In this document: piece by piece, positions 1 to 64,000 of the stretch | Layout of the letters: every line of letters begins with the position of its first letter | Numbering within the stretch: the stretch's first letter is position 1 | Source: Hymenobacter rigui | GTDB taxonomy: Bacteria > Bacteroidota > Bacteroidia > Cytophagales > Hymenobacteraceae | Direction of reading: 5' to 3' | NCBI RefSeq assembly: GCF_003944715.1 | Contig: NZ_RWIT01000002.1 | Coordinates: forward strand, 558,001 to 622,000 | DNA: 64,000 nt | Notes under the pieces: model-generated | Databases searched by the model: none | Seen by the model: the letters and a program-made list of their open reading frames with translations, nothing else | Told to the model about the DNA's origin: nothing | Program-made: the position numbers and the translations under genes

Positions 1-56
1 CGTCGCAGCATCTCCGCCGCTTCATTTGATTATTACCGCAACGAAGCAGTAGAGAT

Positions 57-80
57 GCTTCGACTGGGCTCAGCATGACG
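57..80. repeat. Possible dispersed intergenic repeat, copy 1
   Basis: The core TTCGACTGggCTCAGCAtG recurs with three changes at 18620-18642 (TTCGACTGcaCTCAGCAcG). Both copies lie between genes. Two copies in one window suggest a dispersed repeat family, but the number of copies in the genome cannot be judged here. The rest of bases 1-100 holds no gene that I see. Confidence 0.35.
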
Positions 81-100
81 TTCCTACCAGGTCAGAAACC

Positions 101-1303
101 TTATTGACGCACGCCGAACTTGTAGATGGTGGTGGAGTGCAGGGACTGGCCGGGTTGCAGAATAGTGCTCGGAAACTTGGGCTGATTGGGCGAGTCGGGG
201 AAGTGCTGGGTTTCCAGGCAGAAGCCCGCGTGCTTACCGTAGGTTTGGCCGTTGGCGCCTTTCAGGGTGCCATCGAGGAAGTTGCCGGTGTAGAACTGCA
301 GACCGGGCTCGGTGGTGGTTACTTCCATCGTGCGGCCAGTAGTAGGCTCATACACAGTAGCGGCGGCGTGCAGACCGGTAGTTTGGTTTAGCACCCAGTT
401 GTGGTCGTAGCCGCCGGGTACCTGGGCAATTCGCTCGCCAATGGCGTGGGGCGTGGTGAAGTCGAAGGGCGTCCCCTTCACAGGGCGCAGCTCGCCGGTC
501 GGAATCAGGCCCGCATCCACCACGGTGTAACGGTCGGCGGCAATGGTTACCTCGTGGCCCAATACATCTTTGCTGCCGCTGAGGTTGAAGTAGGCGTGGT
601 TGGTGAGGTTGACGGGCGTGGCCTTGTCGGTGGTGGCGGAGTAGTCGATTTCCAGCGCGTCGTCGGCCGTCAGGGTGTACACCACCGTCACGGTGAGGTT
701 GCCGGGGTAGCCCTCTTCGCCGTCCTTGCTGAGGTAGGTAAGTTTCAGCGTCGGCCCCTCGGCGGAAGTGCCCGGCTCGGCCTGCCACAGCACTTTATCG
801 AAACCCTTTTTGCCGCCGTGCAGCGTGTTTTCGCCGTTATTTTTGGCCAGAGTGTACTCCTTCCCATCGAGCGTGAACCGGCCCTCGGCAATGCGGTTGC
901 CGTAGCGCCCGATCAGGGCTCCGAAGTACGGCCCGGCCTTCAGAAACTCCGGACTCTGGTAGCCGCTCACGCTGTTGAAGCCCAGCACTACCTCACCGGG
1001 CTTGCCGGCCTTATCGGGTACTAGCAGGCTGGTGATGGTGCCGCCGTAATTGGTGATGCTCACCTGCAGGCCGTGGGCGTTGGTAAGAGTATATAGCTGT
1101 ACCTCGGTGCCATCGGTAGTTTTGCCGAAGGAGGTAACGGCCGGAGTTACAGGAGCGGCTGTATGGGTTGAGTCTGTCATGGTTGCGGAAGAGCCAGTGG
1201 TCTGTTCAGTAGGAGCCGATTGGTTGCAACTGGCAATCAGCAGCAAGCCCGCCAGCATAGCGGTATTACGAGTGGCTTCACGAGCCGTTGAGTAATGCTT
1301 CAT
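101..1303 (-). CDS. galM: Aldose 1-epimerase (galactose mutarotase), lipoprotein
   Basis: This 400-residue protein interconverts the alpha and beta anomers of aldoses such as galactose and glucose. The N-terminus is a lipoprotein signal (hydrophobic stretch ending LLIASC, Cys26), so the enzyme probably sits in the periplasm or at the outer membrane instead of in the cytoplasm. A Ser/Thr-rich spacer (about 27-55) leads into the mutarotase fold. Visible family motifs are GRYGNRIAEGRF, the catalytic-His segment NLTNHAYFNLSG and the catalytic-Glu segment FCLETQHFPDSPNQP near the C-terminus. Length fits the family plus a signal and linker. It is transcribed alone; an inverted repeat at 1476-1495 upstream may be an operator. 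A role in processing sugars released outside the cell, perhaps with the amylases at 15-18 kb, is inference. Confidence 0.93.
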   Translation of the reverse strand: MKHYSTAREATRNTAMLAGLLLIASCNQSAPTEQTTGSSATMTDSTHTAAPVTPAVTSFGKTTDGTEVQLYTLTNAHGLQVSITNYGGTITSLLVPDKAGKPGEVVLGFNSVSGYQSPEFLKAGPYFGALIGRYGNRIAEGRFTLDGKEYTLAKNNGENTLHGGKKGFDKVLWQAEPGTSAEGPTLKLTYLSKDGEEGYPGNLTVTVVYTLTADDALEIDYSATTDKATPVNLTNHAYFNLSGSKDVLGHEVTIAADRYTVVDAGLIPTGELRPVKGTPFDFTTPHAIGERIAQVPGGYDHNWVLNQTTGLHAAATVYEPTTGRTMEVTTTEPGLQFYTGNFLDGTLKGANGQTYGKHAGFCLETQHFPDSPNQPKFPSTILQPGQSLHSTTIYKFGVRQ

Positions 1304-1475
1304 GAACCGAAGGAGTGGGAATTTTTAGAGAGAATGAAGGACGGTTATCCACCCTGATCAAACTACCGCAACCAACATAAACCTAGCAGCAGTGGTGTAA
1401 CTTCCGGAGCGGTAGGCACCAATGAATATCTGTAGTCTTGCTAAGCGGCATGTAAATTAAAAGAAGGTTTCGCAC

Positions 1476-1495
1476 TTACACAATCGTTTGTGTAA
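1476..1495. promoter_or_regulatory. Palindrome TTACACAA-N4-TTGTGTAA, possible operator
   Basis: A perfect 8-bp inverted repeat with a 4-nt spacer lies about 170 bp upstream of the galM start in AT-rich DNA. Its size and symmetry suit a dimeric helix-turn-helix regulator. The regulator is unknown and no second copy was noticed in the window. Confidence 0.35.
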
Positions 1496-1547
1496 TCAAA
1501 TAACAAGAAAGTTTGCGTGATGCCACGGCACTGCTTGCCCACAGAAA

Positions 1548-1600
1548 CCGCCATGCCCTGGCTTCATCTGGTTGTTCCAGACAAAACCAGGGCATGGCGG
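1548..1600 (-). terminator. Hairpin after the HIT-NuiA gene
   Basis: A perfect 14-bp stem (CCGCCATGCCCTGG and its complement) encloses an inner 5-bp stem (TCTGG/CCAGA). It starts 22 bp after the stop codon of the HIT gene. Only a short T run follows on the minus strand, so it may end transcription or stabilise the mRNA 3' end. Confidence 0.6.
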
Positions 1601-1622
1601 CAGTTCCTGGGTACTGTGCGCG

Positions 1623-2528
1623 CTAGGTTTCCGTCAAAACAGTTTTGAAGCCAACCAGCTTGCCGCCTTCGGCCTCGCCCAGCACCAGCACCGGCACCTG
1701 TGGCCCCGTGCCGAAGCGGTATACCTGCGTACCGCTCAGCTCCTGCTTCAGGTACATCTGCAGGGATTTGAAGCGGTTGGCCAACTCGGGGTTGCCCAGC
1801 ACGCCGTTGTCGGCGGTGTGGTTGCGCAGGAAGTAGGTCAGCTCCTGCTTTTCCACTTTGGTATCGGCGGGCAGGCCGGCCAGCTGGGCCAGAGCAGCAT
1901 CGGTAAGGCCACCGCCGGGGGCCGGAAAACTTACGGGCTCCAATGGAGCGTCGCCCTCACTCATGTACACGAGGCCCTTGGTCATCTCGCGCAGTTGGGC
2001 CAGCGTGGGGTCGTCGGAGGCCGCAGCAGCGGGCTTGCTGTGCTTGGCCTGGGGTTCTGACTCCGCAATGGTTTCCCGGCCGCCCTTGGTGTCGCGTGGG
2101 TCAGCAGGGGCGGCCGGCGTACCAGCTACCTGGGCTGGTACCTGAGCGCCAATAGCAGCAGCCAGCTGGTTCTGGCGCTGCTCCGGCACCTTGATTTTGG
2201 GGTTGGCGAAATTCATATCCGCCACGTTGTTCATCGGAATCAGGTGAATGTGGGTATGGGGCACTTCCAGTCCGATAACGGCCACACCCACCCGCTTGCA
2301 GGGCACGGCGGCCTTCACGCCCTTGGCCACCCGCTGGGCAAACAGGTGCAATGCTGCCAGCTCAGCCGGGGGCAGGTCAAAGATGTAATCAACTTCGCGC
2401 TTCGGAATGACCAGCGTATGGCCTTCTACCAAGGGCGTGATGTCCAGGAAAGCCAAATGGTGCTCGTCCTCGGCCACCTTAAAGGCGGGCAGCTCGCCGG
2501 ACACAATGCGAGAGAAAATGGAAGGCAT
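1623..2528 (-). CDS. HIT-family hydrolase fused to a NuiA-like domain
   Basis: The ATG at 2528 gives a 301-residue protein starting MPSIFSRIVSGE, the normal HIT start; the frame remains open further upstream but that part resembles no HIT protein. Residues 1 to about 115 form a histidine-triad nucleotide-binding domain with the catalytic PHTHIHLIP motif at about 90-98. HIT enzymes hydrolyse nucleoside phosphoramidates or similar nucleotides. A low-complexity Ala/Pro/Glu linker (about 125-170) joins it to a C-terminal domain (about 172-301) that resembles the nuclease A inhibitor NuiA of Anabaena: GLVYMSEGDAP and VYRFGTG...VLVLGEAEGGKLVGFKT match the inhibitor's segments as I recall them. The fusion is unusual, since HIT proteins are normally 110-150 residues. 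The gene follows greA on the same strand, beyond a terminator. Confidence 0.85.
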   Translation of the reverse strand: MPSIFSRIVSGELPAFKVAEDEHHLAFLDITPLVEGHTLVIPKREVDYIFDLPPAELAALHLFAQRVAKGVKAAVPCKRVGVAVIGLEVPHTHIHLIPMNNVADMNFANPKIKVPEQRQNQLAAAIGAQVPAQVAGTPAAPADPRDTKGGRETIAESEPQAKHSKPAAAASDDPTLAQLREMTKGLVYMSEGDAPLEPVSFPAPGGGLTDAALAQLAGLPADTKVEKQELTYFLRNHTADNGVLGNPELANRFKSLQMYLKQELSGTQVYRFGTGPQVPVLVLGEAEGGKLVGFKTVLTET

Positions 2529-2539
2529 GCGGGAAGATG

Positions 2540-2675
2540 GTGAAGTTGTGAAATGGTGAAGCTGCGAACAACTATGGCAGGGCTCAGCCAAAGTACGGGG
2601 CAAAACGCAAAAGGGCGAAGCCAGTGGCTTCGCCCTTCCGTGGAGCTGGCAAATTTCACAAATTCACCACTTCAC
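2540..2675 (-). repeat. Complementary simple-word arms flanking the greA terminator
   Basis: Arm 2540-2561 and arm 2654-2675 are complementary at about 18 of 22 positions. On the coding strand the words are GTGAAGTGGTGAATTTGTGAA, then its near complement ending 11 nt before the HIT start codon. The greA terminator hairpin (2611-2637) sits between the arms. The same arrangement, with other words, precedes rsmA, accC, the DUF3109 gene and murA. Confidence 0.6.
2611..2637 (-). terminator. Rho-independent terminator of greA
   Basis: A perfect 12-bp stem (AAGGGCGAAGCC and its complement) with a 3-nt loop is followed on the minus strand by TTTTGCGTTTT. It lies about 50 bp downstream of the greA stop codon. 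Confidence 0.85.
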
Positions 2676-2685
2676 AAATTCGCCG

Positions 2686-3159
2686 CTAGCGGCTGATTTC
2701 CAGAATCTGGAACTGTAGCTTGCCGGCCGGCACCGTAATTTCGGCGGTATCCCCCGCCGATTTACCCAGCAGGCCTTTGCCGATGGGCGACTTCACGGAG
2801 ATTTTGCCGGCGGCCAGGTTGGCTTCTTCCTCGGCTACCAGCGTGTAGTCGAGCACCATATTATTCTTCAGGTTTTTCAGCTTCACCTTGCTCATGATGA
2901 GCACCTTGGTCAGGTCCAGGTTCGTCTCATCAAGCAGGCGGGCGTTGCCTACCACTTCTTCCAGCTTGGAAATCTTCAGCTCCAGCAGGCCCTGCGCTTC
3001 CTTCGCCGCGTCGTACTCGGCGTTTTCGCTCAGGTCGCCTTTGTCACGGGCTTCGCGCAGGTCGTCGGCCGCCTTGGCCCGGCCGCGGATTTTGAGGTCC
3101 TGGAGCTCATCTTTCAGCTTCTGAAGACCTTCGGGAGTATAATAGTTGATGGTAGCCAT
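2686..3159 (-). CDS. greA: Transcription elongation factor GreA
   Basis: GreA binds in the secondary channel of RNA polymerase and stimulates cleavage of backtracked RNA. The ATG at 3159 gives 157 residues beginning MATINYYTPEGLQKL, the usual family length. The N-terminal coiled coil carries the acidic loop region (REARDKGDLSENAEYDAAK, with the Asp and Glu that coordinate magnesium at the polymerase active site), and the C-terminal FKBP-like domain contains SPIGKGLLGKSAGD. The gene has its own promoter-like element at 3235-3242 and a terminator-type hairpin in its leader (3188-3218), a layout recalling the attenuated greA leader of E. coli. A strong terminator follows. Confidence 0.96.
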   Translation of the reverse strand: MATINYYTPEGLQKLKDELQDLKIRGRAKAADDLREARDKGDLSENAEYDAAKEAQGLLELKISKLEEVVGNARLLDETNLDLTKVLIMSKVKLKNLKNNMVLDYTLVAEEEANLAAGKISVKSPIGKGLLGKSAGDTAEITVPAGKLQFQILEISR

Positions 3160-3187
3160 GGTGGGGTGATGTAAGCTCAAAAAACAA

Positions 3188-3218
3188 GGAGAACGGCCAG
3201 CGCGGCTGGCCGTTCTCC
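3188..3218 (-). terminator. Hairpin plus T-run in the greA leader
   Basis: A perfect 14-bp stem (GGAGAACGGCCAGC and its complement) with a 3-nt GCG loop is followed on the minus strand by TTGTTTTTTG. It lies between the end of the dehydrogenase gene (3286) and the greA start (3159). It can serve as the dehydrogenase terminator, but the greA promoter-like element at 3235-3242 is upstream of it, so it may also attenuate greA. Confidence 0.8.
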
Positions 3219-3234
3219 CCGGAACAGGTTTAGG

Positions 3235-3242
3235 CAAATATA
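3235..3242 (-). promoter_or_regulatory. Promoter -7 element TATATTTG for greA
   Basis: This is an exact match to the Bacteroidota -7 consensus TAnnTTTG on the minus strand, 76 bp upstream of the greA start codon. No well-spaced -33 TTG was seen. Transcripts started here would pass through the hairpin at 3188-3218. Confidence 0.45.
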
Positions 3243-3285
3243 CGAAATGTTGGGCAAAGAGGCTACAGGGAGGAAAACCCGAGTC

Positions 3286-4233
3286 TCACCCCTTCCTCGC
3301 CAGAAACGCCCGCAGCTTATCGGCCAGCACCCGGTTTATCCGCTCGTAGCTCTGGAAGCTCCAGCCGCCTACATGCGGCGAAAGCACCACGTTCGGGGCC
3401 GTGCGCAGGTAGTCGAACCGGGTTTGCTGCTCGGGGCTCAGAGTGGTAAGCTTTTCGTTTTCGAGTACATCCAGCGCCGCGCCGCGCAGCTGGCCGTTTT
3501 GCAGGCGCTGGACCACGGCGGCGTGGTCGAGCACTTCGCCCCGGGCCGTATTCAGCAGCCACAGCGAGTTGCGGAAGCCTGCCAGCAGCTCTTCGTTCAC
3601 GAAGTGGTGGTTGGCCGCCGAATATGGGATGTGCAGGCTCAACACTTCGGCCCGCTCCTGCAGCTCGGCCAGCGTTACTAGGATGGCGTGGTGGTCAGGC
3701 TCCACGGCGGGGTCATGGTCATAGGCCAGCACGGTGCAGTCGAAAGCCTGGAGGCGTTTGGCAAACGCCTTGCCCATGTGGCCGTAGCCCAGCAGCCCGA
3801 TGGTTTTCCCCCCGATTTCCTCGCCCCGGTTGGCCTCGCGCCGCCACCGGCCCTGGCGCACTTCCTGGTCGGCGCGGGCAATGTTGCGGAATAGGGCCAG
3901 CAGCAGGCCCACGGCGTACTCGCCCACCGCGTCGCGGTTACCCTCGGGGGCGTTGAGCAGGGTCACGCCGGCTTCGGCCAGGGCCGCTTCGTCGATGTTA
4001 TCGACGCCGGCTCCGGCCCGGCCTACGTAGCGCAGGTGCGGGCCGTGGGCCAGCAGTTCCCGCGTCACGCGCAGCTTGGAGCGCACCAGCAGCCCATCGT
4101 AGGGGTGCGCGGCCAGCGCGGCCGGCACGTCGGCCGCCTTCAGCTCGGGCCGGTAGTGCAGCGTCACGCCCAGCGGCTCCAGGTACGCCGGCAAACTGGG
4201 GTGCATTTCGTCGATGACGAGGCAGAGGGACAT
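3286..4233 (-). CDS. D-isomer 2-hydroxyacid dehydrogenase (SerA-like)
   Basis: The ATG at 4233 gives 315 residues. The protein has the two-domain fold of NAD-dependent D-2-hydroxyacid dehydrogenases: the substrate domain occupies the first 95 and last 30 residues, with the NAD domain between them (LLGYGHMGKAFAKRL). The catalytic triad is recognisable as Arg in NTARGEVLD, Glu in LDVLENEKL and His in LSPHVGGWS. The family includes 3-phosphoglycerate dehydrogenase (serine synthesis), but the protein lacks the C-terminal ACT regulatory domain of long SerA forms, so the substrate cannot be fixed from sequence. It starts 25 bp after the small membrane protein gene and probably shares its transcript. 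A hairpin at 3188-3218 follows. Confidence 0.88.
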   Translation of the reverse strand: MSLCLVIDEMHPSLPAYLEPLGVTLHYRPELKAADVPAALAAHPYDGLLVRSKLRVTRELLAHGPHLRYVGRAGAGVDNIDEAALAEAGVTLLNAPEGNRDAVGEYAVGLLLALFRNIARADQEVRQGRWRREANRGEEIGGKTIGLLGYGHMGKAFAKRLQAFDCTVLAYDHDPAVEPDHHAILVTLAELQERAEVLSLHIPYSAANHHFVNEELLAGFRNSLWLLNTARGEVLDHAAVVQRLQNGQLRGAALDVLENEKLTTLSPEQQTRFDYLRTAPNVVLSPHVGGWSFQSYERINRVLADKLRAFLARKG

Positions 4234-4258
4234 GGTAAGTTTCGGTGCCAAAAATGAA

Positions 4259-4588
4259 CTAGAGACTTTCCTGAACAGGGTATTTTTCCTTCAGCAGCCG
4301 GAGTACCGTGATGCAGACGGAGGTCACTGCAACTGTCCACAACCAAGAATAAGAAATTGACATTCCGAATTTGTGACCGTTGCGCTGAATAGAAATCAGT
4401 GTGACTGCACCGAACAGAGTAAGAAAGCTTTGGACTAAGATGAACAACGCCTGAGCCGTTTTATCCAGCAGTTGCCGTTGCGTCTCTGATAGGAATTTTT
4501 CGCTCAGCCTGCGGGTGCCAGCCATGATAAACGGCTGAAAAACAGCAAGACCTACCATCACCAGAAAAGGCCAATAATTAGGTTTCAT
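4259..4588 (-). CDS. Small membrane protein, unknown function
   Basis: This 109-residue protein has three likely membrane helices (about 6-24, 45-66 and 81-97) joined by charged loops (RRLSEKFLSETQRQ), and a short polar tail. I recognise no family. Base composition is clearly lower in GC than the neighbouring genes, which suggests relaxed selection or acquisition. The gene lies 25 bp upstream of the dehydrogenase gene on the same strand, so cotranscription is likely. The hydrophobic pattern and an ATG start support a real gene. Confidence 0.55.
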   Translation of the reverse strand: MKPNYWPFLVMVGLAVFQPFIMAGTRRLSEKFLSETQRQLLDKTAQALFILVQSFLTLFGAVTLISIQRNGHKFGMSISYSWLWTVAVTSVCITVLRLLKEKYPVQESL

Positions 4589-4689
4589 AGCATCATCGTT
4601 TTACCGCCCGGCTATCTACTATCGTGCTGTATTTTTCCCACTTTGATGCGGTTGCTGCACCAAGTATGCCTGCAACCCAAAGTCGTTCA

Positions 4690-5478
4690 TTAGTCCACTT
4701 TATGCTCTTCTACGTGCTGCGTCAAGCCCACGAAATCGGCCACGCTGAGCTGCTCGGCGCGCTTGTCAAAGATGGGGTCGGTGGTGGCTTCGGGGGGCAT
4801 ACCCAGTGGTTTCAGCGCGTTGCGCAGGGTTTTGCGGCGGGTAGAAAAGGCCTGCTTCACCACTTTGAAGAACAGCTTCTCGTCGCAGGCCAGCTGCTCG
4901 GTTTTATTGCGGGTGAGGCGGATAACGGCCGACTGCACCTTGGGCGGCGGGCTGAACACGTGCGGGGGCACCGTAAACAGGTAGTCGATATCGTAGAACG
5001 CCTGCAGCAGCACGCTCAGGATGCCGTAGGTTTTGGAGCCGGGCCCCTCGGCCAGGCGGTCGGCCACTTCCTTCTGAATCATGCCCACGCACTCGCGTAC
5101 CTGCTGGCGGTGGGCCAGCACCTGGAAGTAAATCTGGGAGCTGATGTTGTAGGGGAAGTTGCCGATGATGGTGAGCGGCTGCCCATTGTAGAGCTTGGCC
5201 AGATCCATTTTCAGGAAATCCTGGGAATAAATCCGGTCTTCCAGCGCCGGGTAGTGCTTGCCCAGGTACTCCACCGACTCCCGGTCAATTTCCACCACCG
5301 AGGTGCGGTACTCGGGGTGCTGGAGCAGGGTTTGGGTGAGTACGCCCATGCCGGGGCCAATTTCCAGCACCTCCTTCACCCCATCGGGCAGGCGCAACGC
5401 CTCCACAATGTTGCGGGCAATGTTGGGGTCGTTGAGGAAATGCTGCCCGAGGTGCTTTTTGGCTTTAACGGAATCCAT
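4690..5478 (-). CDS. rsmA: 16S rRNA (adenine-1518/1519-N6)-dimethyltransferase RsmA (KsgA)
   Basis: This enzyme dimethylates two adjacent adenines in the 3'-terminal hairpin of 16S rRNA using S-adenosylmethionine, late in 30S assembly. The 262 residues match the family length. Motifs in order are KKHLGQHFLNDPNIARNI at the N-terminus, the SAM-binding VLEIGPGMGVLT, and the catalytic NFPYNISSQI (the NxPY-type motif of adenine N6-methyltransferases). The C-terminal helical domain contains FSTRRKTLRNAL. The start MDSVKAKKHLGQHF is typical. Upstream lie complementary arms (5489-5599) and an exact TATCTTTG promoter element (5623-5630), giving a leader of about 140 nt. The M17 aminopeptidase gene is divergent. 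Confidence 0.96.
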   Translation of the reverse strand: MDSVKAKKHLGQHFLNDPNIARNIVEALRLPDGVKEVLEIGPGMGVLTQTLLQHPEYRTSVVEIDRESVEYLGKHYPALEDRIYSQDFLKMDLAKLYNGQPLTIIGNFPYNISSQIYFQVLAHRQQVRECVGMIQKEVADRLAEGPGSKTYGILSVLLQAFYDIDYLFTVPPHVFSPPPKVQSAVIRLTRNKTEQLACDEKLFFKVVKQAFSTRRKTLRNALKPLGMPPEATTDPIFDKRAEQLSVADFVGLTQHVEEHKVD

Positions 5479-5488
5479 GCTGTGCGCT

Positions 5489-5599
5489 GAAATGAGTGCG
5501 GAGAAGGAAGCTAGGTTCTGCGTGAACCTTGGCCGGAAGCAAGTCCGAAGCGTACCCGTCAGAACTACGTCTAACTTCTGGCTTCTCTGTACTCACTTC
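5489..5599 (-). repeat. Complementary arms in the rsmA leader
   Basis: On the rsmA coding strand GAAGTGAGTACAGAGAAG (5582-5599) is followed about 75 nt later by its near complement CTTCTCCGCACTCATTTC (5489-5506). They match at 15 of 18 positions and the second arm ends 10 nt before the rsmA start codon. The middle contains further AGAAG-type words. Confidence 0.55.
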
Positions 5600-5622
5600 T
5601 ATAAATCGGCTACCTTCACGGC

Positions 5623-5630
5623 CAAAGATA
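5623..5630 (-). promoter_or_regulatory. Promoter -7 element TATCTTTG for rsmA
   Basis: Exact match to TAnnTTTG on the minus strand, about 145 bp upstream of the rsmA start codon and outside any gene. The -33 element is not clear. Confidence 0.45.
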
Positions 5631-5704
5631 CGCCAGTCCCGGCCGTTTCTTCCGGCCTTGGGTCGGAAAGCAGCCCTGGCTTCCCGTTTTACCTGCTTCT
5701 TCCT

Positions 5705-7153
5705 ATGCCCTTAGCCCTCGCCTACTCCGCCGATTTTCCCGCCATTGCCGATACCGTGTTCATTCTGCCGGCCGGCACCCGGGAGCTGCCCGTAACCGCC
5801 GCCGCCGACCTGCCCGAGGCCGCCCGCCAGTACGTGGCCACCCGCCTCCAGGCCGATGACAAGCTCATCAGCGTAAACCAGTACACCCACCACCATTACT
5901 ACGTGGTGGCCGAGGATAAGAAAACCGCCGACCTCCGCACGGAAGCCCTGCGCAAAGCCGGCCACAAGCTGCACGCCCAGCTTAAGGCCGATGAAGTGGC
6001 CGAACTCTACATCTGCAACCTCACCGCCCCCGGCGGTGCCCTGGCCCTGGCCGAAGGACTCGCCCTTACGGCCTATCAGTTTGAAGGCTACAAAACCGAC
6101 GAGAAATCAAAGAAGCCCGCCGTGCTCCAGCAGCTCACCCTGGTCGGCCCTGACCTTTCTGCCGAGCAGGTGCAGGAGCTGGATGGCGTGCTGCAAGGCG
6201 TATACCTGGCCCGCGACCTGGTAAACATGCCCTACTCCCACCTCAACGCCACCCAGCTGGCCCAGCAGTTCGAGCAGGCCGGCGAAGCCGCCGGTTTCCA
6301 CGTGGAGGTGCTGGACCTGGTGCGGATTGAGGCCCTGCGCATGGGCGGGCTGCTGGCCGTAAACCAGGGCAGCCCCGAGCCGCCCACCTTCACCATCATG
6401 GAGTACAAGCCCGAAGGTGCCACCAACGCCAAGCCTATCGTACTGGTGGGCAAGGGCGTCGTGTATGATACCGGCGGACTCAGCCTCAAGCCCACGCCCA
6501 ACAGCATGGATTTGATGAAGTGCGACATGGCCGGCTCCGCCGTGGTAGTGGGCGTGCTCACGGCTTTGGCCAAAAACAAGGTCCCCCTGCACGTCATCGG
6601 CCTGGTGCCGGCCACCGACAACCGCCCCGGCGGCCCCGCCCTGGCTCCCGGTGACGTCATCACCATGTACAGCGGGCTCACGGTGGAAGTAATGAACACC
6701 GACGCCGAAGGCCGCCTGATTCTGGCCGATGCCCTAGCCTTCGCCAAGAAGTATGACCCGCAGCTGGTACTCGATTACGCCACGCTCACCGGCTCGGCCG
6801 TGCGCGCCATCGGCATCGAAGGCACCGTGTACATGGGCACCGCCGATGAGGATACCATGCTGGCCCTGAAGAAAGCCGGCAACGCTACCCACGAGCGACT
6901 GGTGGAGTTCCCCCTCTGGGACGAGTACGCCGACCACATCAAGAGCCCCATTGCCGACATCAGCAACCTGGGTAAGGCCGAGGCCGGCGCCATTTCGGCC
7001 GGTAAATTCCTGGAGCGCTTCACCGAGGGTTACCCCTGGGTGCACTTCGATATTGCCGGCCCCGCCTTCCTCACCGCCCCCGATTCCTACCGCGGCAAAG
7101 GCGGCACCGGTACCGCCATCCGCTCCACGTATGAGTTTTTGAAGGGGTTGTAA
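5705..7153 (+). CDS. Leucyl aminopeptidase, M17 family
   Basis: This cytosolic di-zinc or manganese enzyme removes N-terminal residues from peptides and normally forms hexamers. The ATG at 5705 (MPLALAYSADFPAIAD) gives 482 residues; the frame is open upstream but that part is leader and overlaps the divergent rsmA leader. The C-terminal catalytic domain (from about residue 160) shows the family signature NTDAEGRLILADALAF and the metal- and substrate-binding lysine segment LVGKGVVYDTGGLSLKP. The N-terminal macro-like domain is typical. The family is often called pepA or lap; which substrate is preferred cannot be read from sequence. A long inverted repeat (7163-7279) follows, then pdxA. Confidence 0.94.
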   Translation: MPLALAYSADFPAIADTVFILPAGTRELPVTAAADLPEAARQYVATRLQADDKLISVNQYTHHHYYVVAEDKKTADLRTEALRKAGHKLHAQLKADEVAELYICNLTAPGGALALAEGLALTAYQFEGYKTDEKSKKPAVLQQLTLVGPDLSAEQVQELDGVLQGVYLARDLVNMPYSHLNATQLAQQFEQAGEAAGFHVEVLDLVRIEALRMGGLLAVNQGSPEPPTFTIMEYKPEGATNAKPIVLVGKGVVYDTGGLSLKPTPNSMDLMKCDMAGSAVVVGVLTALAKNKVPLHVIGLVPATDNRPGGPALAPGDVITMYSGLTVEVMNTDAEGRLILADALAFAKKYDPQLVLDYATLTGSAVRAIGIEGTVYMGTADEDTMLALKKAGNATHERLVEFPLWDEYADHIKSPIADISNLGKAEAGAISAGKFLERFTEGYPWVHFDIAGPAFLTAPDSYRGKGGTGTAIRSTYEFLKGL

Positions 7154-7162
7154 CCATCCGCT

Positions 7163-7279
7163 TGTCCTCCTGAGCCTGCGAAGGACATTCTCCCCGCTGA
7201 ACGACTCTGCATTCCTCTGCGGAAAATGACGCCAGAACCGTTCTGATGTGAGAAGGTCCTTCGCAAGCGCAGGAGGACA
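7163..7279. repeat. Inverted repeat between the aminopeptidase gene and pdxA
   Basis: TGTCCTCCTGAGCCTGCGAAGG at 7163 onward and its near complement at about 7257-7279 match at 22 of 24 positions and enclose about 70 nt. The structure is REP-like or MITE-like. It may also act as a terminator for the aminopeptidase gene, though no T run follows. The TTCACTCGCTCATTCACTCA words just after it (7290-7315) run up to the pdxA start. Confidence 0.55.
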
Positions 7280-7323
7280 GCCGCCCCCATTCATTCACTC
7301 GCTCATTCACTCATTCTCAGTAC

Positions 7324-8382
7324 ATGCTTCCACGCATTGGTATTTCCGTCGGCGACCTGGCCGGCATTGGTCCGGAAATCATCTATAAAACCTTCCTCGA
7401 TAAGCGCCTGCTCAAGTTCTGCACGCCGGTAGTGTACGGCACTGCCGCCGTGCTCTTTGATGACTTTCCCCAGGCCGCCGACCACGAACCTCTCACCTTC
7501 CGCCAGGTGCGCGAGGCGGCCGATATTGCCCCCGGCAAGCACAACGCCGTAACCTGCTGGGAAGAGGACTACCACCTCACCCCCGGCCAGCCCAGCCAGG
7601 CCAGCGGCACCGCCGCCCGCCTGAGCCTGCAGGCCGCCGCCCGCGACCTGAAAGCCGGCCTGCTCGATGCCCTCGTAACGGCTCCCATCAGCAAAGAGAA
7701 TACCCAGGCCGACGACTTCCGCTTTCCCGGCCACACCGAGTTCTTGACCAGCTTCTTTGAGGCCAAAGAAAGCCTGATGCTGCTCACCGACGAGGCCGCC
7801 GGCCTGCGCGTGGCTACCGTTACGGGCCATATTCCGCTGAAGGACGTACCCGCTCGCCTCACCAAGGAGCTGCTCACCACCAAGCTGCGCATCCTGCTGA
7901 ATTCGCTCAAGAACGACTTCGGCATTGCCAAGCCCCGCGTGGCCGTGCTCGGCCTCAACCCCCACGCCGGCGAAAACGGCCTGCTGGGCACCGAGGAAGC
8001 TGCCGTGGTAACGCCCGTGCTGCAGCAGTTGCAGGCCGAAGGCCACCTCGCCTACGGCCCCTTTCCGGCCGATGGCTACTTTGGCACCGGCCAGTTCCGG
8101 CAGTTCGATGCCACTCTATCATTGTACCACGACCAAGGGCTGATTCCGTTTAAAACCCTGGCTTTCGAGCGGGGCGTGAACTTCACGGCCGGTTTATCGG
8201 TGGTTCGCACCTCCCCCGACCATGGCACGGCCTACGGCTTGGCCGGTAAGTTTCAGGCCGATGCCACCTCCTTCCGCGAAGCCCTGTACCTGGCCTGCCA
8301 GCTGGTACGCTACCGCAAGGGCGAGGCCGAAATTAAACCGTTGGTTCCCGGCCCCCCGCTGCGGAGCGCCCGCCACGACTAA
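7324..8382 (+). CDS. pdxA: 4-hydroxythreonine-4-phosphate dehydrogenase PdxA
   Basis: PdxA oxidises 4-phosphohydroxy-L-threonine in the DXP-dependent route to pyridoxal phosphate (vitamin B6). The 352-residue length and the start MLPRIGISVGDLAGIGPEI fit the family. Motifs seen are the substrate loop FPGHTEFL, the metal ligands in LNPHAGENG and YHDQGLIPFKTL, and the cofactor-side segment SPDHGTAYGLAGK. A rho-independent terminator at 8410-8450 ends the gene. The upstream stretch consists of simple TTCACTC words and an inverted repeat; no promoter element was identified. Confidence 0.96.
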   Translation: MLPRIGISVGDLAGIGPEIIYKTFLDKRLLKFCTPVVYGTAAVLFDDFPQAADHEPLTFRQVREAADIAPGKHNAVTCWEEDYHLTPGQPSQASGTAARLSLQAAARDLKAGLLDALVTAPISKENTQADDFRFPGHTEFLTSFFEAKESLMLLTDEAAGLRVATVTGHIPLKDVPARLTKELLTTKLRILLNSLKNDFGIAKPRVAVLGLNPHAGENGLLGTEEAAVVTPVLQQLQAEGHLAYGPFPADGYFGTGQFRQFDATLSLYHDQGLIPFKTLAFERGVNFTAGLSVVRTSPDHGTAYGLAGKFQADATSFREALYLACQLVRYRKGEAEIKPLVPGPPLRSARHD

Positions 8383-8409
8383 CTGGCCCCGCCGCTACTA
8401 CTAGTGCTG

Positions 8410-8450
8410 AAAGTGCGTGTCCCGGGTATACCGTGGGGCACGCACTTTTT
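8410..8450 (+). terminator. Rho-independent terminator of pdxA
   Basis: The stem AAAGTGCGTG/CACGCACTTT (10 bp) encloses a 19-nt loop and ends in a TTTTT run, 28 bp after the pdxA stop codon. Confidence 0.85.
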
Positions 8451-8492
8451 ATGCTACTGAAACGAAATAATCTTTTCAAAAACGAAATTTAC

Positions 8493-8523
8493 TTTGCGGT
8501 TTTAAAATACCGCCGTAAGTTTG
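8493..8523 (+). promoter_or_regulatory. Bacteroidota promoter TTTG-N19-TAAGTTTG
   Basis: A -33 TTTG (8493-8496) and a -7 TAAGTTTG (8516-8523) are separated by 19 nt, both matching the phylum consensus. Transcription would begin near 8530, just before the palindrome at 8535-8557 and about 45 nt upstream of the regulator's start codon. Confidence 0.7.
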
Positions 8524-8534
8524 CATTCGTAATC

Positions 8535-8557
8535 AACGGAACCATTACGGTTCCGTT
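8535..8557. promoter_or_regulatory. Perfect palindrome AACGGAACC-N5-GGTTCCGTT, likely operator
   Basis: A perfect 9-bp inverted repeat with a 5-nt spacer lies between the promoter and the start codon of the HigA-like gene at 8577. Antitoxin-type regulators of this family usually bind such palindromes in their own promoter, so autorepression is the simplest reading (inference). Confidence 0.65.
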
Positions 8558-8576
8558 TTGCTTTTCACCCGTTTCG

Positions 8577-8945
8577 ATGACGCTGACCACTCCTACCGAT
8601 TACCGCACTGCCCTGCGCCGCCTTGATGCGCTGGTGGCCGCGGGCGTGGAAGGAAACGCGGCGCTGGAAACGGAATTCCGGGAGCTGATTACGGCCCTGG
8701 ATGCCTACGAAAGCAAGCTGGGTCTGCTGCCAATTCCCAATCTACCGACCTCCCTGGCCGAAATGATTGAGTTGAAGCGCCAGCAGATGCGCCTGAAGCA
8801 AAAGGAGCTGGCGGAGTTGCTGGAAGTGCCCGCCGGCCGTCTCTCCCAGATTCTGAGCGGCAAGCGGCGTGTAACCCTGGATTTGGCTAAACGACTGTAT
8901 GAGCGGCTGGGAATTCCCTCCGATTTTATTCTCAAAAACGCCTAG
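8577..8945 (+). CDS. HigA-type antitoxin / XRE-family regulator without adjacent toxin
   Basis: The ATG at 8577 gives 122 residues. The N-terminal half (about 5-60, DYRTALRRLDAL...DAYESK) is the helical region typical of HigA antitoxins. The C-terminal half is a helix-turn-helix of the Cro/CI type (MRLKQKELAELLEVPAGRLS followed by QILSGKRRVTLDLAKRLYE). HigA proteins neutralise a HigB mRNA interferase and repress their own promoter. No HigB-like frame exists immediately upstream (8383-8576) or downstream (DUF177 gene follows), so this looks like a solitary antitoxin or a plain regulator. A well-formed promoter and a perfect palindrome precede it. Confidence 0.85.
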   Translation: MTLTTPTDYRTALRRLDALVAAGVEGNAALETEFRELITALDAYESKLGLLPIPNLPTSLAEMIELKRQQMRLKQKELAELLEVPAGRLSQILSGKRRVTLDLAKRLYERLGIPSDFILKNA

Positions 8946-8973
8946 CGCAACTCCCCCACCGCTTTTACGAACC

Positions 8974-8997
8974 GGGCAAAACTTACTACTTTTGCCC
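8974..8997. promoter_or_regulatory. Promoter -7 TACTTTTG inside an inverted repeat, DUF177-rpmF-plsX unit
   Basis: TACTTTTG (8987-8994) matches TAnnTTTG exactly, 21 bp before the DUF177 start. It overlaps the right arm of a perfect 8-bp inverted repeat, GGGCAAAA (8974-8981) and TTTTGCCC (8990-8997). A protein bound to the palindrome would cover the promoter. The -33 element is weak. Confidence 0.5.
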
Positions 8998-9014
8998 CTT
9001 GCTAAAAAACCATC

Positions 9015-9548
9015 GTGAAGAAGGATTCGCAATACGACATCAACATTGCCCGGCTGGCCGATAAAACGCACCATTTTGCGTTTGACCTAGACCGCTCCTT
9101 CTTCGAGCAGTTCGACCAGGAGCTGATTCCGGATGGCAACGTGCACGCCGACGTGACGCTGACCAAAACGGAACGCCTCATCACCGTGGATTTTGACCTG
9201 CACGGCACCGTGCGCCAGATCTGCGACCGGAGCCTGGACGAATACGACCAAGAAATTGATGCGCAGGAGCAACTGTTGGTGCGCTTCGGCGACCAGAACC
9301 AGGAGCTGGACGACAACGTGCTGCAAATCACGCCCGACACCCAGACGCTCCCGCTGGCCCAGCACCTGTTTGACTACATCGGTCTGGCTCTGCCCATGAA
9401 GAAGCTGCACCCGCGCTTCCAGAACGAAACCGACGAAAACCCCGACGCCGACGCTAAACTCATCTTCACCACCCGCCAGGAGGGCGACGATGACCATGAC
9501 GACGATGATATTGACCCGCGCTGGAGTGCGCTCAAAAACCTGAATTAG
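9015..9548 (+). CDS. DUF177 (YceD) family protein
   Basis: The 177-residue product belongs to the DUF177/YceD family, which is nearly always encoded next to the L32 gene and has been linked to ribosome or rRNA metabolism; its exact activity is not settled. Seen here are the central segment (LHGTVRQICDRSLDEYDQ, which in many members carries Cys residues; one Cys remains), a conserved hydrophobic turn IGLALPMKKLHP, and a very acidic stretch (EGDDDHDDDDID) before the conserved end DPRWSALKNLN. It starts the conserved order DUF177-rpmF-plsX-fabH, probably one transcript from the promoter at 8987. rpmF follows 59 bp later. Confidence 0.9.
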   Translation: MKKDSQYDINIARLADKTHHFAFDLDRSFFEQFDQELIPDGNVHADVTLTKTERLITVDFDLHGTVRQICDRSLDEYDQEIDAQEQLLVRFGDQNQELDDNVLQITPDTQTLPLAQHLFDYIGLALPMKKLHPRFQNETDENPDADAKLIFTTRQEGDDDHDDDDIDPRWSALKNLN

Positions 9549-9607
9549 ACCATCTTTCCGGTCTGGTTCTTCGCTTCTAACTTTTACTTTTTAACTTTTT
9601 TTCAAGC

Positions 9608-9832
9608 ATGGCACATCCTAAGCGCCGGACCTCCTCCGCTACCCGTGATAAGCGTCGTAGCCACTACAAACTGACCCCCAAAGCTGTTACCGTGTGCTCG
9701 AACACCGGCGAGCTGCACCTGCGTCACAAAGCCTACGTAGTGGACGGCGACCTGTACCTGAACGGTAAAGTAGCCATCAAAGATTACGCGCCCGTAGCCG
9801 CCCCGGCCGCTACCGACAACGACGAAGAATAG
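9608..9832 (+). CDS. rpmF: 50S ribosomal protein L32
   Basis: This 74-residue protein is a small component of the large ribosomal subunit. The start MAHPKRRTSSATRDKRRSHY is the L32 signature. The usual zinc-binding CxxC pairs are not present: only one Cys remains (VCSNTGELHLRHKA), so this is a zinc-independent form. An acidic tail (ATDNDEE) follows the conserved part. The gene stands between the DUF177 gene and plsX, the common bacterial order. A long pyrimidine tract (TTCTAACTTTTACTTTTTAA, 9575-9602) lies directly before the start codon. Confidence 0.96.
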   Translation: MAHPKRRTSSATRDKRRSHYKLTPKAVTVCSNTGELHLRHKAYVVDGDLYLNGKVAIKDYAPVAAPAATDNDEE

Positions 9833-9878
9833 TCGCACGTTAGCTGCTTATTGCCTCGCGGCTCCGCAGCCACTACCG

Positions 9879-9925
9879 CCGCCCGGCTTCCCGTGTTGCT
9901 GATACAGCTGCGCGGGGCCGGGCGG
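9879..9925 (+). other. GC-rich hairpin between rpmF and plsX
   Basis: CCGCCCGGC (9879-9887) pairs with GCCGGGCGG (9917-9925). No T run follows, so it is more likely an mRNA-processing or stability element than a terminator in this operon. Confidence 0.4.
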
Positions 9926-9974
9926 TGAGGTGCGGCCCGAGGTTTCTCTCCCGGACCTCTTTGATTCTCCGTTC

Positions 9975-10916
9975 ATGAAGATAGCCCTGGACGCAATGGG
10001 GGGCGATTTTGCTCCTCAGGCCGCCGTCGATGGGGCCGTGCTGGCCGCTGAAGCGCTGGCCGGTAAGGCCCAGATAGTGCTCATTGGCCAGGAAGATGCC
10101 GTACGCCCGCTGCTGGAGCAGCATGGGGCTGCGGCCGCCGACCTCCAGCTTGTTCCCGCTTCCCAGATTATTGAGATGGGGGAGCACCCGGCAAAAGCGT
10201 ATCAGCAAAAACAGGACTCCAGTATCGCCGTAGGGTATAAAATGCTAGCTACCGGTGAGGTAGAAGCATTCTGCTCGGCCGGTAATACCGGGGCTATGCT
10301 GGTAGGCGCTATGTTCAGCGTAAAAGCCGTTCCGGGTGTAATGCGCCCCGCCATTGCCAACTTCGTTCCGAAGCTGCACGGCGGTATGGGCATTATGCTG
10401 GACGTGGGGGCCAACGCCGAGTGCAAGCCCGAAATGCTGGAGCAGTTCGGTGAGCTGGGCTCCTTGTACGCCCAGTACGTGCTGGGCATTGAGAAGCCTA
10501 AAGTGGGCCTCATGAACCTGGGCGAAGAAGAGGGTAAGGGCACTGCCATTACTCAGGCCGCGCACCAGCTGCTGAAAGTGAATCCCCATATTCACTTCAT
10601 CGGCAATATTGAGGGCCGCGACCTGTTCAACGACAAAGCCGACGTAATTGTGTGCGACGGATTTACGGGCAACGTGGTGCTAAAAATGGCCGAATCGGTG
10701 TATGATATCATTGCCGAGAAGAACATTCATGACCCCTTCCTCGACAAGTTCAACTACGAAGCCGTGGGCGGTTCGCCCATCCTCGGCATCAACGATAACG
10801 CCATCATTGGCCACGGCGTGAGCACGCCTACCGCCATCTGTAACATGCTGCTGCAAGGCTATCAAATGGCCAGCTCCGGTATTGCCGACCAGATAAAAAA
10901 CACCTTCAAGTCCTAA
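9975..10916 (+). CDS. plsX: Phosphate acyltransferase PlsX
   Basis: PlsX converts acyl-ACP to acyl-phosphate, the first step of the PlsX/PlsY route to phosphatidic acid, and acts as a peripheral membrane enzyme. The ATG at 9975 (MKIALDAMGGDFAPQ) gives the normal length of 313 residues; in-frame codons upstream are leader. Motifs include DAMGGDFAPQAAVDGA, GNTGAMLVGAMF, GRDLFNDKADVIVCDGFTGN and a C-terminal helical region. It lies in the conserved run with rpmF upstream and fabH downstream. A hairpin with a T-rich tail (10928-10954) separates it from fabH and may lower read-through. Confidence 0.97.
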   Translation: MKIALDAMGGDFAPQAAVDGAVLAAEALAGKAQIVLIGQEDAVRPLLEQHGAAAADLQLVPASQIIEMGEHPAKAYQQKQDSSIAVGYKMLATGEVEAFCSAGNTGAMLVGAMFSVKAVPGVMRPAIANFVPKLHGGMGIMLDVGANAECKPEMLEQFGELGSLYAQYVLGIEKPKVGLMNLGEEEGKGTAITQAAHQLLKVNPHIHFIGNIEGRDLFNDKADVIVCDGFTGNVVLKMAESVYDIIAEKNIHDPFLDKFNYEAVGGSPILGINDNAIIGHGVSTPTAICNMLLQGYQMASSGIADQIKNTFKS

Positions 10917-10927
10917 AGAGCGACTGT

Positions 10928-10954
10928 AAGTCCGGCCGCCGCGCCGGACTTTTC
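10928..10954 (+). terminator. Hairpin between plsX and fabH
   Basis: AAGTCCGGC (10928-10936) pairs perfectly with GCCGGACTT (10943-10951) and is followed by TTCCTTTG. The fabH start is only 33 bp further on, so it may be a partial terminator. Confidence 0.6.
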
Positions 10955-10986
10955 CTTTGCCGCATCTGCTGTTTCCCAATTCGCTG

Positions 10987-12000
10987 ATGAAGATTACCGC
11001 TGCCATTACCGGAGTTGGCTCCTACGTGCCCGACTACGTGCTGACCAATCAAGAGCTCGAAACCCTGGTGGACACCACCGACGAGTGGATTCTGAGCCGA
11101 ACCGGAATTAAGGAGCGTCACATTCTGAAGGGCGAGAACCAGGGCACCTCCGTGATGGGCATTAAGGCCGTGGAGCAGCTGCTGGCCAAAACCGGCAACA
11201 AAGCCGAGGATATTGACCTGCTCATCTGCGCCACGACCACTCCTGATCTGGTATTTCCGGCCACGGCCAACATCATTTCGGCGGCGGTGGGGGCTACCAA
11301 AGCATTCAGCTTCGATATGCAGGCGGCTTGCTCAGGTTTTATGTATGCCTTAGCTACCGGCTCGCAGTTTGTTGCCAGCGGCACATACAAAAAGGTGGTG
11401 GTAGTAGGAGCCGATAAGATGTCGAGCATCATCGACTATACGGACCGCTCCACCTGCATCATCTTCGGCGACGGAGCCGGGGCCGTGTTGCTGGAACCCA
11501 ACACCGAAGGCCTGGGCCTGCTGGACCAGGAGCTGCACTCCGATGGCAATGGCGAGCAGTACCTGCACCAGAAAGCCGGTGGCTCGCGCCGCCCGCCTTC
11601 CGCTGAAACCGTGGCCAACCGGGAGCATTACGTGTACCAGGAAGGCTCAGCAGTGTTCAAGTTTGCCGTGAAAAACATGGCCGACGTGGCTGCCCAGGTA
11701 GCCGAGCGCAACGGCCTGAATGCCGATACCATTGATTGGCTGGTGCCGCACCAGGCCAACAAGCGTATCATCGACGCCACGGCCAACCGCGTGGGTATTG
11801 GCCCCGAAAAGGTGATGCTGAATATTCACAAGTACGGTAATACCACCAACGGCACCATTCCGCTGTGCCTCTCCGACTACGAGCAGCAGCTCCGCAAAGG
11901 CGACAACCTGATTATTGCGGCCTTTGGCGGCGGCTTTACCTGGGGCTCCCTGTACCTGAAATGGGCCTACGACCCTACCCCCGATCCGTCGGCAGCTTAG
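10987..12000 (+). CDS. fabH: Beta-ketoacyl-ACP synthase III
   Basis: FabH condenses acetyl-CoA (or branched acyl-CoA) with malonyl-ACP to start fatty acid synthesis. The ATG at 10987 ([17 protein letters not shown]) gives 337 residues. The catalytic triad is visible: Cys in [12 protein letters not shown], His in [12 protein letters not shown] and Asn in [12 protein letters not shown]. The oxyanion and C-terminal segment GGGFTWGS is intact. It follows plsX and is followed by efp after 173 bp. Primer preference (straight or branched) cannot be told from the sequence. Confidence 0.97.
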
Positions 12001-12030
12001 GCTGACGCGGCGCGAAAACGGAAAACCTCC

Positions 12031-12081
12031 TATACTTGCACTCCCGACGTGCCGCCCCGCCAGTTTTTCGGGACGGCACGT
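12031..12081 (+). promoter_or_regulatory. Promoter-like TATACTTG and leader hairpin of efp
   Basis: TATACTTG (12031-12038) differs from TAnnTTTG at one position. A few bases later ACGTGCCG (12047-12054) pairs with CGGCACGT (12074-12081), with a shorter inner CCCG/CGGG stem. If transcription starts at about 12045, the efp mRNA would begin with this hairpin. The same variant TATACTTGCA occurs upstream of the first amylase gene (14992-15001). Confidence 0.35.
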
Positions 12082-12173
12082 TGCGTTTCCACCCTAGTTA
12101 CTCACCTTCTGATTGTTGAAGCCACCGGCTATCCTACCGGGTTTCCGCGGCTACTTTCTCTCAATTCCCTCTC

Positions 12174-12737
12174 ATGGCCACCACTGCAGATTTCCGCAAC
12201 GGGCTCGTTCTGAATTACAACGGCGAGTTGCACGTAATTACTGAGTTTCAACACGTGAAGCCCGGCAAAGGCCCCGCTTTCGTGCGTACCAAGCTCCGCA
12301 ACATCAAAACCGGCCGCGTTATCGACAACACGTTCAATGCCGGGGTGAAAGTGGAAACTGCCCGCGTGGAGCAGCGCCCCCACCAGTACCTGTATAAGGA
12401 CGATTACGGTTACACCTTCATGGACAATGAAACCTTCGAGCAGGTAGTGCTGCCCGAGGCCATGGTGCCCTTCGCCGACATTATGAAAGAAGGCCAGGTA
12501 GCCACCATCCTGTTCCACGCCGAAACCGAGCAGCCCCTCACGGCCGAGCTGCCCACCACCGTGGAGCTGGTAGTAACCTACACCGAGCCCGGCCTGAAAG
12601 GCGACACGGCCACGAACACTCTCAAGCCGGCCATCGTGGAAACCGGAGCCCGCATTCAGGTGCCGCTGTTCATTGATACCGATACCAAGATCCGCATCAA
12701 AACCAGCGACTACTCCTATGTCGAAAGAGTCAAATAA
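12174..12737 (+). CDS. efp: Translation elongation factor P
   Basis: EF-P binds between the P and E sites and relieves ribosomes stalled at polyproline. The 187 residues match the family, with an N-terminal KOW-like domain and two OB domains. The tip loop that reaches the peptidyl-transferase centre reads [12 protein letters not shown], with Lys32 at the position that is modified in many bacteria; no modification enzyme (EpmA or EarP type) was seen in this window. The C-terminal motif [18 protein letters not shown] is conserved. Its proline-rich neighbour AccB is a plausible client, but that is only an association. accB starts 28 bp after the stop codon. Confidence 0.97.
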
Positions 12738-12765
12738 GCAGCCCACCAAGCCCTCTCCCACCGCC

Positions 12766-13260
12766 ATGAAAGCCAAAGAACTGCAGGACCTGATCGACTT
12801 CATCGCCAAGTCGGGTCTGAACAAAGTCAACATCGAAACCGAGGAGTTCAAGATTTCGGTGCAGCGCGAGTCCAACACCAAAGTAGTAACCTCCGGGGTT
12901 GCTATGTCGGCTGCCGCTCCTGCTCCCGCCGCTGCCCCGGCTCCGGCCGCTGCTCCTGCTGCCCCGGCTCCGGCCGCCGCTGCCCCCGCGGCACCCGCCG
13001 CTGAAGCGGCCAGTGCCAGCCACGTAGCCCTGAAGTCGCCCATGATTGGCACCTTCTACCGCAGCAGCAGCCCCGAAACGCCGGCCTTCGTGCAGGTAGG
13101 TGATTTGGTGGAAAAAGGTCAGGTAATCTGCATCATCGAGGCCATGAAGCTGTTCAACGAAATTGAAGCTGAGCAGAGCGGCCGGGTGGTGAAGGCGATG
13201 GTGGAAAATGCGTCTCCCGTGGAGTACGACCAGCCGCTGTTCCTGATTGAGCCAATGTAA
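12766..13260 (+). CDS. accB: Biotin carboxyl carrier protein of acetyl-CoA carboxylase
   Basis: AccB carries biotin between the biotin carboxylase AccC and the carboxyltransferase in malonyl-CoA synthesis. I take the ATG at 12766 ([17 protein letters not shown], the usual start), giving 164 residues; another ATG at 12718 would overlap the end of efp by 20 bp. An N-terminal helical region (1-45) is followed by a long Ala/Pro linker (about 50-85), then the biotinyl domain with the biotinylated lysine in [14 protein letters not shown]. accC follows after 109 bp that contain complementary arms. Confidence 0.96.
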
Positions 13261-13272
13261 TTTTAGAGCTTA

Positions 13273-13348
13273 GAGTTGAGAGCTTAGAACTTAGAATCCG
13301 TGAGCCGGCCCAGCGCCGCCGCGAGTCTGAGTTCTAAGCTCTCAGTTC
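13273..13348 (+). repeat. Complementary arms between accB and accC
   Basis: GAGTTGAGAGCTTAGAACTT (13273 onward) and its near complement CTGAGTTCTAAGCTCTCAGT (13327 onward) match at 19 of 22 positions around a 32-nt GC-rich middle. Each arm is built of repeated GAGAGCTTAGAA-like words. The second arm ends 21 nt before the accC start codon. Confidence 0.6.
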
Positions 13349-13369
13349 TCACATCTAACCCTGAGAGCT

Positions 13370-14716
13370 GTGTTCAAGAAAATACTGATTGCCAACCGGG
13401 GGGAAATTGCGCTGCGCGTGATTCGGACCTGCAAGGAAATGGGCATCAAAACGGTTGCGGTATACTCCACGGCCGATAAGGAGAGTCTGCACGTGCGCTT
13501 CGCCGATGAGGCCGTGTGCATCGGGCCGGCCCCGTCGCGGGAGAGCTACCTGAGCATTCCCACCCTGATTGCCGCCGCCGAGATTACCAACGCCGATGCC
13601 ATTCACCCCGGCTACGGCTTCCTGAGCGAAAACGCCGAATTCTCGCGCGTGTGCCAGGAAAACGGCATCAAGTTTATCGGGGCCTCGCCTGATATGATCA
13701 ACCGCATGGGCGACAAGGCTTCGGCCAAGGCTACCATGATTGAGGCCGGCGTACCCTGCATCCCGGGTTCGGTGGGCTTGCTCGAATCGGTGGAGCAGGG
13801 CAAGAAGATTGCCGCCAAAATCAAGTATCCGGTTATTCTGAAAGCTACGGCCGGGGGCGGTGGGCGCGGCATGCGCATCATCAACTCCGAAGACGAGTTT
13901 GAGAAAGCCTGGAACGACGCCCGTACCGAGTCGAAAGCCGCTTTCGGCAACGACGGCATGTACCTGGAGAAATTTGTGGTGGAGCCCCGCCACATCGAAA
14001 TTCAGGTGTGCGGCGACCAGTACGGCCACGTATGCCACCTTTCGGAGCGGGACTGCAGCATTCAGCGCCGCCACCAGAAGCTGGTAGAGGAAGCTCCCTC
14101 GCCGTTTATGACGGAGGAGCTGCGCGAGCGGATGGGCGCAGCCGCCATTGCCGGTGCTTCAGCTATCGGCTACGAAGGCGTAGGCACCATCGAGTTCCTG
14201 GTAGACAAAGACCGCAACTTCTACTTCATGGAGATGAACACCCGCATTCAGGTGGAGCACCCCGTGACGGAGGAAGTTATCAACTACGACCTGATCAAGG
14301 AGCAGATTAAGGTAGCAGCTGGTATTCCGATTTCGGGCAACAACTACTCGCCCAAGATGCACGCCATGGAGTGCCGCATCAACGCCGAAGATCCTTCCAA
14401 GGATTTCCGCCCCTCGCCGGGTAAAATTACGGTGCTGCACATTCCGGGCGGCCACGGGGTGCGCGTGGATACGCACGTGTACGCGGGCTACCAGATTCCG
14501 CCAAACTACGACTCTATGATTGCCAAGCTCATCACCGTGGCCCAAACCCGGGAAGAGTGTATCGTGAAAATGAAGCGCGCCCTGAGCGAGTTTGTGGTAG
14601 AAGGCGTGAAAACGACCATCCCCTTCCACCTGAAGCTGATGGACAACCCGGACTTCAAAGCCGGCAACTTCACCACGAAATTCCTGGAATCGTCCTTCGA
14701 CTTTTCGGATCTGTAA
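13370..14716 (+). CDS. accC: Biotin carboxylase subunit of acetyl-CoA carboxylase
   Basis: AccC uses ATP and bicarbonate to carboxylate biotin on AccB. The 448-residue length is standard. Motifs seen are the N-terminal [20 protein letters not shown], the ATP-grasp glycine loop [12 protein letters not shown], the active-site segment [20 protein letters not shown] and the metal-binding segment [16 protein letters not shown]. The C-terminal domain ends in SSFDFSDL. It is encoded with accB; accA and accD are not in the window. A strong terminator follows. The spacer from accB contains complementary arms that could limit translation of accC relative to accB. Confidence 0.97.
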
Positions 14717-14739
14717 GCGTCTACTTGGATGCTGCCTGA

Positions 14740-14772
14740 AAGGCCTGACCCTCGTGGGTCGGGCCTTTTTTT
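14740..14772 (+). terminator. Rho-independent terminator of accC
   Basis: AAGGCCTGACCC and GGGTCGGGCCTT pair over 11-12 bp (one G-U) with a 4-nt loop and a run of seven T, about 25 bp after accC. Confidence 0.88.
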
Positions 14773-15034
14773 GTACCTGAGGCCAAAATTTTGCACGCTT
14801 GCACCCGGTCAATAAGGCACCAATATTGGCAAATGGCACATTGCCCGGAAGAAAACAATTTTTAATTGCACTGTTATAATCAATACAACATCATTAATCA
14901 GGTAAAAAACGGATTATTTTAGGTTAGTAAGCACTCACTAAATTATCATACAGGCTCCTTTGCAAATAGAATAATTGCCACCAATGCCCTGTATACTTGC
15001 AGTGTTCTAATCCCACCAACCAAAACTCCCACAC
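14773..15034. other. AT-rich gene-free region upstream of the amylase pair
   Basis: After the accC terminator there is no gene before the first amylase. The region is much richer in A and T than its surroundings and presumably holds the amylase control region. TATACTTG (14992-14999) resembles a -7 element, 36 bp before the start codon, but I find no well-spaced -33 partner. No clear operator palindrome was recognised. Confidence 0.5.
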
Positions 15035-16528
15035 ATGATGTCTACCAAATCGGCAGCGGCCCTTGCAGGGTTGCTGGCGGCCGGCTCCTTATTGTCGGCC
15101 TGCTCCAAAGAAGAACTGGCCGCCCCAAGCGCGCCCAGTGCTCAGACTACTACCCAAAATGCCGTTGCTGTTAACGGCGTCATGCTGCAGGGCTTCTACT
15201 GGGATGTGCCCATCAGCAACACCCAGGGCACCTGGTGGCAGGTGCTGGGCTCGCGCGCTACCGAGTTCAACACGGCCGGTTTCACGGCGGTATGGCTGCC
15301 CCCGGCCTACAAAGGTGGCAGCGTGAACGACGTGGGCTACGGCGTGTATGACCGTTACGATTTGGGCGAGTTCAACCAAAAGGGCACCGTAGCTACCCGC
15401 TACGGCACTATTGCTCAGCTACAGGCTGCCATTACGGCCCTGCACGGCAAAGGCATTCAGGTGTACGAGGATATGGTGATGAACCACCTCAGCTGGGCCG
15501 ACGCCCAGGAGTTGGCCAATAACCAGTACACCGTGTACACCAAATTCAATTACCCCGGCCGCGGCAACACCTACAGCACCTACCGCTGGAGCTGGCCTAA
15601 CTTCACCGGCACGCAGCAGGCCCCCAACAACGGCTGGTACCAGTGGAAAAGCTGGGACTTCCAGCCCTACGCCAACAACGACGCCTACGACAACCTGCTT
15701 GGCTCCGAAATCCAGTACAACGGCAACACGGCCAACCAGAACGAGACCATCAGCTGGGGCAACTGGATTACCACCAAGCTGGGCCTGGACGGCTACCGCC
15801 TCGACGCCACCAAGCACATCTACACCCCCTACGTGAACCAGTGGCTGGATGCGGTGAAGGGCACCAGCGGCCGCTTTGCTGTGAGCGAGGCCTGGTTCCG
15901 CAACCTGCAGGACCTGAAAAACTATGCCGCCGCCACGGGCGGGCGCACCAGCCTGTTTGACGTACCCCTGCACTACACCTTCCAGGACATGAGCAACGGC
16001 AACGGGGCCTGGGACATGCGCGGGCTACAGTTTGCCGGCTTCACCGAGAGCAACCCCACCCTGTCAGTGAGCTTCGTGGATAACCACGATACCGACCAGA
16101 CCGGCGGTGCTTTGTATTCGCCGGTGGTGAACCTCAAGATGCTAGCGTATGCCTACATTCTGACGCGCGCCAACGGCTACCCCTGCGTATTTTACAAGGA
16201 CTACTACAACTACGGCCTCGGCTCGCAAATCAGCAAGCTGATGGCTATCCGCAAGGCTAATGCCTACGGCTCGGCGTTTGAGTACACCAGCGTAAACGAC
16301 ACCGACGTGTACGTGTACTCCCGTTCCGGCGACGCGACGCATAAAGGCCTGCTGCTGCTGCTGAATGACGGCAGCACCGCCCGCACCAAAGGCGTCACCA
16401 CGCCTTTTAAAAACGCCACCCTCACCGACAAAACCGGCAACCGCACCGGCACCGTGACCACCGACGCCAACGGCTTCGGCAACTTCCCGGTGAATGCCCG
16501 CAGCTACTCAACCTGGGTGCCCAACTAA
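15035..16528 (+). CDS. Secreted alpha-amylase, GH13 (lipoprotein)
   Basis: This 497-residue glycoside hydrolase family 13 enzyme cleaves internal alpha-1,4 bonds of starch or glycogen. The N-terminal lipoprotein signal ends LLSACSKEEL (Cys23), so it is likely anchored in the outer or inner membrane. The catalytic barrel begins at about residue 48 (GVMLQGFYWDVP) and shows VYEDMVMNHLSW, the nucleophile Asp in LDGYRLDATKH, the acid/base Glu in FAVSEAWF and the transition-state Asp in FVDNHDTDQ. A short beta-domain closes the protein, which has no carbohydrate-binding module. It resembles the liquefying-amylase subfamily (GH13_5-like). A second amylase, nearly identical in its core, follows after 128 bp. 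Confidence 0.95.
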   Translation: MMSTKSAAALAGLLAAGSLLSACSKEELAAPSAPSAQTTTQNAVAVNGVMLQGFYWDVPISNTQGTWWQVLGSRATEFNTAGFTAVWLPPAYKGGSVNDVGYGVYDRYDLGEFNQKGTVATRYGTIAQLQAAITALHGKGIQVYEDMVMNHLSWADAQELANNQYTVYTKFNYPGRGNTYSTYRWSWPNFTGTQQAPNNGWYQWKSWDFQPYANNDAYDNLLGSEIQYNGNTANQNETISWGNWITTKLGLDGYRLDATKHIYTPYVNQWLDAVKGTSGRFAVSEAWFRNLQDLKNYAAATGGRTSLFDVPLHYTFQDMSNGNGAWDMRGLQFAGFTESNPTLSVSFVDNHDTDQTGGALYSPVVNLKMLAYAYILTRANGYPCVFYKDYYNYGLGSQISKLMAIRKANAYGSAFEYTSVNDTDVYVYSRSGDATHKGLLLLLNDGSTARTKGVTTPFKNATLTDKTGNRTGTVTTDANGFGNFPVNARSYSTWVPN

Positions 16529-16555
16529 CGCTGACCTGACTTTCCTACCGTGTAT

Positions 16556-16603
16556 GCAGCCGGCGGGTAACCCGCTCGGGCCGCCGGCTGCTGCGCGCTT
16601 TTT
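16556..16603 (+). terminator. Terminator between the two amylase genes
   Basis: GCAGCCGGCGG and CCGCCGGCTGC form a perfect 11-bp stem, followed by TGCGCGCTTTTT. The second amylase may therefore need its own promoter, although none was recognised in the 53 bp that remain. Confidence 0.65.
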
Positions 16604-16656
16604 CGGTTCCGCCCCGCGCCGGGACGGGACTATCCCACAACCCAATTTCCTTTTTC

Positions 16657-18474
16657 ATGAAAAACCCCTTCGTAAAAGCCTCCCTGGCGGGGATGCTGGC
16701 CGCCGGTGCTTTGCTGTCGTCGTGCAGCAAGGAGGAGCTCCAACCCACCGCCGCCGCGCCCCGGGCGGCCATCTCTGGCCAGAATGCCGTGGCCGTCAAT
16801 GGCGTGATGATGCAGGCTTTCTACTGGGACGTGCCCATCACCAACACCCAGGGTACCTGGTGGCAAGTGCTGGGCTCCAAAGCCACGGAACTGAAAGCTG
16901 CTGGCATTACCGCCCTGTGGCTGCCTCCGGCCTACAAAGGTGGCAGCCAGAGCGACGTAGGCTACGGCGTGTATGACCGCTACGACTTGGGCGAGTTCAA
17001 CCAGAAGGGCACCGTGGCTACCCGCTACGGCACCATTGGGCAACTGCAAACTGCCATTGGCGCTTTGCACGGCCAGGGCATCCAGGTGTATGAGGATATG
17101 GTGATGAACCACCTCAGCTGGGCCGACGCCCAGGAAAACGTGAACGGCAACCTGGTGTACACGAAGTACAACTTCCCCGGCCGCGGCAACACCTACAGCG
17201 CCTACAAATGGGGTTTTGACAACTTCACGGGCACGCAGCAGGCGCCGAACAATGGCTGGTACCAGTGGAAAAGCTGGGACTTCCAGCCCTACGCCAACGG
17301 CGACGCCTACGATAACCTGCTCGGCTCCGAAATCCAGTACAACGGCAACACCAGCAACCAGACCGAAACCATCAACTGGGGCAACTGGATTACCACCAAG
17401 CTGGGCCTGGACGGCTACCGCCTCGACGCCACCAAGCACATTTACACCCCCTACGTGAATCAGTGGCTCGATGCGGTGAAGGGCACCAGCGGCCGCTTTG
17501 CTGTGAGCGAGGCTTGGTTTCGTAACCTGCAGGACCTGAAGAACTACGCCGCCGCCACGGGCGGGCGCACCAGCCTGTTCGACGTGCCGCTGCACTACAC
17601 CTTCCAGGACATGAGCAACGGCAACGGGGCTTGGGACATGCGCGGGCTGCAATTTGCTGGCTTCACCGAGAGCAACCCTACCCTGTCGGTGAGCTTCGTG
17701 GACAACCACGACACTGACCACCCCGGCGCACTGTACTCCCCCGTTACCAACCTCAAAATGCTGGCTTACGCCTACATTCTGACCCGCGCCAACGGCTACC
17801 CCTGCGTGTTCTACAAGGACTACTACAACTACGGCCTGGGTAACCAGATCAAAACCCTCATCGGCATCCGGCAGGCCAACGCCTACGGGGCCGCCTCAGA
17901 GTACACCGCCGCCAACGACGCCGACGTGTACGCCTACTCCCGCGCCGGTGATGCTACCCACGCTGGTCTGCTGATGCTGCTCAACGATGGTGGTTCGTCC
18001 CGCACGAAAACCATCACCACGCCCTTCAAAAACGCTACCCTCACCGACAAAACCGGCAATACCGGCGGCACCGTGACCACCGACGCCAATGGCACCGGCG
18101 TATTCCCGGTAAACGCCCGCAGCTACGCGGTGTGGGTACCCGGCAGCACCGGCGGCACCACGCCTCCTCCCACCGGCGGTACCACGGCCGTTTCGTTCAA
18201 CGTGACCTACAGCAACACGGTATCCGGCCAGGATGTGTACGTGGTGGGCAGCACGGCCCAGCTCGGCAGCTGGAACACGGCCAGCGCCATTAAGCTCAGC
18301 GGCGCTACCTACCCCGTGTGGAAAGGCACCGTGAACCTGACCAGCGGCACCGCCGTGCAGTACAAATACATTCGGAAAGATGCGGCCGGCAACGTGCTGT
18401 GGGAAGGCGGTGCCAACCGCGCCTTCACCCCCAGCGGCACCAGCCTGACGCGCACCGATACCTGGCAGAACTAG
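16657..18474 (+). CDS. Secreted alpha-amylase, GH13 with C-terminal CBM20
   Basis: This 605-residue lipoprotein (signal ending LLSSCSKEEL) has the same GH13 barrel as its upstream neighbour: Asp in LDGYRLDATKH, Glu in FAVSEAWF, Asp in FVDNHDTDH. A Gly/Thr/Pro linker (about 500-512, STGGTTPPPTGGTT) leads to a starch-binding module of family CBM20 (about 513-605), recognised by VVGSTAQLGSWNT, the conserved Trp sites and VLWEGGANRAF. The binding module suggests action on raw starch granules, whereas the shorter partner would suit soluble chains (inference). From about residue 240 to 355 the two proteins are almost or fully identical, which points to a recent tandem duplication or gene conversion. 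A terminator follows. Confidence 0.95.
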   Translation: MKNPFVKASLAGMLAAGALLSSCSKEELQPTAAAPRAAISGQNAVAVNGVMMQAFYWDVPITNTQGTWWQVLGSKATELKAAGITALWLPPAYKGGSQSDVGYGVYDRYDLGEFNQKGTVATRYGTIGQLQTAIGALHGQGIQVYEDMVMNHLSWADAQENVNGNLVYTKYNFPGRGNTYSAYKWGFDNFTGTQQAPNNGWYQWKSWDFQPYANGDAYDNLLGSEIQYNGNTSNQTETINWGNWITTKLGLDGYRLDATKHIYTPYVNQWLDAVKGTSGRFAVSEAWFRNLQDLKNYAAATGGRTSLFDVPLHYTFQDMSNGNGAWDMRGLQFAGFTESNPTLSVSFVDNHDTDHPGALYSPVTNLKMLAYAYILTRANGYPCVFYKDYYNYGLGNQIKTLIGIRQANAYGAASEYTAANDADVYAYSRAGDATHAGLLMLLNDGGSSRTKTITTPFKNATLTDKTGNTGGTVTTDANGTGVFPVNARSYAVWVPGSTGGTTPPPTGGTTAVSFNVTYSNTVSGQDVYVVGSTAQLGSWNTASAIKLSGATYPVWKGTVNLTSGTAVQYKYIRKDAAGNVLWEGGANRAFTPSGTSLTRTDTWQN

Positions 18475-18506
18475 CCAGTACCTCTTCACATGTGAGTGAA
18501 TCCCGA

Positions 18507-18538
18507 AAAGGGGCCGGCCGGTTGGTCGGCCCTTTTTT
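18507..18538 (+). terminator. Terminator after the second amylase gene
   Basis: GGGCCG (18511-18516) pairs with CGGCCC (18527-18532), followed by a run of six T. Confidence 0.75.
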
Positions 18539-18619
18539 GTGACAATATTTGCTGTGCAAACCCATGAGATTAAACATCAGACTAAACGTAGTCAAAGCAC
18601 ATAGTTTAGCATGCTGATT

Positions 18620-18642
18620 GTTTCGACTGCACTCAGCACGCT
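18620..18642. repeat. Possible dispersed intergenic repeat, copy 2
   Basis: TTCGACTGcaCTCAGCAcG matches the copy at 57-80 except at three positions. It lies in an AT-rich gene-free interval (18539-18718) in which I see nothing else. Confidence 0.35.
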
Positions 18643-18718
18643 AATTAAATGAAGTCATATTAGGCCGCCTGCAACAAATTATTCTTTCGTTTAACTCTTT
18701 CAAAGATTCGTTATTCTT

Positions 18719-19285
18719 ATGGACCTAATTGCGTTTTTCTATCATATCCGCACTCTACTAGCTCTTCTAGGTATCGTCGGTTTTATTGGCGTTTGGGTAA
18801 TTGGAGTGGCCAGTAAACTGGCCTCAGAAAGTGCCAGATACCTTTTTGACTCCCAGGCTTTTTGGGTACTCCTGACCATGTTGGGGGTCGGTATTGGCAC
18901 CATAGTTATCGGTGACAGTCTTGCTAAGAATTATCTGGTTGCGGGTTTCCGGCGCCATGCCCAATACGCTGCAACAACGGACCGCACACTGTGGGTAGAT
19001 GGTCAGCGGCGGGTAATGCCAGCCGCCTTTTTTGACGATTTGCAGCAGACGGCCCGCCCAGTAGCCGGACGCAGCACGTTCATAAGGGATAGAGCTATAA
19101 CCGTGGTATTTGGAACTGGTGCGCAACGGGATACCTTCCTGTTTGCCCACGACAACACAGACAGTTTACGCTACTGGATTATGTATCCACGCTCCCCTTA
19201 TTCGCTGGAAAACCCGATCCACCTGATCCGAACTAACTATCTATGGTTGGATTCTCTGAGCCGACGACAGAAAGACGAAAACTAA
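18719..19285 (+). CDS. Membrane-anchored protein, unknown function
   Basis: The product has 188 residues. Two hydrophobic helices (about 11-31 and 45-66) place the rest of the protein on one side of the membrane. The soluble part (67-188) contains alternating beta-like segments ([36 protein letters not shown]) and no motif that I recognise. GC content is lower than that of the neighbours. It overlaps the end of the convergent DUF3109 gene by 4 bp. No operon partner lies upstream. Confidence 0.6.
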
Positions 19286-19860
19286 ACCGATGGTGGGGTA
19301 TTCGTTTCAATCTCCGTCACCAGCTCCTGGTACCATGCTTCGCCGTACTTGCGAATGAGGGGGTCTTTCAGGAACTGGTACACGCGCACGCCCAGGTTGG
19401 CCCCGAAGGAGCAGGCGGGCGAGCAGATATTCCACCGGTCGTAGTTCAGGGCCTCGAAGCCGTCGTACTTAGTCACACGGATGGGGTACAGGTGGCAGCT
19501 GATGGGCTTTTTGAACGAGGTAGCCCCGGCCCGCCACGCATCCTCGATGCCGCACTTGAGGATGCCTTTCTCGTCGTAGAGGGCGTAGGCGCACTCCCGG
19601 TCGTTGATGGTGGTAGTGCTGTAGTCGCCTTCCCAGTCCTTGATGTAGAGGCCCTGCTGCTCGATGGCTTGGCGGCCGGCTTCGGTGAGGAACGGCTTGA
19701 TAGCCTCGTACTCCTGCTGCAGAATCTGCAGTTCTTCCTCCTCCAGGGGCGCACCCAGGTCGCCCTCCACGCAGCAGGCCCCCTTGCAGGCTTCGAGGTT
19801 ACAAACGAAGAAATTCTCCCGAACGTCGTCGGAAATGATGGTGTGCTGAATCTGAATCAT
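19282..19860 (-). CDS. DUF3109 family cysteine-rich protein
   Basis: The 192-residue protein belongs to the DUF3109 family, frequent in Bacteroidota and related to the putative zinc- or iron-chelating YkgJ-type domains. Its conserved cysteines are in [15 protein letters not shown] near the N-terminus, [20 protein letters not shown] and SCHLYPIRV in the middle, and [15 protein letters not shown] near the end; together they could bind a metal or an Fe-S cluster. No enzymatic activity is established for the family as far as I know. The gene has a promoter-like TATCTTTG at 19971-19978 and a leader with two interleaved inverted repeats. Its 3' end overlaps the convergent membrane-protein gene by 4 bp. 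Confidence 0.88.
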
Positions 19861-19872
19861 GGCGTTTTCGCT

Positions 19873-19965
19873 CGCAGTGTCTCGGGGGTGGGATACGCAG
19901 GGTTTCGCGGTGGCCGTTCACTGCGAGACACTGCGCCTTCCACTGCGCACCACTGCGCGAAACCC
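19873..19965 (-). repeat. Interleaved inverted repeats in the DUF3109 leader
   Basis: CGCAGTGTCTCG (19873-19884) pairs perfectly with CGAGACACTGCG (19924-19935), and GGGTTTCGCG (19900-19909) pairs perfectly with CGCGAAACCC (19956-19965). The pairs cross each other, so both can form together only as a pseudoknot; otherwise they compete. CACTGCG occurs four times in 19918-19957. The start-proximal arm ends 12 nt before the start codon at 19860. Confidence 0.65.
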
Positions 19966-19970
19966 GACCG

Positions 19971-19978
19971 CAAAGATA
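19971..19978 (-). promoter_or_regulatory. Promoter -7 element TATCTTTG for the DUF3109 gene
   Basis: Exact match to TAnnTTTG on the minus strand, just downstream of the glycosyltransferase stop codon and 110 bp before the DUF3109 start. The leader between them carries the interleaved repeats. Confidence 0.5.
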
Positions 19979-19983
19979 CCGAA

Positions 19984-21138
19984 TTACCCCGCCACTGTTC
20001 GCAACACCTGCTCCGTCAGCTCGCACTGCCGGTGGTGCGAGTACGTGGCCAGAGCCTCCGCCTGCCCCGCCGCTCCCAGCCGCTCGGCCAGCCCCGGCTC
20101 GGTAAGCAGCCGTTCGATGCAGGCGGCAAACGAATCGGGGTTGCGCAGCTCGAACAGCAGGCCGGTACGGTTGTCGTCGAGCAGTTCCCGGGTGCCGCCG
20201 GCGGCCGCGCCCACCACCGGCCGGCCCGCCGCCAGGGCTTCAATGGTCACCATGCCGTAGGTTTCGTTGACGGAGGCGGTTACCGAAATATCCAGGGCGC
20301 GGTAGGCCACTTCGGGCTGGGGCGTGAAGCCGCGCAGGTGCACCACCTCCGCAAGGCCCAGCTCCTGGATGCGGCCCAGCAGCGCGTCGTAGTAGGCAGT
20401 GCCTTCGTTGCGGGTAGGCTCGCCCACCAGCAGCAGGTGCAGCTGCGGGAACCGGGGCCGCAGCCGGGCCAGCGCCTCCACCACAAAATCCTGGCCCTTG
20501 CCGTCGTCAAACCGCCCGATGAGGCCCAGCAGCACGGCCCCGGCGGGCAGCACCAGCTGCAGCCGATGGCGGGCCGCGGCGGTGGTCAGCTGGGCATCCG
20601 TGAACTTGTCCAGCTCCACGCCCAGCGGCACCACGTGCAGCTTTTCGGGAGCCAGCCGGGTTTTCTCCAGCACCTGCCGGGCTAGGCCGGGTAACGGCGA
20701 CAACCACGCCGCCAACGCGTTGTAGCGCAGCGTGTGCACCACGCCGCGCTTGGCCAGCCCCAGCTGCATGTGCTGCTGGTACACCAGCGGCATACCGGGG
20801 CGGAACAGCCGTTTGGCCAGCACGGCCACGCCCAGATCGGCGTTGCGGGTGATGAGGATGGCCCGAGCGCCGAACTGCGCCCACACCCCGGCCAGCCGGC
20901 GGGCGGCGGGTACGTCCAAAGCTTTCCAAGGGTTGTGGAAGGGCACTACGGGCAGGCCCAGCTCGGCGGCGCGGGCGGCCAGCGGGGAGCCGGCGCGGGC
21001 GACGACCTGCACCGGCCAGCCCCGCTGCTGCATCCAGCCGGCAAACCGGGCCGTATTCAGCTCCAGCCCGCCCCAGCTGTCCGACAAGCACAAAATGGAC
21101 AGCGGAAACACGGCGGCGGGTGGGGTAACGGAGTTCAT
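19984..21138 (-). CDS. Glycosyltransferase, GT4 family (GT-B fold)
   Basis: The ATG at 21138 gives 384 residues. The N-terminal half starts with ILCLSDSWGGLELNTARFAGWM, the glycine-rich acceptor-side loop of GT-B enzymes. The C-terminal half contains LLGLIGRFDDGKGQDFVVEAL, VHLRGFTPQPEVAYRALDI and the nucleotide-sugar site SVNETYGMVTIEALAAGRPVVGAAAGGTRE, which carries the E-x7-E pair typical of family 4. Donor and acceptor cannot be inferred; roles in lipopolysaccharide or exopolysaccharide synthesis are common for the family. It is not in a visible polysaccharide cluster. A long hairpin (21153-21195) lies 14 bp before the start. Confidence 0.88.
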   Translation of the reverse strand: MNSVTPPAAVFPLSILCLSDSWGGLELNTARFAGWMQQRGWPVQVVARAGSPLAARAAELGLPVVPFHNPWKALDVPAARRLAGVWAQFGARAILITRNADLGVAVLAKRLFRPGMPLVYQQHMQLGLAKRGVVHTLRYNALAAWLSPLPGLARQVLEKTRLAPEKLHVVPLGVELDKFTDAQLTTAAARHRLQLVLPAGAVLLGLIGRFDDGKGQDFVVEALARLRPRFPQLHLLLVGEPTRNEGTAYYDALLGRIQELGLAEVVHLRGFTPQPEVAYRALDISVTASVNETYGMVTIEALAAGRPVVGAAAGGTRELLDDNRTGLLFELRNPDSFAACIERLLTEPGLAERLGAAGQAEALATYSHHRQCELTEQVLRTVAG

Positions 21139-21152
21139 GGGGCGAAGATACG

Positions 21153-21195
21153 GCCGTTCCGGTCCGACGGCTTTCAGCCGCCGGACCGGAACGGC
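21153..21195 (-). other. Long hairpin just upstream of the glycosyltransferase gene
   Basis: A stem of about 20 bp with one mismatch (GCCGTTCCGGTCCG and CGGCT pairing with AGCCG and CGGACCGGAACGGC) has a 3-nt loop. On the minus strand it is followed by CGTATCTTCGCCCC and the ATG. It lacks a T run. It may protect or terminate an upstream transcript; TATCTTCG is one base from a -7 element, which would make the gene almost leaderless. Confidence 0.45.
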
Positions 21196-21309
21196 TACCT
21201 GCTTAAAACCAGTTGATTTTGGCTGGATAAGACTTCCTCCGTATATAAAAACAATGGTTTCGGAGCAGGTAGGCGGCAGAGCTGCCAAGTGTAAACAATC
21301 ATATTTATA

Positions 21310-21615
21310 TCAGCGCCTAAAGAGCATCTGAAATAATAACCAAATCAACCCCAGTATAACGCATTGACCTATTGCAAAGCCTAACGCTATTTTGTAGCGC
21401 GGCCATATTATAGTAGTCAAAGCACTAATCAACATCAATACTACTCCTAATGCTAACCATAATGCCCCCAATATCATTGGATAGCCTGGAGTATGATCAA
21501 CGCCCATTGGCCCGAACTGCGCTAGTAATGCACAACTTACTATTGCCGACACATAATAACCGATACTGAATAATAGACCAGTTCCTGTGCGGTTAACCCA
21601 AGGCAAATACCTCAT
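21310..21615 (-). CDS. Small three-helix membrane protein, unknown
   Basis: The 101-residue protein has three predicted membrane helices (about 12-34, 48-68 and 76-97), short loops and the end MLFRR. I recognise no family. The coding sequence is strikingly AT-rich for this genome, with many A- or T-ending codons, which suggests recent acquisition or weak selection. A 40-codon frame (21643-21765) lies 27 bp upstream on the same strand and may be cotranscribed. Confidence 0.55.
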   Translation of the reverse strand: MRYLPWVNRTGTGLLFSIGYYVSAIVSCALLAQFGPMGVDHTPGYPMILGALWLALGVVLMLISALTTIIWPRYKIALGFAIGQCVILGLIWLLFQMLFRR

Positions 21616-21642
21616 TGGAGCAATAGGGGTTGTTTATAGGTA

Positions 21643-21765
21643 TCAAGCACCCAAAGCTACGGTTAGTCCAAAGCTTATGCCCAACCCCAGCGCGTAATGC
21701 GCGGCGGTGGCAACGAATCCATGCGTGATGGGGTTGTTCCAGGATAGTTTGTCGGCCGAGGTCAT
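21643..21765 (-). CDS. Possible 40-residue small hydrophobic protein
   Basis: ATG at 21765 opens 40 codons: MTSADKLSWNNPITHGFVAT followed by AAHYALGLGISFGLTVALGA, then TGA. The second half is one hydrophobic helix, as in many small membrane proteins. It lies 27 bp upstream of the 101-residue membrane protein gene. There is no recognised family and it is short enough to be chance, but amphipathic order and spacing favour translation. Confidence 0.35.
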   Translation of the reverse strand: MTSADKLSWNNPITHGFVATAAHYALGLGISFGLTVALGA

Positions 21766-21839
21766 GCTGGGAGTATGGATAAATAACGGAGTTAACTTAA
21801 CTCTCCCTGCTCACATTTCCTTCCCCCACCCCAAAGCCG

Positions 21840-21847
21840 TACCTTTG
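21840..21847 (+). promoter_or_regulatory. Promoter -7 element TACCTTTG for the helicase gene
   Basis: Exact match to TAnnTTTG, 44 bp before the helicase start codon. The -33 region has only a weak TTTC. Confidence 0.5.
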
Positions 21848-21891
21848 CTAACAAGCCAAAAAGCTTAGTTTCCGATTCTGACTGATTACGC

Positions 21892-24153
<2,262 letters not shown>

Positions 24154-24250
24154 GCCGTACAGGAAACGGGAGCAACTCGCTTCCTCCGGCTTTTCCCGTA
24201 CTTTTAGAAGAGCCGCTGCCGTACGTGCAGCGCCCTATTTTTCTTTTCCG

Positions 24251-24315
24251 AACCTTGCCCGGCTGGGTCTTGTCCAAAGCAAGATGCTAACGGGGCAAGG
24301 TTTGGCGTATATTTG
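24251..24315 (+). promoter_or_regulatory. Promoter -7 TATATTTG and inverted repeat before the DUF4290 gene
   Basis: TATATTTG (24308-24315) matches TAnnTTTG exactly, 22 bp before the start codon at 24337. AACCTTGCCC (24251-24260) and GGGCAAGGTT (24294-24303) form a perfect 10-bp inverted repeat just upstream, either an operator or the end of the helicase transcript. Confidence 0.5.
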
Positions 24316-24336
24316 ACCCTCCGAATACCATTCCTG

Positions 24337-25068
24337 ATGACCTTACCTTCTCTTCATAAACACGAGCTGCTCCAGCGCGAATACGGCCAGAGCACCTTTC
24401 AACTGGTGCAGCAGCTGCGCGATGTGGAAGACCGCACTGAGCGGACCCGCCGCGCCCAGCTGATCGTGCAGATGATTTTCCGCATTCAGCCCAGCCTGCG
24501 CGACCAGCCCGATGGCCAGCAGAAAGTATGGAACCACCTCTACGAAATGGCCGATGGCGAGCTGGACGTGGACTCCCCGTTCCCGCTGGTTGCCCCGGCC
24601 GACCGCAAGGCCCCGGCCCGCGTAACCTATCCCAGCAAAGGCCCCAAGTTCCGGGCCTACGGCCGGGCCGTGGAGCAGCTGGTGGAACAGGCCCTCACCC
24701 TGGAAGACCCCACGGAGCGGGAGCAGGCTACCATCGTTATTGGCCGTACCATGAAGTTCCTGTACCGTTCCCACAACAAGGAAAACGCCAAGGACGTCAC
24801 CATCCTCAAGCATCTGAAGGAGCTGTCGGGCGGGCAGCTCACGCTGGATCCGGCGCAGGTGGATGCCCAGAACCTGTTCGAGTTTTCGACCCAGCCGGCT
24901 ACCGGCACGCGTACTACGCCGTTCATCGTGCCCCAGCCCCGCCAAGAGCGTTCTGACCGCTCAGACCGCAGCAGCTCCGACCGCCGGGGCGGTAACAACA
25001 ACCGCCGCGACAAGCAGCGCCGGGGTGGCAAGAAAAACCGCCAGGAACCCCAGCAGCCCCCGCAGTAA
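24337..25068 (+). CDS. DUF4290 protein with basic, Arg/Gly/Gln-rich tail
   Basis: The ATG at 24337 (MTLPSLHKHELLQREYGQST) gives 243 residues. Residues 1-190 match the Bacteroidota-specific DUF4290 family (REYGQSTFQLVQQLRDVEDRTERTRRAQLIVQMI; TIVIGRTMKFLYRSHNKENAKD), which is helical and of unknown function. The tail from about residue 205 is low in complexity (RSDRSDRSSSDRRGGNNNRR and more), strongly basic and resembles RNA-binding RG-rich tails. The gene lies upstream of murA, as is often seen for this family, though that recollection is only moderately firm. The function remains unknown. Confidence 0.85.
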   Translation: MTLPSLHKHELLQREYGQSTFQLVQQLRDVEDRTERTRRAQLIVQMIFRIQPSLRDQPDGQQKVWNHLYEMADGELDVDSPFPLVAPADRKAPARVTYPSKGPKFRAYGRAVEQLVEQALTLEDPTEREQATIVIGRTMKFLYRSHNKENAKDVTILKHLKELSGGQLTLDPAQVDAQNLFEFSTQPATGTRTTPFIVPQPRQERSDRSDRSSSDRRGGNNNRRDKQRRGGKKNRQEPQQPPQ

Positions 25069-25069
25069 C

Positions 25070-25077
25070 TATCTTTG
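25070..25077 (+). promoter_or_regulatory. Promoter -7 element TATCTTTG for murA
   Basis: Exact match to TAnnTTTG, directly after the DUF4290 stop codon and 121 bp before the murA start. The leader that follows carries complementary arms. Confidence 0.5.
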
Positions 25078-25079
25078 CA

Positions 25080-25190
25080 GGAGCTAGAAGCTAGAAGCCA
25101 GGAGTTTGGAAGATTATGCAGCAGGTCAGTGTTTGATTGCCTTTTCTTCATCCATTCCTTCTTAGCTCCTGACTCCTAGCTCCTAACTCC
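25080..25190 (+). repeat. Complementary arms in the murA leader
   Basis: The arm at 25080-25106 (words GGAGCTAGAAGCTAGAAG) and the arm at 25164-25190 (AGCTCCTGACTCCTAGCTCC...) are complementary at 22 of 27 positions around a 57-nt middle. The second arm ends 7 nt before the murA start codon, so pairing would sequester the translation start region. Confidence 0.6.
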
Positions 25191-25197
25191 TCCAAGA

Positions 25198-26502
25198 ATG
25201 GCCTCTTTTGAAGTAATTGGCGGTAAGCCGCTGAAAGGTGAAATCGTGCCCCAGGGCGCTAAAAACGAAGCTCTGCAGATTCTGTGCGCCGTGCTGGCCA
25301 CCGACGAGCCGGTGACGATTTCCAACATCCCCGACATTCGCGACGTGAACAAGCTCATTGAGCTACTGCGCGACATGGGTGTGAAAGTGGGCAAGCTGGC
25401 CTCGGATACCTACCGTTTCCAGGCCGACGCCGTGAACCTCGACTACCTGGATACGCCCGAGTTCATTGCCCAGGCCGGCGCCCTGCGCGGGTCGGTGATG
25501 ATTCTGGGGCCAATGCTGGGCCGCTTCGGCCGGTGCCAGCTGCCCAAGCCGGGCGGCGACAAAATTGGCCGCCGGCCCATGGATACGCACTTCCTGGGCC
25601 TGGAGAAGCTGGGCGGCAAGCTCACCCTCGAAGGCACCGACTTCTACCGCATCAAAGCCGAAAACGGCCTGACCGGCACGTATATGATGCTGGATGAGGC
25701 CTCCGTAACGGGCACGGCCAACATCGTGTTGGCCGCCGTGTTTGCCAAGGGCACTACCACCATCTACAATGCTGCCTGCGAGCCGTACCTGCAGCAGCTG
25801 TGCAAGATGCTGGTGCGCATGGGCGCAAAAATCAACGGCATCGGCTCCAACCTGCTCACTATTGAGGGCGTGGAGCGCCTGGGCGGCACCGAGCACCGCA
25901 TGCTGCCCGATATGATTGAAATCGGCTCCTTCATTGGCTTGGCGGCTATGACGGGTTCGGAAATCACCATCAAAGACTGTCAGATTCCGGAGCTGGGCAT
26001 CATCCCCGACACGTTCCGCAAGCTGGGCATTCAGATGGAGTTCCGCGGCGACGACATTCACATTCCGGCCCAGAAACACTACGAAATTGCTACCTACCTC
26101 GACGGCTCCATCCTCACTATCTCCGACCACACCTGGCCCGGCTTCACGCCCGACCTGCTGAGCATTGTGCTGGTGGTGGCCACCCAGGCCAAGGGTACGG
26201 TGCTGATTCACCAGAAAATGTTTGAGTCGCGGCTGTTCTTCGTGGACAAGCTCATCGACATGGGCGCGCAGGTAATTCTCTGCGACCCGCACCGTGCCAC
26301 CGTCATCGGCCTCGACCAGCGCACCCGCCTGCGCGGCATCACCATGACCTCCCCCGATATCCGGGCCGGCGTGGCCTTACTCATTGCCGCCCTATCAGCT
26401 GACGGCCGCAGCGTGATTGAAAACGTGGAGCAGATTGACCGCGGCTACCAGAACATCGACAAGCGCCTGCAAGCCTTAGGTGCCCAGATTCGCCGGCTCT
26501 AA
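25198..26502 (+). CDS. murA: UDP-N-acetylglucosamine 1-carboxyvinyltransferase MurA
   Basis: MurA transfers enolpyruvate from PEP to UDP-GlcNAc, the first committed step of peptidoglycan synthesis. The 434 residues show the two inside-out alpha/beta domains: PQGAKNEALQ (Lys22-Asn23), LPKPGGDKIGRRPMDTH, and SDHTWPGFTPDLLS near residue 305. In the flexible loop the residue equal to E. coli Cys115 is Asp121 (GGDKIG). The Asp form is active in other bacteria but cannot be alkylated by fosfomycin, so intrinsic resistance of the enzyme is expected. The gene has its own promoter-like element (25070) and a structured leader. Confidence 0.96.
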   Translation: MASFEVIGGKPLKGEIVPQGAKNEALQILCAVLATDEPVTISNIPDIRDVNKLIELLRDMGVKVGKLASDTYRFQADAVNLDYLDTPEFIAQAGALRGSVMILGPMLGRFGRCQLPKPGGDKIGRRPMDTHFLGLEKLGGKLTLEGTDFYRIKAENGLTGTYMMLDEASVTGTANIVLAAVFAKGTTTIYNAACEPYLQQLCKMLVRMGAKINGIGSNLLTIEGVERLGGTEHRMLPDMIEIGSFIGLAAMTGSEITIKDCQIPELGIIPDTFRKLGIQMEFRGDDIHIPAQKHYEIATYLDGSILTISDHTWPGFTPDLLSIVLVVATQAKGTVLIHQKMFESRLFFVDKLIDMGAQVILCDPHRATVIGLDQRTRLRGITMTSPDIRAGVALLIAALSADGRSVIENVEQIDRGYQNIDKRLQALGAQIRRL

Positions 26503-26527
26503 TCGGCGGCTTTCCGGCTTTGCTACC

Positions 26528-26569
26528 CCGACCCGGTTGCCCAGTGTGGCGGCCGGGTCGGCGTGTTTA
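26528..26569 (+). terminator. Terminator-like hairpin after murA
   Basis: CCGACCCGG (26528-26536) pairs with CCGGGTCGG (26553-26561), followed by CGTGTTTAT. Confidence 0.6.
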
Positions 26570-26664
26570 TAGGCCGGGGTCTATACTGTCGAGGCTAGCG
26601 TGAGCGTTAGAGCAGAAGTGCGGCGGGCAATAGTGTATCGGATAATTCTTTATTCTTTTCGTGT

Positions 26665-27558
26665 ATGCAAATCAGTCAGCGTATTGCGCTATTCCTGCTC
26701 GTCGGGCTCATATCTTGTAGCCAAGCCAAACATGAGCCTGCACAGCAGGACCAAGTAGAACTCGCGGCTGAAGCGGCTCCCCCACCGCCGCCGCCACCAC
26801 CAGATGCACCTGGAATATCTGATGCAGCGGCATACGCGCTACCTCCCTCATCGGCTACGGCTGAGCCAGTTATGGCACAGCCGCCATCCAGCCGTAAGCT
26901 GGTGTATCATGCGGAAGTAAAGATGAAAGTAGCCGACGTATCCCGTACCAACGTTCGCATGGATAGCCTGACCAAGGCGCTGGGGGCTTTCGTGCAGGAA
27001 GCTTCTGAAACCCGGGAAGATGAAGAGTGGCAGCACCAGATGAAAATCCGGGTGGCACCAGCCCGATTTCAGATACTACTCCAGAGTCTGGGCCGCTTGG
27101 GCACCGTACAGCACCAGGAGCTCAGCACCGAAGACGTAACGGCCCAGCACGCTGATATTTCAGCGCGTTTGCGCTCCAAGCGGGCCCTAGAGCAGCGGTA
27201 TCTGGCCCTGCTCAGCAAGGCCAGCAAAGTAGCCGACATCCTCGAAATTGAAGAGAATATGGGCGAAATTCGGGAGGATATTGAGGCCACCGAAAGCCGC
27301 CTGCGCACTCTCAACGATGAAGTCGGCTTCTCCACTATCACCCTCATCTACTACCAGCCCCTCACCCTGCCCACCCCCGACCAGCCGGTACTCTCGTTCG
27401 GGAGCCGACTGGTAGAAGCGTTTTACAGCGGCTGGCAGTGGCTGATTAACCTGCTGCTGGGCCTCGTTTCGGTGTGGCCGCTGCTACTGGGGCTGCTGGC
27501 CGGCAGTGGGCTATTGCGCTGGTGGTGGCGCAAGCGCCGGGCCCGGCGCACTATCTGA
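26665..27558 (+). CDS. DUF4349 lipoprotein with coiled coil and C-terminal membrane helix
   Basis: The protein has 297 residues. The lipoprotein signal ends LVGLISCSQ (Cys18). A Pro-rich spacer (PPPPPPPPD, about 37-45) is followed by the DUF4349 domain (about 75-235), with a long coiled-coil segment (RSKRALEQRYLALLSKASKV, ILEIEENMGEIREDIEATES). A hydrophobic helix (about 258-280) and a very basic end (WWWRKRRARR) complete it, so the chain seems to be anchored at both ends. DUF4349 proteins are widespread cell-envelope proteins of unknown role. Its last 48 bp overlap the convergent GAF gene. A shorter paralogue lies at 28255. Confidence 0.85.
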   Translation: MQISQRIALFLLVGLISCSQAKHEPAQQDQVELAAEAAPPPPPPPPDAPGISDAAAYALPPSSATAEPVMAQPPSSRKLVYHAEVKMKVADVSRTNVRMDSLTKALGAFVQEASETREDEEWQHQMKIRVAPARFQILLQSLGRLGTVQHQELSTEDVTAQHADISARLRSKRALEQRYLALLSKASKVADILEIEENMGEIREDIEATESRLRTLNDEVGFSTITLIYYQPLTLPTPDQPVLSFGSRLVEAFYSGWQWLINLLLGLVSVWPLLLGLLAGSGLLRWWWRKRRARRTI

Positions 27559-28092
27559 GGCCGCCTGCCCCGCCCCCACCCGCATGTAGTGCTGAATAAC
27601 GGGCAGCAGCACCGGCAGCACGCTTTCCACGGCCGCGTGCTCGGCGGGCGTCCAAGGCCGGGGTTGCCCGAACAGGCAGGGCTGCAGAATACCCCAGAGC
27701 TGGCCGTCTTCGGTGATATGCGCGTGAATCAGGGCCCGGTGGCCGAAGGTTTCGTGCTCGAAGGCGCGGTTGAGGACAGTGGGCGGGGCGGTTTCCACGT
27801 CTTCCACATACACCGAGGGCCGGGCCGCCAATGCCGCCCGAAACAGCGGATCCTGCTGGGGCAAATCGGTCGTGTCGTCCTGCCAGTCGTGGCGCGGGTC
27901 GGGAATAGCCGGGGTACGACGCCAGCAGAAAGCAATGCGGCCCCGCCCCACGGCCGGGTCGCGCACGTACAGGAAGCATCGGTCGGCGTGCAGAAACTCG
28001 CCCACCAGCCGCAGCGCTTCGGTAAAACCTGCTTCTGAGGTTGGAGCGTGGGCCAGGGCAATCTGCACGGATGTTTGTAGGGAATCGGACAT
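27511..28092 (-). CDS. GAF-domain protein
   Basis: The ATG at 28092 (MSDSLQTSVQIALAHAPTSE) gives 193 residues. The sequence ALRLVGEFLHADRCFLYVRDP...RIAFCWRR, followed by VEDVETAP and GILQPCLFGQPRPWTPAEHAAVESV, is the pattern of a single GAF domain, a small-ligand or signal-sensing fold. No output domain is present. The last residues are a Pro/Ala-rich tail, and the 3' end overlaps the convergent DUF4349 gene by 48 bp. The gene sits alone between the two DUF4349 genes on the opposite strand. The ligand is unknown. Confidence 0.75.
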   Translation of the reverse strand: MSDSLQTSVQIALAHAPTSEAGFTEALRLVGEFLHADRCFLYVRDPAVGRGRIAFCWRRTPAIPDPRHDWQDDTTDLPQQDPLFRAALAARPSVYVEDVETAPPTVLNRAFEHETFGHRALIHAHITEDGQLWGILQPCLFGQPRPWTPAEHAAVESVLPVLLPVIQHYMRVGAGQAASDSAPGPALAPPPAQ

Positions 28093-28254
28093 GAAATACG
28101 GTAAAGCCCGCAGTGTAGCAAGCAACTGACGGATGTACGGCCCCGCTACGCTCCGGTTCCTGATACCGGAAGCGGGTTACGTTTTGGCGGCCCGCGTATC
28201 AATCCGCAGAAGCTGCGCAGCTTTTTCATCTATCCCATTTCTTCCCGAATCCCG

Positions 28255-28962
28255 ATGAAAAAACTATGGCAACTGCTCCCGCTGCTGGGGCTGTTGCTGG
28301 GCAGCTGCGCCCAGCAAAAAGAAGAGGCCACGGCGGCCGTTGAAGAAAAACAGCCGCTGGTAGTGCCGCCCGCCGCCAACCTGCCCGATGTGCCGCTGGG
28401 CCGGCTCTGGCAAACCCACCGCCCGGTTATCTACCAGGCCGATATGCGGATGCGGGTTACTGACTTTGAAGCTGCCACGGTGCAGCTGGATACGCTGCTC
28501 TACCGGCACGGGGCTTACCTGGCCGAGGCCCACGAAGCCACCGACGACGGCCGCCACTCGCAACACCTGACCATCCGGGTGCCCTCGGCGCGGTTTCTGC
28601 CCCTCACGTTTGCCCTGGGCCGCCTGGGCTATGTCGAAAGCAAGGACATTCGCTCCCACGACCTGACCTCCGAGCAGCTGCAGGCCCGCACCCAGGACAC
28701 CGCCGCCAGCGTGCTTTCGGCCCGCGACCAGCTGCTAGCCGAAGAAGCTACCATGGGCACGCTCGATTTGGTGTACTACCAGCCCGTGCCGGCCGAAATG
28801 GCCCCGCAGCCCCCACTGACCCCGCGCCTGGTAGCCGGGCTGCGGTACGGCTGGCATCTGCTGGGTGAGTTCGTCGTTGCTCTCACCTACCTGTGGCCCC
28901 TCACGCTGGTCCTGGCCGGCTGGCTGATATACCGTCGGCGGCAGCGGCGGCTACCGGCCTGA
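28255..28962 (+). CDS. DUF4349-like lipoprotein lacking most of the coiled coil
   Basis: The protein has 235 residues; the lipoprotein signal ends LLLGSCAQQ (Cys19). The conserved start of the domain (VIYQADMRMRVTDFEAATVQ...HGAYLAEAHEATDDGRHSQH) and the end (TLDLVYYQPVP) match the protein at 26665, but the coiled coil between them is shortened by about 35 residues. A C-terminal membrane helix (about 205-226) and basic tail (YRRRQRRLPA) are retained. The two genes are probably paralogues. A strong bidirectional terminator follows. Confidence 0.8.
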   Translation: MKKLWQLLPLLGLLLGSCAQQKEEATAAVEEKQPLVVPPAANLPDVPLGRLWQTHRPVIYQADMRMRVTDFEAATVQLDTLLYRHGAYLAEAHEATDDGRHSQHLTIRVPSARFLPLTFALGRLGYVESKDIRSHDLTSEQLQARTQDTAASVLSARDQLLAEEATMGTLDLVYYQPVPAEMAPQPPLTPRLVAGLRYGWHLLGEFVVALTYLWPLTLVLAGWLIYRRRQRRLPA

Positions 28963-28980
28963 TGCGGCCTGCATGCTCTT

Positions 28981-29034
28981 AAACGCAACGCGCCCCGCCT
29001 TCCCGAAACCGGAAAAGCGGGGCGCGTTGCGTTT
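28981..29034. terminator. Bidirectional terminator, 18-bp perfect stem
   Basis: AAACGCAACGCGCCCCGC (28981-28998) and its exact complement (29017-29034) lie between two convergent genes. The outer A and T bases give short T tails in both directions. Confidence 0.85.
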
Positions 29035-29049
29035 ACGGACAGCCGTGAG

Positions 29050-29385
29050 CTAGTCCACAATCATATCCACCACCGAGGTAACCAGGGACAGGACAATACT
29101 GAAAATTAGGGCCGAAATAAAGCCATCCACCTCGAAGCCCGAAAGCAGGTAGCTGGCCAGCATCACAATCAGGGCGTTGATAACCAGCAGGAATAGTCCG
29201 AGCGTCAGCACAGTAATCGGGAAGCCGATGATTTTCAGAATGGGTTTTACCACCGCATTCAGGATAGCCAGCACGATAACCAGCACCACGGCATCCGTGA
29301 AGCCCCCGATATGGGAGCCGGGCAGATACCGGGCCAGCACGTACGTGATGATGGCCGAGAGCAGAAACTTGAGAATAAAGCCCAT
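29050..29385 (-). CDS. Small membrane protein of the phage-holin-like family (PF04020 type)
   Basis: The 111-residue protein has four hydrophobic helices and the pattern typical of the family once named phage holin family 4: AIITYVLARYLPGSHIGGFTDA, IVLAILNAVVKPILKIIGFPITVLTLGLF, LVINALIVMLASYLL and a hydrophobic end. Most members are chromosomal membrane proteins without any proven holin role, and nothing here indicates a prophage. It is transcribed alone. Confidence 0.88.
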   Translation of the reverse strand: MGFILKFLLSAIITYVLARYLPGSHIGGFTDAVVLVIVLAILNAVVKPILKIIGFPITVLTLGLFLLVINALIVMLASYLLSGFEVDGFISALIFSIVLSLVTSVVDMIVD

Positions 29386-29459
29386 AGCGAGGGAAGTGTT
29401 AGGTGAGAAAAGTACAGTATTCGGGGAGTTGAATGCTGTACGTATGCTCCCGGGATGAG

Positions 29460-29521
29460 TTATGCCTTGGGCGGGCTGAAAACCGAATTATTGTTCCGCT
29501 TTCAGCCCGCCCAAGGCATAA
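29460..29521 (-). terminator. 22-bp perfect stem-loop after the agmatinase-family gene
   Basis: The segment 29460-29481 and its exact complement 29500-29521 enclose an 18-nt loop (core CCTTGGGCGGGCTGAAA). It begins 15 bp after the stop codon. No T run follows on the minus strand, so mRNA 3'-end protection is as likely as termination. Confidence 0.7.
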
Positions 29522-29536
29522 TACACTTCTGCTGAC

Positions 29537-30628
29537 CTATTTTTCCTGCGGACGCGCCTTCAGGCGGCCCTGTGACACGCCCATCCAGTTGGCCATGTGG
29601 AAAAGCAGGCGCGCGCCCACTATAGCGTTCCACTCCGTGTCGCCGGGGGCTACTTCGTTCAGGTCGCAGCCGATGATGGTGCGGCCGGAGCGTACTACCA
29701 TCCGAATCAGGTACAGAGCCTGCTCAAACTCCAGGCCGCCAGGTACGGGCGTACCGGTGCCGGGGCACAGCTTGGGGTCGAGACCGTCAATGTCGAAGCT
29801 CAGGTACACCTTCTGGGGCAGCTGGGCCACAATTTTTTTGCACTCCTTCTTCCAGGATTTACCGCCCAGCATCTCATTTTGCAGAAACCGGTCGGTGAAC
29901 ATGGTCACGCGGCCGTTGCTTTGGGCGGCGTACTCGGCCTCTTGCTGGCAATAGTCGCGGATGCCCACCTGCACCAGCTTTTTCACTTGGGGCAGCTTCA
30001 GGGCATTGTACATGATGGAGGCGTGCGAAAACTCGAAGCCTTCGTAAGCCGGCCGCAGGTCGCAGTGCGCGTCAATCTGCAGAATCCCGAATTCCTCGTG
30101 GCGCTCAGCCAAAGCGTGCAGGTAGCCCAGAGGCGTGCTATGGTCGCCGCCCAGCACTACAACGCCCTTACCGGCATCCAGCAAGGCACCCGTCTTCTTT
30201 TTCAGCCATTCCAGCAACGCCTGGCCGCGCTGGTTGATGCGGGTGGGCACATCCACGAACGAGGCGTGGGTTTCTTCCGGCTCGCCGTCTTCCAGCCAGC
30301 CAATGTACTCCTCGGCCAGGGGGCGCAGGCTGTGGCTTTCGGCCGCAATTTTCTCGTCGGGCTCTTCCATAGCCAGGCCCATCCGCCAGGCTTCAGGCAG
30401 ATCCGGGTCGTAGAGGTCCACTTGCAGGGAGGCGGTGCGCATGGCCTCAGGGCCGGCGGCAGTACCCGCGCGGTAGGATACAGTTACTTCCCAGGGAACA
30501 GGTACTACCACTACCTGAGCCTCTTCCGGCGTAAAAGGAAGGCCGTAGAGGCCGCCAGCCGTGTCGCCCAAGGCATTAGGGTCGAAACTGGCCAGTTTAC
30601 GTTCCAGAGCAGATGCAGAGTCAGCCAT
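29537..30628 (-). CDS. Agmatinase/arginase (ureohydrolase) family enzyme
   Basis: The ATG at 30628 (MADSASALERKLASFDPNAL) gives 363 residues. The di-manganese site of ureohydrolases is complete: VVVLGGDHSTPLGY, LQIDAHCDLRPAYEG and LSFDIDGLDPKLCPGTGTPVPGG. The family hydrolyses guanidino compounds (agmatine, arginine, formiminoglutamate, guanidinobutyrate), releasing urea or formamide. The protein is about 50 residues longer than classic agmatinase, mainly through an insertion around residues 75-125. Members like this are common in Bacteroidota, but the true substrate cannot be told. No polyamine genes are adjacent; the chemosensory operon lies just upstream on the same strand. Confidence 0.88.
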   Translation of the reverse strand: MADSASALERKLASFDPNALGDTAGGLYGLPFTPEEAQVVVVPVPWEVTVSYRAGTAAGPEAMRTASLQVDLYDPDLPEAWRMGLAMEEPDEKIAAESHSLRPLAEEYIGWLEDGEPEETHASFVDVPTRINQRGQALLEWLKKKTGALLDAGKGVVVLGGDHSTPLGYLHALAERHEEFGILQIDAHCDLRPAYEGFEFSHASIMYNALKLPQVKKLVQVGIRDYCQQEAEYAAQSNGRVTMFTDRFLQNEMLGGKSWKKECKKIVAQLPQKVYLSFDIDGLDPKLCPGTGTPVPGGLEFEQALYLIRMVVRSGRTIIGCDLNEVAPGDTEWNAIVGARLLFHMANWMGVSQGRLKARPQEK

Positions 30629-30774
30629 TGTAATCAAATGAAAAGTGAGAAGTGAGTTGTATAACTACTGACAACGGCAATGGCCCCGGTCCGCCGTTGC
30701 TGAGGCCCTTATGGCTTCAGTTTCAGCATCGGAGGCCATGTTGCCTGCAAGCAGTTGCGACTTATGCCGCTGGG

Positions 30775-31413
30775 TTAGGCACCGGTTTGCTGCCCGCCCA
30801 TAAAATCGTAGGTGCGAATGATATCAAGAATCTTCTCGAACGTATCCCGGTCAAAGAAAATCATCAGGGGCAATTCCACCGAGTTGTCTTTGTCGGAGAA
30901 CTGCGTCACTACCGAGAAAATGAGCGGCTGCACCATGGGCCGGTCAACCAGCAGGTTGCGCAGGGAGGCGGCCATATCGCCGCGCGGATGGGCCGGCGGG
31001 GCACCGTAGATGTGAGCCTTCAGGATGTTGGCCAGCTGCGTGACCAGAGCGCCGGTGATGATGTTGCTGATTTCCAGCAGCAACGATTCCTGCATCTCGT
31101 CAATCTGCACGGAATCGGAAGTGTTCATGCGTAGGCACACCCGCGAGAGGCGCTGCACATGCTGACCGGAGAAAAACATCAGCGTAGTGCCGTTGAAGTC
31201 CCCCCGGATATCGGACTGGATAACCACGTGACCTGTTTGCAGGTCGCCTACCTTTTCCAATATGCTTTTTCCGGAGACAATATCCAGATTAGGCACTTCC
31301 AGCAGCACCTTCTCCTGGGCGATAACCGCGAATGAATCGGCGGCACGAGCCAGCCCGATATTCAGGATTTCGCGGATAATGTCCCGCTCCAGTTCCGTCA
31401 TGTGCAAATCCAT
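30775..31413 (-). CDS. cheC: CheC-family CheY-P phosphatase
   Basis: The product has 212 residues from the ATG at 31413 (MDLHMTELERDIIREILNIG); an ATG at 31434 is also possible. CheC proteins dephosphorylate CheY-P through paired Glu/Asn sites. Both sites can be seen: REILNIGLARAADSF near residue 15 and LLLEISNIITGALVTQL near residue 113. In some bacteria CheC works with the deamidase CheD, which is not in this window. It is the last gene of the chemosensory operon, 61 bp after cheA, and presumably resets the adjacent CheY. Confidence 0.85.
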   Translation of the reverse strand: MDLHMTELERDIIREILNIGLARAADSFAVIAQEKVLLEVPNLDIVSGKSILEKVGDLQTGHVVIQSDIRGDFNGTTLMFFSGQHVQRLSRVCLRMNTSDSVQIDEMQESLLLEISNIITGALVTQLANILKAHIYGAPPAHPRGDMAASLRNLLVDRPMVQPLIFSVVTQFSDKDNSVELPLMIFFDRDTFEKILDIIRTYDFMGGQQTGA

Positions 31414-31474
31414 AGAAATCAGTTGAAGAGACATTCAGCCGAAGCCGGTTGCCTAAGGCCTGCAATTACGCAAA

Positions 31475-33106
31475 TTATGGTCGTTTGGCTAAAAACAGTC
31501 GAGTTAACGCGGGCACATCGAGCACCAGGCACACCTGCCCGCTACCCAACAGCGTAACGCCGCCAAACAAATCAATAGTATCCAGCGGTTTGCTCATGGG
31601 TTTTACCACGATATCCTGCTGGCGCAAAAACCGGTCAACGACAAGGCCGAGCCGGCGGTTATTATACTTGACAATGATGATATCCTGCCGGCCCTGCACA
31701 TCAGCCTTTACAGCGGGCGGCAAAGGCCCGTCGCCGTTGTGCAGCAGCTTGCGCAGGGATACCACCGGTACGTTTTCTTCCTGCACGCGGGTAATCAGCA
31801 CGCCACCCACTACGTTGAAGTTATCCGGCATCAGCGACACCACCGAGTCAGTGTGCATGAGCGGAATGGCGTAGTTGCGTTGGTCCAGCTGAAATAGCAG
31901 GGCCCCTTTCACGGCAATCGACGTGGGCAGTACCAGGGTAAAGGTGGTTCCCTGGCCCAGTACCGACTCTACCCGCAGCTGCCCGCCGAGCGAGTCAATG
32001 GCCAGCTTCACCACATCCAGGCCCACGCCGCGCCCCGAAATTTCGGTTACTTCCTTCGCCATCGAGAAACCCGGCTCAAACAGAAACGCCCGCACCGCGT
32101 CGTCATCGAGGGTGGCGGCTACGTTGGCGGCTACCAGTCCCCGTTCCACGGCCTTCCGCCGCACGCTCTCCACGTTAATGCCCCGGCCATCATCCTGCAC
32201 CTGAATCAGCACGTCGTCCCGCTCGGTCTGGGCCGACAGGGTCAGATGGCTCTGGGCTGGTTTACCGGCGGCTTCCCGCTCGGCAGGCGTTTCCAGCCCG
32301 TGCCCAATGGCATTGCGCACCAAGTGTAGCAGGGAATCGGTGATGATCTGCAGAATATTGCGGTCAATCTGGATGTCCTCCCCGGTCATGGTCAGCTCCA
32401 CATCCTTTTTCTCGGCCGCAGCCACATCGCGCACTACCCGCGGAAATTTGCTGAACAGGGAGCCTACGCCTACCAGGCGAGCATCCATCACGCTGTACTG
32501 CAGCTCGTCGGCAATCCGCGAAAGGTGCGTGGCGGCGGCTACCAGAGCCGGGTTGCCAATTTCCTGACTCAGTGTGAGTACCCGGTCCCGGTCAATAATC
32601 AACTCGCCCACCAGATTCATCAGGTGGTCGAGCTTTCTGATTTGAATATATACCAGATCCGACAGCTCCAGCTTACGGTTGGCGTCTTCGTCATCCTCCT
32701 CTTCCTGTTCCAGCACGGGCTCTTCGCCGCGCACTAGCCGGTCCAGGTTGTCCATGAGACGCCCTACTTCGGGCAGGTCCTCATTGGCCCCCACCGCCCG
32801 AATCATTTCACCAATCGTATCAATACCCGTGAAAAGCACCGGTACCACAGACCCCGTAAAGGATTTCTCCTTACTGCGGATCAGACCGAAGATGGTTTCC
32901 ATGTGGTGGGCCAGCTCGCCAATGGCATTGTAGCCCATGGCCCGGGAGTTGGACTTGAGGTTGTGCATGAACCGGAACAGCTCATTCAGGGCGGGCTCGT
33001 CGGTGGGGTTACGCTCCAGCTCACTGATGTGGCGGCTCATGGCGTCGTAATACTCCAACGCTTCCGCCATGAACATTTCCCGGTATTCCTGTTCCCGTGA
33101 CTTCAT
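31475..33106 (-). CDS. cheA: Chemotaxis-type histidine kinase CheA
   Basis: The protein has 543 residues. Domain order: an HPt domain (1 to about 105) with the phosphorylated His48 in FMHNLKSNSRAMG; an acidic linker (EEPVLEQEEEDDED); a dimerisation domain (about 150-210); an ATPase domain with N box HLVRNAIGHGLE, G1 VQDDGRGIN and G2 GRGVGLDVVKLAID; and a CheW-like domain (about 405-540). There is no separate CheY/CheB-binding P2 domain, hence the short length. In the N box Gly replaces the more usual Asp (normally NxxDHG). Its start codon overlaps the cheB stop codon (ATGA), indicating translational coupling. Confidence 0.94.
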   Translation of the reverse strand: MKSREQEYREMFMAEALEYYDAMSRHISELERNPTDEPALNELFRFMHNLKSNSRAMGYNAIGELAHHMETIFGLIRSKEKSFTGSVVPVLFTGIDTIGEMIRAVGANEDLPEVGRLMDNLDRLVRGEEPVLEQEEEDDEDANRKLELSDLVYIQIRKLDHLMNLVGELIIDRDRVLTLSQEIGNPALVAAATHLSRIADELQYSVMDARLVGVGSLFSKFPRVVRDVAAAEKKDVELTMTGEDIQIDRNILQIITDSLLHLVRNAIGHGLETPAEREAAGKPAQSHLTLSAQTERDDVLIQVQDDGRGINVESVRRKAVERGLVAANVAATLDDDAVRAFLFEPGFSMAKEVTEISGRGVGLDVVKLAIDSLGGQLRVESVLGQGTTFTLVLPTSIAVKGALLFQLDQRNYAIPLMHTDSVVSLMPDNFNVVGGVLITRVQEENVPVVSLRKLLHNGDGPLPPAVKADVQGRQDIIIVKYNNRRLGLVVDRFLRQQDIVVKPMSKPLDTIDLFGGVTLLGSGQVCLVLDVPALTRLFLAKRP

Positions 33107-34188
33107 TGTACAGCTACGGGTTGAAGGCGGGAAATACCAGCAGTGCCAGTGCTCAAGCTCACTGGCCGGGTTGGCACATGACTGATCAGTGCCCCTGCAA
33201 TGCCTGAGAGAGGGTGTACTTCGGTGGCTAGTCCGGCTTGAATAACTGATTTCGGCATGCCGAATACGGCTGAAGAGGCTTCATCCTGCACGATAACCGT
33301 ACCACCCGCCTGCCGAATGGCCCGGGCACCCGCCGTGCCATCCTGCCCCAGGCCCGTAAGAACCACTCCCAGCACATTGCGGCCGGCGAGCCGCGCGGCT
33401 GACTGCATCAGGATGTCTATACTGGGCACATCTAGGCTGGCTTCACTGACAAAATCGGTTTGCCAACCCAGCCAGGGGCTGCCGCTAACTGGCTGCACAG
33501 TTATGTTGTAGCCACCAGGAGCCACCAGAACCCGACCCGCCACAAGGCGGCTACCGCTGCCGGCTGCTTCCACGGGCAAGTGCGTAATGCGACGCAAGCG
33601 TTCTACCAGAGTATCGGTGAAGTGGGCCGGCAAATGCACCGCCACCACAATAGCCCAGGGAAAACTAACCGGAATAGCCTGCAGTACCGTTTCCACGGCC
33701 GGTGCTCCGCCTGTAGAGCCACCGATAACCACAATCCCCTGTGGGGGTAGCGGAACCGTCCGCGGCCGACTGATAGCAGCCGGTAACGCGGCTACTGCAC
33801 GGGGACGGGCTGCCAACAGCTTCCGCCTGAGCTGACTGTTCCATTCAGCCAGTTCGGGGCCGGTTGTGGGGACAGCAGTGATATAATCATACACACCCAA
33901 ACGTGTGGCTTCCCGCAGCATACCTAGCAATGGAACCCCTGCACAATACAGCAGTACCGGTACCTGAAACTGACGTTGCAGCTGCTCCAGCCCGGAAAGC
34001 TCGTCCTCAGTGACTAGCGCCACTCCCGGACGCAAACGCCGGGCCAGTACCGACAGCTCAGTGGTCGACATGGCAGTACCTACTACTTCCAGACCGGAAG
34101 TAACAGATAACAGCCGCGTCAGTGCTGTCCGCACGGAGGTGGGCAGGTTACCGAGTAGCAGGGTGAAGGAAGGAGGTGAAACGGACAC
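33103..34188 (-). CDS. cheB: CheB methylesterase with degenerate receiver domain
   Basis: CheB removes methyl groups from receptor glutamates. There is no ATG near the expected start. I take the GTG at 34188 (361 residues, reading MSVSPPSFTLLLGN); a TTG at 34236 is an alternative. The C-terminal esterase has a complete triad: Ser158 in VIGGSTGGAP, His185 in VVAVHLPAHF and Asp283 in LTGLGQDGTAG. The N-terminal receiver-like domain lacks the acidic pair (Gly13-Asn14 in LLLGNLPTS), has no clear phospho-acceptor Asp (VALVTEDE) and has Val in place of the conserved Lys (TAVPTTG). It should therefore not be switched on by phosphorylation in the usual way. It lies between cheY and cheA; no cheR is seen. 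Confidence 0.9.
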   Translation of the reverse strand: MSVSPPSFTLLLGNLPTSVRTALTRLLSVTSGLEVVGTAMSTTELSVLARRLRPGVALVTEDELSGLEQLQRQFQVPVLLYCAGVPLLGMLREATRLGVYDYITAVPTTGPELAEWNSQLRRKLLAARPRAVAALPAAISRPRTVPLPPQGIVVIGGSTGGAPAVETVLQAIPVSFPWAIVVAVHLPAHFTDTLVERLRRITHLPVEAAGSGSRLVAGRVLVAPGGYNITVQPVSGSPWLGWQTDFVSEASLDVPSIDILMQSAARLAGRNVLGVVLTGLGQDGTAGARAIRQAGGTVIVQDEASSAVFGMPKSVIQAGLATEVHPLSGIAGALISHVPTRPVSLSTGTAGISRLQPVAVQ

Positions 34189-34245
34189 GGGGGAATGTAA
34201 ACGCACGGGGAGCACACGGCTGAGGCACGTGCGCAATCAAACGGG

Positions 34246-34629
34246 TTAGGCTTGGTCGGATGCAGCTTCCTGCAGCGCGCTACCCACAATCTCCAGCACT
34301 TTTTCCTCAGAAAAAGGCTTCACGATATAGGCTGTAGCACCGCTTTCCAGCGCCTCGTTCACAATAACTTCCTGGCCCACGGCCGAGCACATCACCACTT
34401 TTACGTCGGGCTGCTCCTGCCGAATGCCTTTAAGTACATCCAGGCCGGTATTATCGGGCAGAATTACATCAAGGGTAATCAGGTCGGGTTTAGTAGCGGC
34501 GGCCATTTCCAGCGCCTGCTGGCCGTTGGCTGCCTCGCCTACCACCTCGTAACCAGCGTCGGTAAGCATATTCTTGAGCATCGTGCGCATGTAAAAAGAG
34601 TCGTCGACGATGAGGATGCGGTTTTTCAT
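34246..34629 (-). CDS. cheY: Response regulator CheY
   Basis: A single-domain receiver of 127 residues. Conserved residues are in place: the acidic pair in ILIVDDSFYMRTML, the phospho-acceptor Asp in LITLDVILPDNTG, Ser in VVMCSAVGQE and Lys in AYIVKPFSEEKV. It is the obvious acceptor for phosphate from the CheA encoded in the same operon, with CheC as phosphatase. It lacks an output domain, so its target is a protein; since no flagellar gene is in the window the target may be gliding or some other process (inference). Confidence 0.95.
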   Translation of the reverse strand: MKNRILIVDDSFYMRTMLKNMLTDAGYEVVGEAANGQQALEMAAATKPDLITLDVILPDNTGLDVLKGIRQEQPDVKVVMCSAVGQEVIVNEALESGATAYIVKPFSEEKVLEIVGSALQEAASDQA

Positions 34630-34680
34630 GAGAAGGGCAAAAAGCGAAATGGGGGAAATTAAGCTGAACAGTTCAGCGGC

Positions 34681-35208
34681 CTATGCTTTTGTACGGCTGC
34701 CGGACCCGGAAGATTCCGTTTTCGGCTGCAGCTGCATGATTTCGGAAGGAGTCAGCAGTTTCAGCATATCGAGCACTACAACAATGCGGTCCTCGATTTT
34801 GGCAATGCCCTCAATGTATTTGTCGTGAATGTTGATGTCCTGGATGAACTCCGGCGCCTTTTCGATGATGGATTGCTGGATAGACAGCGGCTGCGGCACC
34901 TCGCGTACCATAATGCCAATGGTGTACTCTTTAGCCTCAATGGCCATAGTGTACGACACCGCAGGCATCTCCTGACCGGCGGTGCGCAGACGGAACCGCT
35001 CTTCCAGATCAATGATGGCAATGATGTCGCCGCGCAGGTTGGCAATACCCTTCACGAATGGCGGCGTTTTGGGCATTCGGGCAATTTCCGGGGTAATGGT
35101 TACCTCCTTTACTTGCTCAATCCGAATCCCATACTCCTCCTCTCCCAGCCGGAACACAATCAGCTGGATAATAGGATCTTGTTTGACGCTTTTTTCAGAG
35201 TCAGGCAT
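34681..35208 (-). CDS. cheW: Chemotaxis coupling protein CheW
   Basis: The ATG at 35208 (MPDSEKSVKQDPIIQLIVFR) gives 175 residues with one CheW domain (about 12-155), which links receptors to CheA. Typical segments are VFRLGEEEYGIRIEQVKEV, PPFVKGIANLRGDIIAIIDLEERF and the final IAKIEDRIVVVLDMLKLL. A short Ser/Gly/Lys tail follows. It lies 68 bp after the receptor gene and 51 bp before cheY. Confidence 0.94.
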   Translation of the reverse strand: MPDSEKSVKQDPIIQLIVFRLGEEEYGIRIEQVKEVTITPEIARMPKTPPFVKGIANLRGDIIAIIDLEERFRLRTAGQEMPAVSYTMAIEAKEYTIGIMVREVPQPLSIQQSIIEKAPEFIQDINIHDKYIEGIAKIEDRIVVVLDMLKLLTPSEIMQLQPKTESSGSGSRTKA

Positions 35209-35276
35209 TCCTGAGGAAATAACGTTTTTCCGGGCCGCTGCTGACAACGGCCCGGGAGAACGGAGAACATATTAAC

Positions 35277-38200
35277 TTATTTGGCTTTCCGCTTAGTACC
35301 GCGTGCTTTAGGGGCCGAAGCCTCTACCGGCGCTTCTGCAGCCGGCACCGATTTGGCAGCACGCCGGGAGCCAGACTTCCGGCCAGCTTCCTGTACCTCA
35401 GGTGTGATAGCGGCGGCGGGCGTAGTGGGGGCGACAGCAGTATCGCGCCGCGAAATACGTTTCCGGGCGGGAGTTGCTGGCTCCTCGGCCACAGCGGGTG
35501 TAGCGGTCCGACGACGAACCGGCTGGGCCGGTGCAGGGGCGGAAGCCACCGGACGGGCGGCAGAACGGTGGCCTAGCGCCCGGCGCCGAATGGGTTCGGG
35601 CTCCGGTTCGGGCTCCGGCTCCAGATCTTCCATCAGCTGGAAGGCGGACAGCCCCAGTTGCAGGTCGTCGGCAATGTCGGTGAGCTTCTGGCTGCTGGTG
35701 GTCAGTTCCTGCATGCTGGTGGACAACTGCTTGGCGGTGCTGGCTACCTGCTGCGTACCGGAGGCGGTTTGCTCGGCAATGGCTACCACTTCTTCCACGT
35801 ACTTTACTACGTCGCCAATCGAGGTTTTCTGAATCTCGGTGGCGGTCAGAATGTCGCGGGAAGTGCGCAGGGTTTCACCGGACGAGGTGGCAATGTTCTT
35901 AAAGGCTGAGCTGGCCTCGAAGGTGGCATTCTTCCCTTTCAGTACCCGGCCTTCCATGGTGCTGATGGCGGAGGCGGCCGACGTGGTATCCTTCTTTACG
36001 TCCTCAACCAGCGTGGCAATTTCCCCGGCCGATTTGCGGGAGCCTTCGGCCAGCTTGCGGATTTCTTCGGCTACTACTGCAAAGCCACGGCCGGCTTCCC
36101 CGGCACGGGCGGCTTCGATGGCGGCGTTCAGAGCCAGCAGGTTGGTTTGGGCCGCAATGTCGGTGATTACGCCCAGCGACTTGCTGATTTCTCCGGACCG
36201 GGTGCTTAGTACTTCAATGGTTTTAGAGGTCTGGGCGGCGGCGCCGGCTATTTCCTCCATGTTTTTCACCACTTCCGCTACCGTTTTCAAACCCAGTTGC
36301 GAGGTCTGCTCACCCAGAATAGCTGCCTTAATGCCGACATCGGCCTTACCGGCAGTTTCCTTGGTGGCCTGCATGATTTCTTCAATCAGCTTGAAGGCCT
36401 GGTCCGTTTTGAGAGCCTGGTTCTGAGCGCCTTCGGCCATCTGCTGCATGGCCAGGGCCACATCAACGGTTACCCGGCTCATCTCCTGCCCTTTCACTAC
36501 CATTTCCTCCGACGATTCCCCTACAATCTGCGACGACTCGTTGATTTCGCCCAGCAGTTCATTGAGGTTGTCCACGGCCAGATTCAGAGCGTCGGCCATG
36601 GCGCGAATGTCACCGGTCGTTTCGATTTCCACCTGCTGCTGCAGGTCGCCTTCCGAAATGGCCCGCACCACGCGCGACACTTCCAGTACCGGCGAGGCAA
36701 TACTTTCGATGAGGGCGTTGAGCGTATCCACCAGTTCTTTCCAGGAACCCGATACGTCCGTTACTGTGGCACGTTCCGTCAGTTTGCCTTCGCCCCCGGC
36801 TACGCGGGCTACGCGGCTTACTTCCGAGGCCAAGCGGTTCAGGTCGTCCACCATGCGGTTGATGGTATCGGCCAGTTCGGCTACTTCACCCTTGGCTTCC
36901 AGCGTCAGCTTCTGGGTCAGGTCACCCTGCGATACGGCGGTTACTACTTTCACAATGCCCCGCACCTGCGTGGTGAGGTTGGCCGCCATCGTGTTTACGT
37001 TGTCGGTGAGGTCTTTCCACACCCCGCTTACGTTGGGCACATCGGCCTGACCGCCCAGGCGGCCGTCGGTGCCTACTTCCAGGGCCACGCGGGTTACCTC
37101 GCCGGCAAACACGTTGAGCGAGTCCACCATCTGGTTGATGTTGTCCTTCAGGTCGAGCAGCTCGCCTTTTACATCAACGGATACTTTCTGGCTCAGGTCG
37201 CCGCGGGCTACGGCGGAAGTTACGTTGGCAATGTCGCGCACCTGGCTCGTGAGCGAGGCGGCCATGAAGTTTACGTTGTCGGTGAGGTCCTTCCAGGTGC
37301 CGCGCACGTTGGGTACCACGGCCTGACCGCCAAGGCGGCCTTCGGTGCCTACCTCGCGGGCCACGCGGGTTACTTCGTCGCCGAACGTGTTGAGCGAGTC
37401 CACCATCTGGTTGAGGTTTTCCTTCAGCTGCAACAGCTCACCGCGCACGTTTACTGTCACCTTCTGGCTCAGGTCGCCGCGGGCTACGGCGGTAGCCACG
37501 TTGGCAATATCCCGTACCTGACTCGTCAGGTTCGAGGCCATCGTGTTTACGTTGTCGGTGAGGTCTTTCCAGGTACCCGATACGCTGGGCACGTTGGCCT
37601 GGCCGCCGAGAATCCCTTCGGTACCTACTTCGCGGGCCACGCGGGTTACTTCGCCGGCGAAGATGTTGAGCGAGTCCACCATCTGATTGAGGATGTTTTT
37701 CAGGTCGAGAATCTCGCCTTTCACATCTACCGTCATCTTTTGGGTCAGGTCGCCCTTTGCTACGGCCGTGGCTACGTTGGCAATGTCGCGCACCTGACTC
37801 GTCAGGTTCGAGGCCATCGTGTTTACGTTATCCGTCAGCTCTTTCCAGGTACCACCAACGCGGGGCACCGAGGCCTGGCCGCCGAGGCGGCCTTCGGTAC
37901 CTACTTCGCGGGCCACGCGGGTTACTTCGTCGCCGAAGATGTTGAGCGAGTCCACCATCTGGTTGAGGATGTTCTTCAGCTCCAGGATTTCTCCCTTCAC
38001 ATCCACGGTCATCTTCTGGCTCAGGTCGCCGCGGGCTACGGCGGTGGCCACGTTGGCAATGTCCCGCACCTGCAAGGTCAGGTTCGAGGCCATGTTATTT
38101 ACGTTGTCGGTCAACTCCTTCCACACGCCGGCTACGTTGGGTACGGAGGCCTGGCCGCCCAGCTTACCGTCGGTGCCTACTTCCAGTGCCACGCGGGTTA

Positions 38201-39635
38201 CTTCGCCGGCGAACAGGTTGAGCGAGTCCACCATCTGGTTCAGGTTCTGCTTGAGCTGCAGCAGTTCGCCCTTTACATCGACGGTGATTTTCTGCGAAAG
38301 GTCGCCCTTGGCTACGGCCGTGGCTACGTTGGCAATGTCGCGCACCTGCAAGGTCAGGTTCGAGGCCATGTAGTTCACGTTGTCGGTCAGTTCCTTCCAC
38401 ACCCCGGCCACGTTCGGCACCACGGCCTGACCGCCGAGGCGACCTTCGGTACCTACTTCCTGCGCCACGCGGGTTACTTCGCCGGCGAACAGGTTGAGCG
38501 AGTCCACCATCTGGTTCAGGTTCTGCTTGAGCTGCAGCAGTTCGCCCTTTACATCGACGGTGATTTTCTGCGTCAGGTCGCCCTTGGCTACGGCCGTGGC
38601 TACGTTGGCAATGTCGCGCACCTGCAAGGTCAGGTTCGAGGCCATCGTGTTTACGTTGTCGGTCAGCTGTTTCCACACGCCGCCCACGTTGGGTACGGAG
38701 GCCTGGCCGCCCAGCTTACCTTCGGTACCCACTTCCTGCGCCACGCGGGTTACCTCACCGGCAAACAGGTTGAGCGAGTCCACCATCTGGTTCAGGTTCT
38801 GCTTGAGTTGCAGCAGCTCGCCCTTCACGTCCACGGTGATTTTCTGGCTCAGGTCACCGCGGGCTACGGCCGTGGCTACGTTGGCAATGTCGCGCACCTG
38901 AGAAGTCAGGTTCGAGGCCATGTAGTTCACGTTGTCGGTGAGGTCCTTCCAGATGCCGCCCACGTTGGGTACGGAGGCCTGGCCGCCCAGCTTGCCTTCG
39001 GTGCCTACTTCCTGCGCCACGCGGGTTACCTCGCCGGCGAACAGGTTCAGGTTATCGATGGTCTTGTTGATGGTTTCGGCCATCACTTTGAAGTCGCCCG
39101 ACACCGGAATCTGGAAGGTTTCATCCAGATTGCCTTTGCTGATGTTCTTGAGCACTTTGCCTACCTCCAACACCGGCACGGCAATGCTATCCACCAGGCC
39201 GTTGATGTTGTTGATCATGTCGCGCCAGAAGCCGGCGGCATTTTCGCCGGAGGCGCGGGCTTTCAGGTTGCCTTCCACCCCGGCCACTTTGGAAATGCGC
39301 GATACTTCGCCTCCTACCCCGCCAATCATCTCCACCATGGAGTTATAGGCTTCGGCAATTTCGGCGAAGATGTCGTCGTTCTGCTTGGTCAGGCGCACCG
39401 ATACGTCGCCCTTTTTAAAGGCATCGAGGGCATACAGTACCCGGTTCAACTGGTCGTTGATGTAGTCGGGGTCCTGAGCGGCGTATTTTCCGTTGGCTTC
39501 CCCGCGTTTCCGCGTGTGGTTGCCATTGGAGGGCGCAGTTGTTGTCAGGCTACCTTTGGTAACGGCGGCAACAGGAGCAGGAGTTGCCGCGGGAGTAGCC
39601 GGGCGGGTGGTTTTGGGCGTCTTAGCTGAAGCCAT
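35277..39635 (-). CDS. Soluble poly-HAMP methyl-accepting chemoreceptor
   Basis: The ATG at 39635 gives 1452 residues. No membrane helix is present, so it is a cytoplasmic receptor. After an Ala/Pro/Thr-rich start come divergent HAMP-like units (about 60-195), then eight HAMP units of exactly 92 residues (about 196-932), each with LTDNVNxMASNLTxQVRDIA and EVTRVAxEVGTEGxLGGQA. This variety is best known from fungal group III (Nik1/Os-1) osmosensing kinases. One more divergent unit leads to the kinase-control domain (about 1060-1330) with the conserved tip [21 protein letters not shown] Glu-Pro run ([10 protein letters not shown]) and a basic Ala/Pro/Arg/Lys tail of about 115 residues end the protein. 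It is the first gene of the chemosensory operon. Confidence 0.93.
36840..39047 (-). repeat. Eight tandem 276-bp units inside the receptor gene
   Basis: The landmark GAGCGAGTCCACCATCTG recurs at 37116, 37392, 37668 (one base changed), 37944, 38220, 38496 and 38772, exactly 276 bp apart, with divergent edges at 36840 and 39048. Each unit encodes one 92-residue HAMP module. Neighbouring units 38220 and 38496 differ by only a few bases over their first 150 bp, which indicates recent duplication or gene conversion. The array is expected to change copy number by recombination. Confidence 0.95.
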
Positions 39636-39967
39636 ACACAAGAAAAGGTGGCGGGGCCTGCGAGTAGAAGGCGTTGCTCGAACGAAGCCGCTGGGTATAC
39701 GGTTCCGGAACGGGCAAAGGTAGCAGATATGCCCATTCGGCCGCTATCAAGCATAAAATCTTATGCATTTCGAATAACTCGCGGATACTGAACATCTTGC
39801 CTGTTGGCGGTGGTGTATTGTATCCTATATAGTAGCGGTACAGTTTCCGCATATTTATACCCGTTGGCAACAGGGCCGGATTATTCCAGCATCTTTGCGG
39901 CAAAATTCAACTTTTACACTGCGGCACCCGTTCCCTACCGAAACCGCCTTGTGTATTCCCACCCCCT
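39636..39967. other. Divergent control region between the chemoreceptor gene and topA
   Basis: This 332-bp interval has no gene. It contains the operon promoter candidate at 39715-39722 and, for topA, CATCTTTG (39891-39898), one base from the -7 consensus, with TTG 23 nt upstream. The middle (39760-39860) is AT-rich without a clear palindrome. Confidence 0.5.
39715..39722 (-). promoter_or_regulatory. Promoter -7 element TACCTTTG of the chemosensory operon
   Basis: Exact match to TAnnTTTG on the minus strand, 79 bp upstream of the receptor start codon. A TTG lies 25 nt further upstream (39748-39750), somewhat far for a -33 element. It would drive receptor-cheW-cheY-cheB-cheA-cheC. Confidence 0.5.
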
Positions 39968-42454
39968 ATGGTCAAAAATCTAGTCATCGTCGAATCCCCG
40001 GCCAAGGCCAAAACCATTGAAGGCTACCTCGGTAAGGACTTCGTGGTGAAGTCCTCATTCGGGCATGTGCGCGACCTGCCCAAGGATAATAACGCCATTG
40101 ATATTGCCAATGGCTTCAAGCCGACCTACGTTGTATCGGCCGACAAGCGGGAAATTATCAGCCAACTGAAAAAGCTGGCCAAAGAGGCTGAAACCGTATG
40201 GCTGGCCAGTGACGATGACCGGGAAGGAGAAGCCATCAGCTGGCACCTGGCCGAAACGCTGAACCTGACCGGCGGCGGCAAAACACGCCGCATCGTGTTC
40301 CGCGAAATCACCAAAAATGCCATCCTCACGGCCATCGATAACCCCCGGGAAATTGACCTCAACCTGGTGAATGCCCAGCAGGCCCGGCGGGTGCTGGACC
40401 GGCTGGTGGGCTTTGAGCTCAGCCCGGTGCTGTGGAAAAAAGTGAAGGCTGGCCTCTCGGCGGGCCGGGTGCAGAGTGTGGCCGTGCGCTTGGTGGTGGA
40501 GCGTGAGCGGGAAATCAATCAGTTTAAAACTTCCTCTGCCTACCGCGTGGTGGCCCGCTTTGATGCCGGTCGGGGCGCGGTACTGGAAGCCGAGTTGCCC
40601 ACCCGCTTCAAAACCCGCGAAGAAGCTGAGGCTTTCCTGGCCCGTTGCGTAGGCGCGGCCTACCGCATTGAAAACCTGGAGAAAAAGCCGGGCAAGCGCA
40701 GCCCCGCGCCACCGTTTACTACCTCCACGCTGCAGCAGGAAGCTTCGCGCAAGCTGGGCTTCTCGGTGGCCCAGACGATGAGCGTGGCCCAGAAGCTATA
40801 CGAGGCCGGCAAAATCTCCTACATGCGTACCGACTCAGTAAACCTTTCGCAGGATGCTCTGACGGCCGCGCACCAGGAAATCAGCCGGGCTTACGGCCCG
40901 GAGTACGCCCAGACGCGGGTGTACAAAACCAAGTCGGCTTCCGCTCAGGAAGCGCACGAAGCCATTCGTCCCACGGATTTCGCTTTGCTGAAAGCCGGCT
41001 CCGATTCGCAGGAGCAGCGCCTCTACGACCTGATCCGGAAGCGGGCCATGGCCTCGCAGATGGCCGATGCAGTGATTGAGCGCACAGTGGCCACCATCAG
41101 CATCAGTACGCAGCCCGGCACTATGCTCTCGGCTACCGGTGAGGTGATTACCTTCGAAGGGTTCCTGAAAGCCTACGCCGAAAGCAAGGATGAGGAGGAG
41201 CAGGATGAAGCCGCCGAATCGTCGTTTTCGCGGGGGCTGCCGCCGCTGAATGTGGGGCAGGAACTGCCTTTGCAGCAGCTGCGCGCTACGGAGCGCTACG
41301 CCTCGCCTCCGGCCCGCTACACCGAAGCTTCGCTGGTGAAGAAGCTGGAGGAAATGGGCATCGGTCGGCCTTCCACCTACGCACCTACCATCAGCACCAT
41401 CCAGAAGAGGGGCTACGTGGAAAAGGACTCCCGCGAAGGCAAGGAGCGTAAGTTCCACGTGCTCACGCTGGATGGCGACGCGGTGAAAACCGAAGTAAAA
41501 ACCGAAACCTACGGGGCCGATAAAGCCAAGCTGTTCCCCACCGATACAGCCATGGTGGTGAACGACTTTCTAGTGGAGCACTTCCCCGTGATTGTGGACT
41601 ACCAGTTCACGGCCAAAGTGGAGGATGAGTTTGACCGCATTGCCGATGGGCAGGAGCAGTGGACCGATATGCTGGCCGGCTTCTACGGCACCTTCCACGA
41701 AACCGTGGAGCGGGGCCAGAACATTGAGCGCAACACGCTGGGCAGCAACCGGGAAATTGGCACGCACCCCGAAACCGGCCAAAAGCTGACGGCCCGCTTA
41801 GGCCGTTTCGGGCCTTACGTGCAGATTGAGCCGCTGGAAGGCGCGCCCGAGGGCGAAAAGGCCGTGTACGCCAGCCTGCGCAAGGGGCAGTTCATTGAGA
41901 ACATCACCCTGGAAGAGGCCCTGGAGCTATTCAAGCTGCCGCGCATTGTGGGCTCGTTCGAGGACAAGGACATGACGGCCGCGCTGGGCCGGTTTGGCCC
42001 CTACATCCGCCACGACGGCAAGTTCTATTCTCTCACCAAGGAACAGGACCCGCACACCATCACGGCGCAGGAAGGCATTGATTTGATCGAGGCCAAGCGC
42101 AAAGCTGATTCGGAACGTCTGATCAAGTCGTTTGCTGAAAACCCGGATATTCAGGTGCTCAATGGCCGCTTTGGTCCTTACATCGTGGCCGGCAAGAAGA
42201 ACGTGAAAATTCCGAAGGGCGAAGAGCCTGCCGACCTCACGCTGGAGCGCTGCCTGGAACTGGCCGACGCCACGCCCGACAAGCCGGCCAAAGGTGGCCG
42301 CTTCGCCAAAAAAGCCGCTCCGGCTGCTGATAAAACCGAAAAGGCCGACACCCCCGCCAAGAAAGCCGCTACTAAAAAGCCAGCCGCCAAGAAGCCGGCT
42401 GCCAAGAAAGCCACCGGCACCACAGCCAAGAAAACCACTGGTAAAGCCAAGTAA
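39968..42454 (+). CDS. topA: DNA topoisomerase I
   Basis: This 828-residue type IA topoisomerase relaxes negative supercoils. The N-terminal Toprim domain reads NLVIVESPAKAKTIEGYLG and WLASDDDREGEAISWHL. The catalytic tyrosine is Tyr285 in KISYMRTDSVNLS. The C-terminal third holds topoisomerase C-terminal repeats of the kind GRFGPYVQIEP, GRFGPYIRHDGKFYSL and GRFGPYIVAGKKNVKIP instead of zinc fingers. The last 45 residues are Lys/Ala-rich (AAKKPAAKKATG), like a histone H1 tail, and probably bind DNA non-specifically. A strong terminator follows. Confidence 0.97.
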   Translation: MVKNLVIVESPAKAKTIEGYLGKDFVVKSSFGHVRDLPKDNNAIDIANGFKPTYVVSADKREIISQLKKLAKEAETVWLASDDDREGEAISWHLAETLNLTGGGKTRRIVFREITKNAILTAIDNPREIDLNLVNAQQARRVLDRLVGFELSPVLWKKVKAGLSAGRVQSVAVRLVVEREREINQFKTSSAYRVVARFDAGRGAVLEAELPTRFKTREEAEAFLARCVGAAYRIENLEKKPGKRSPAPPFTTSTLQQEASRKLGFSVAQTMSVAQKLYEAGKISYMRTDSVNLSQDALTAAHQEISRAYGPEYAQTRVYKTKSASAQEAHEAIRPTDFALLKAGSDSQEQRLYDLIRKRAMASQMADAVIERTVATISISTQPGTMLSATGEVITFEGFLKAYAESKDEEEQDEAAESSFSRGLPPLNVGQELPLQQLRATERYASPPARYTEASLVKKLEEMGIGRPSTYAPTISTIQKRGYVEKDSREGKERKFHVLTLDGDAVKTEVKTETYGADKAKLFPTDTAMVVNDFLVEHFPVIVDYQFTAKVEDEFDRIADGQEQWTDMLAGFYGTFHETVERGQNIERNTLGSNREIGTHPETGQKLTARLGRFGPYVQIEPLEGAPEGEKAVYASLRKGQFIENITLEEALELFKLPRIVGSFEDKDMTAALGRFGPYIRHDGKFYSLTKEQDPHTITAQEGIDLIEAKRKADSERLIKSFAENPDIQVLNGRFGPYIVAGKKNVKIPKGEEPADLTLERCLELADATPDKPAKGGRFAKKAAPAADKTEKADTPAKKAATKKPAAKKPAAKKATGTTAKKTTGKAK

Positions 42455-42479
42455 CGCTTCGGCCATACGTCAATGCAAA

Positions 42480-42508
42480 AGCCCCAACGACCCGTTGGGG
42501 CTTTTTTT
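42480..42508 (+). terminator. Rho-independent terminator of topA
   Basis: GCCCCAACG pairs with CGTTGGGGC around a 3-nt loop, followed by TTTTTTT, 25 bp after the stop codon. Confidence 0.92.
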
Positions 42509-42580
42509 GTGCCGGCCCGGTTGAAATAGCGCCACGCATTGTGCGTTATTGCGGCGGTTATTTACTGCTTATCCTCCCGA

Positions 42581-43477
42581 ATGCATTACGCCTTATGGCC
42601 GCTGGCTTTGCTACTAGCCTGCACTGCCGCCCCCGCCGAAACATCAACCGAAACGCCGGTCGAAACTGCCTCCACCCCGGCCGAAACAGGGCCTCAACCA
42701 GCCGCTTACGCCTGGCTGCCTGCCAACGGCTACAACCCGCGCCAGACGGTGCAGGCCCGGTTTGCGCCACCCGCCGGCTACCAGCGTGTACCCGTCGCGG
42801 CCGGCTCATTCGGCCAGTGGCTGCGCTACCTGCCGTTGCTGCCCGTCGGCACGCCCGTAAAGCTGCATAACGGCCAGCTGAAAGACCGGCAGGATGTACA
42901 CGCCGCCGTGCTCCATATTGATGTGGGCCCGCGGGATTTGCAGCAGTGCGCCGATGCCGTTATCCGGCTGCGGGCCGAGTACCAGTTCAGCCAGCAGCCA
43001 GAACAGGTGCATTTTCACCTGACCAGCGGCGACGATATCCGGTTTCAGGACTGGTACAGCGGCACGGGGTTCCGGGTGGTGGGCGACGCCGTGCAGCCCG
43101 CCCCGCGCCCGGCCGAAGCCCCTACCCACGCCAGTCTGCGCCGCTACCTTGACCAGATTTTTACTTACGCCGGCACTCTGTCGCTGAGCAAGGAGCTGCG
43201 GCCGGTACCCCTGGCCCAGGTGCAGCCCGGCGACGTGCTCATCCGGGGCGGCTCGCCGGGGCATGCGGTGCTGGTGCTGGACGTAGCCGTGCAGCCAACT
43301 ACCGGCCGGCGGGTGGCCCTGCTGGCCCAGAGCTACATGCCCGCCCAGCAGATGCACGTGCTCAAAAATGTGTGGGATAATACCGGCCTCGGCGCCTGGT
43401 TTTTGCTTGACCCCGCCGCCTCGCAGGTCAGCACCCCGGAATGGACGTTCCGGACCAATGAGTTGAAACGATTTTAG
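42581..43477 (+). CDS. DUF4846 lipoprotein
   Basis: The ATG at 42581 (MHYALWPLALLLACTAAPAE) gives 298 residues with a short lipoprotein signal (Cys14) and a Thr/Glu/Pro-rich spacer (about 18-45). The remainder matches DUF4846, which occurs as a secreted protein in Bacteroidota: FGQWLRYLPLLPVGTPVKL, ADAVIRLRAEYQF, PGDVLIRGGSPGHAVLVLDVA and LLAQSYMPAQQMHVLKN. The GSPGHA and Gln-Ser motifs recall NlpC/P60-like folds, but no function is established. It stands alone between topA and the sirtuin gene. Confidence 0.85.
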   Translation: MHYALWPLALLLACTAAPAETSTETPVETASTPAETGPQPAAYAWLPANGYNPRQTVQARFAPPAGYQRVPVAAGSFGQWLRYLPLLPVGTPVKLHNGQLKDRQDVHAAVLHIDVGPRDLQQCADAVIRLRAEYQFSQQPEQVHFHLTSGDDIRFQDWYSGTGFRVVGDAVQPAPRPAEAPTHASLRRYLDQIFTYAGTLSLSKELRPVPLAQVQPGDVLIRGGSPGHAVLVLDVAVQPTTGRRVALLAQSYMPAQQMHVLKNVWDNTGLGAWFLLDPAASQVSTPEWTFRTNELKRF

Positions 43478-43530
43478 TACGGGCCGTGAGTAGGCGCCTG
43501 AACTTCAAACTGCTACACTAACCATACCTG

Positions 43531-44220
43531 ATGAAGAAGAAACTGGTAGCCCTGACCGGGGCCGGAATTTCGGCGGAGAGTGGCCTGGCCACGTTTCGGG
43601 CCTCGGATGGGCTCTGGGAAAATCACCGCATCGAGGAAGTTGCCACGCCCGAGGGCTGGGCCCGCAATCCGGCACTGGTGCTGGAGTTTTACAACCAGCG
43701 CCGCGCCGCCGCCCGCGCTGCCCAGCCCAATGCCGGCCACCGGGCATTGGCCGAGCTGGAGCAGGATTTTGAGGTGGTCATTGTAACCCAAAACGTAGAC
43801 GACTTGCACGAGCGGGCCGGCTCTTCCCGCGTAATTCACCTGCACGGACAGCTGTTTGAAAGCCGCAGCTCCCGCCACGAGGAGCTGGTGTACCCCATGC
43901 ACTCGGACCGGATTGAGCTGGGCGAGCTGTGCGAGAGAGGCCACCAGCTGCGCCCCAACATTGTGTGGTTTGGCGAGGCCGTGCCCCTACTGGAGCTGGC
44001 CGCCCATGAGGCCACCACCGCTGATGTATTTCTGGTAGTGGGCACCTCCCTGCAGGTGTACCCGGCCGCCGGGCTGGTTGATTACGTGCGGCGCGGCACG
44101 CCCATCTACATTATCGACCCCAGCCGCCCGCCCGTCAGCAGCCGGCCCAACCTACACTTCATCACCGAGCCCGCCACCGTAGGCGTACCGCAAGTGGCCG
44201 CCGAGCTGCGGGCCCAATAG
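43531..44220 (+). CDS. cobB: NAD-dependent protein deacylase, sirtuin (CobB-like)
   Basis: The protein has 229 residues, the size of class III sirtuins. They remove acetyl, succinyl or similar groups from lysines while consuming NAD. NAD-binding motifs are LTGAGISAESGLATFR, VVIVTQNVDDLHERAGS and the catalytic His in VIHLHGQLFE; later come NIVWFGEAVP and LVVGTSLQVYPAAGL. Between the catalytic His and NIVWFGE the four zinc-binding cysteines of E. coli CobB are absent (only one Cys, in LCERGHQLRP), so the small domain must be stabilised without zinc. The next gene starts 50 bp later. Confidence 0.93.
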   Translation: MKKKLVALTGAGISAESGLATFRASDGLWENHRIEEVATPEGWARNPALVLEFYNQRRAAARAAQPNAGHRALAELEQDFEVVIVTQNVDDLHERAGSSRVIHLHGQLFESRSSRHEELVYPMHSDRIELGELCERGHQLRPNIVWFGEAVPLLELAAHEATTADVFLVVGTSLQVYPAAGLVDYVRRGTPIYIIDPSRPPVSSRPNLHFITEPATVGVPQVAAELRAQ

Positions 44221-44270
44221 CGTGAACTTTGCAGTGCTGGCTATTGGCCCTGCTTCACCCATTCTCCCAC

Positions 44271-44825
44271 ATGGCTTCAATCGTTGGACACTGCGCGTTA
44301 GGCGCGACGCTGGGCAAGCTGCTGCTACCGGAGCGGCGCTACTGGCCGTACTGGGTGCTGGCCGCCGCCTGTGCTTTCCTGCCCGATGCCGACGTTATCG
44401 GCTTCAAGTTTCACGTACCATACGCCAGCCTCTGGGGCCACCGGGGGTTGAGCCACTCCCTGCTGGCAGCGGCCGTAGTGGCTACTGCCGTAACTGGCTA
44501 CTACCGCATCCGGCGTGGCCCCGCTACGCCGCCCCTGGCCCGGCTCTGGCTGCTGCTGTTTTTGGCCACGGCCTCGCACGGCGTGCTCGATGCCATGACC
44601 ACGGGCGGAGAAGGTGTCGCGTTTTTCAGCCCGTTCGATACGGAGCGGTACTTTTTCGGGCTGCGGCCCATTGCCGTTTCGCCCATTGGCGTGAAGAAAT
44701 TCGTGGGCGAATGGGCCGCCCGCGTGCTGCGCAGCGAGGTACAATGGGTGCTGCTGCCTTGTGCCCTGTTGCTGCTGGCTCAGTACAGTGCGCAACGCCT
44801 ACTGCGGCCGACAGCCGCTCGTTAA
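44271..44825 (+). CDS. Membrane-bound metal-dependent hydrolase, YdjM type
   Basis: The ATG at 44271 (MASIVGHCALGATLGKLLLP) gives 184 residues; another ATG at 44229 is open but lies directly after cobB. The family (DUF457/YdjM, sometimes linked to LexA-controlled genes) has several membrane helices and conserved polar residues: GHCALG, AFLPDADVIGFKF, WGHRGLSHSLL, ASHGVLDAMTTGGEGVAFF and FSPFDTERYFF. The His and Asp residues look like a metal site inside the membrane. The substrate is unknown. It probably shares a transcript with cobB. Confidence 0.87.
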   Translation: MASIVGHCALGATLGKLLLPERRYWPYWVLAAACAFLPDADVIGFKFHVPYASLWGHRGLSHSLLAAAVVATAVTGYYRIRRGPATPPLARLWLLLFLATASHGVLDAMTTGGEGVAFFSPFDTERYFFGLRPIAVSPIGVKKFVGEWAARVLRSEVQWVLLPCALLLLAQYSAQRLLRPTAAR

Positions 44826-44895
44826 CCAGAAATTAATGCGGAGTCAAATCAGAATGGCCGGTTTTCCGTAGAAGAGGCTTCTACACTCCCCTTCT

Positions 44896-47800
44896 ATGTC
44901 GTTTCGTTACTCGCGCATGCTGCTGGCTGGTCTGGGCCTGGCAGCCTCTACTCCGGTTTTTGCTCAGTCGGCCGCGCCGGCCCACACGGTTTTTTTGCTG
45001 GGCAATACGGCCACGGCGGAGCTGCCCACCGGACATTTACAGGCCCTGCGCCGCACACTGGAGCAGCAAACCGGCCCGTTTACCGTGGTTCACCTCGGTG
45101 ATATTGTAGGCAACGAGGGCCTGGGCTCGGCCAAGGATTCCAGCCAGGCCGGCCAGACGGCCCGCGCCGATGCGCTGATTGCGTTGGTGCAGGGCCTGCC
45201 CAACGGCAAAATCTACTTTCTGCCCGGCGACAAGGACTGGGCTAACTCCGGCCCCGATGGTCTGAAGCGGGTGCGGCGGCTGGAAAAGTATATTGAAGAC
45301 AAGCTGCCGGGCCAGAACGCCTTTCTGCCCACCGGCGGCTGCCCCGGCCCCGAAATAGTGGATGTGGCCCCGCTGGTGCGCTTGGTCGCCATCAACTCGC
45401 CTTGGTGGACGCACCCCTTCGACCGGCCCGAAGCCCCCGACACCGACTGCAAAACCATGACGGTGGAGGAGTTCCGCGAGCAGCTGCAGGATGTGCTGGA
45501 TGAAACAAAGGGCCGCAACGTGCTGCTGGTGGGCCACCAGCCGGTCATCAGCAACGGCGTGTACGGCGGCCACATGCCCCTGAGCCGCCACCTGCTGCCG
45601 CCCGTGGCCGGCACCGTGTACGCCGCCTACCGCCAGAACGTGGGCTCCCCCCGCGACCTGGCCAACCCTGCTTACCAGCAGTTCCAGAAGGAAATGCTGA
45701 ACACCCTGCGCGACCATCCCGGGGCCGTGTACGCCGCCGCCCACGACTTCAGCCTCCAGCTTACCGAGCAGCAGGGCAGCTACCACCTGATTTCGGGCTC
45801 TTTCGCGCAGAAACAACACGTGGGGGCCAACGCCAAGTCCCAGTTCAACGAAGCTGAAGAGGGTTTTTCCCGCCTCGACTACTACGCCGACGGCACCGTA
45901 AAAACGGCGTTTTATACGTTTGACAGCGGCAGCTCGGCCCGGGAGGCCTACGCGGCTACGCTGTTCCGCTCGGCCTGCGGGCCGAAGCAGGCCGGGGTGC
46001 CCGTCAACTCATTCATTCCAGAGTGCCCATCGGCCCCGAAAGGCGTGGCCCAGATGAAGCCCGATGCGCCTTTTGAAGCTACCCAAACACTGGCGGCCGG
46101 CAAGCAGTACGCCGGTACCGGCAGCTCCCGGTTCTGGCTGGGCAAGCTCTACCGTACTTCCTGGACGCAGCCGGTTCAGGTTCGTACCCTCAACCTCGAC
46201 ACCGAAAAAGGCGGCCTGCGCCCCTTCGGCCCCGGGGGAGGACGCCAGACGACTTCGCTCAAGCTCATTGCCGCCGACTCCTCAGAGTACGTGTTCCGCT
46301 CGGTGGATAAGGACGTTACCCGGATTCTGCCGCCGGAGCTGCGCCAGTCGTTTGCCGCCAATGTGCTGCGCGACATCACGCCCACGGCCCACCCCTACTC
46401 GGCGCTGGTAACGGGCTCGTTGCTGGATAAAACTGACATCCTGCACGCTCGGCCCCGGTTGTTTGTGCTGCCCGACAACAACCAGCTGGGCCCGTACCGG
46501 GAGCAGTTTGCCGGCCTGTTTGGCACCTTGGAAGACCGCCCGGTGGACCCCAAGCCCAACCTGCCCGGCTTCGGGGGGGCCGACGAGGTACGCCGCTCGT
46601 TCAGCTTCTTCCGTCAGCTCTACAAAGACAACGACAACCGCATCGACGCCGTGGCCCTGGGCCGGGCGCGGGCGTTTGATATGCTGGTGGCCGACTTCGG
46701 CAAGCACGAGGACAACTGGAAGTGGGCGGGCTTTAAGGACGGCAAGAAAACCGTGTACAAGCCCATTCCGCGCGACCGGGACCAGTCGTTCACGCTCTGG
46801 AACGGGGCTCTGACCTACCTGGCTAACCGGGAATGGGCCGTGCCCAGCATTGAAGGGTTTCAGGCCGAATTCGGCGACATGAAAAGCTTGAACTGGCCCG
46901 CCCGTCACCTGGATAGGTTTCTGCTGCAAAGTCTGAGCCGGGAGCAGTGGCAGGATATTGCCCGCTACATGCAGGAGCGCATCACACCCGCCGCCATCGA
47001 CGAAGCCACCGGCACCCTGCCCGCTGAGTTGAAAACCCTCTCCACCGACGAGCTGAACCGCAAGCTGAAAGCCCGCATCAAGGAGCTGCACAAGGCCTTG
47101 GACGAGTACTACCTGCTGCTGGCCAAGCGCGTGGACGTGGTGGGTTCTAACAAGGCCGAGGTATTCCGGGTTGACCGCCAGGCCGACGGCCGGGTGCGGG
47201 TGCAGCTGTTCGACAAAGCCAAGGAGGGCGACGAGCCCAATGGCCCGGCCCTGTTCGACCGGATCTTTTCGCCCAAGGAAACCGAAGAGATAAGCCTCTA
47301 CGGCCTCGATGGCAAGGATGTGTTTACGGTAACCGGTTCGGCCGGCAAAAGTGTGCTGGTGCGCATCATTGGGGGCGACGGCAAAGACCGGATTTCGGAC
47401 GATTCGCGCGTGAGCGGTTTGCGCACCCTCACCAAGGTGTACGATGTACCCGATACCGACCTGAAGCTGGGTTCGGAGTCGGATAACCGCACCTCCACAC
47501 GTCCCGACGTGAACCAGTACGACCGGGAGCAGTTCGAATTCAACACCTACAAGCCCCGCGCTACCGTCATCGTGAATGCCAACGACGGTATCGGGGTGGG
47601 CGCGGGCGTGGATTTCGTGCGCCAGGGTTTCCGCAAGCCGGGCTTCAAAAACCTGTACTCGTTTGACGTGCGGGGCTCCAGCGGCGGCAATTTTCAGGTG
47701 TCATTGGCTACGCGGCACCGCTACGCCTTTGGCAAGTGGGACGTGGGTGCCCGCACCGAGTATGGCAACTTCTTCCCGTTCTACAACTTCTTTGGGCTGG

Positions 47801-48618
47801 GCAACAACACTACCAAAGACCAGGGCCTCTACGACAACAAATACTATAAAGCCCGCTACAAAGGATTCACGCTGGATGCCTTCACCGAGCGAGTATTCTG
47901 GCAGCGCAGTCTATTCCGCATTGGGCCCAGCTATGAGCAATACACCTCCAGCTATGCCGCCGACAGCTACTTAGGCAAGTTGGAAAATGGGGGTATTCCG
48001 GTACCCGATGACCGTAAGCCCAACACCGACTTTCAACGCCTCATCGGCCTGAATGCGTTGCTGGATGTGGACCTAAGGGACCGGCAGAGCTTTGCCCGAC
48101 GCGGCGTGCGTCTGCGAGCCCAGCATGATACCTACCATCAGCTCAATGGCAACAAGGGTAACTTCGGCCTTACCCAGGGCTTTGCCGAGTACTACGGCAC
48201 GGCCCGTCTGGGCATTCCGGTAACGCTGGTGGTGAAGGGCGGCGGGGCTAAAAACTACGGCAACGACGACGACATTCCGTTCTACAAATTCGCCAACCTG
48301 GGCCTGCGCGAGGGGCTGCGGGGCTACTACCGCACCCGCTTTACCGGCGACGCCAGCCTCTACCTGAACACCGAGCTCCGCCTGGCCCTGGGCCGCGTGC
48401 AGACCTCCTTCCTACCCTTTTCCTATGGCATCTTCGGCCTCTACGACCGGGGCCGGGTGTACTACAAAGGTTCCTCGCCCGGGGGCTGGCACCAGGGCTA
48501 CGGAGCCGGCTTTTACATTGCCCCCGTATCCGACCAGCTGGCCCTATCGGTGTCTTACCAGAAATCGGTGGAAAATGGCCTGATTCAGTTCGGGCTGGGT
48601 TTCCGGTTGGATAACTAG
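44896..48618 (+). CDS. Metallophosphoesterase-like protein with outer-membrane beta-barrel
   Basis: The product is a 1240-residue secreted protein with a signal peptide (1-23, ending VFAQ). Residues about 30-340 resemble a calcineurin-type phosphoesterase: VVHLGDIVG, YFLPGDKDW, VLLVGHQPVISNG and VYAAAHDFSLQ; the usual GNHE and GHxH motifs are altered. The middle (about 560-780) includes DMLVADFGKHEDNWKWAGF and PRDRDQSFTLWNGAL, a pattern that looks like a kinase-fold catalytic loop (inference). The last 350 residues are beta-strand-rich and end in FGLGFRLDN, as expected for a BamA/TamA-like barrel. It would display a phosphatase on the outer membrane. ppx follows after 77 bp. Confidence 0.82.
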   Translation: MSFRYSRMLLAGLGLAASTPVFAQSAAPAHTVFLLGNTATAELPTGHLQALRRTLEQQTGPFTVVHLGDIVGNEGLGSAKDSSQAGQTARADALIALVQGLPNGKIYFLPGDKDWANSGPDGLKRVRRLEKYIEDKLPGQNAFLPTGGCPGPEIVDVAPLVRLVAINSPWWTHPFDRPEAPDTDCKTMTVEEFREQLQDVLDETKGRNVLLVGHQPVISNGVYGGHMPLSRHLLPPVAGTVYAAYRQNVGSPRDLANPAYQQFQKEMLNTLRDHPGAVYAAAHDFSLQLTEQQGSYHLISGSFAQKQHVGANAKSQFNEAEEGFSRLDYYADGTVKTAFYTFDSGSSAREAYAATLFRSACGPKQAGVPVNSFIPECPSAPKGVAQMKPDAPFEATQTLAAGKQYAGTGSSRFWLGKLYRTSWTQPVQVRTLNLDTEKGGLRPFGPGGGRQTTSLKLIAADSSEYVFRSVDKDVTRILPPELRQSFAANVLRDITPTAHPYSALVTGSLLDKTDILHARPRLFVLPDNNQLGPYREQFAGLFGTLEDRPVDPKPNLPGFGGADEVRRSFSFFRQLYKDNDNRIDAVALGRARAFDMLVADFGKHEDNWKWAGFKDGKKTVYKPIPRDRDQSFTLWNGALTYLANREWAVPSIEGFQAEFGDMKSLNWPARHLDRFLLQSLSREQWQDIARYMQERITPAAIDEATGTLPAELKTLSTDELNRKLKARIKELHKALDEYYLLLAKRVDVVGSNKAEVFRVDRQADGRVRVQLFDKAKEGDEPNGPALFDRIFSPKETEEISLYGLDGKDVFTVTGSAGKSVLVRIIGGDGKDRISDDSRVSGLRTLTKVYDVPDTDLKLGSESDNRTSTRPDVNQYDREQFEFNTYKPRATVIVNANDGIGVGAGVDFVRQGFRKPGFKNLYSFDVRGSSGGNFQVSLATRHRYAFGKWDVGARTEYGNFFPFYNFFGLGNNTTKDQGLYDNKYYKARYKGFTLDAFTERVFWQRSLFRIGPSYEQYTSSYAADSYLGKLENGGIPVPDDRKPNTDFQRLIGLNALLDVDLRDRQSFARRGVRLRAQHDTYHQLNGNKGNFGLTQGFAEYYGTARLGIPVTLVVKGGGAKNYGNDDDIPFYKFANLGLREGLRGYYRTRFTGDASLYLNTELRLALGRVQTSFLPFSYGIFGLYDRGRVYYKGSSPGGWHQGYGAGFYIAPVSDQLALSVSYQKSVENGLIQFGLGFRLDN

Positions 48619-48634
48619 TCGGCACGCCGACTAC

Positions 48635-48663
48635 TTTGTAGCCGCCGCGAAATCTTATATTTG
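48635..48663 (+). promoter_or_regulatory. Promoter TTTG-N17-TATATTTG for the Ppx gene
   Basis: TTTG (48635-48638) and TATATTTG (48656-48663) match both halves of the Bacteroidota consensus and are spaced by 17 nt. The start codon is 33 bp further on. Confidence 0.7.
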
Positions 48664-48695
48664 CCGCAGACTTCTTTCGCTCCAACCCTTTCTGC

Positions 48696-49688
48696 ATGGA
48701 ATATCCGCTCCTGAAACTGGCCGCCATTGACATTGGATCCAACGCTGTACGGTGCCAGATTTCGGCGGTTTTGCACTACGGTGACCGGTACCGACTCAAG
48801 CGCGTGGAGTACGTGCGCTACCCTTTGCGCTTGGGCGAGGACGTGTTTGCCAGCGGCCGGATTTCGGAGAAGAAGCAGCAGAAGTTCATCAAGTTTCTGC
48901 ACGCGCTGCGCCTGCTCATGGAGGTGCACGACGTAGCTCCCGACCACTACCTGGTGTGCGCCACCTCCGCCATGCGCACCGCCGAAAATGGTCGGGAAGT
49001 GGCCGCCCGCATTCAGCAGGAGCTCGGCATGACGGTGCAGGTAATTGACGGACAAGCCGAGGCCGCCTACATCAACCGCGTCATTGAAAACCTGCTGGAA
49101 GACAAGAAGCACTATCTGCACATTGACGTGGGTGGGGGCAGCACCGAGTTCAACATCTACCATAACCGCCGCAAGGTGGCGTCGCAGTCGTTTGAGGTGG
49201 GCAGCATCCGGCGCATGCAGCAGGAAGAAGCCGGCCTGAGTACCGAGGCCATGCGCGAAACCTGGCAGCGCATGGAGGAATGGGTGACGGAAAATGCCCG
49301 CCGCTACCACGTGTCCCGCGCCATTGGCACCGGCGGCAACATCAATAAGCTCTACAGCATGTCCCAGCCTCAGCTGGATAAGCCCGTTACGCGCAAGCGC
49401 ATTGCCACCGTCCTCGACCACCTCACCAGCATGACGATGGACGAGCGGGTAAACGTGGCCCTGCTCAACCCCGACCGGGCCGACGTCATCGTACCCGCCG
49501 GCCACATCTACCTCTCCGCCATGGAGTGGGCCGATGTGCACCAGATGATTGTTCCGGACATTGGTTTGAAAGACGGGATGCTGCAGGCCTTGTTTGAGGA
49601 CCATTTCGAGGAAATCCGGGCTTCAACTGACCACCAGCCCGGACATCCCAAGCCCACTGTGCAGCCCCGCCCCACGGAGGTAGAGTAG
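48696..49688 (+). CDS. Exopolyphosphatase, Ppx/GppA family
   Basis: The 330-residue protein has the actin-like ASKHA fold: LAAIDIGSNAVRCQI (phosphate 1 loop), YLVCATSAMRTAENG, VIDGQAEAAYI, HYLHIDVGGGSTEFNIY (phosphate 2 loop) and AIGTGGNINKLYSM. The family removes terminal phosphate from polyphosphate or hydrolyses pppGpp. It has only the catalytic module; the C-terminal HD-like half of E. coli Ppx is missing. Polyphosphate kinase lies 1 kb away on the other strand, so a polyphosphate role is likely. A 55-nt palindromic terminator follows. Confidence 0.92.
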   Translation: MEYPLLKLAAIDIGSNAVRCQISAVLHYGDRYRLKRVEYVRYPLRLGEDVFASGRISEKKQQKFIKFLHALRLLMEVHDVAPDHYLVCATSAMRTAENGREVAARIQQELGMTVQVIDGQAEAAYINRVIENLLEDKKHYLHIDVGGGSTEFNIYHNRRKVASQSFEVGSIRRMQQEEAGLSTEAMRETWQRMEEWVTENARRYHVSRAIGTGGNINKLYSMSQPQLDKPVTRKRIATVLDHLTSMTMDERVNVALLNPDRADVIVPAGHIYLSAMEWADVHQMIVPDIGLKDGMLQALFEDHFEEIRASTDHQPGHPKPTVQPRPTEVE

Positions 49689-49712
49689 GCATCTGCCCTT
49701 TCCTGAAAAGTC

Positions 49713-49767
49713 AGAAAAACCATACTCCAACTAGCTATTAAATAGTTAGTTGGAGTATGGTTTTTCT
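49713..49767 (+). terminator. 55-nt near-perfect palindrome after ppx
   Basis: AGAAAAACCATACTCCAACT and beyond pairs with its complement over 21 perfect bp, then 6 further pairs with one G-U, leaving almost no loop. The outer A and T runs make it a terminator in either orientation. DNA this symmetric can extrude as a cruciform. Confidence 0.8.
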
Positions 49768-49854
49768 ATTTACATAACTCTAATACGCTATGCTCTCCGT
49801 TTGACAAGTTCTGGCTGGATATGGTACGTTCGTATCACATTTAATTCAGCTGTT

Positions 49855-50658
49855 ATGAAACGCCATCCGTTATCCTTATTTGCGTTACCGCTCTTATCCG
49901 CATTGGTGTCCTGCGCCGCCTATCGACCCATTACCCCGCATCTGCCCACCGTGCATGCCAAGCAAGAGGCCGAAGTAACCGCCGGCGTCGATGGCAACCA
50001 TTTTGCCAATGCTCAAGCAGCTTACTCTCCTGTTAACCACCTGCTCCTGACAACTACGGTTGGCGGCAGCCTGCAGCGCCCTGGCAAACCCAGCACGCAA
50101 GATCAATCTACCCAGCGCCACGCCCGTGTGGGTCTGGGCGTTTACCTGCCCCTCGATTCGACCTCCTGGCTCACCGTTACCGGCGGCGGCGGCACGGCCC
50201 ACAGCTTCGTAAGTGCCCTCAGCTCCCCTTATCTTAACCAATTCACCACTGTGGACAGCCGGCAGTTGTATGGGTTGATAGGGCTGCAGAAACAGCTTAC
50301 CAGCCGCTACGTTTTGTGCTCTATCGGGCTGGCCTACGAAGCCACGCTGCTGAATTATCGGCGCTACTCCGTCCTGACTACCCGCCAAACCGAAACCGGA
50401 GAAGAATACCAGCGTGATGACCTCCGGTATCCGGTTCCCAATCTGCTGCGACACGCCGTGTGGGGGCAGCTGGAACTGGGCTCCAGGAACTTCCCCGCGC
50501 TGCAGTTTCGCCTGAACGGGGGGTATTCTACAGCATCCGGGCCCTCCACTGCCGCCACCTCGGCACTACGCAGTGTTATTCGGGAGGAGAAAAACAACGA
50601 GTTTCTGGCACAGGCCAGCGTTGTATTTTACCCGCATCTGCTGAAAAAGAAACGATAA
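49855..50658 (+). CDS. Lipoprotein, probably a small beta-barrel, unknown function
   Basis: The ATG at 49855 (MKRHPLSLFALPLLSALVSC) gives 267 residues with a lipoprotein signal ending at Cys20. The rest alternates polar and hydrophobic residues (EVTAGVDGNHFANAQAAYSP, LLLTTTVGGSLQ, HARVGLGVYLPL, YVLCSIGLAYEATL, GQLELGSRNFPALQFRLNGG), as in outer-membrane barrel or porin-like lipoproteins of Bacteroidota. I recognise no named family. It converges on ppk1 with a shared terminator between them. GC content is slightly below average. Confidence 0.7.
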   Translation: MKRHPLSLFALPLLSALVSCAAYRPITPHLPTVHAKQEAEVTAGVDGNHFANAQAAYSPVNHLLLTTTVGGSLQRPGKPSTQDQSTQRHARVGLGVYLPLDSTSWLTVTGGGGTAHSFVSALSSPYLNQFTTVDSRQLYGLIGLQKQLTSRYVLCSIGLAYEATLLNYRRYSVLTTRQTETGEEYQRDDLRYPVPNLLRHAVWGQLELGSRNFPALQFRLNGGYSTASGPSTAATSALRSVIREEKNNEFLAQASVVFYPHLLKKKR

Positions 50659-50678
50659 ACGCATTGTAGATCAATAAC

Positions 50679-50720
50679 CCGGCTCCGGTAAGCCTCCTAT
50701 TCAATGCTTACCGGGGCCGG
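50679..50720. terminator. Bidirectional terminator between the lipoprotein gene and ppk1
   Basis: CCGGCTCCGGTAAGC (50679-50693) pairs with GCTTACCGGGGCCGG (50706-50720) over 15 bp with one G-U pair. The flanking genes are convergent. Confidence 0.75.
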
Positions 50721-50736
50721 ATTCCTTCAGAATAAT

Positions 50737-53025
50737 TTACGCTAAATCCGCTTCAGTTTCGGGATTTTCCTGCGCTACGGTAGCGGCCAGGCTTTCCTGC
50801 CCGTTTTCGGGCACCGATACTTCCGCGGTTGAAACCACCGGCACCACCGCCTCGGCGGTATCTCCGGGCGCATCCTTGCGGATGGCGGCGCAGGACAGCC
50901 ATTCCTCGTACAGCGCATTCTCCCCTACCATGCTGAAGTTCTTGTTGTAGAACTCCTTATGCACGTTGAACACTGGCTCTTCGGGGGCGGGCTGACGCTG
51001 AATGTATGCGCCATCTTCGCGCATCACGTAGGTATTCTGGTTGTCTTTCAGGTTGAAGTACAACACGTTGATGGCCTCGCGTTTGAGCTGCGGATTCACA
51101 ATCAGGAACAGCGCCTCAATACGCCGGTCGAAGCTGCGCACCATCAGGTCGGCGGAGCCGGCGTACACTTTGGGGTGGCCGGCCTGGTGGAAATAGAACA
51201 GGCGGGAGTGCTCCAGGTAGTCGCCCACGATGCTGCGCACCTCGATATTCTCGCTCAGCCCGGCCCGGCCCGGCCGCAGACAGCAGATGCCCCGCACAAT
51301 GAAGCGAATAGGCACGCCGGCCTTGCTGGCCTTGTAGAACTCATCAATCATCTCCTTGTCTTCCAAGGAGTTCATCTTCATCACAATGCCGCTGGGCAGG
51401 CCCTTTTTGGCGTTACGGCTTTCCTCCCGGATCAGGGAAATCAGCTGCTGACGCATATCCTTGGGGGCCGTAATCAGGTACTCGTAATCGTCGGGCTGGG
51501 AGTGGCCGGTGATGACGTTGAAGAATTCTGACACGTCGTGACCATACACGTCGTTAGTCGTGAGTAGGCTGATGTCGGTGTAGATGCGGGAGGTTTGCTC
51601 GTTGTAGTTGCCGGAGCCGATGTGCACGTAGCGCGTCACCTTCTCGCCTTCCTTGCGGATAATCATCATCATCTTGGTGTGCGTCTTGTACTTGCTCACC
51701 CCGTAAATGACGAAACAGCCCGCTTTTTCCAGCTTGGCCCCTTCCCGGATATTGCGCTCCTCATCAAAGCGGGCCTTCACCTCAAACAGCACCGATACGT
51801 GCTTACCGTTTTCGGCCGCTTTCAGCAGTGCGGCCGTCACGCGCGAGTCGTCGGCCAGACGGTAGATGGTCTGCTTGATGCCCAGTACGTGCGGGTCCTC
51901 GGCGGCCTGCTCCAGCAGCTGCACCACCGGGTCGATGTTATTATAGGGGTGGTGCAGCAGCACATCATGGTGCTTGAGGTACTCGAAGAGGTTATCCTCG
52001 GCCCCGTCGGGCAAGCTCAGCGGCGTAACAGCCGCCGGCTGCTTGAAGCCCTTGCCCCGGAAATTAGGATGCTTCAGAATCTGCAGCAGTCCTTTCAGGT
52101 CAATGAGGGAGTTGATGACGAACACATTCCCGTTGTCAATCTTCCACCGCTCCTTCAGCACGTTCATCAGCAGCTGCGAGGCATTGGGCTCCACTTCCAG
52201 ACGCACCACGCGGCCCTTTTTCCGGGTTTTCAGCCCCAGCTGAATTTCTTTGATGAAGTCCACGTCAATGTCGTCCGATTCCTCCAGCGTGAAGTCGCCG
52301 TTGCGGGTGATGCGGAACATATCGGCCGACACGATTTCGACGTTGCGGAACAGCTTGGGCATGTTCTCGCGCACGATTTCCTCAATGGGCACGTAGATGA
52401 CTTTGTCCTTGCGCGTGAGCTCAAAGAAGCGCGACAGGTTTTGTGGAATCTGCACGAAGGTGAGGCGCTCCTGGCCCCGCTCCGCCTCGGCATCCAGCCC
52501 GCCCCCAGCCCGCGTCACCACCCCGAAGATGAGCATCTGGTTCATCATCAGTGGGAAGCCATGGTAGCTGTCGTACACCATGGGCGTGAGCAGCGGGAAG
52601 ATGGTGTTTTTGAAGTACCCATCTGCCTTTTTCAGCTCCAGCTCCGTGAGCTCCTCCATCTTCAGCACGTTGAAGCCGTTCTTCTCAAACAGCGGCTTCA
52701 GGTCGTTGAGGTAGGTCAGCGACTGGTCGTTGACAAACCGGTGGGCAAAGTCCAGCAGTTTGCGCCGGAAGGGCATTTCGCGCAGCCCCGAGTAGTCGAT
52801 GCGCTCCTTGCCGTAGTCAAGATAGTTGTACAGGGAGCCCACCCGAATCATGAAGAACTCATCGAGGTTGCTGCTGGTAATGGCAATAAACCGCAGCCGG
52901 TCGAACAGGGAGCGGCTGGCGTCGCGGGCCTGGTCCAACACCCGGTAGTTAAAGCGCAGCCAGCTCAGGTCACGGCTGATGTATTTGCTTTTGCGGATGA
53001 GGTCGGCGGATTTGAACAGTTTCAT
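50737..53025 (-). CDS. ppk1: Polyphosphate kinase 1
   Basis: PPK1 makes polyphosphate reversibly from ATP. The ATG at 53025 (MKLFKSADLIRKSKYISRDL) gives 762 residues, somewhat longer than E. coli PPK (688). The N-terminal domain has YISRDLSWLRFNYRVLDQA. The two phospholipase-D-like catalytic halves are intact: the autophosphorylated His lies in RYVHIGSGNYNEQTSRIYTD and the second His in YFHQAGHPKVYAGSADLMVRS, preceded by the nucleotide-contact RGICCLRPG. An Ala/Glu/Val-rich tail of about 60 residues follows the conserved part. ridA lies 53 bp upstream on the same strand. Confidence 0.96.
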   Translation of the reverse strand: MKLFKSADLIRKSKYISRDLSWLRFNYRVLDQARDASRSLFDRLRFIAITSSNLDEFFMIRVGSLYNYLDYGKERIDYSGLREMPFRRKLLDFAHRFVNDQSLTYLNDLKPLFEKNGFNVLKMEELTELELKKADGYFKNTIFPLLTPMVYDSYHGFPLMMNQMLIFGVVTRAGGGLDAEAERGQERLTFVQIPQNLSRFFELTRKDKVIYVPIEEIVRENMPKLFRNVEIVSADMFRITRNGDFTLEESDDIDVDFIKEIQLGLKTRKKGRVVRLEVEPNASQLLMNVLKERWKIDNGNVFVINSLIDLKGLLQILKHPNFRGKGFKQPAAVTPLSLPDGAEDNLFEYLKHHDVLLHHPYNNIDPVVQLLEQAAEDPHVLGIKQTIYRLADDSRVTAALLKAAENGKHVSVLFEVKARFDEERNIREGAKLEKAGCFVIYGVSKYKTHTKMMMIIRKEGEKVTRYVHIGSGNYNEQTSRIYTDISLLTTNDVYGHDVSEFFNVITGHSQPDDYEYLITAPKDMRQQLISLIREESRNAKKGLPSGIVMKMNSLEDKEMIDEFYKASKAGVPIRFIVRGICCLRPGRAGLSENIEVRSIVGDYLEHSRLFYFHQAGHPKVYAGSADLMVRSFDRRIEALFLIVNPQLKREAINVLYFNLKDNQNTYVMREDGAYIQRQPAPEEPVFNVHKEFYNKNFSMVGENALYEEWLSCAAIRKDAPGDTAEAVVPVVSTAEVSVPENGQESLAATVAQENPETEADLA

Positions 53026-53078
53026 GCGGTAAGAGGAAAGGCCGGACAAAATACGAGCAAACGCCCGCAGTAGTATAG

Positions 53079-53459
53079 TCAGTCCGGAATAATAGCAGTG
53101 GCTTCTATTTCCACTAGTAGTTGCGGAGCAATCAGGGCACTCACAGCCAGCATGGTAGCGGCCGGACGAATCGTTCCGAACACTTCGCCGTGCGCTCTAC
53201 CTACGGCTTCCCAGTCGGCTATGTTTTTGAGGTAGATGCGGGTGCGTACCACATGCTCCGGCGCAGCACCGGCCTCAGCCAGGGCGGCCATAATCTTCTG
53301 CAGAATTCGCACTGCCTGGGTGTACGCATCAATGCCGGTAACGGTGCTGCCATCCTGGGCAGTAGTACCGGCCACTTCCACCACATTCCCGACCCGTACG
53401 GCACGGGAATACCCAACAGTTACTTCCCAAGGAGCTCCGGAAGATATATTCTGACGCAT
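53079..53459 (-). CDS. RidA-family enamine/imine deaminase
   Basis: The ATG at 53459 ([20 protein letters not shown]) gives 126 residues. RidA proteins form trimers and hydrolyse reactive 2-aminoacrylate and related imines from PLP enzymes. Recognisable segments are [15 protein letters not shown], the active-site Arg in [14 protein letters not shown], and [21 protein letters not shown] at the end. Members of this subfamily can have other roles, so the exact substrate is uncertain. It lies between gyrB (a terminator intervenes) and ppk1. Confidence 0.9.
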
Positions 53460-53483
53460 ATACACTTGCTGAGGTAACACAAA

Positions 53484-53509
53484 AAAGGCCCGCTTTGCAG
53501 CGGGCCTTT
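53484..53509 (-). terminator. Rho-independent terminator of gyrB
   Basis: AAAGGCCCGCT pairs perfectly with AGCGGGCCTTT (11 bp, 4-nt loop), followed by TTT on the minus strand. It lies 15 bp after the gyrB stop codon. Confidence 0.92.
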
Positions 53510-53523
53510 CTAAGCTATACCGG

Positions 53524-55515
<1,992 letters not shown>

Positions 55516-55541
55516 TTAATTCAACCTGATTTAGGCGTCTA

Positions 55542-55549
55542 CAAAGATA
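55542..55549 (-). promoter_or_regulatory. Promoter -7 element TATCTTTG for gyrB
   Basis: Exact match to TAnnTTTG on the minus strand, 36 bp before the gyrB start codon. No well-spaced -33 element was seen. Confidence 0.5.
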
Positions 55550-55607
55550 CCTAAAAAATCCGGTTTTTGCCAGCCACAAGGCCGATTTACCCCTGCCCGA
55601 TGCCCAC

Positions 55608-55647
55608 AAAAATGCCGCTGCTCCCGGGTAGGAACAACGGCATTTTT
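55608..55647 (-). terminator. Terminator after the first Asp-box protein gene
   Basis: AAAAATGCCG pairs with CGGCATTTTT (10 bp, 20-nt loop); the outer A run becomes a T run on the minus strand, just after the gene that ends at 55666. Confidence 0.8.
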
Positions 55648-55665
55648 CTGAGGATCTGCTCTAGG

Positions 55666-57015
55666 TTACAGCACCTGGGCCCGCAGGTGGCTCACGCCGG
55701 CCTCCGACTCCAGCTTTACCTGATACAGGCCGGCTTTTTCGCGGCTGAGGTCCACGGTGATTTCAGTAGTGCGGGTGGCATCGAGCGTACGGTGCAGCAC
55801 CTGCCGGCCCAGCGCATCGGCTACGGTAAGGGTGGCATTGCCCGAGTGGGCGGCTCCGGCCCACTGCACCCGGAATTGCCCATCGGTGCTGGGGTTCGGC
55901 GAGAGGCTGGCGCCGAGTACCAGCGTAGCCGCCCGGGTGGGCAATACTGTGCTGGTGAGTTTATTGACGCCCAGGCCCACAATTTCACCGGCGCCATTTA
56001 CGCCCACCGCGCCACTCCACACGGCCGTAGGGCCGGCGGCATCCACCAGCAGGTGGTTAAGGTTGGCCTCAATGCTGGTCCACGTCTGGCCATTGTCGCG
56101 GCTGAAGGAAGAGCCGGCATCTCCGTTGCCGAACTCAGCGCCCACGGAGATATAATTGCCCGTACCCGGTACATTATCAATGGATACCCCGTGCAGGGGA
56201 CCGGTATACGTGAGCGTACTCCAGGTAGCCCCGCCGTTGGTGGTCCGGAAAAGCATGTGATTGGTCGCATTGGCGTCGCTGATGAGGGCCAGGCCGTTCT
56301 GCTCGTCGCGAAAGGCAATATTTTCGATGGGGTCAGCCGCCACCCCCCGGCTTACTGCCCAGGTTACACCTTTATCAGCGGAGCGAAAGATGTCGCCCTG
56401 ATCATTGGCAAACCAGATGGAGTTACCAACCGCCGCAGGCGGAAACAGGCTGCCATACTCGCCGGCGGTACCAACGGGCACGTTGGCGGCACGCGTCCAG
56501 GTAGTGCCGCCGTTGGCAGTATAATAGATTTCCATAGAGCCACCGGCCACCTCTGGGTCTCCCATTACCACGCCATCATTGGCATTGAAGAAATAAATGG
56601 CATTGGGCCAGCTGTCGGGCTGGCTGAACATGGTGGCCGTGCTTTGCTGCACCCAGGTAGCGCCGCCATCGGTGGTTTTGAGGACCCGCCCGCCTACGGC
56701 ATCCAGCGTGGCCACCCAGGCCGTGGTGGCACTGACTGCCGATATAGACTGGATGGTCTGCGTAGCCGGATTTACGCCGGGCACAGTAATGACTGTCCAG
56801 TTCTGGCCGCCGTTGAAGGTGCGTGCCACTTGATTGGCTCCTTCCCCGCTGAACAGACCGTTGGAAGCTGCCCACGCCGTATTGGCATCAACGGCATCGA
56901 CGAACAACGGCACGTTGGAGGCCTCCGCGAAGGTGAAAGGCTGGTGGGCCCATTGGGCCTGGCTGGTGGTAGTCATCAGCAAACCACCCATCACAAGTAG
57001 TACTGTTTTTTTCAT
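55666..57015 (-). CDS. Secreted Asp-box (BNR/sortilin-like) protein with type IX sorting domain
   Basis: The protein has 449 residues. The signal peptide ends TTTSQAQW. About six Asp-box hairpins are spread along the chain (FNGGQNWTV, TTDGGATWVQ, TANGGTTWTR, SADKGVTWAV, TTNGGATWST, SRDNGQTWTS), the signature of a six- to ten-bladed beta-propeller as in sialidase-like and sortilin-like proteins. No sialidase catalytic residues are evident. The last 80 residues (LSPNPSTDGQFRVQW...AGLYQVKLES) form a type A C-terminal domain for type IX secretion, so the protein goes to the cell surface or medium. A paralogue is encoded just upstream. Confidence 0.88.
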   Translation of the reverse strand: MKKTVLLVMGGLLMTTTSQAQWAHQPFTFAEASNVPLFVDAVDANTAWAASNGLFSGEGANQVARTFNGGQNWTVITVPGVNPATQTIQSISAVSATTAWVATLDAVGGRVLKTTDGGATWVQQSTATMFSQPDSWPNAIYFFNANDGVVMGDPEVAGGSMEIYYTANGGTTWTRAANVPVGTAGEYGSLFPPAAVGNSIWFANDQGDIFRSADKGVTWAVSRGVAADPIENIAFRDEQNGLALISDANATNHMLFRTTNGGATWSTLTYTGPLHGVSIDNVPGTGNYISVGAEFGNGDAGSSFSRDNGQTWTSIEANLNHLLVDAAGPTAVWSGAVGVNGAGEIVGLGVNKLTSTVLPTRAATLVLGASLSPNPSTDGQFRVQWAGAAHSGNATLTVADALGRQVLHRTLDATRTTEITVDLSREKAGLYQVKLESEAGVSHLRAQVL

Positions 57016-57092
57016 AACCGAAAGGTTGGGAAAGGAACGGGCTTGGAGAACTCAGGATATATGACAACTGAAGTGCCTGCTTATTTATAAGC

Positions 57093-57125
57093 AAAAGCCC
57101 GGCTGCCGTAACAACCGGGCTTTTT
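57093..57125 (-). terminator. Terminator after the second Asp-box protein gene
   Basis: AAAAGCCCGG pairs with CCGGGCTTTT around a 12-nt loop; a TTTT run follows on the minus strand, 30 bp after the gene ending at 57155. Confidence 0.85.
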
Positions 57126-57154
57126 CAGTAATAGTGGCTGTGTATTGGGTACAG

Positions 57155-58537
57155 CTATTGAATCACAATCTGCTGCTGGGCCACACCAGCTTCGGTGCGC
57201 AGCTCCAGGGTGTAGAGGCCGGCCTTTTCCTTGCTTAGATCCAGCGTGGTACGCTGCGTGGCAACGGCCGTAGGGTTGAGCGACTGGTTATACACCTGCC
57301 GGCCTACGGCATCAAACACGCGTACCTGGGCACCGGCTTTCAGACCCGACGCCAGCTCCACCTCAAACGCACCGGTGGCGCTAGGGTTGGGGTACACGGA
57401 AAGGCCTTTCAGCGCTTGGGCACCCTTGCTGGCGGTAATGGTACCGGTATACTTGTACACCCCACCAGCACCGAGGTTGTCGGTCTGAGCACCGGAATAG
57501 CCTACGGTGCGGCTGATGAAGTCAACCGACGAGGAATAACGGCCCCGGTCAATATCAATCCAGGTTTGGCCACCGTTGGTGCTGTACGAGGAGCCGTAGT
57601 CGGCGGCGGTAGAAACCGTAGGTACCGAGGATCCCACACTTACGTACGTGGACGTACCGGGCACAGCATCAATATCGAAATGGTTGAAGTTGCCGGTGTA
57701 CGAGCGGGTCTGCCAGGTGGCACCACCGTTGGTGGTATAAATCAGGTCACTGCCCTGGAACGCCAGACCGTTGTTCTGGTCCACGAAGGCAATGCGGCTG
57801 ATACCGCCATTCAGCGGCGTAGTGGGCGATGCCATCCAGGTCAGGCCGCGGTCTGTGGATTTCAGGATGCGGGATGGCAGACCGGAGTTTGGGTCGTTGG
57901 GGTCCTGCAGGTGGGTGGTACCGGCCCAGATGGTGTTGCCCAGGGCGAAGTACGAGCCTACCAGCCCGTACTCGTTGGCATCGAGCGGCGCGGGCAGGTT
58001 GGATTGGGGCACGCGCGTCCAGGTAGTACCGCCATTGCTGGTGGTATATACCTCGAAGTAGCCGCCTACCGGGTCGCCCAGCGTTACTCCATTGGAGGCA
58101 TCGAAGAAGTATACCCAGTTGGCAAAACCAGCGGTGCGCGGAAACTGCGTGGAGGTGGTTACTTTGGTCCAGGTGTTGCCACCATTGGAGGTTTTCACGA
58201 TTTCGCCCCCACCTTGCGCGCCGTACTGGGCCACAAACGCCGTGTTGGCATCCAGGGCATGAATACCGGCGGCCGAGTAGTTGGCCGTACCGTTAATGGA
58301 GTTGAAAGTCCAGGTAGCACCGCCGTCCGTGGTTTTGGAAAACGTATTGATGGAAGAGCCCTGCGTGGCTTCCTGCAGCAGCTGCCACACTACTGTGGCG
58401 CTGACGGTCTGAATCTGGCGGGAGAAGTAGCTGGGCGGCGTTTGGGGGTTGGCAGCAGTATTCTGCAACACCCATTGAGCGTTGGCATGGGCGGCAGCCA
58501 GTCCTAGTAATCCCAGAGAAAGTAAAGCTTTTTTCAT
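57155..58537 (-). CDS. Secreted Asp-box protein with type IX sorting domain, paralogue
   Basis: The protein has 460 residues; the signal peptide ends AAAHANAQW. It carries the same series of Asp-box hairpins (TTDGGATWTF, TSNGGNTWTK, TSNGGTTWTR, STDRGLTWMA, TTNGGATWQT, STNGGQTWID) and the same sorting tail (SVYPNPSATGAFEVEL...AGLYTLELRT). It is clearly homologous to the protein encoded at 55666, with conserved segments such as FFDASNGVTLGDPVGG. A separate terminator lies between the genes, so they are probably transcribed separately. Their function is unknown; adhesion or binding of surface glycans is a guess. Confidence 0.88.
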   Translation of the reverse strand: MKKALLSLGLLGLAAAHANAQWVLQNTAANPQTPPSYFSRQIQTVSATVVWQLLQEATQGSSINTFSKTTDGGATWTFNSINGTANYSAAGIHALDANTAFVAQYGAQGGGEIVKTSNGGNTWTKVTTSTQFPRTAGFANWVYFFDASNGVTLGDPVGGYFEVYTTSNGGTTWTRVPQSNLPAPLDANEYGLVGSYFALGNTIWAGTTHLQDPNDPNSGLPSRILKSTDRGLTWMASPTTPLNGGISRIAFVDQNNGLAFQGSDLIYTTNGGATWQTRSYTGNFNHFDIDAVPGTSTYVSVGSSVPTVSTAADYGSSYSTNGGQTWIDIDRGRYSSSVDFISRTVGYSGAQTDNLGAGGVYKYTGTITASKGAQALKGLSVYPNPSATGAFEVELASGLKAGAQVRVFDAVGRQVYNQSLNPTAVATQRTTLDLSKEKAGLYTLELRTEAGVAQQQIVIQ

Positions 58538-58742
58538 GCGAAGCGGAAAGGTTGAAGAATTCTAAGAAATGACTATGACAGCAAAAGAACGCAAATATTG
58601 AAATGTTTGCATTCTTAAAATCCAATATATGCTATTTTAAGCATAAAAGCCGGCTTTTTCTCAAAAGACCGGCCTTATAACAGTTAAACACAATCCGGCA
58701 GCTGCGCTAACAGTTCTGGTTTCCGGCTAAGGTGGATTGCGG

Positions 58743-59153
58743 TTAGTTTTGAAAGTGTTTTTCCAGAATAGTCTGCATTTTCTCGGCCGTGAGTGGTTTC
58801 GAAACGAACCCCGATACGGCGTGCAGCTGCTCAACCCGCTGCACGTCGCGTGGGTGCAGGGAAGTTGTCAGCATCACAATCACAATAGCTTTCTGCTCGG
58901 CCAGCGGGAGCTGCTGGTATTCTTCCAGAAACTGGATGCCATTCATGCCCGGCATATTAACATCCAGCAGAATAAGCATGGGGCACGTGGGCTTGCGGGG
59001 CTGACAGTTTTGAGTCAGCAGAGTAAGCGCTTCCTGGCCGTCCTGAGCAGTTATGATATGATCTGTAACGGCCATTTTGCGCAGCAGAAGCTGGTTCAGG
59101 AAGTTTGTCGTCTGATCATCGTCAACCAGCAGAACGCAGGAAATAGGAGCCAT
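58743..59153 (-). CDS. Single-domain response regulator
   Basis: The 136-residue receiver has an acidic pair in VLLVDDDQTTNFLNQ, the phospho-acceptor Asp in LILLDVNMPGMNG, Thr in VIVMLTTSLHP and Lys in GFVSKPLTAEKM. The extended loop before LDVNMP (NCQPRKPTCPM) and the overall pattern are of the Rcp1-like subfamily, which pairs with phytochrome-type or multi-PAS kinases. It starts 65 bp after the end of the giant PAS kinase gene on the same strand, so it is the probable partner of that kinase. A weak hairpin with a T run (about 58640-58680) follows. Confidence 0.92.
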   Translation of the reverse strand: MAPISCVLLVDDDQTTNFLNQLLLRKMAVTDHIITAQDGQEALTLLTQNCQPRKPTCPMLILLDVNMPGMNGIQFLEEYQQLPLAEQKAIVIVMLTTSLHPRDVQRVEQLHAVSGFVSKPLTAEKMQTILEKHFQN

Positions 59154-59218
59154 TGAAGCGGAAAGAAAGCGGGACTTGTACCACCGGTTTTCCAGCGGGC
59201 ACTTGGCCTATACGCAAC

Positions 59219-62200
59219 TTAGCGCCGGAAGTATGCGGAAAACGTGGAGCCGACGCCCGGAACGCTTGCCACCATAAGCTTTCCGCCCATATTCTCCACT
59301 ACTTTCTTGACCATATACAGGCCAATCCCGGACCCCTCAATACCGGGATGAAAGCGGCGGAACATGGTGAACAGTTCCTGCTGCTGCCGCGCCTCCAGGC
59401 CCAGGCCATTATCCTGCACCGACAGCACACTGAAACCAGGCTCCTGGTAGCAGCGCACCTGTACCTGCACCGGCCGCTCGGAGGAGCGGTATTTCAGGGC
59501 GTTGCTGAGCAGGTTGTACACTACGGAACGGAGGTTTTTGGCCGCGAAGGAAATACTAGGGCAGGCCGTTACATCTATCGAAATGTGCGCGCCGGCCTCC
59601 TCAATGAGCGGACGCAGATCCAGCTGCACATCCTGCAGCATGGCGGCCAGGTTTACCTGCGTTACGGGCTGGTCGTACTCTTTCTGGAGCTTCGTCACGT
59701 CGCTCAGGTGTTCCAGGGTGCGCTGGAAGCGAGTCACCGACTCCCGCATCATCGAAAGCAGCGGCTGAATCTCGGGCATCAGCGGGTTTCCGGCCGGAAT
59801 CTGGTTCTGGAGCAGATTCACCAGCCCTTCGATGTTGGTAATGGGCGCTTTTAAGTCGTGCGAGGCCGTGTAGATGAAATTATCGAGGTCGACGTTGGTG
59901 CGGCGCAGCTGCTCGTTACTGGCCTGCAGCTCCGTATTCAGGTTTTCGGCTTGGTCGCGGGCGATGCGGAGCTTGCTGGTGAGCCGTTGCAGGGCCTGCT
60001 CCGCCTGTTTCTGCTCGTGAATATCGAATACGGTGCCCACGTAGCCTTCAAACCGTCCCTGGTGGCCGAAGCGCGGAAAGCCGGTAGCCAGCCCCCACCG
60101 GTAGCGCCCATCGTGGCGGCGCAGTCGGTAGAGCAAACTAAAGGGTGCAAATCGGGCGGAGGCATCTAGGAAAGTGGTACGCGCCGCCCCGGCATCCTCC
60201 GGGTGCACTGCATCGAGCCACCCCCGGCCCAGGCCCTCGGCTTCGGTCTGGCCCGTGTACTCATACCACTGCTGGTTGATGTAGATGCAGCTGCCGCTGG
60301 CTTCAGTTAGCCAGATCATGGCCGGCACGTTATCGGCCATCATGCGCAGGTACTGCTCGCTTTTCTCCACTACCCGCCGGGCATGCACCTGGTCGGTTAC
60401 TTCGTAGGCAAACACCAGCACGCCATCCACGAGGCCTTCGGAATTACGCCGGGCCTGGTAAGTGAAGGTGAAGTAGAGCTCCTCCAGCGGCCCGTTGGCA
60501 TAGCGGGCCAAATGCAGCGGCAGTTCCTGGAATACCACCGTTTCGCCGGTGTGGTACACCTGCGTCAGGCTGTCGATGATAGTGGTATCAGTCAGCTCGG
60601 GCAGGGCCTCCAGCACCGGTTTGCCCAACAGCTCTCGGCCCGGAAAAATGCGCTGATACGCAGGATTCACGAGCTGGAACGTCCAGTCGGGCCCATCGAG
60701 GATGGCAATGGGAGCCGGGGCTTCCATGAACAGGGTTTCCAGCAAGCGGCCCTGCCACTCGGCTTCCCGCTGGGCCTCTACCTGCGCGGTAATATCATTC
60801 ACCAGCGTGTAAATGCCGCGTACTTCGCCGTCCTGCACATCCGGCACATAGCTGGTGTGAATGTATTTGGTGAAGCCTTCCCGGTAAGGCATACGAGCGT
60901 CAAAATCAAGCCGTTCTCCAGCCAGAGCCCGCCGCAGGTACTCAGCCACACTCGGATAGGCCTGTTCGCCAATAACTTCCCGTACGGTCCGGCCCAGCGT
61001 ATCTTCCGGCGCACGGTTAAACCAGGCCTCGTACCCGTGGTTGACAAACCGGTACCGCTCTTCTTTATCCAGGTAGCTGATCAGTACGGGCAGGGCGTCG
61101 GTGATGAGCTGCAGCCGCCGGGCAGTGGCTTCGCTGGTTTGCCGAGCCCGCACCTGCTCACTGATATCGGTGGCAACTACGGCAATAGCGCTGATCTGGC
61201 CCTGGGCGTCGCGCAGCGGATGATACACGAAGTTGACGTATACCGTGAGCAGCTGCCCTTGGTGCTGTAGCTGCAGGGGCATTTCCTGGGCTGTGAATGG
61301 CTGCCCTGTACGCATTACCTCATCCATCAGCTGTTCTACTCCCTGGTCCCGGAACTCCGGCACAACCTCCAGGAGCGGTTTGCCGAGTACCTGGGCCTGG
61401 GTGCGCCCCCAGATAGTCTGCAGCCCGGGGTTGCAGACTTCCACGATGTACTCGGGACCAGCAAATACCCCGATGGCAACCGGAGCCTGTTCAAACACCC
61501 GCTGCAGCTGCTGTTGCTGGGCCTCACGCTGCTGCCGCGCCACTACCCGCTCAGTTACATTGGTGGCAAATACCGATATGCCGGCGGGCTGCCCGGCCTC
61601 CTGAAACTGCTGGTATGTGAAGTCGAAATACGTAGGCTGAGCGGCGGCACCGTTGGCCTGCTCAATTACCAGCAGCCGCTCGTAGCCGAAGTAGGTTTCA
61701 CCGGTATGGTACACAGCATCAAGCAACGCCAGAAACCCGTGCGCTATGGCTTCGGGCTGCAATTCGGCAATGGTGCGGCCCTTCTGCAGACGCTCCGGAA
61801 ACAGGGCCTGGTACGCCGGATTGAAATAATCCAGCCGGTGTTCCGGGCCCCGCAAAATGCAGATGGCCGCCGGGGTCTGCTCAAAAATCTGGTAGAAGGT
61901 GTCACGCTGAGAAGCCAGTTGCTGCACCGATGCGGCTACTTCCCGCTGGGCGGCTTCGGCGCGCTGGCGGGCAAGCACTTTTTCGGTGGTATCCAGTACA
62001 AAGGCCAGAATGCCCTGGATATCACCCTGGGGGCTGCGCAGCGGCTGATACACCAAATCAATGTAGCGCTGCTCTGGCTCACCGGAGTCCGGATTCAGCA
62101 GGATAAGCGGCGTTTCAGTACCTACGAATGCCTGGCCGGTGGCATATACGTTATCCAGCAACCTAGTAAATCCCTGCGCCGCTACTTCCGGCAGTGCCTC

Positions 62201-63415
62201 CGCTACCGTCAGACCCAGCCGGGCCCGGTTACCAGTCAGCTGCTGGTAGCGGGCGTTGAAGAAGGAGTACCGATGCTCCGGGCCTTCCAGCGTAGCTACC
62301 GAGGCCGGCACCTGGCCTAGTATCTGGAGCAGCTGCTGCTCGTGAAGCTGCACCTGTTGCCGCTGGCGCTCAGTTTCCTCCAGTGAATCGGCCAGCAGAC
62401 GGGTACGCTCCAGCACCCGCGCTTCCAGCTCCTGGTTGAGTTGCTGCTGCTGCAGATGCGCCTGCTGCAGTTCCAGCGTGTACGACTGGGCTACCTGACC
62501 GGCATATTGCAGTTCCCGGTTGGCGGCGGCCAGATCCTCGTTCAGCTGGCTGGTGCGGGCCTCCTGCTGCACTACCTGCTGGCGGGCCAGTACCTGGGGC
62601 GTCACGTCGTAGGCAAACACAAAAATGCCTTCCACGGTATTGTCCTGGTTGCGGCGGGCCTGATAAATAAAGTTGTAGTACCGCTTCTCCAGTTCATGCC
62701 GGCCTTCGTTCTCGTGGTCCAGCTGTACCAGCATCTCCTGCGCGGCAAAGGTTTCACCCGTCTGGTACACCCGGTCAAGCAGCTCGAAGATGGGCTGCCC
62801 CACCAGCTCGGGCATAGCCTCGGCAATGGGCCGACCTATAATATGCCGGTTACCCACCAAGGCCTGGTAGGACGGATTCACGAACTGGAAGATGTGCGAA
62901 GGTCCTTCAAACAGGCAGATCATGGCGGGAGCCTGCTGAAACACCTGAAACAGCTGCTGCTGCAGTGGCTCGTTGGTAATCCTTGCTTCCTGCTGTTTGG
63001 CGTCGGCGGGTTGCTGCGGCATGCTCTGCGCCAGCTGTGGGGTCGCACTAAAGCTAGCCACCAGCAGCCCGCCACTGCGCCGCATGGCTACCTCAATGGC
63101 TAGGGGGCCGGAAGCAGCTACCTGTTCCGAATAATACACTTCTGCCTTCCCTTTGGCCCAGACTGTCTGACAAACTGCCTGAAAGGCCACCTGCGTCAGC
63201 ATTCCGGTGCTCCCCTCCGGCGGATGGGCCGGCAGTTGCAGCAGCTGTTGGGCCGCCGGGTTCAGATACTGCCATGCAAAATGAGTTGCTTCTTCCTGAG
63301 GCTGCTCCCCCACCGGCCGCAGCAGCGCAATGGCCGTGGCAGACACCTCCAGTATGGTCAGCAGCACTTCCTGAGAGGAAATGGAGGATAATTCGGCCGG
63401 AACAGCAAATGGCAT
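59219..63415 (-). CDS. Giant multi-PAS sensor histidine kinase
   Basis: The protein has 1398 residues and no membrane helix. An N-terminal PAS-like region (about 15-130) is followed by seven recognisable PAS/PAC modules, most starting with a phrase like QAPAMICLFEGPSHIFQFVN and ending in DVT or DIT plus an Arg/Gln-rich coiled coil (QVLARQQ, KVLARQRA, RVVARQQ, QVRARQ). A longer coiled coil lies after module 1 (about 285-345). The kinase core has the phospho-His in YTASHDLKAPITNIEGL (near residue 1185), the N box NLLSNALKYR and G boxes VQDNGLGLE and GSGIGLYMVKK. Several modules share a FEQAPxAI motif, implying duplication. The response regulator gene follows. Confidence 0.93.
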   Translation of the reverse strand: MPFAVPAELSSISSQEVLLTILEVSATAIALLRPVGEQPQEEATHFAWQYLNPAAQQLLQLPAHPPEGSTGMLTQVAFQAVCQTVWAKGKAEVYYSEQVAASGPLAIEVAMRRSGGLLVASFSATPQLAQSMPQQPADAKQQEARITNEPLQQQLFQVFQQAPAMICLFEGPSHIFQFVNPSYQALVGNRHIIGRPIAEAMPELVGQPIFELLDRVYQTGETFAAQEMLVQLDHENEGRHELEKRYYNFIYQARRNQDNTVEGIFVFAYDVTPQVLARQQVVQQEARTSQLNEDLAAANRELQYAGQVAQSYTLELQQAHLQQQQLNQELEARVLERTRLLADSLEETERQRQQVQLHEQQLLQILGQVPASVATLEGPEHRYSFFNARYQQLTGNRARLGLTVAEALPEVAAQGFTRLLDNVYATGQAFVGTETPLILLNPDSGEPEQRYIDLVYQPLRSPQGDIQGILAFVLDTTEKVLARQRAEAAQREVAASVQQLASQRDTFYQIFEQTPAAICILRGPEHRLDYFNPAYQALFPERLQKGRTIAELQPEAIAHGFLALLDAVYHTGETYFGYERLLVIEQANGAAAQPTYFDFTYQQFQEAGQPAGISVFATNVTERVVARQQREAQQQQLQRVFEQAPVAIGVFAGPEYIVEVCNPGLQTIWGRTQAQVLGKPLLEVVPEFRDQGVEQLMDEVMRTGQPFTAQEMPLQLQHQGQLLTVYVNFVYHPLRDAQGQISAIAVVATDISEQVRARQTSEATARRLQLITDALPVLISYLDKEERYRFVNHGYEAWFNRAPEDTLGRTVREVIGEQAYPSVAEYLRRALAGERLDFDARMPYREGFTKYIHTSYVPDVQDGEVRGIYTLVNDITAQVEAQREAEWQGRLLETLFMEAPAPIAILDGPDWTFQLVNPAYQRIFPGRELLGKPVLEALPELTDTTIIDSLTQVYHTGETVVFQELPLHLARYANGPLEELYFTFTYQARRNSEGLVDGVLVFAYEVTDQVHARRVVEKSEQYLRMMADNVPAMIWLTEASGSCIYINQQWYEYTGQTEAEGLGRGWLDAVHPEDAGAARTTFLDASARFAPFSLLYRLRRHDGRYRWGLATGFPRFGHQGRFEGYVGTVFDIHEQKQAEQALQRLTSKLRIARDQAENLNTELQASNEQLRRTNVDLDNFIYTASHDLKAPITNIEGLVNLLQNQIPAGNPLMPEIQPLLSMMRESVTRFQRTLEHLSDVTKLQKEYDQPVTQVNLAAMLQDVQLDLRPLIEEAGAHISIDVTACPSISFAAKNLRSVVYNLLSNALKYRSSERPVQVQVRCYQEPGFSVLSVQDNGLGLEARQQQELFTMFRRFHPGIEGSGIGLYMVKKVVENMGGKLMVASVPGVGSTFSAYFRR

Positions 63416-64000
63416 AGCAACGGATACAAGGCGAGGTGGCTTCCGGTTGCCGGAGGCCTATTTCTTGGCTGTCAACTGGTGTGAGGCAGCTGTCAGTTGG
63501 GTGATGGAGCAAACTGTAACTCCTCCAAAGCGCAGTCCGGCAGATGTGTACAGGATTTTAAACTGCTGGTGTGCCCATTTTAGTGAAGCAGCCCGCACTC
63601 ATGCCCAGGACCAAGGTACCAAAGTTGCGGGAGCCGGTGCAATGTCAGTGCGTTCGGGAAGCCCGCAAGCTTCACTACCGGTAATACTGCAGTTTATTTG
63701 AGAAAGCAGAAACCCGAGACATAGTATCAGCACCAATTGGGCGGTTAGCTGCACTGGTACCACCCGCTTTTTCAGCTGGCACTTCCTCATAAGTCATCCT
63801 ACTTCGGAACCTTCCTCATACCCTCGCAGGCGATGGAACCTATCATTCTAATAGCTTGGCCGGTTTCAATGCGCCCCGGGATATTCTGTTTCTGGAAAAG
63901 CCGTAGTGACATCGGCCACATGGGATGGGCGGTAATTTATGGCATTGCGAGGCCGTGTGGCCCTAGAAGCCAAGGTCCGAATTGGTGTGTCAGATGTCTG
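63416..64000. other. Right end of the window, no supported gene
   Basis: This 585-bp stretch upstream of the PAS kinase shows no recognisable gene. A minus-strand frame of 63 codons (63599-63790) has one hydrophobic helix (LTAQLVLILCLGFLLSQINC) but no family resemblance. A plus-strand frame from 63833 stays open to the window edge but its composition is not gene-like. No TAnnTTTG element was found for the kinase gene. Confidence 0.4.

What the first reader, a model, noticed from the sequence alone, without database searches (positions are those of the whole stretch)
35277..39635. Soluble chemoreceptor with fungal Nik1-like poly-HAMP array
Eight HAMP units of exactly 92 residues, of the variety known from fungal group III hybrid kinases, are placed in front of a bacterial kinase-control domain with no membrane segment or other input domain. 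The HAMP array may itself be the sensor, as proposed for Nik1-type osmosensing and fungicide response. Such a receptor would sense something inside the cell (osmolarity, crowding, ligand).
Basis: partly seen in the sequence, partly recalled or inferred. Interest (0 to 1): 0.6.

Follow-up and report, generated by a model that had tools for sequence, protein, structure and literature searches.

The report
Cytosolic chemoreceptor with long HAMP rod
A small bacterial signalling pathway has one receptor with no membrane or known sensor part, only a long repeated rod of the type that fungicide-responsive fungal kinases carry, so it offers a way to ask what such rods detect.

Summary
The gene is real: 39635-35277 (-), 1452 aa, no membrane segment, no known input domain. 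The array is longer than reported: ten exact 92-residue units plus a lone HAMP from residue 59, each unit a HAMP pair (about 21 HAMPs), then a long MCP hairpin and a basic tail. Pairs of 92 plus a single HAMP is the published Candida Nik1 layout. Nearest retrieved relatives are bacterial hybrid kinases (best 75-79% per internal unit); no fungal sequence was available, and fungal origin is unsupported. The organism is a Hymenobacter. This is its only MCP, heading CheW-CheY-CheB-CheA-CheC; no CheR or FliM was found. An MCP occurs in 204 of 204 family genomes searched; 79 unbroken arrays examined (78 family, one other family) hold 7-15 pairs in strict 92-residue steps, with conserved ends. One genome of another family in the class has a related operon; a Desulfococcaceae locus shows an independent rod-MCP fusion. 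Best reading: a cytosolic receptor with little or no methylation feedback, input at the rod or its N-cap, output through CheY. The stimulus is unknown; osmosensing and fungicide response are untested.

The parts
35277..39635 (-). poly-HAMP methyl-accepting chemotaxis protein, 1452 aa
39462..39635 (-). residues 1-58: low-complexity leader, no domain match
   Evidence: variable between species
38910..39461 (-). residues 59-242: N-cap, specialised units 1-2, without the +5 insertion of the kinases
   Evidence: units 86-99% identical to complete orthologues
36978..38909 (-). residues 243-886: units 3-9, 92-aa HAMP pairs, 77-93% identical among themselves
36702..36977 (-). residues 887-978: specialised last full unit 10
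36552..36701 (-). residues 979 to about 1028: lone HAMP before the signalling hairpin
35631..36515 (-). residues 1041-1335: MCP kinase-control hairpin, long class
35280..35630 (-). residues 1336-1452: (EP)n stretch and basic Ala/Pro-rich tail
34681..35247 (-). CheW
34246..34629 (-). CheY, single receiver domain
33103..34236 (-). CheB methylesterase domain; no Pfam receiver-domain match; CheB absent from 14 of 41 clusters compared
31475..33106 (-). CheA (Hpt, dimerisation, ATPase, CheW domains); only match to the CheA dimerisation domain in the genome
30775..31434 (-). CheC-type phosphatase
29537..30637 (-). arginase-family gene, same strand downstream in 40 of 41 clusters; link to the pathway unproven

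Best explanation
It is the sole MCP-type receptor of a small cytosolic chemosensory pathway kept throughout the family around Hymenobacter. A Nik1-type rod of HAMP pairs takes the place of membrane and ligand-binding domains. Shown: architecture, operon, single copy, variable rod length with conserved ends, no CheR or FliM found in the genome. Inferred: the rod is a parallel dimer; an intracellular stimulus (solute state, crowding, a small molecule or a partner protein) acts on the rod, perhaps at its conserved N-cap; alternating HAMP states relay it to the hairpin that controls CheA; CheA phosphorylates CheY, which acts on something other than a flagellar motor; CheC removes the phosphate; feedback by methylation is absent or vestigial.
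For: Domains and no membrane segment. Gene order MCP-CheW-CheY-(CheB)-CheA-CheC in 41 of 41 clusters compared, CheB in 27. Own genome: one MCP, one CheA, no CheR, no FliM. An MCP in 204 of 204 family genomes, 202 with one match row; the rod was looked at in 80 of these, window included. No CheR match near the cluster in the 41 stretches. Rod ends conserved while the middle changes by whole units: 7-12 units in Hymenobacter, 8-15 in the 19 complete arrays of five other genera; two species hold a pair of internal units identical in DNA. N-cap units 86-88% identical to those of the distant G575 homologue, whose CheA is 48% and CheC 38%. A solved HAMP array matches (PDB 9trk, E=1.4e-83, 2.6e-80). 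Analogues: deleting all HAMPs of CaNik1p activates Hog1p in yeast without a stimulus (PMC3848655, passages); HAMP conformers of Aer2 send opposite signals (PMC3570549, passages and one section).
Against: No function data. The conservation gradient is shallow (G575: N-cap units 86-88%, internal units 82%, hairpin 78%), so it hardly singles out the N-cap. CheB is kept in 27 of 41 clusters and two strict methylation-type Gln sites are present in the hairpin against 0.2 expected in shuffles, so covalent modification cannot be excluded. 51 of 61 genus genomes have a CheR-domain match somewhere (50 over the cut-off); the one I read is a CheB-CheR-PAS fusion, and such an enzyme could act on the receptor in those species. 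The structure model was poor (mean pLDDT 43).
Confidence: 0.6

Rival explanations
1. The rod is a passive spacer and relay. The receptor is held on the nucleoid or another anionic polymer by its basic C-terminal tail and reports on that contact, as FrzCD of Myxococcus does with its basic N-terminus and di-HAMP. (Partly compatible with the best reading.)
For: In 20 of 20 tails compared (19 Hymenobacter with the window, and G575) the tail is basic, net +11 to +17 after its first 20 residues, pI 10.1 or more; among 30 other window ORFs that I picked as genes only topA ends more basic. G575 keeps the charge without the Ala/Pro richness (6% against 33-52%). In genus g331 the tails are +16 to +21, in g327 +6 to +13. 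FrzCD precedent: cytosolic, di-HAMP, sequence-independent DNA binding (PMC12077210, abstract with introduction, and discussion).
Against: In genera g329 and g330 (12 of the 20 other-genus loci) the comparable stretch is only 18-33 residues with net +1 to +7, and in g328 it is 38-47 residues with +7, so the long basic tail is not a family-wide feature. DNA binding untested. The 50 residues before unit 1, where FrzCD would bind, have median net charge 0.
Confidence: 0.25
2. The rod itself senses osmolarity or crowding, or binds antifungal-type small molecules, as proposed for fungal Nik1 and for the myxobacterial ambruticin sensor kinases AskA/AskB. (A special case of the best reading.)
For: Same 92-residue pair layout as CaNik1p; a paper assigns ambruticin sensing in M. 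xanthus to a complex of poly-HAMP kinases (PMC7643160, title and passages); no other sensory part present.
Against: That paper states that binding of ambruticin to NIK1 had not been shown (passages). Rod length varies about two-fold between species. The two kinases read here also carry a GAF domain, which the receptor lacks. In A. fumigatus TcsC the response to hyperosmotic stress needs the N-terminal 208 residues before the HAMPs (PMC11253588, passages), a part that has no counterpart here.
Confidence: 0.25
3. A horizontally acquired fungal Nik1 rod.
For: Only the shared layout.
Against: Closest retrieved sequences are bacterial, though no fungal ones could be compared; an MCP is universal in the family, and a related rod receptor with a diverged operon occurs in a second family, so it looks old in the class.
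Confidence: 0.02
4. An ordinary motility chemoreceptor with standard methylation adaptation whose missing sensor is merely unrecognised.
For: MCP, CheW, CheA, CheY, CheB present; a GldM match (gliding/T9SS) is present in the genome; two methylation-type sites.
Against: No CheR, no FliM; HAMP units run from residue 59 on; CheB missing in 14 of 41 clusters.
Confidence: 0.08

Closest known systems
Bacterial poly-HAMP hybrid histidine kinases (Rhizobium etli L076, Novosphingobium L075, Anaeromyxobacter oryzae L143, 13 kinases of the own class; AskA/AskB by literature)
   Same: 92-residue HAMP pairs with a lone HAMP at the end; best identity 75-79% per internal unit
   Different: They end in kinase output (GAF-HisKA-HATPase-receiver read in L075 and L076), carry about five extra residues in unit 2, and their N-caps are 34-41% identical in the five compared
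Fungal group III kinases (CaNik1p, TcsC, Bos1)
   Same: CaNik1p: pairs of 92 aa plus a single HAMP; rod as presumed sensing part (PMC3848655, passages)
   Different: Kinase and receiver output; five to six repeats (PMC3848655); no fungal sequence compared here
FrzCD of Myxococcus xanthus
   Same: Cytosolic MCP without an obvious sensing domain, HAMP pair before the signalling hairpin, basic tail (PMC12077210)
   Different: Ten pairs instead of one; basic tail at the other end and not family-wide; the Frz system has a CheR homologue (FrzF)
Aer2 of Pseudomonas
   Same: Soluble MCP with concatenated HAMPs (PMC3570549, passages)
   Different: Aer2 is a PAS-haem sensor (from a reference title in PMC3570549); here no PAS match and about 21 HAMPs
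Persicobacter psychrovividus plasmid Che operon (L107)
   Same: Begins MCP-CheW-CheY-CheA; signalling hairpin 51% identical over 294 residues without gaps
   Different: Five PAS stretches instead of the rod; has CheR and a SpoIIE phosphatase gene

Membership tests
Methyl-accepting chemotaxis protein | MCP signalling hairpin (PF00015) | tested here: met
   E=8.6e-38, over the cut-off; tip nearly invariant in 20 aligned
Methyl-accepting chemotaxis protein | Linked CheA and CheW | tested here: met
   41 of 41 clusters
Methyl-accepting chemotaxis protein | Methylation by CheR | tested here: inconclusive
   No CheR in the own genome; two strict site matches; CheR-domain matches in 51 of 61 genus genomes, mostly in long frames, the one read being a CheB-CheR-PAS fusion
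Group III (Nik1-type) hybrid histidine kinase | Tandem 92-residue HAMP pairs ending in a single HAMP, no membrane segment | tested here: met
   against PMC3848655 and PMC7643160
Group III (Nik1-type) hybrid histidine kinase | HisKA, HATPase and receiver domains | tested here: not met
   No match; so it is not a member
Group III (Nik1-type) hybrid histidine kinase | Fungal lineage of the HAMP units | not testable with these tools
   No fungal sequence retrievable; retrieved relatives are bacterial, PDB 9trk of unstated organism
FrzCD-type nucleoid receptor | No membrane segment, HAMP pair before the hairpin | tested here: met
FrzCD-type nucleoid receptor | Basic N-terminal DNA-binding stretch | tested here: not met
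   Leader median net charge 0; the basic tail is C-terminal instead
FrzCD-type nucleoid receptor | DNA binding | not testable with these tools
   needs a binding assay
Aer2-type receptor | PAS-haem sensor | tested here: not met
   No PAS match

The most novel reading that the evidence does not exclude
A chemosensory pathway without ligand domain, membrane anchor or working methylation feedback, in which a poly-HAMP rod is itself the sensor of the state of the cytoplasm, with natural length variants of 7 to 15 pairs setting its threshold. The same kind of rod was joined to MCP output at least twice (Hymenobacter family and G575; Desulfococcaceae) and to kinase output in bacteria and fungi, making it a general plug-in intracellular sensor.
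Probability: 0.25. Interest if true: 0.75.

Novelty: new variant of a known kind. Interest (0 to 1): 0.52.

Why it matters
What Nik1-type HAMP rods detect, and how fungicides and ambruticin act through them, is still open in the papers I saw. Here the same kind of rod drives a small pathway with one MCP, one CheA and a linked CheY. An MCP is present in every family genome searched, and every intact family array examined has the rod, in lengths of 7 to 15 pairs. In vitro CheA activity of receptor-CheW-CheA complexes is a standard read-out, so the question whether the rod senses, and what, becomes directly testable. It also suggests that such rods were joined to chemoreceptor output more than once, and that a chemosensory system without flagellar switch or dedicated CheR can be kept throughout a family.

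Tried and rejected
Fungal origin of the array: no fungal sequence reachable; judged unlikely on distribution and bacterial neighbours. Hidden input domain in the N-terminus: HAMP units start at residue 59. Pfam hits ATG17_like, SpoIIID, DUF3829, GatB_Yqey and (in G575) HTH_6 on the array: taken as coiled-coil noise, no stretch passes on its own. Structure prediction of residues 49-334: mean pLDDT 43, so no fold search was run; its helix pattern (about two connectors per 92 residues) is only mildly supportive. Persicobacter CheR, CheB and SpoIIE searched in the clusters: CheR matches only its own record; the CheB and SpoIIE matches in all records are probably their receiver domains matching CheY (not checked) and were not counted. 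Literature: searches showed no paper on this receptor or on Hymenobacter chemosensing; several listings were partial (for example 12 of 241), and only the open library was searched. The 2010 HAMP survey of Dunin-Horkawicz and Lupas was seen only in reference lists; whether it already names this architecture I could not check.

Rows dropped: L121 (frame broken inside the array) from trees, module identities and tail counts; it is counted as nine units. L107 from the N-cap and unit trees. Unit 1 of receptors and some last units (the window's unit 10 among them) fell out of the unit tree through my motif filter. L216 has an array cut by a contig end. Of 27 class genomes with HAMP-pair matches besides the four of the genus and G575, 13 were fetched, all 13 kinases by motif; 14 were not examined. 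The unit tree used 5 of the 20 Hymenobacter receptors then held and 8 of those 13 kinases. Unit counts cover 60 Hymenobacter arrays (window included), G575, and 20 of the 84 other-genus family genomes. The genome scan works by short peptide patterns and missed the other genera of the family, so absence from it means little. The class name Bacteroidia, the organism Thermotoga for 2ch7 and the class label 44H are recalled.
Full report
What was checked. The ORF at 39635-35277 (-) exists and encodes 1452 residues. Wrapping the protein at 92 shows ten full units from residue 59 to 978 and a lone HAMP after them; identity at lag 92 is 0.73 and at the other lags from 80 to 104 it is 0.03-0.11. A unit HMM gives ten full units and one partial. 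Pfam finds HAMP_2 ten times and HAMP nine times, then MCPsignal at 1108-1285. Units 3-9 are 77-93% identical to each other at protein level; units 1, 2 and 10 are distinct. No membrane segment was found.

What the array is. The published description of the fungal kinase CaNik1p is four HAMP pairs of 92 residues plus one single HAMP (PMC3848655, passages). The window protein has ten such pairs plus one single HAMP. Solved chains 9trk and 9trj, named 'histidine kinase, Gcn4p' with no organism given, match two of its units at E=2.6e-80 and 4.3e-37. The same two units match 169 plasmid records (112 of them Rhizobium), 60-80% identical in 168; two of these genes were read, and both end in GAF, HisKA, HATPase and receiver domains.

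Relationship of the units. With 168 units from the window, four other Hymenobacter, G575, Desulfococcaceae, Anaeromyxobacter, Novosphingobium, Rhizobium, eight kinases of the own class and 9trk, 38 of 48 receptor units of Hymenobacter and G575 form one clade (support 0.949); the ten outside are units 2 and last full units. Window units 3-9 have best non-receptor identities of 77, 76, 77, 79, 77, 75 and 76%, all to kinases of Novosphingobium, Rhizobium or Anaeromyxobacter. In the N-cap tree the Hymenobacter and G575 caps are separated from the kinases, 9trk and the Desulfococcaceae receptor with support 1.000; branches within the other side are partly unresolved. The window cap is 34-42% identical to the seven of these shown. 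The kinases carry about five extra residues in unit 2 (unit spacings 92 and 97 in most; 93 and 97, 92 and 99, and 88 and 97 in one each), and so do 9trk, by its alignment, and the Desulfococcaceae array (88, 97); the Hymenobacter and G575 receptors do not.

Genome and family. The contig of G044 has the length of a named Hymenobacter mucosus contig with the match at the same place, and 13 of the 17 loci of the named genome scan are Hymenobacter. The window genome holds one MCP, one CheA, HAMP_2 only in this protein, no CheR, no FliM, and a GldM match. All 120 genus genomes searched carry an MCP, 118 with one match row; the extra rows are a weak match in G054 and a partial one in the fragmented G097. 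Over the family 204 of 204 genomes in six genera have one, 202 with one row. In a phylum sample 119 of 395 genomes have an MCP match; among the listed ones of the own class only the four of this genus are strong, and four of another family are weak. In a class sample 32 of 395 genomes match two HAMP pairs at 1e-10: four of the genus, G575 and 27 others.

Operon. In 41 clusters (window, 19 other Hymenobacter, G575, 20 of five other genera) the order is MCP, CheW, CheY, CheA, CheC; CheB sits between CheY and CheA in 27, and an arginase-family gene follows on the same strand in 40. No CheR match is found in these stretches with two CheR queries. CheR-domain matches exist in 51 of 61 genus genomes, 50 over the cut-off; nearly all strong ones lie in frames of about 700-1500 aa (G061 has a split pair in frames of 396 and 149 aa), and the one read is a CheB-CheR-PAS fusion. 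The window CheB has no Pfam receiver-domain match.

Rod length and ends. In 61 frames (window, 59 other Hymenobacter, G575) full units number 10 in 39, 8 in 16, 11 in 2 (one is G575), 9 in 2 (one is the broken L121), 12 in 1 and 7 in 1; all 577 spacings are 92. In the 20 loci of five other genera the arrays have 8-15 units, apart from L216 cut by a contig end, again with only 92 spacings. Two species have a pair of internal units identical in DNA, so units are gained recently. Over 59 Hymenobacter proteins the mean majority-residue frequency is 0.961 for unit 1, 0.950 for unit 2, 0.938 for the last unit and 0.886 for 380 pooled internal units. To the G575 homologue, units 1 and 2 are 88 and 86% identical, internal units 82%, hairpin 78%, CheY 64%, CheA 48%, CheW 46%, CheC 38%. 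Pooling non-matching positions understates the internal units, so the excess at the N-cap is modest.

Signalling hairpin. It aligns to the receptor structure 2ch7 over 285 residues on both sides with small compensating gaps, so it is of the long-hairpin kind; the class label 44H and the organism Thermotoga for 2ch7 are recalled. Its nearest retrieved relative outside the family and G575 is the Persicobacter PAS receptor, 51% over 294 residues without gaps, which heads a similar operon that also has CheR and SpoIIE genes. So the Hymenobacter receptor looks like that kind of receptor with its PAS part replaced by a rod (inference).

Second fusion. A Desulfococcaceae contig carries a rod of the kinase type on two overlapping frames, the second ending in a different MCP domain (51% identity over only 92 residues) and followed by CheB. 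The break between the frames could be real or a sequencing error. With the kinase-type N-cap insertion it indicates that rod-to-MCP joining happened independently.

Tail. In 20 tails (window, 18 other Hymenobacter, G575) the end is basic. In the other genera it differs: +16 to +21 in g331, +6 to +13 in g327, +7 in g328, and short with +1 to +7 in the 12 loci of g329 and g330. A nucleoid tether like that of FrzCD (PMC12077210) is possible for Hymenobacter, not a family rule.

Mechanism. Shown: architecture, operon, distribution, variation. Inferred: dimeric rod, stimulus at rod or cap, two-state relay, CheY output not on a flagellar motor. HAMP conformers of Aer2 send opposite signals (PMC3570549, passages), and CaNik1p without HAMPs activates Hog1p in yeast without a stimulus (PMC3848655, passages), so the rod may hold output in check. 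None of this tells the stimulus. The literature searches showed no paper on this receptor, within the limits given under Tried and rejected.

Changes at the checking stage: the count of short-tailed loci was raised from 11 to 12, the kinase identity range narrowed to best values of 75-79%, and wording on family-wide claims limited to what was examined.

Noticed in passing
window 29537-30637 (-): Arginase-family gene downstream of CheC on the same strand in 40 of 41 clusters across six genera; possibly a functional partner, possibly only stable synteny.
   Followed up: partly
L142:4329-7770: Desulfococcaceae bacterium HSG9: kinase-type HAMP rod joined to a different MCP domain, on two overlapping frames, followed by CheB.
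   Followed up: partly
window HAMP array; L075, L076, L109: Pfam SpoIIID or HTH_6 matches fall on HAMP pairs here. PMC7643160 (passages) reports such partial domains overlapping HAMPs in AskA/AskB as putative DNA-binding parts; they may be HAMP noise.
   Followed up: no
window 33103-34236 (-): CheB with no receiver-domain match and no CheR in the genome: perhaps a decaying or re-used adaptation enzyme; CheB is missing in 14 of 41 clusters and is less conserved (32-61% where matched) than CheA.
   Followed up: partly
PDB 9trk, 9trj: Solved structures of a Nik1-type HAMP array fused to Gcn4, organism not given by the tool; the N-cap has the kinase-type insertion.
   Followed up: no
L121 (G062): Receptor frame broken inside the array in one Hymenobacter genome; real or sequencing error not known.
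   Followed up: no
L107: Persicobacter plasmid chemosensory operon with a SpoIIE phosphatase gene between CheA and CheB: a candidate for non-flagellar output.
   Followed up: no
window 44896-48618 (+): 1240-aa ORF with no Pfam match.
   Followed up: no
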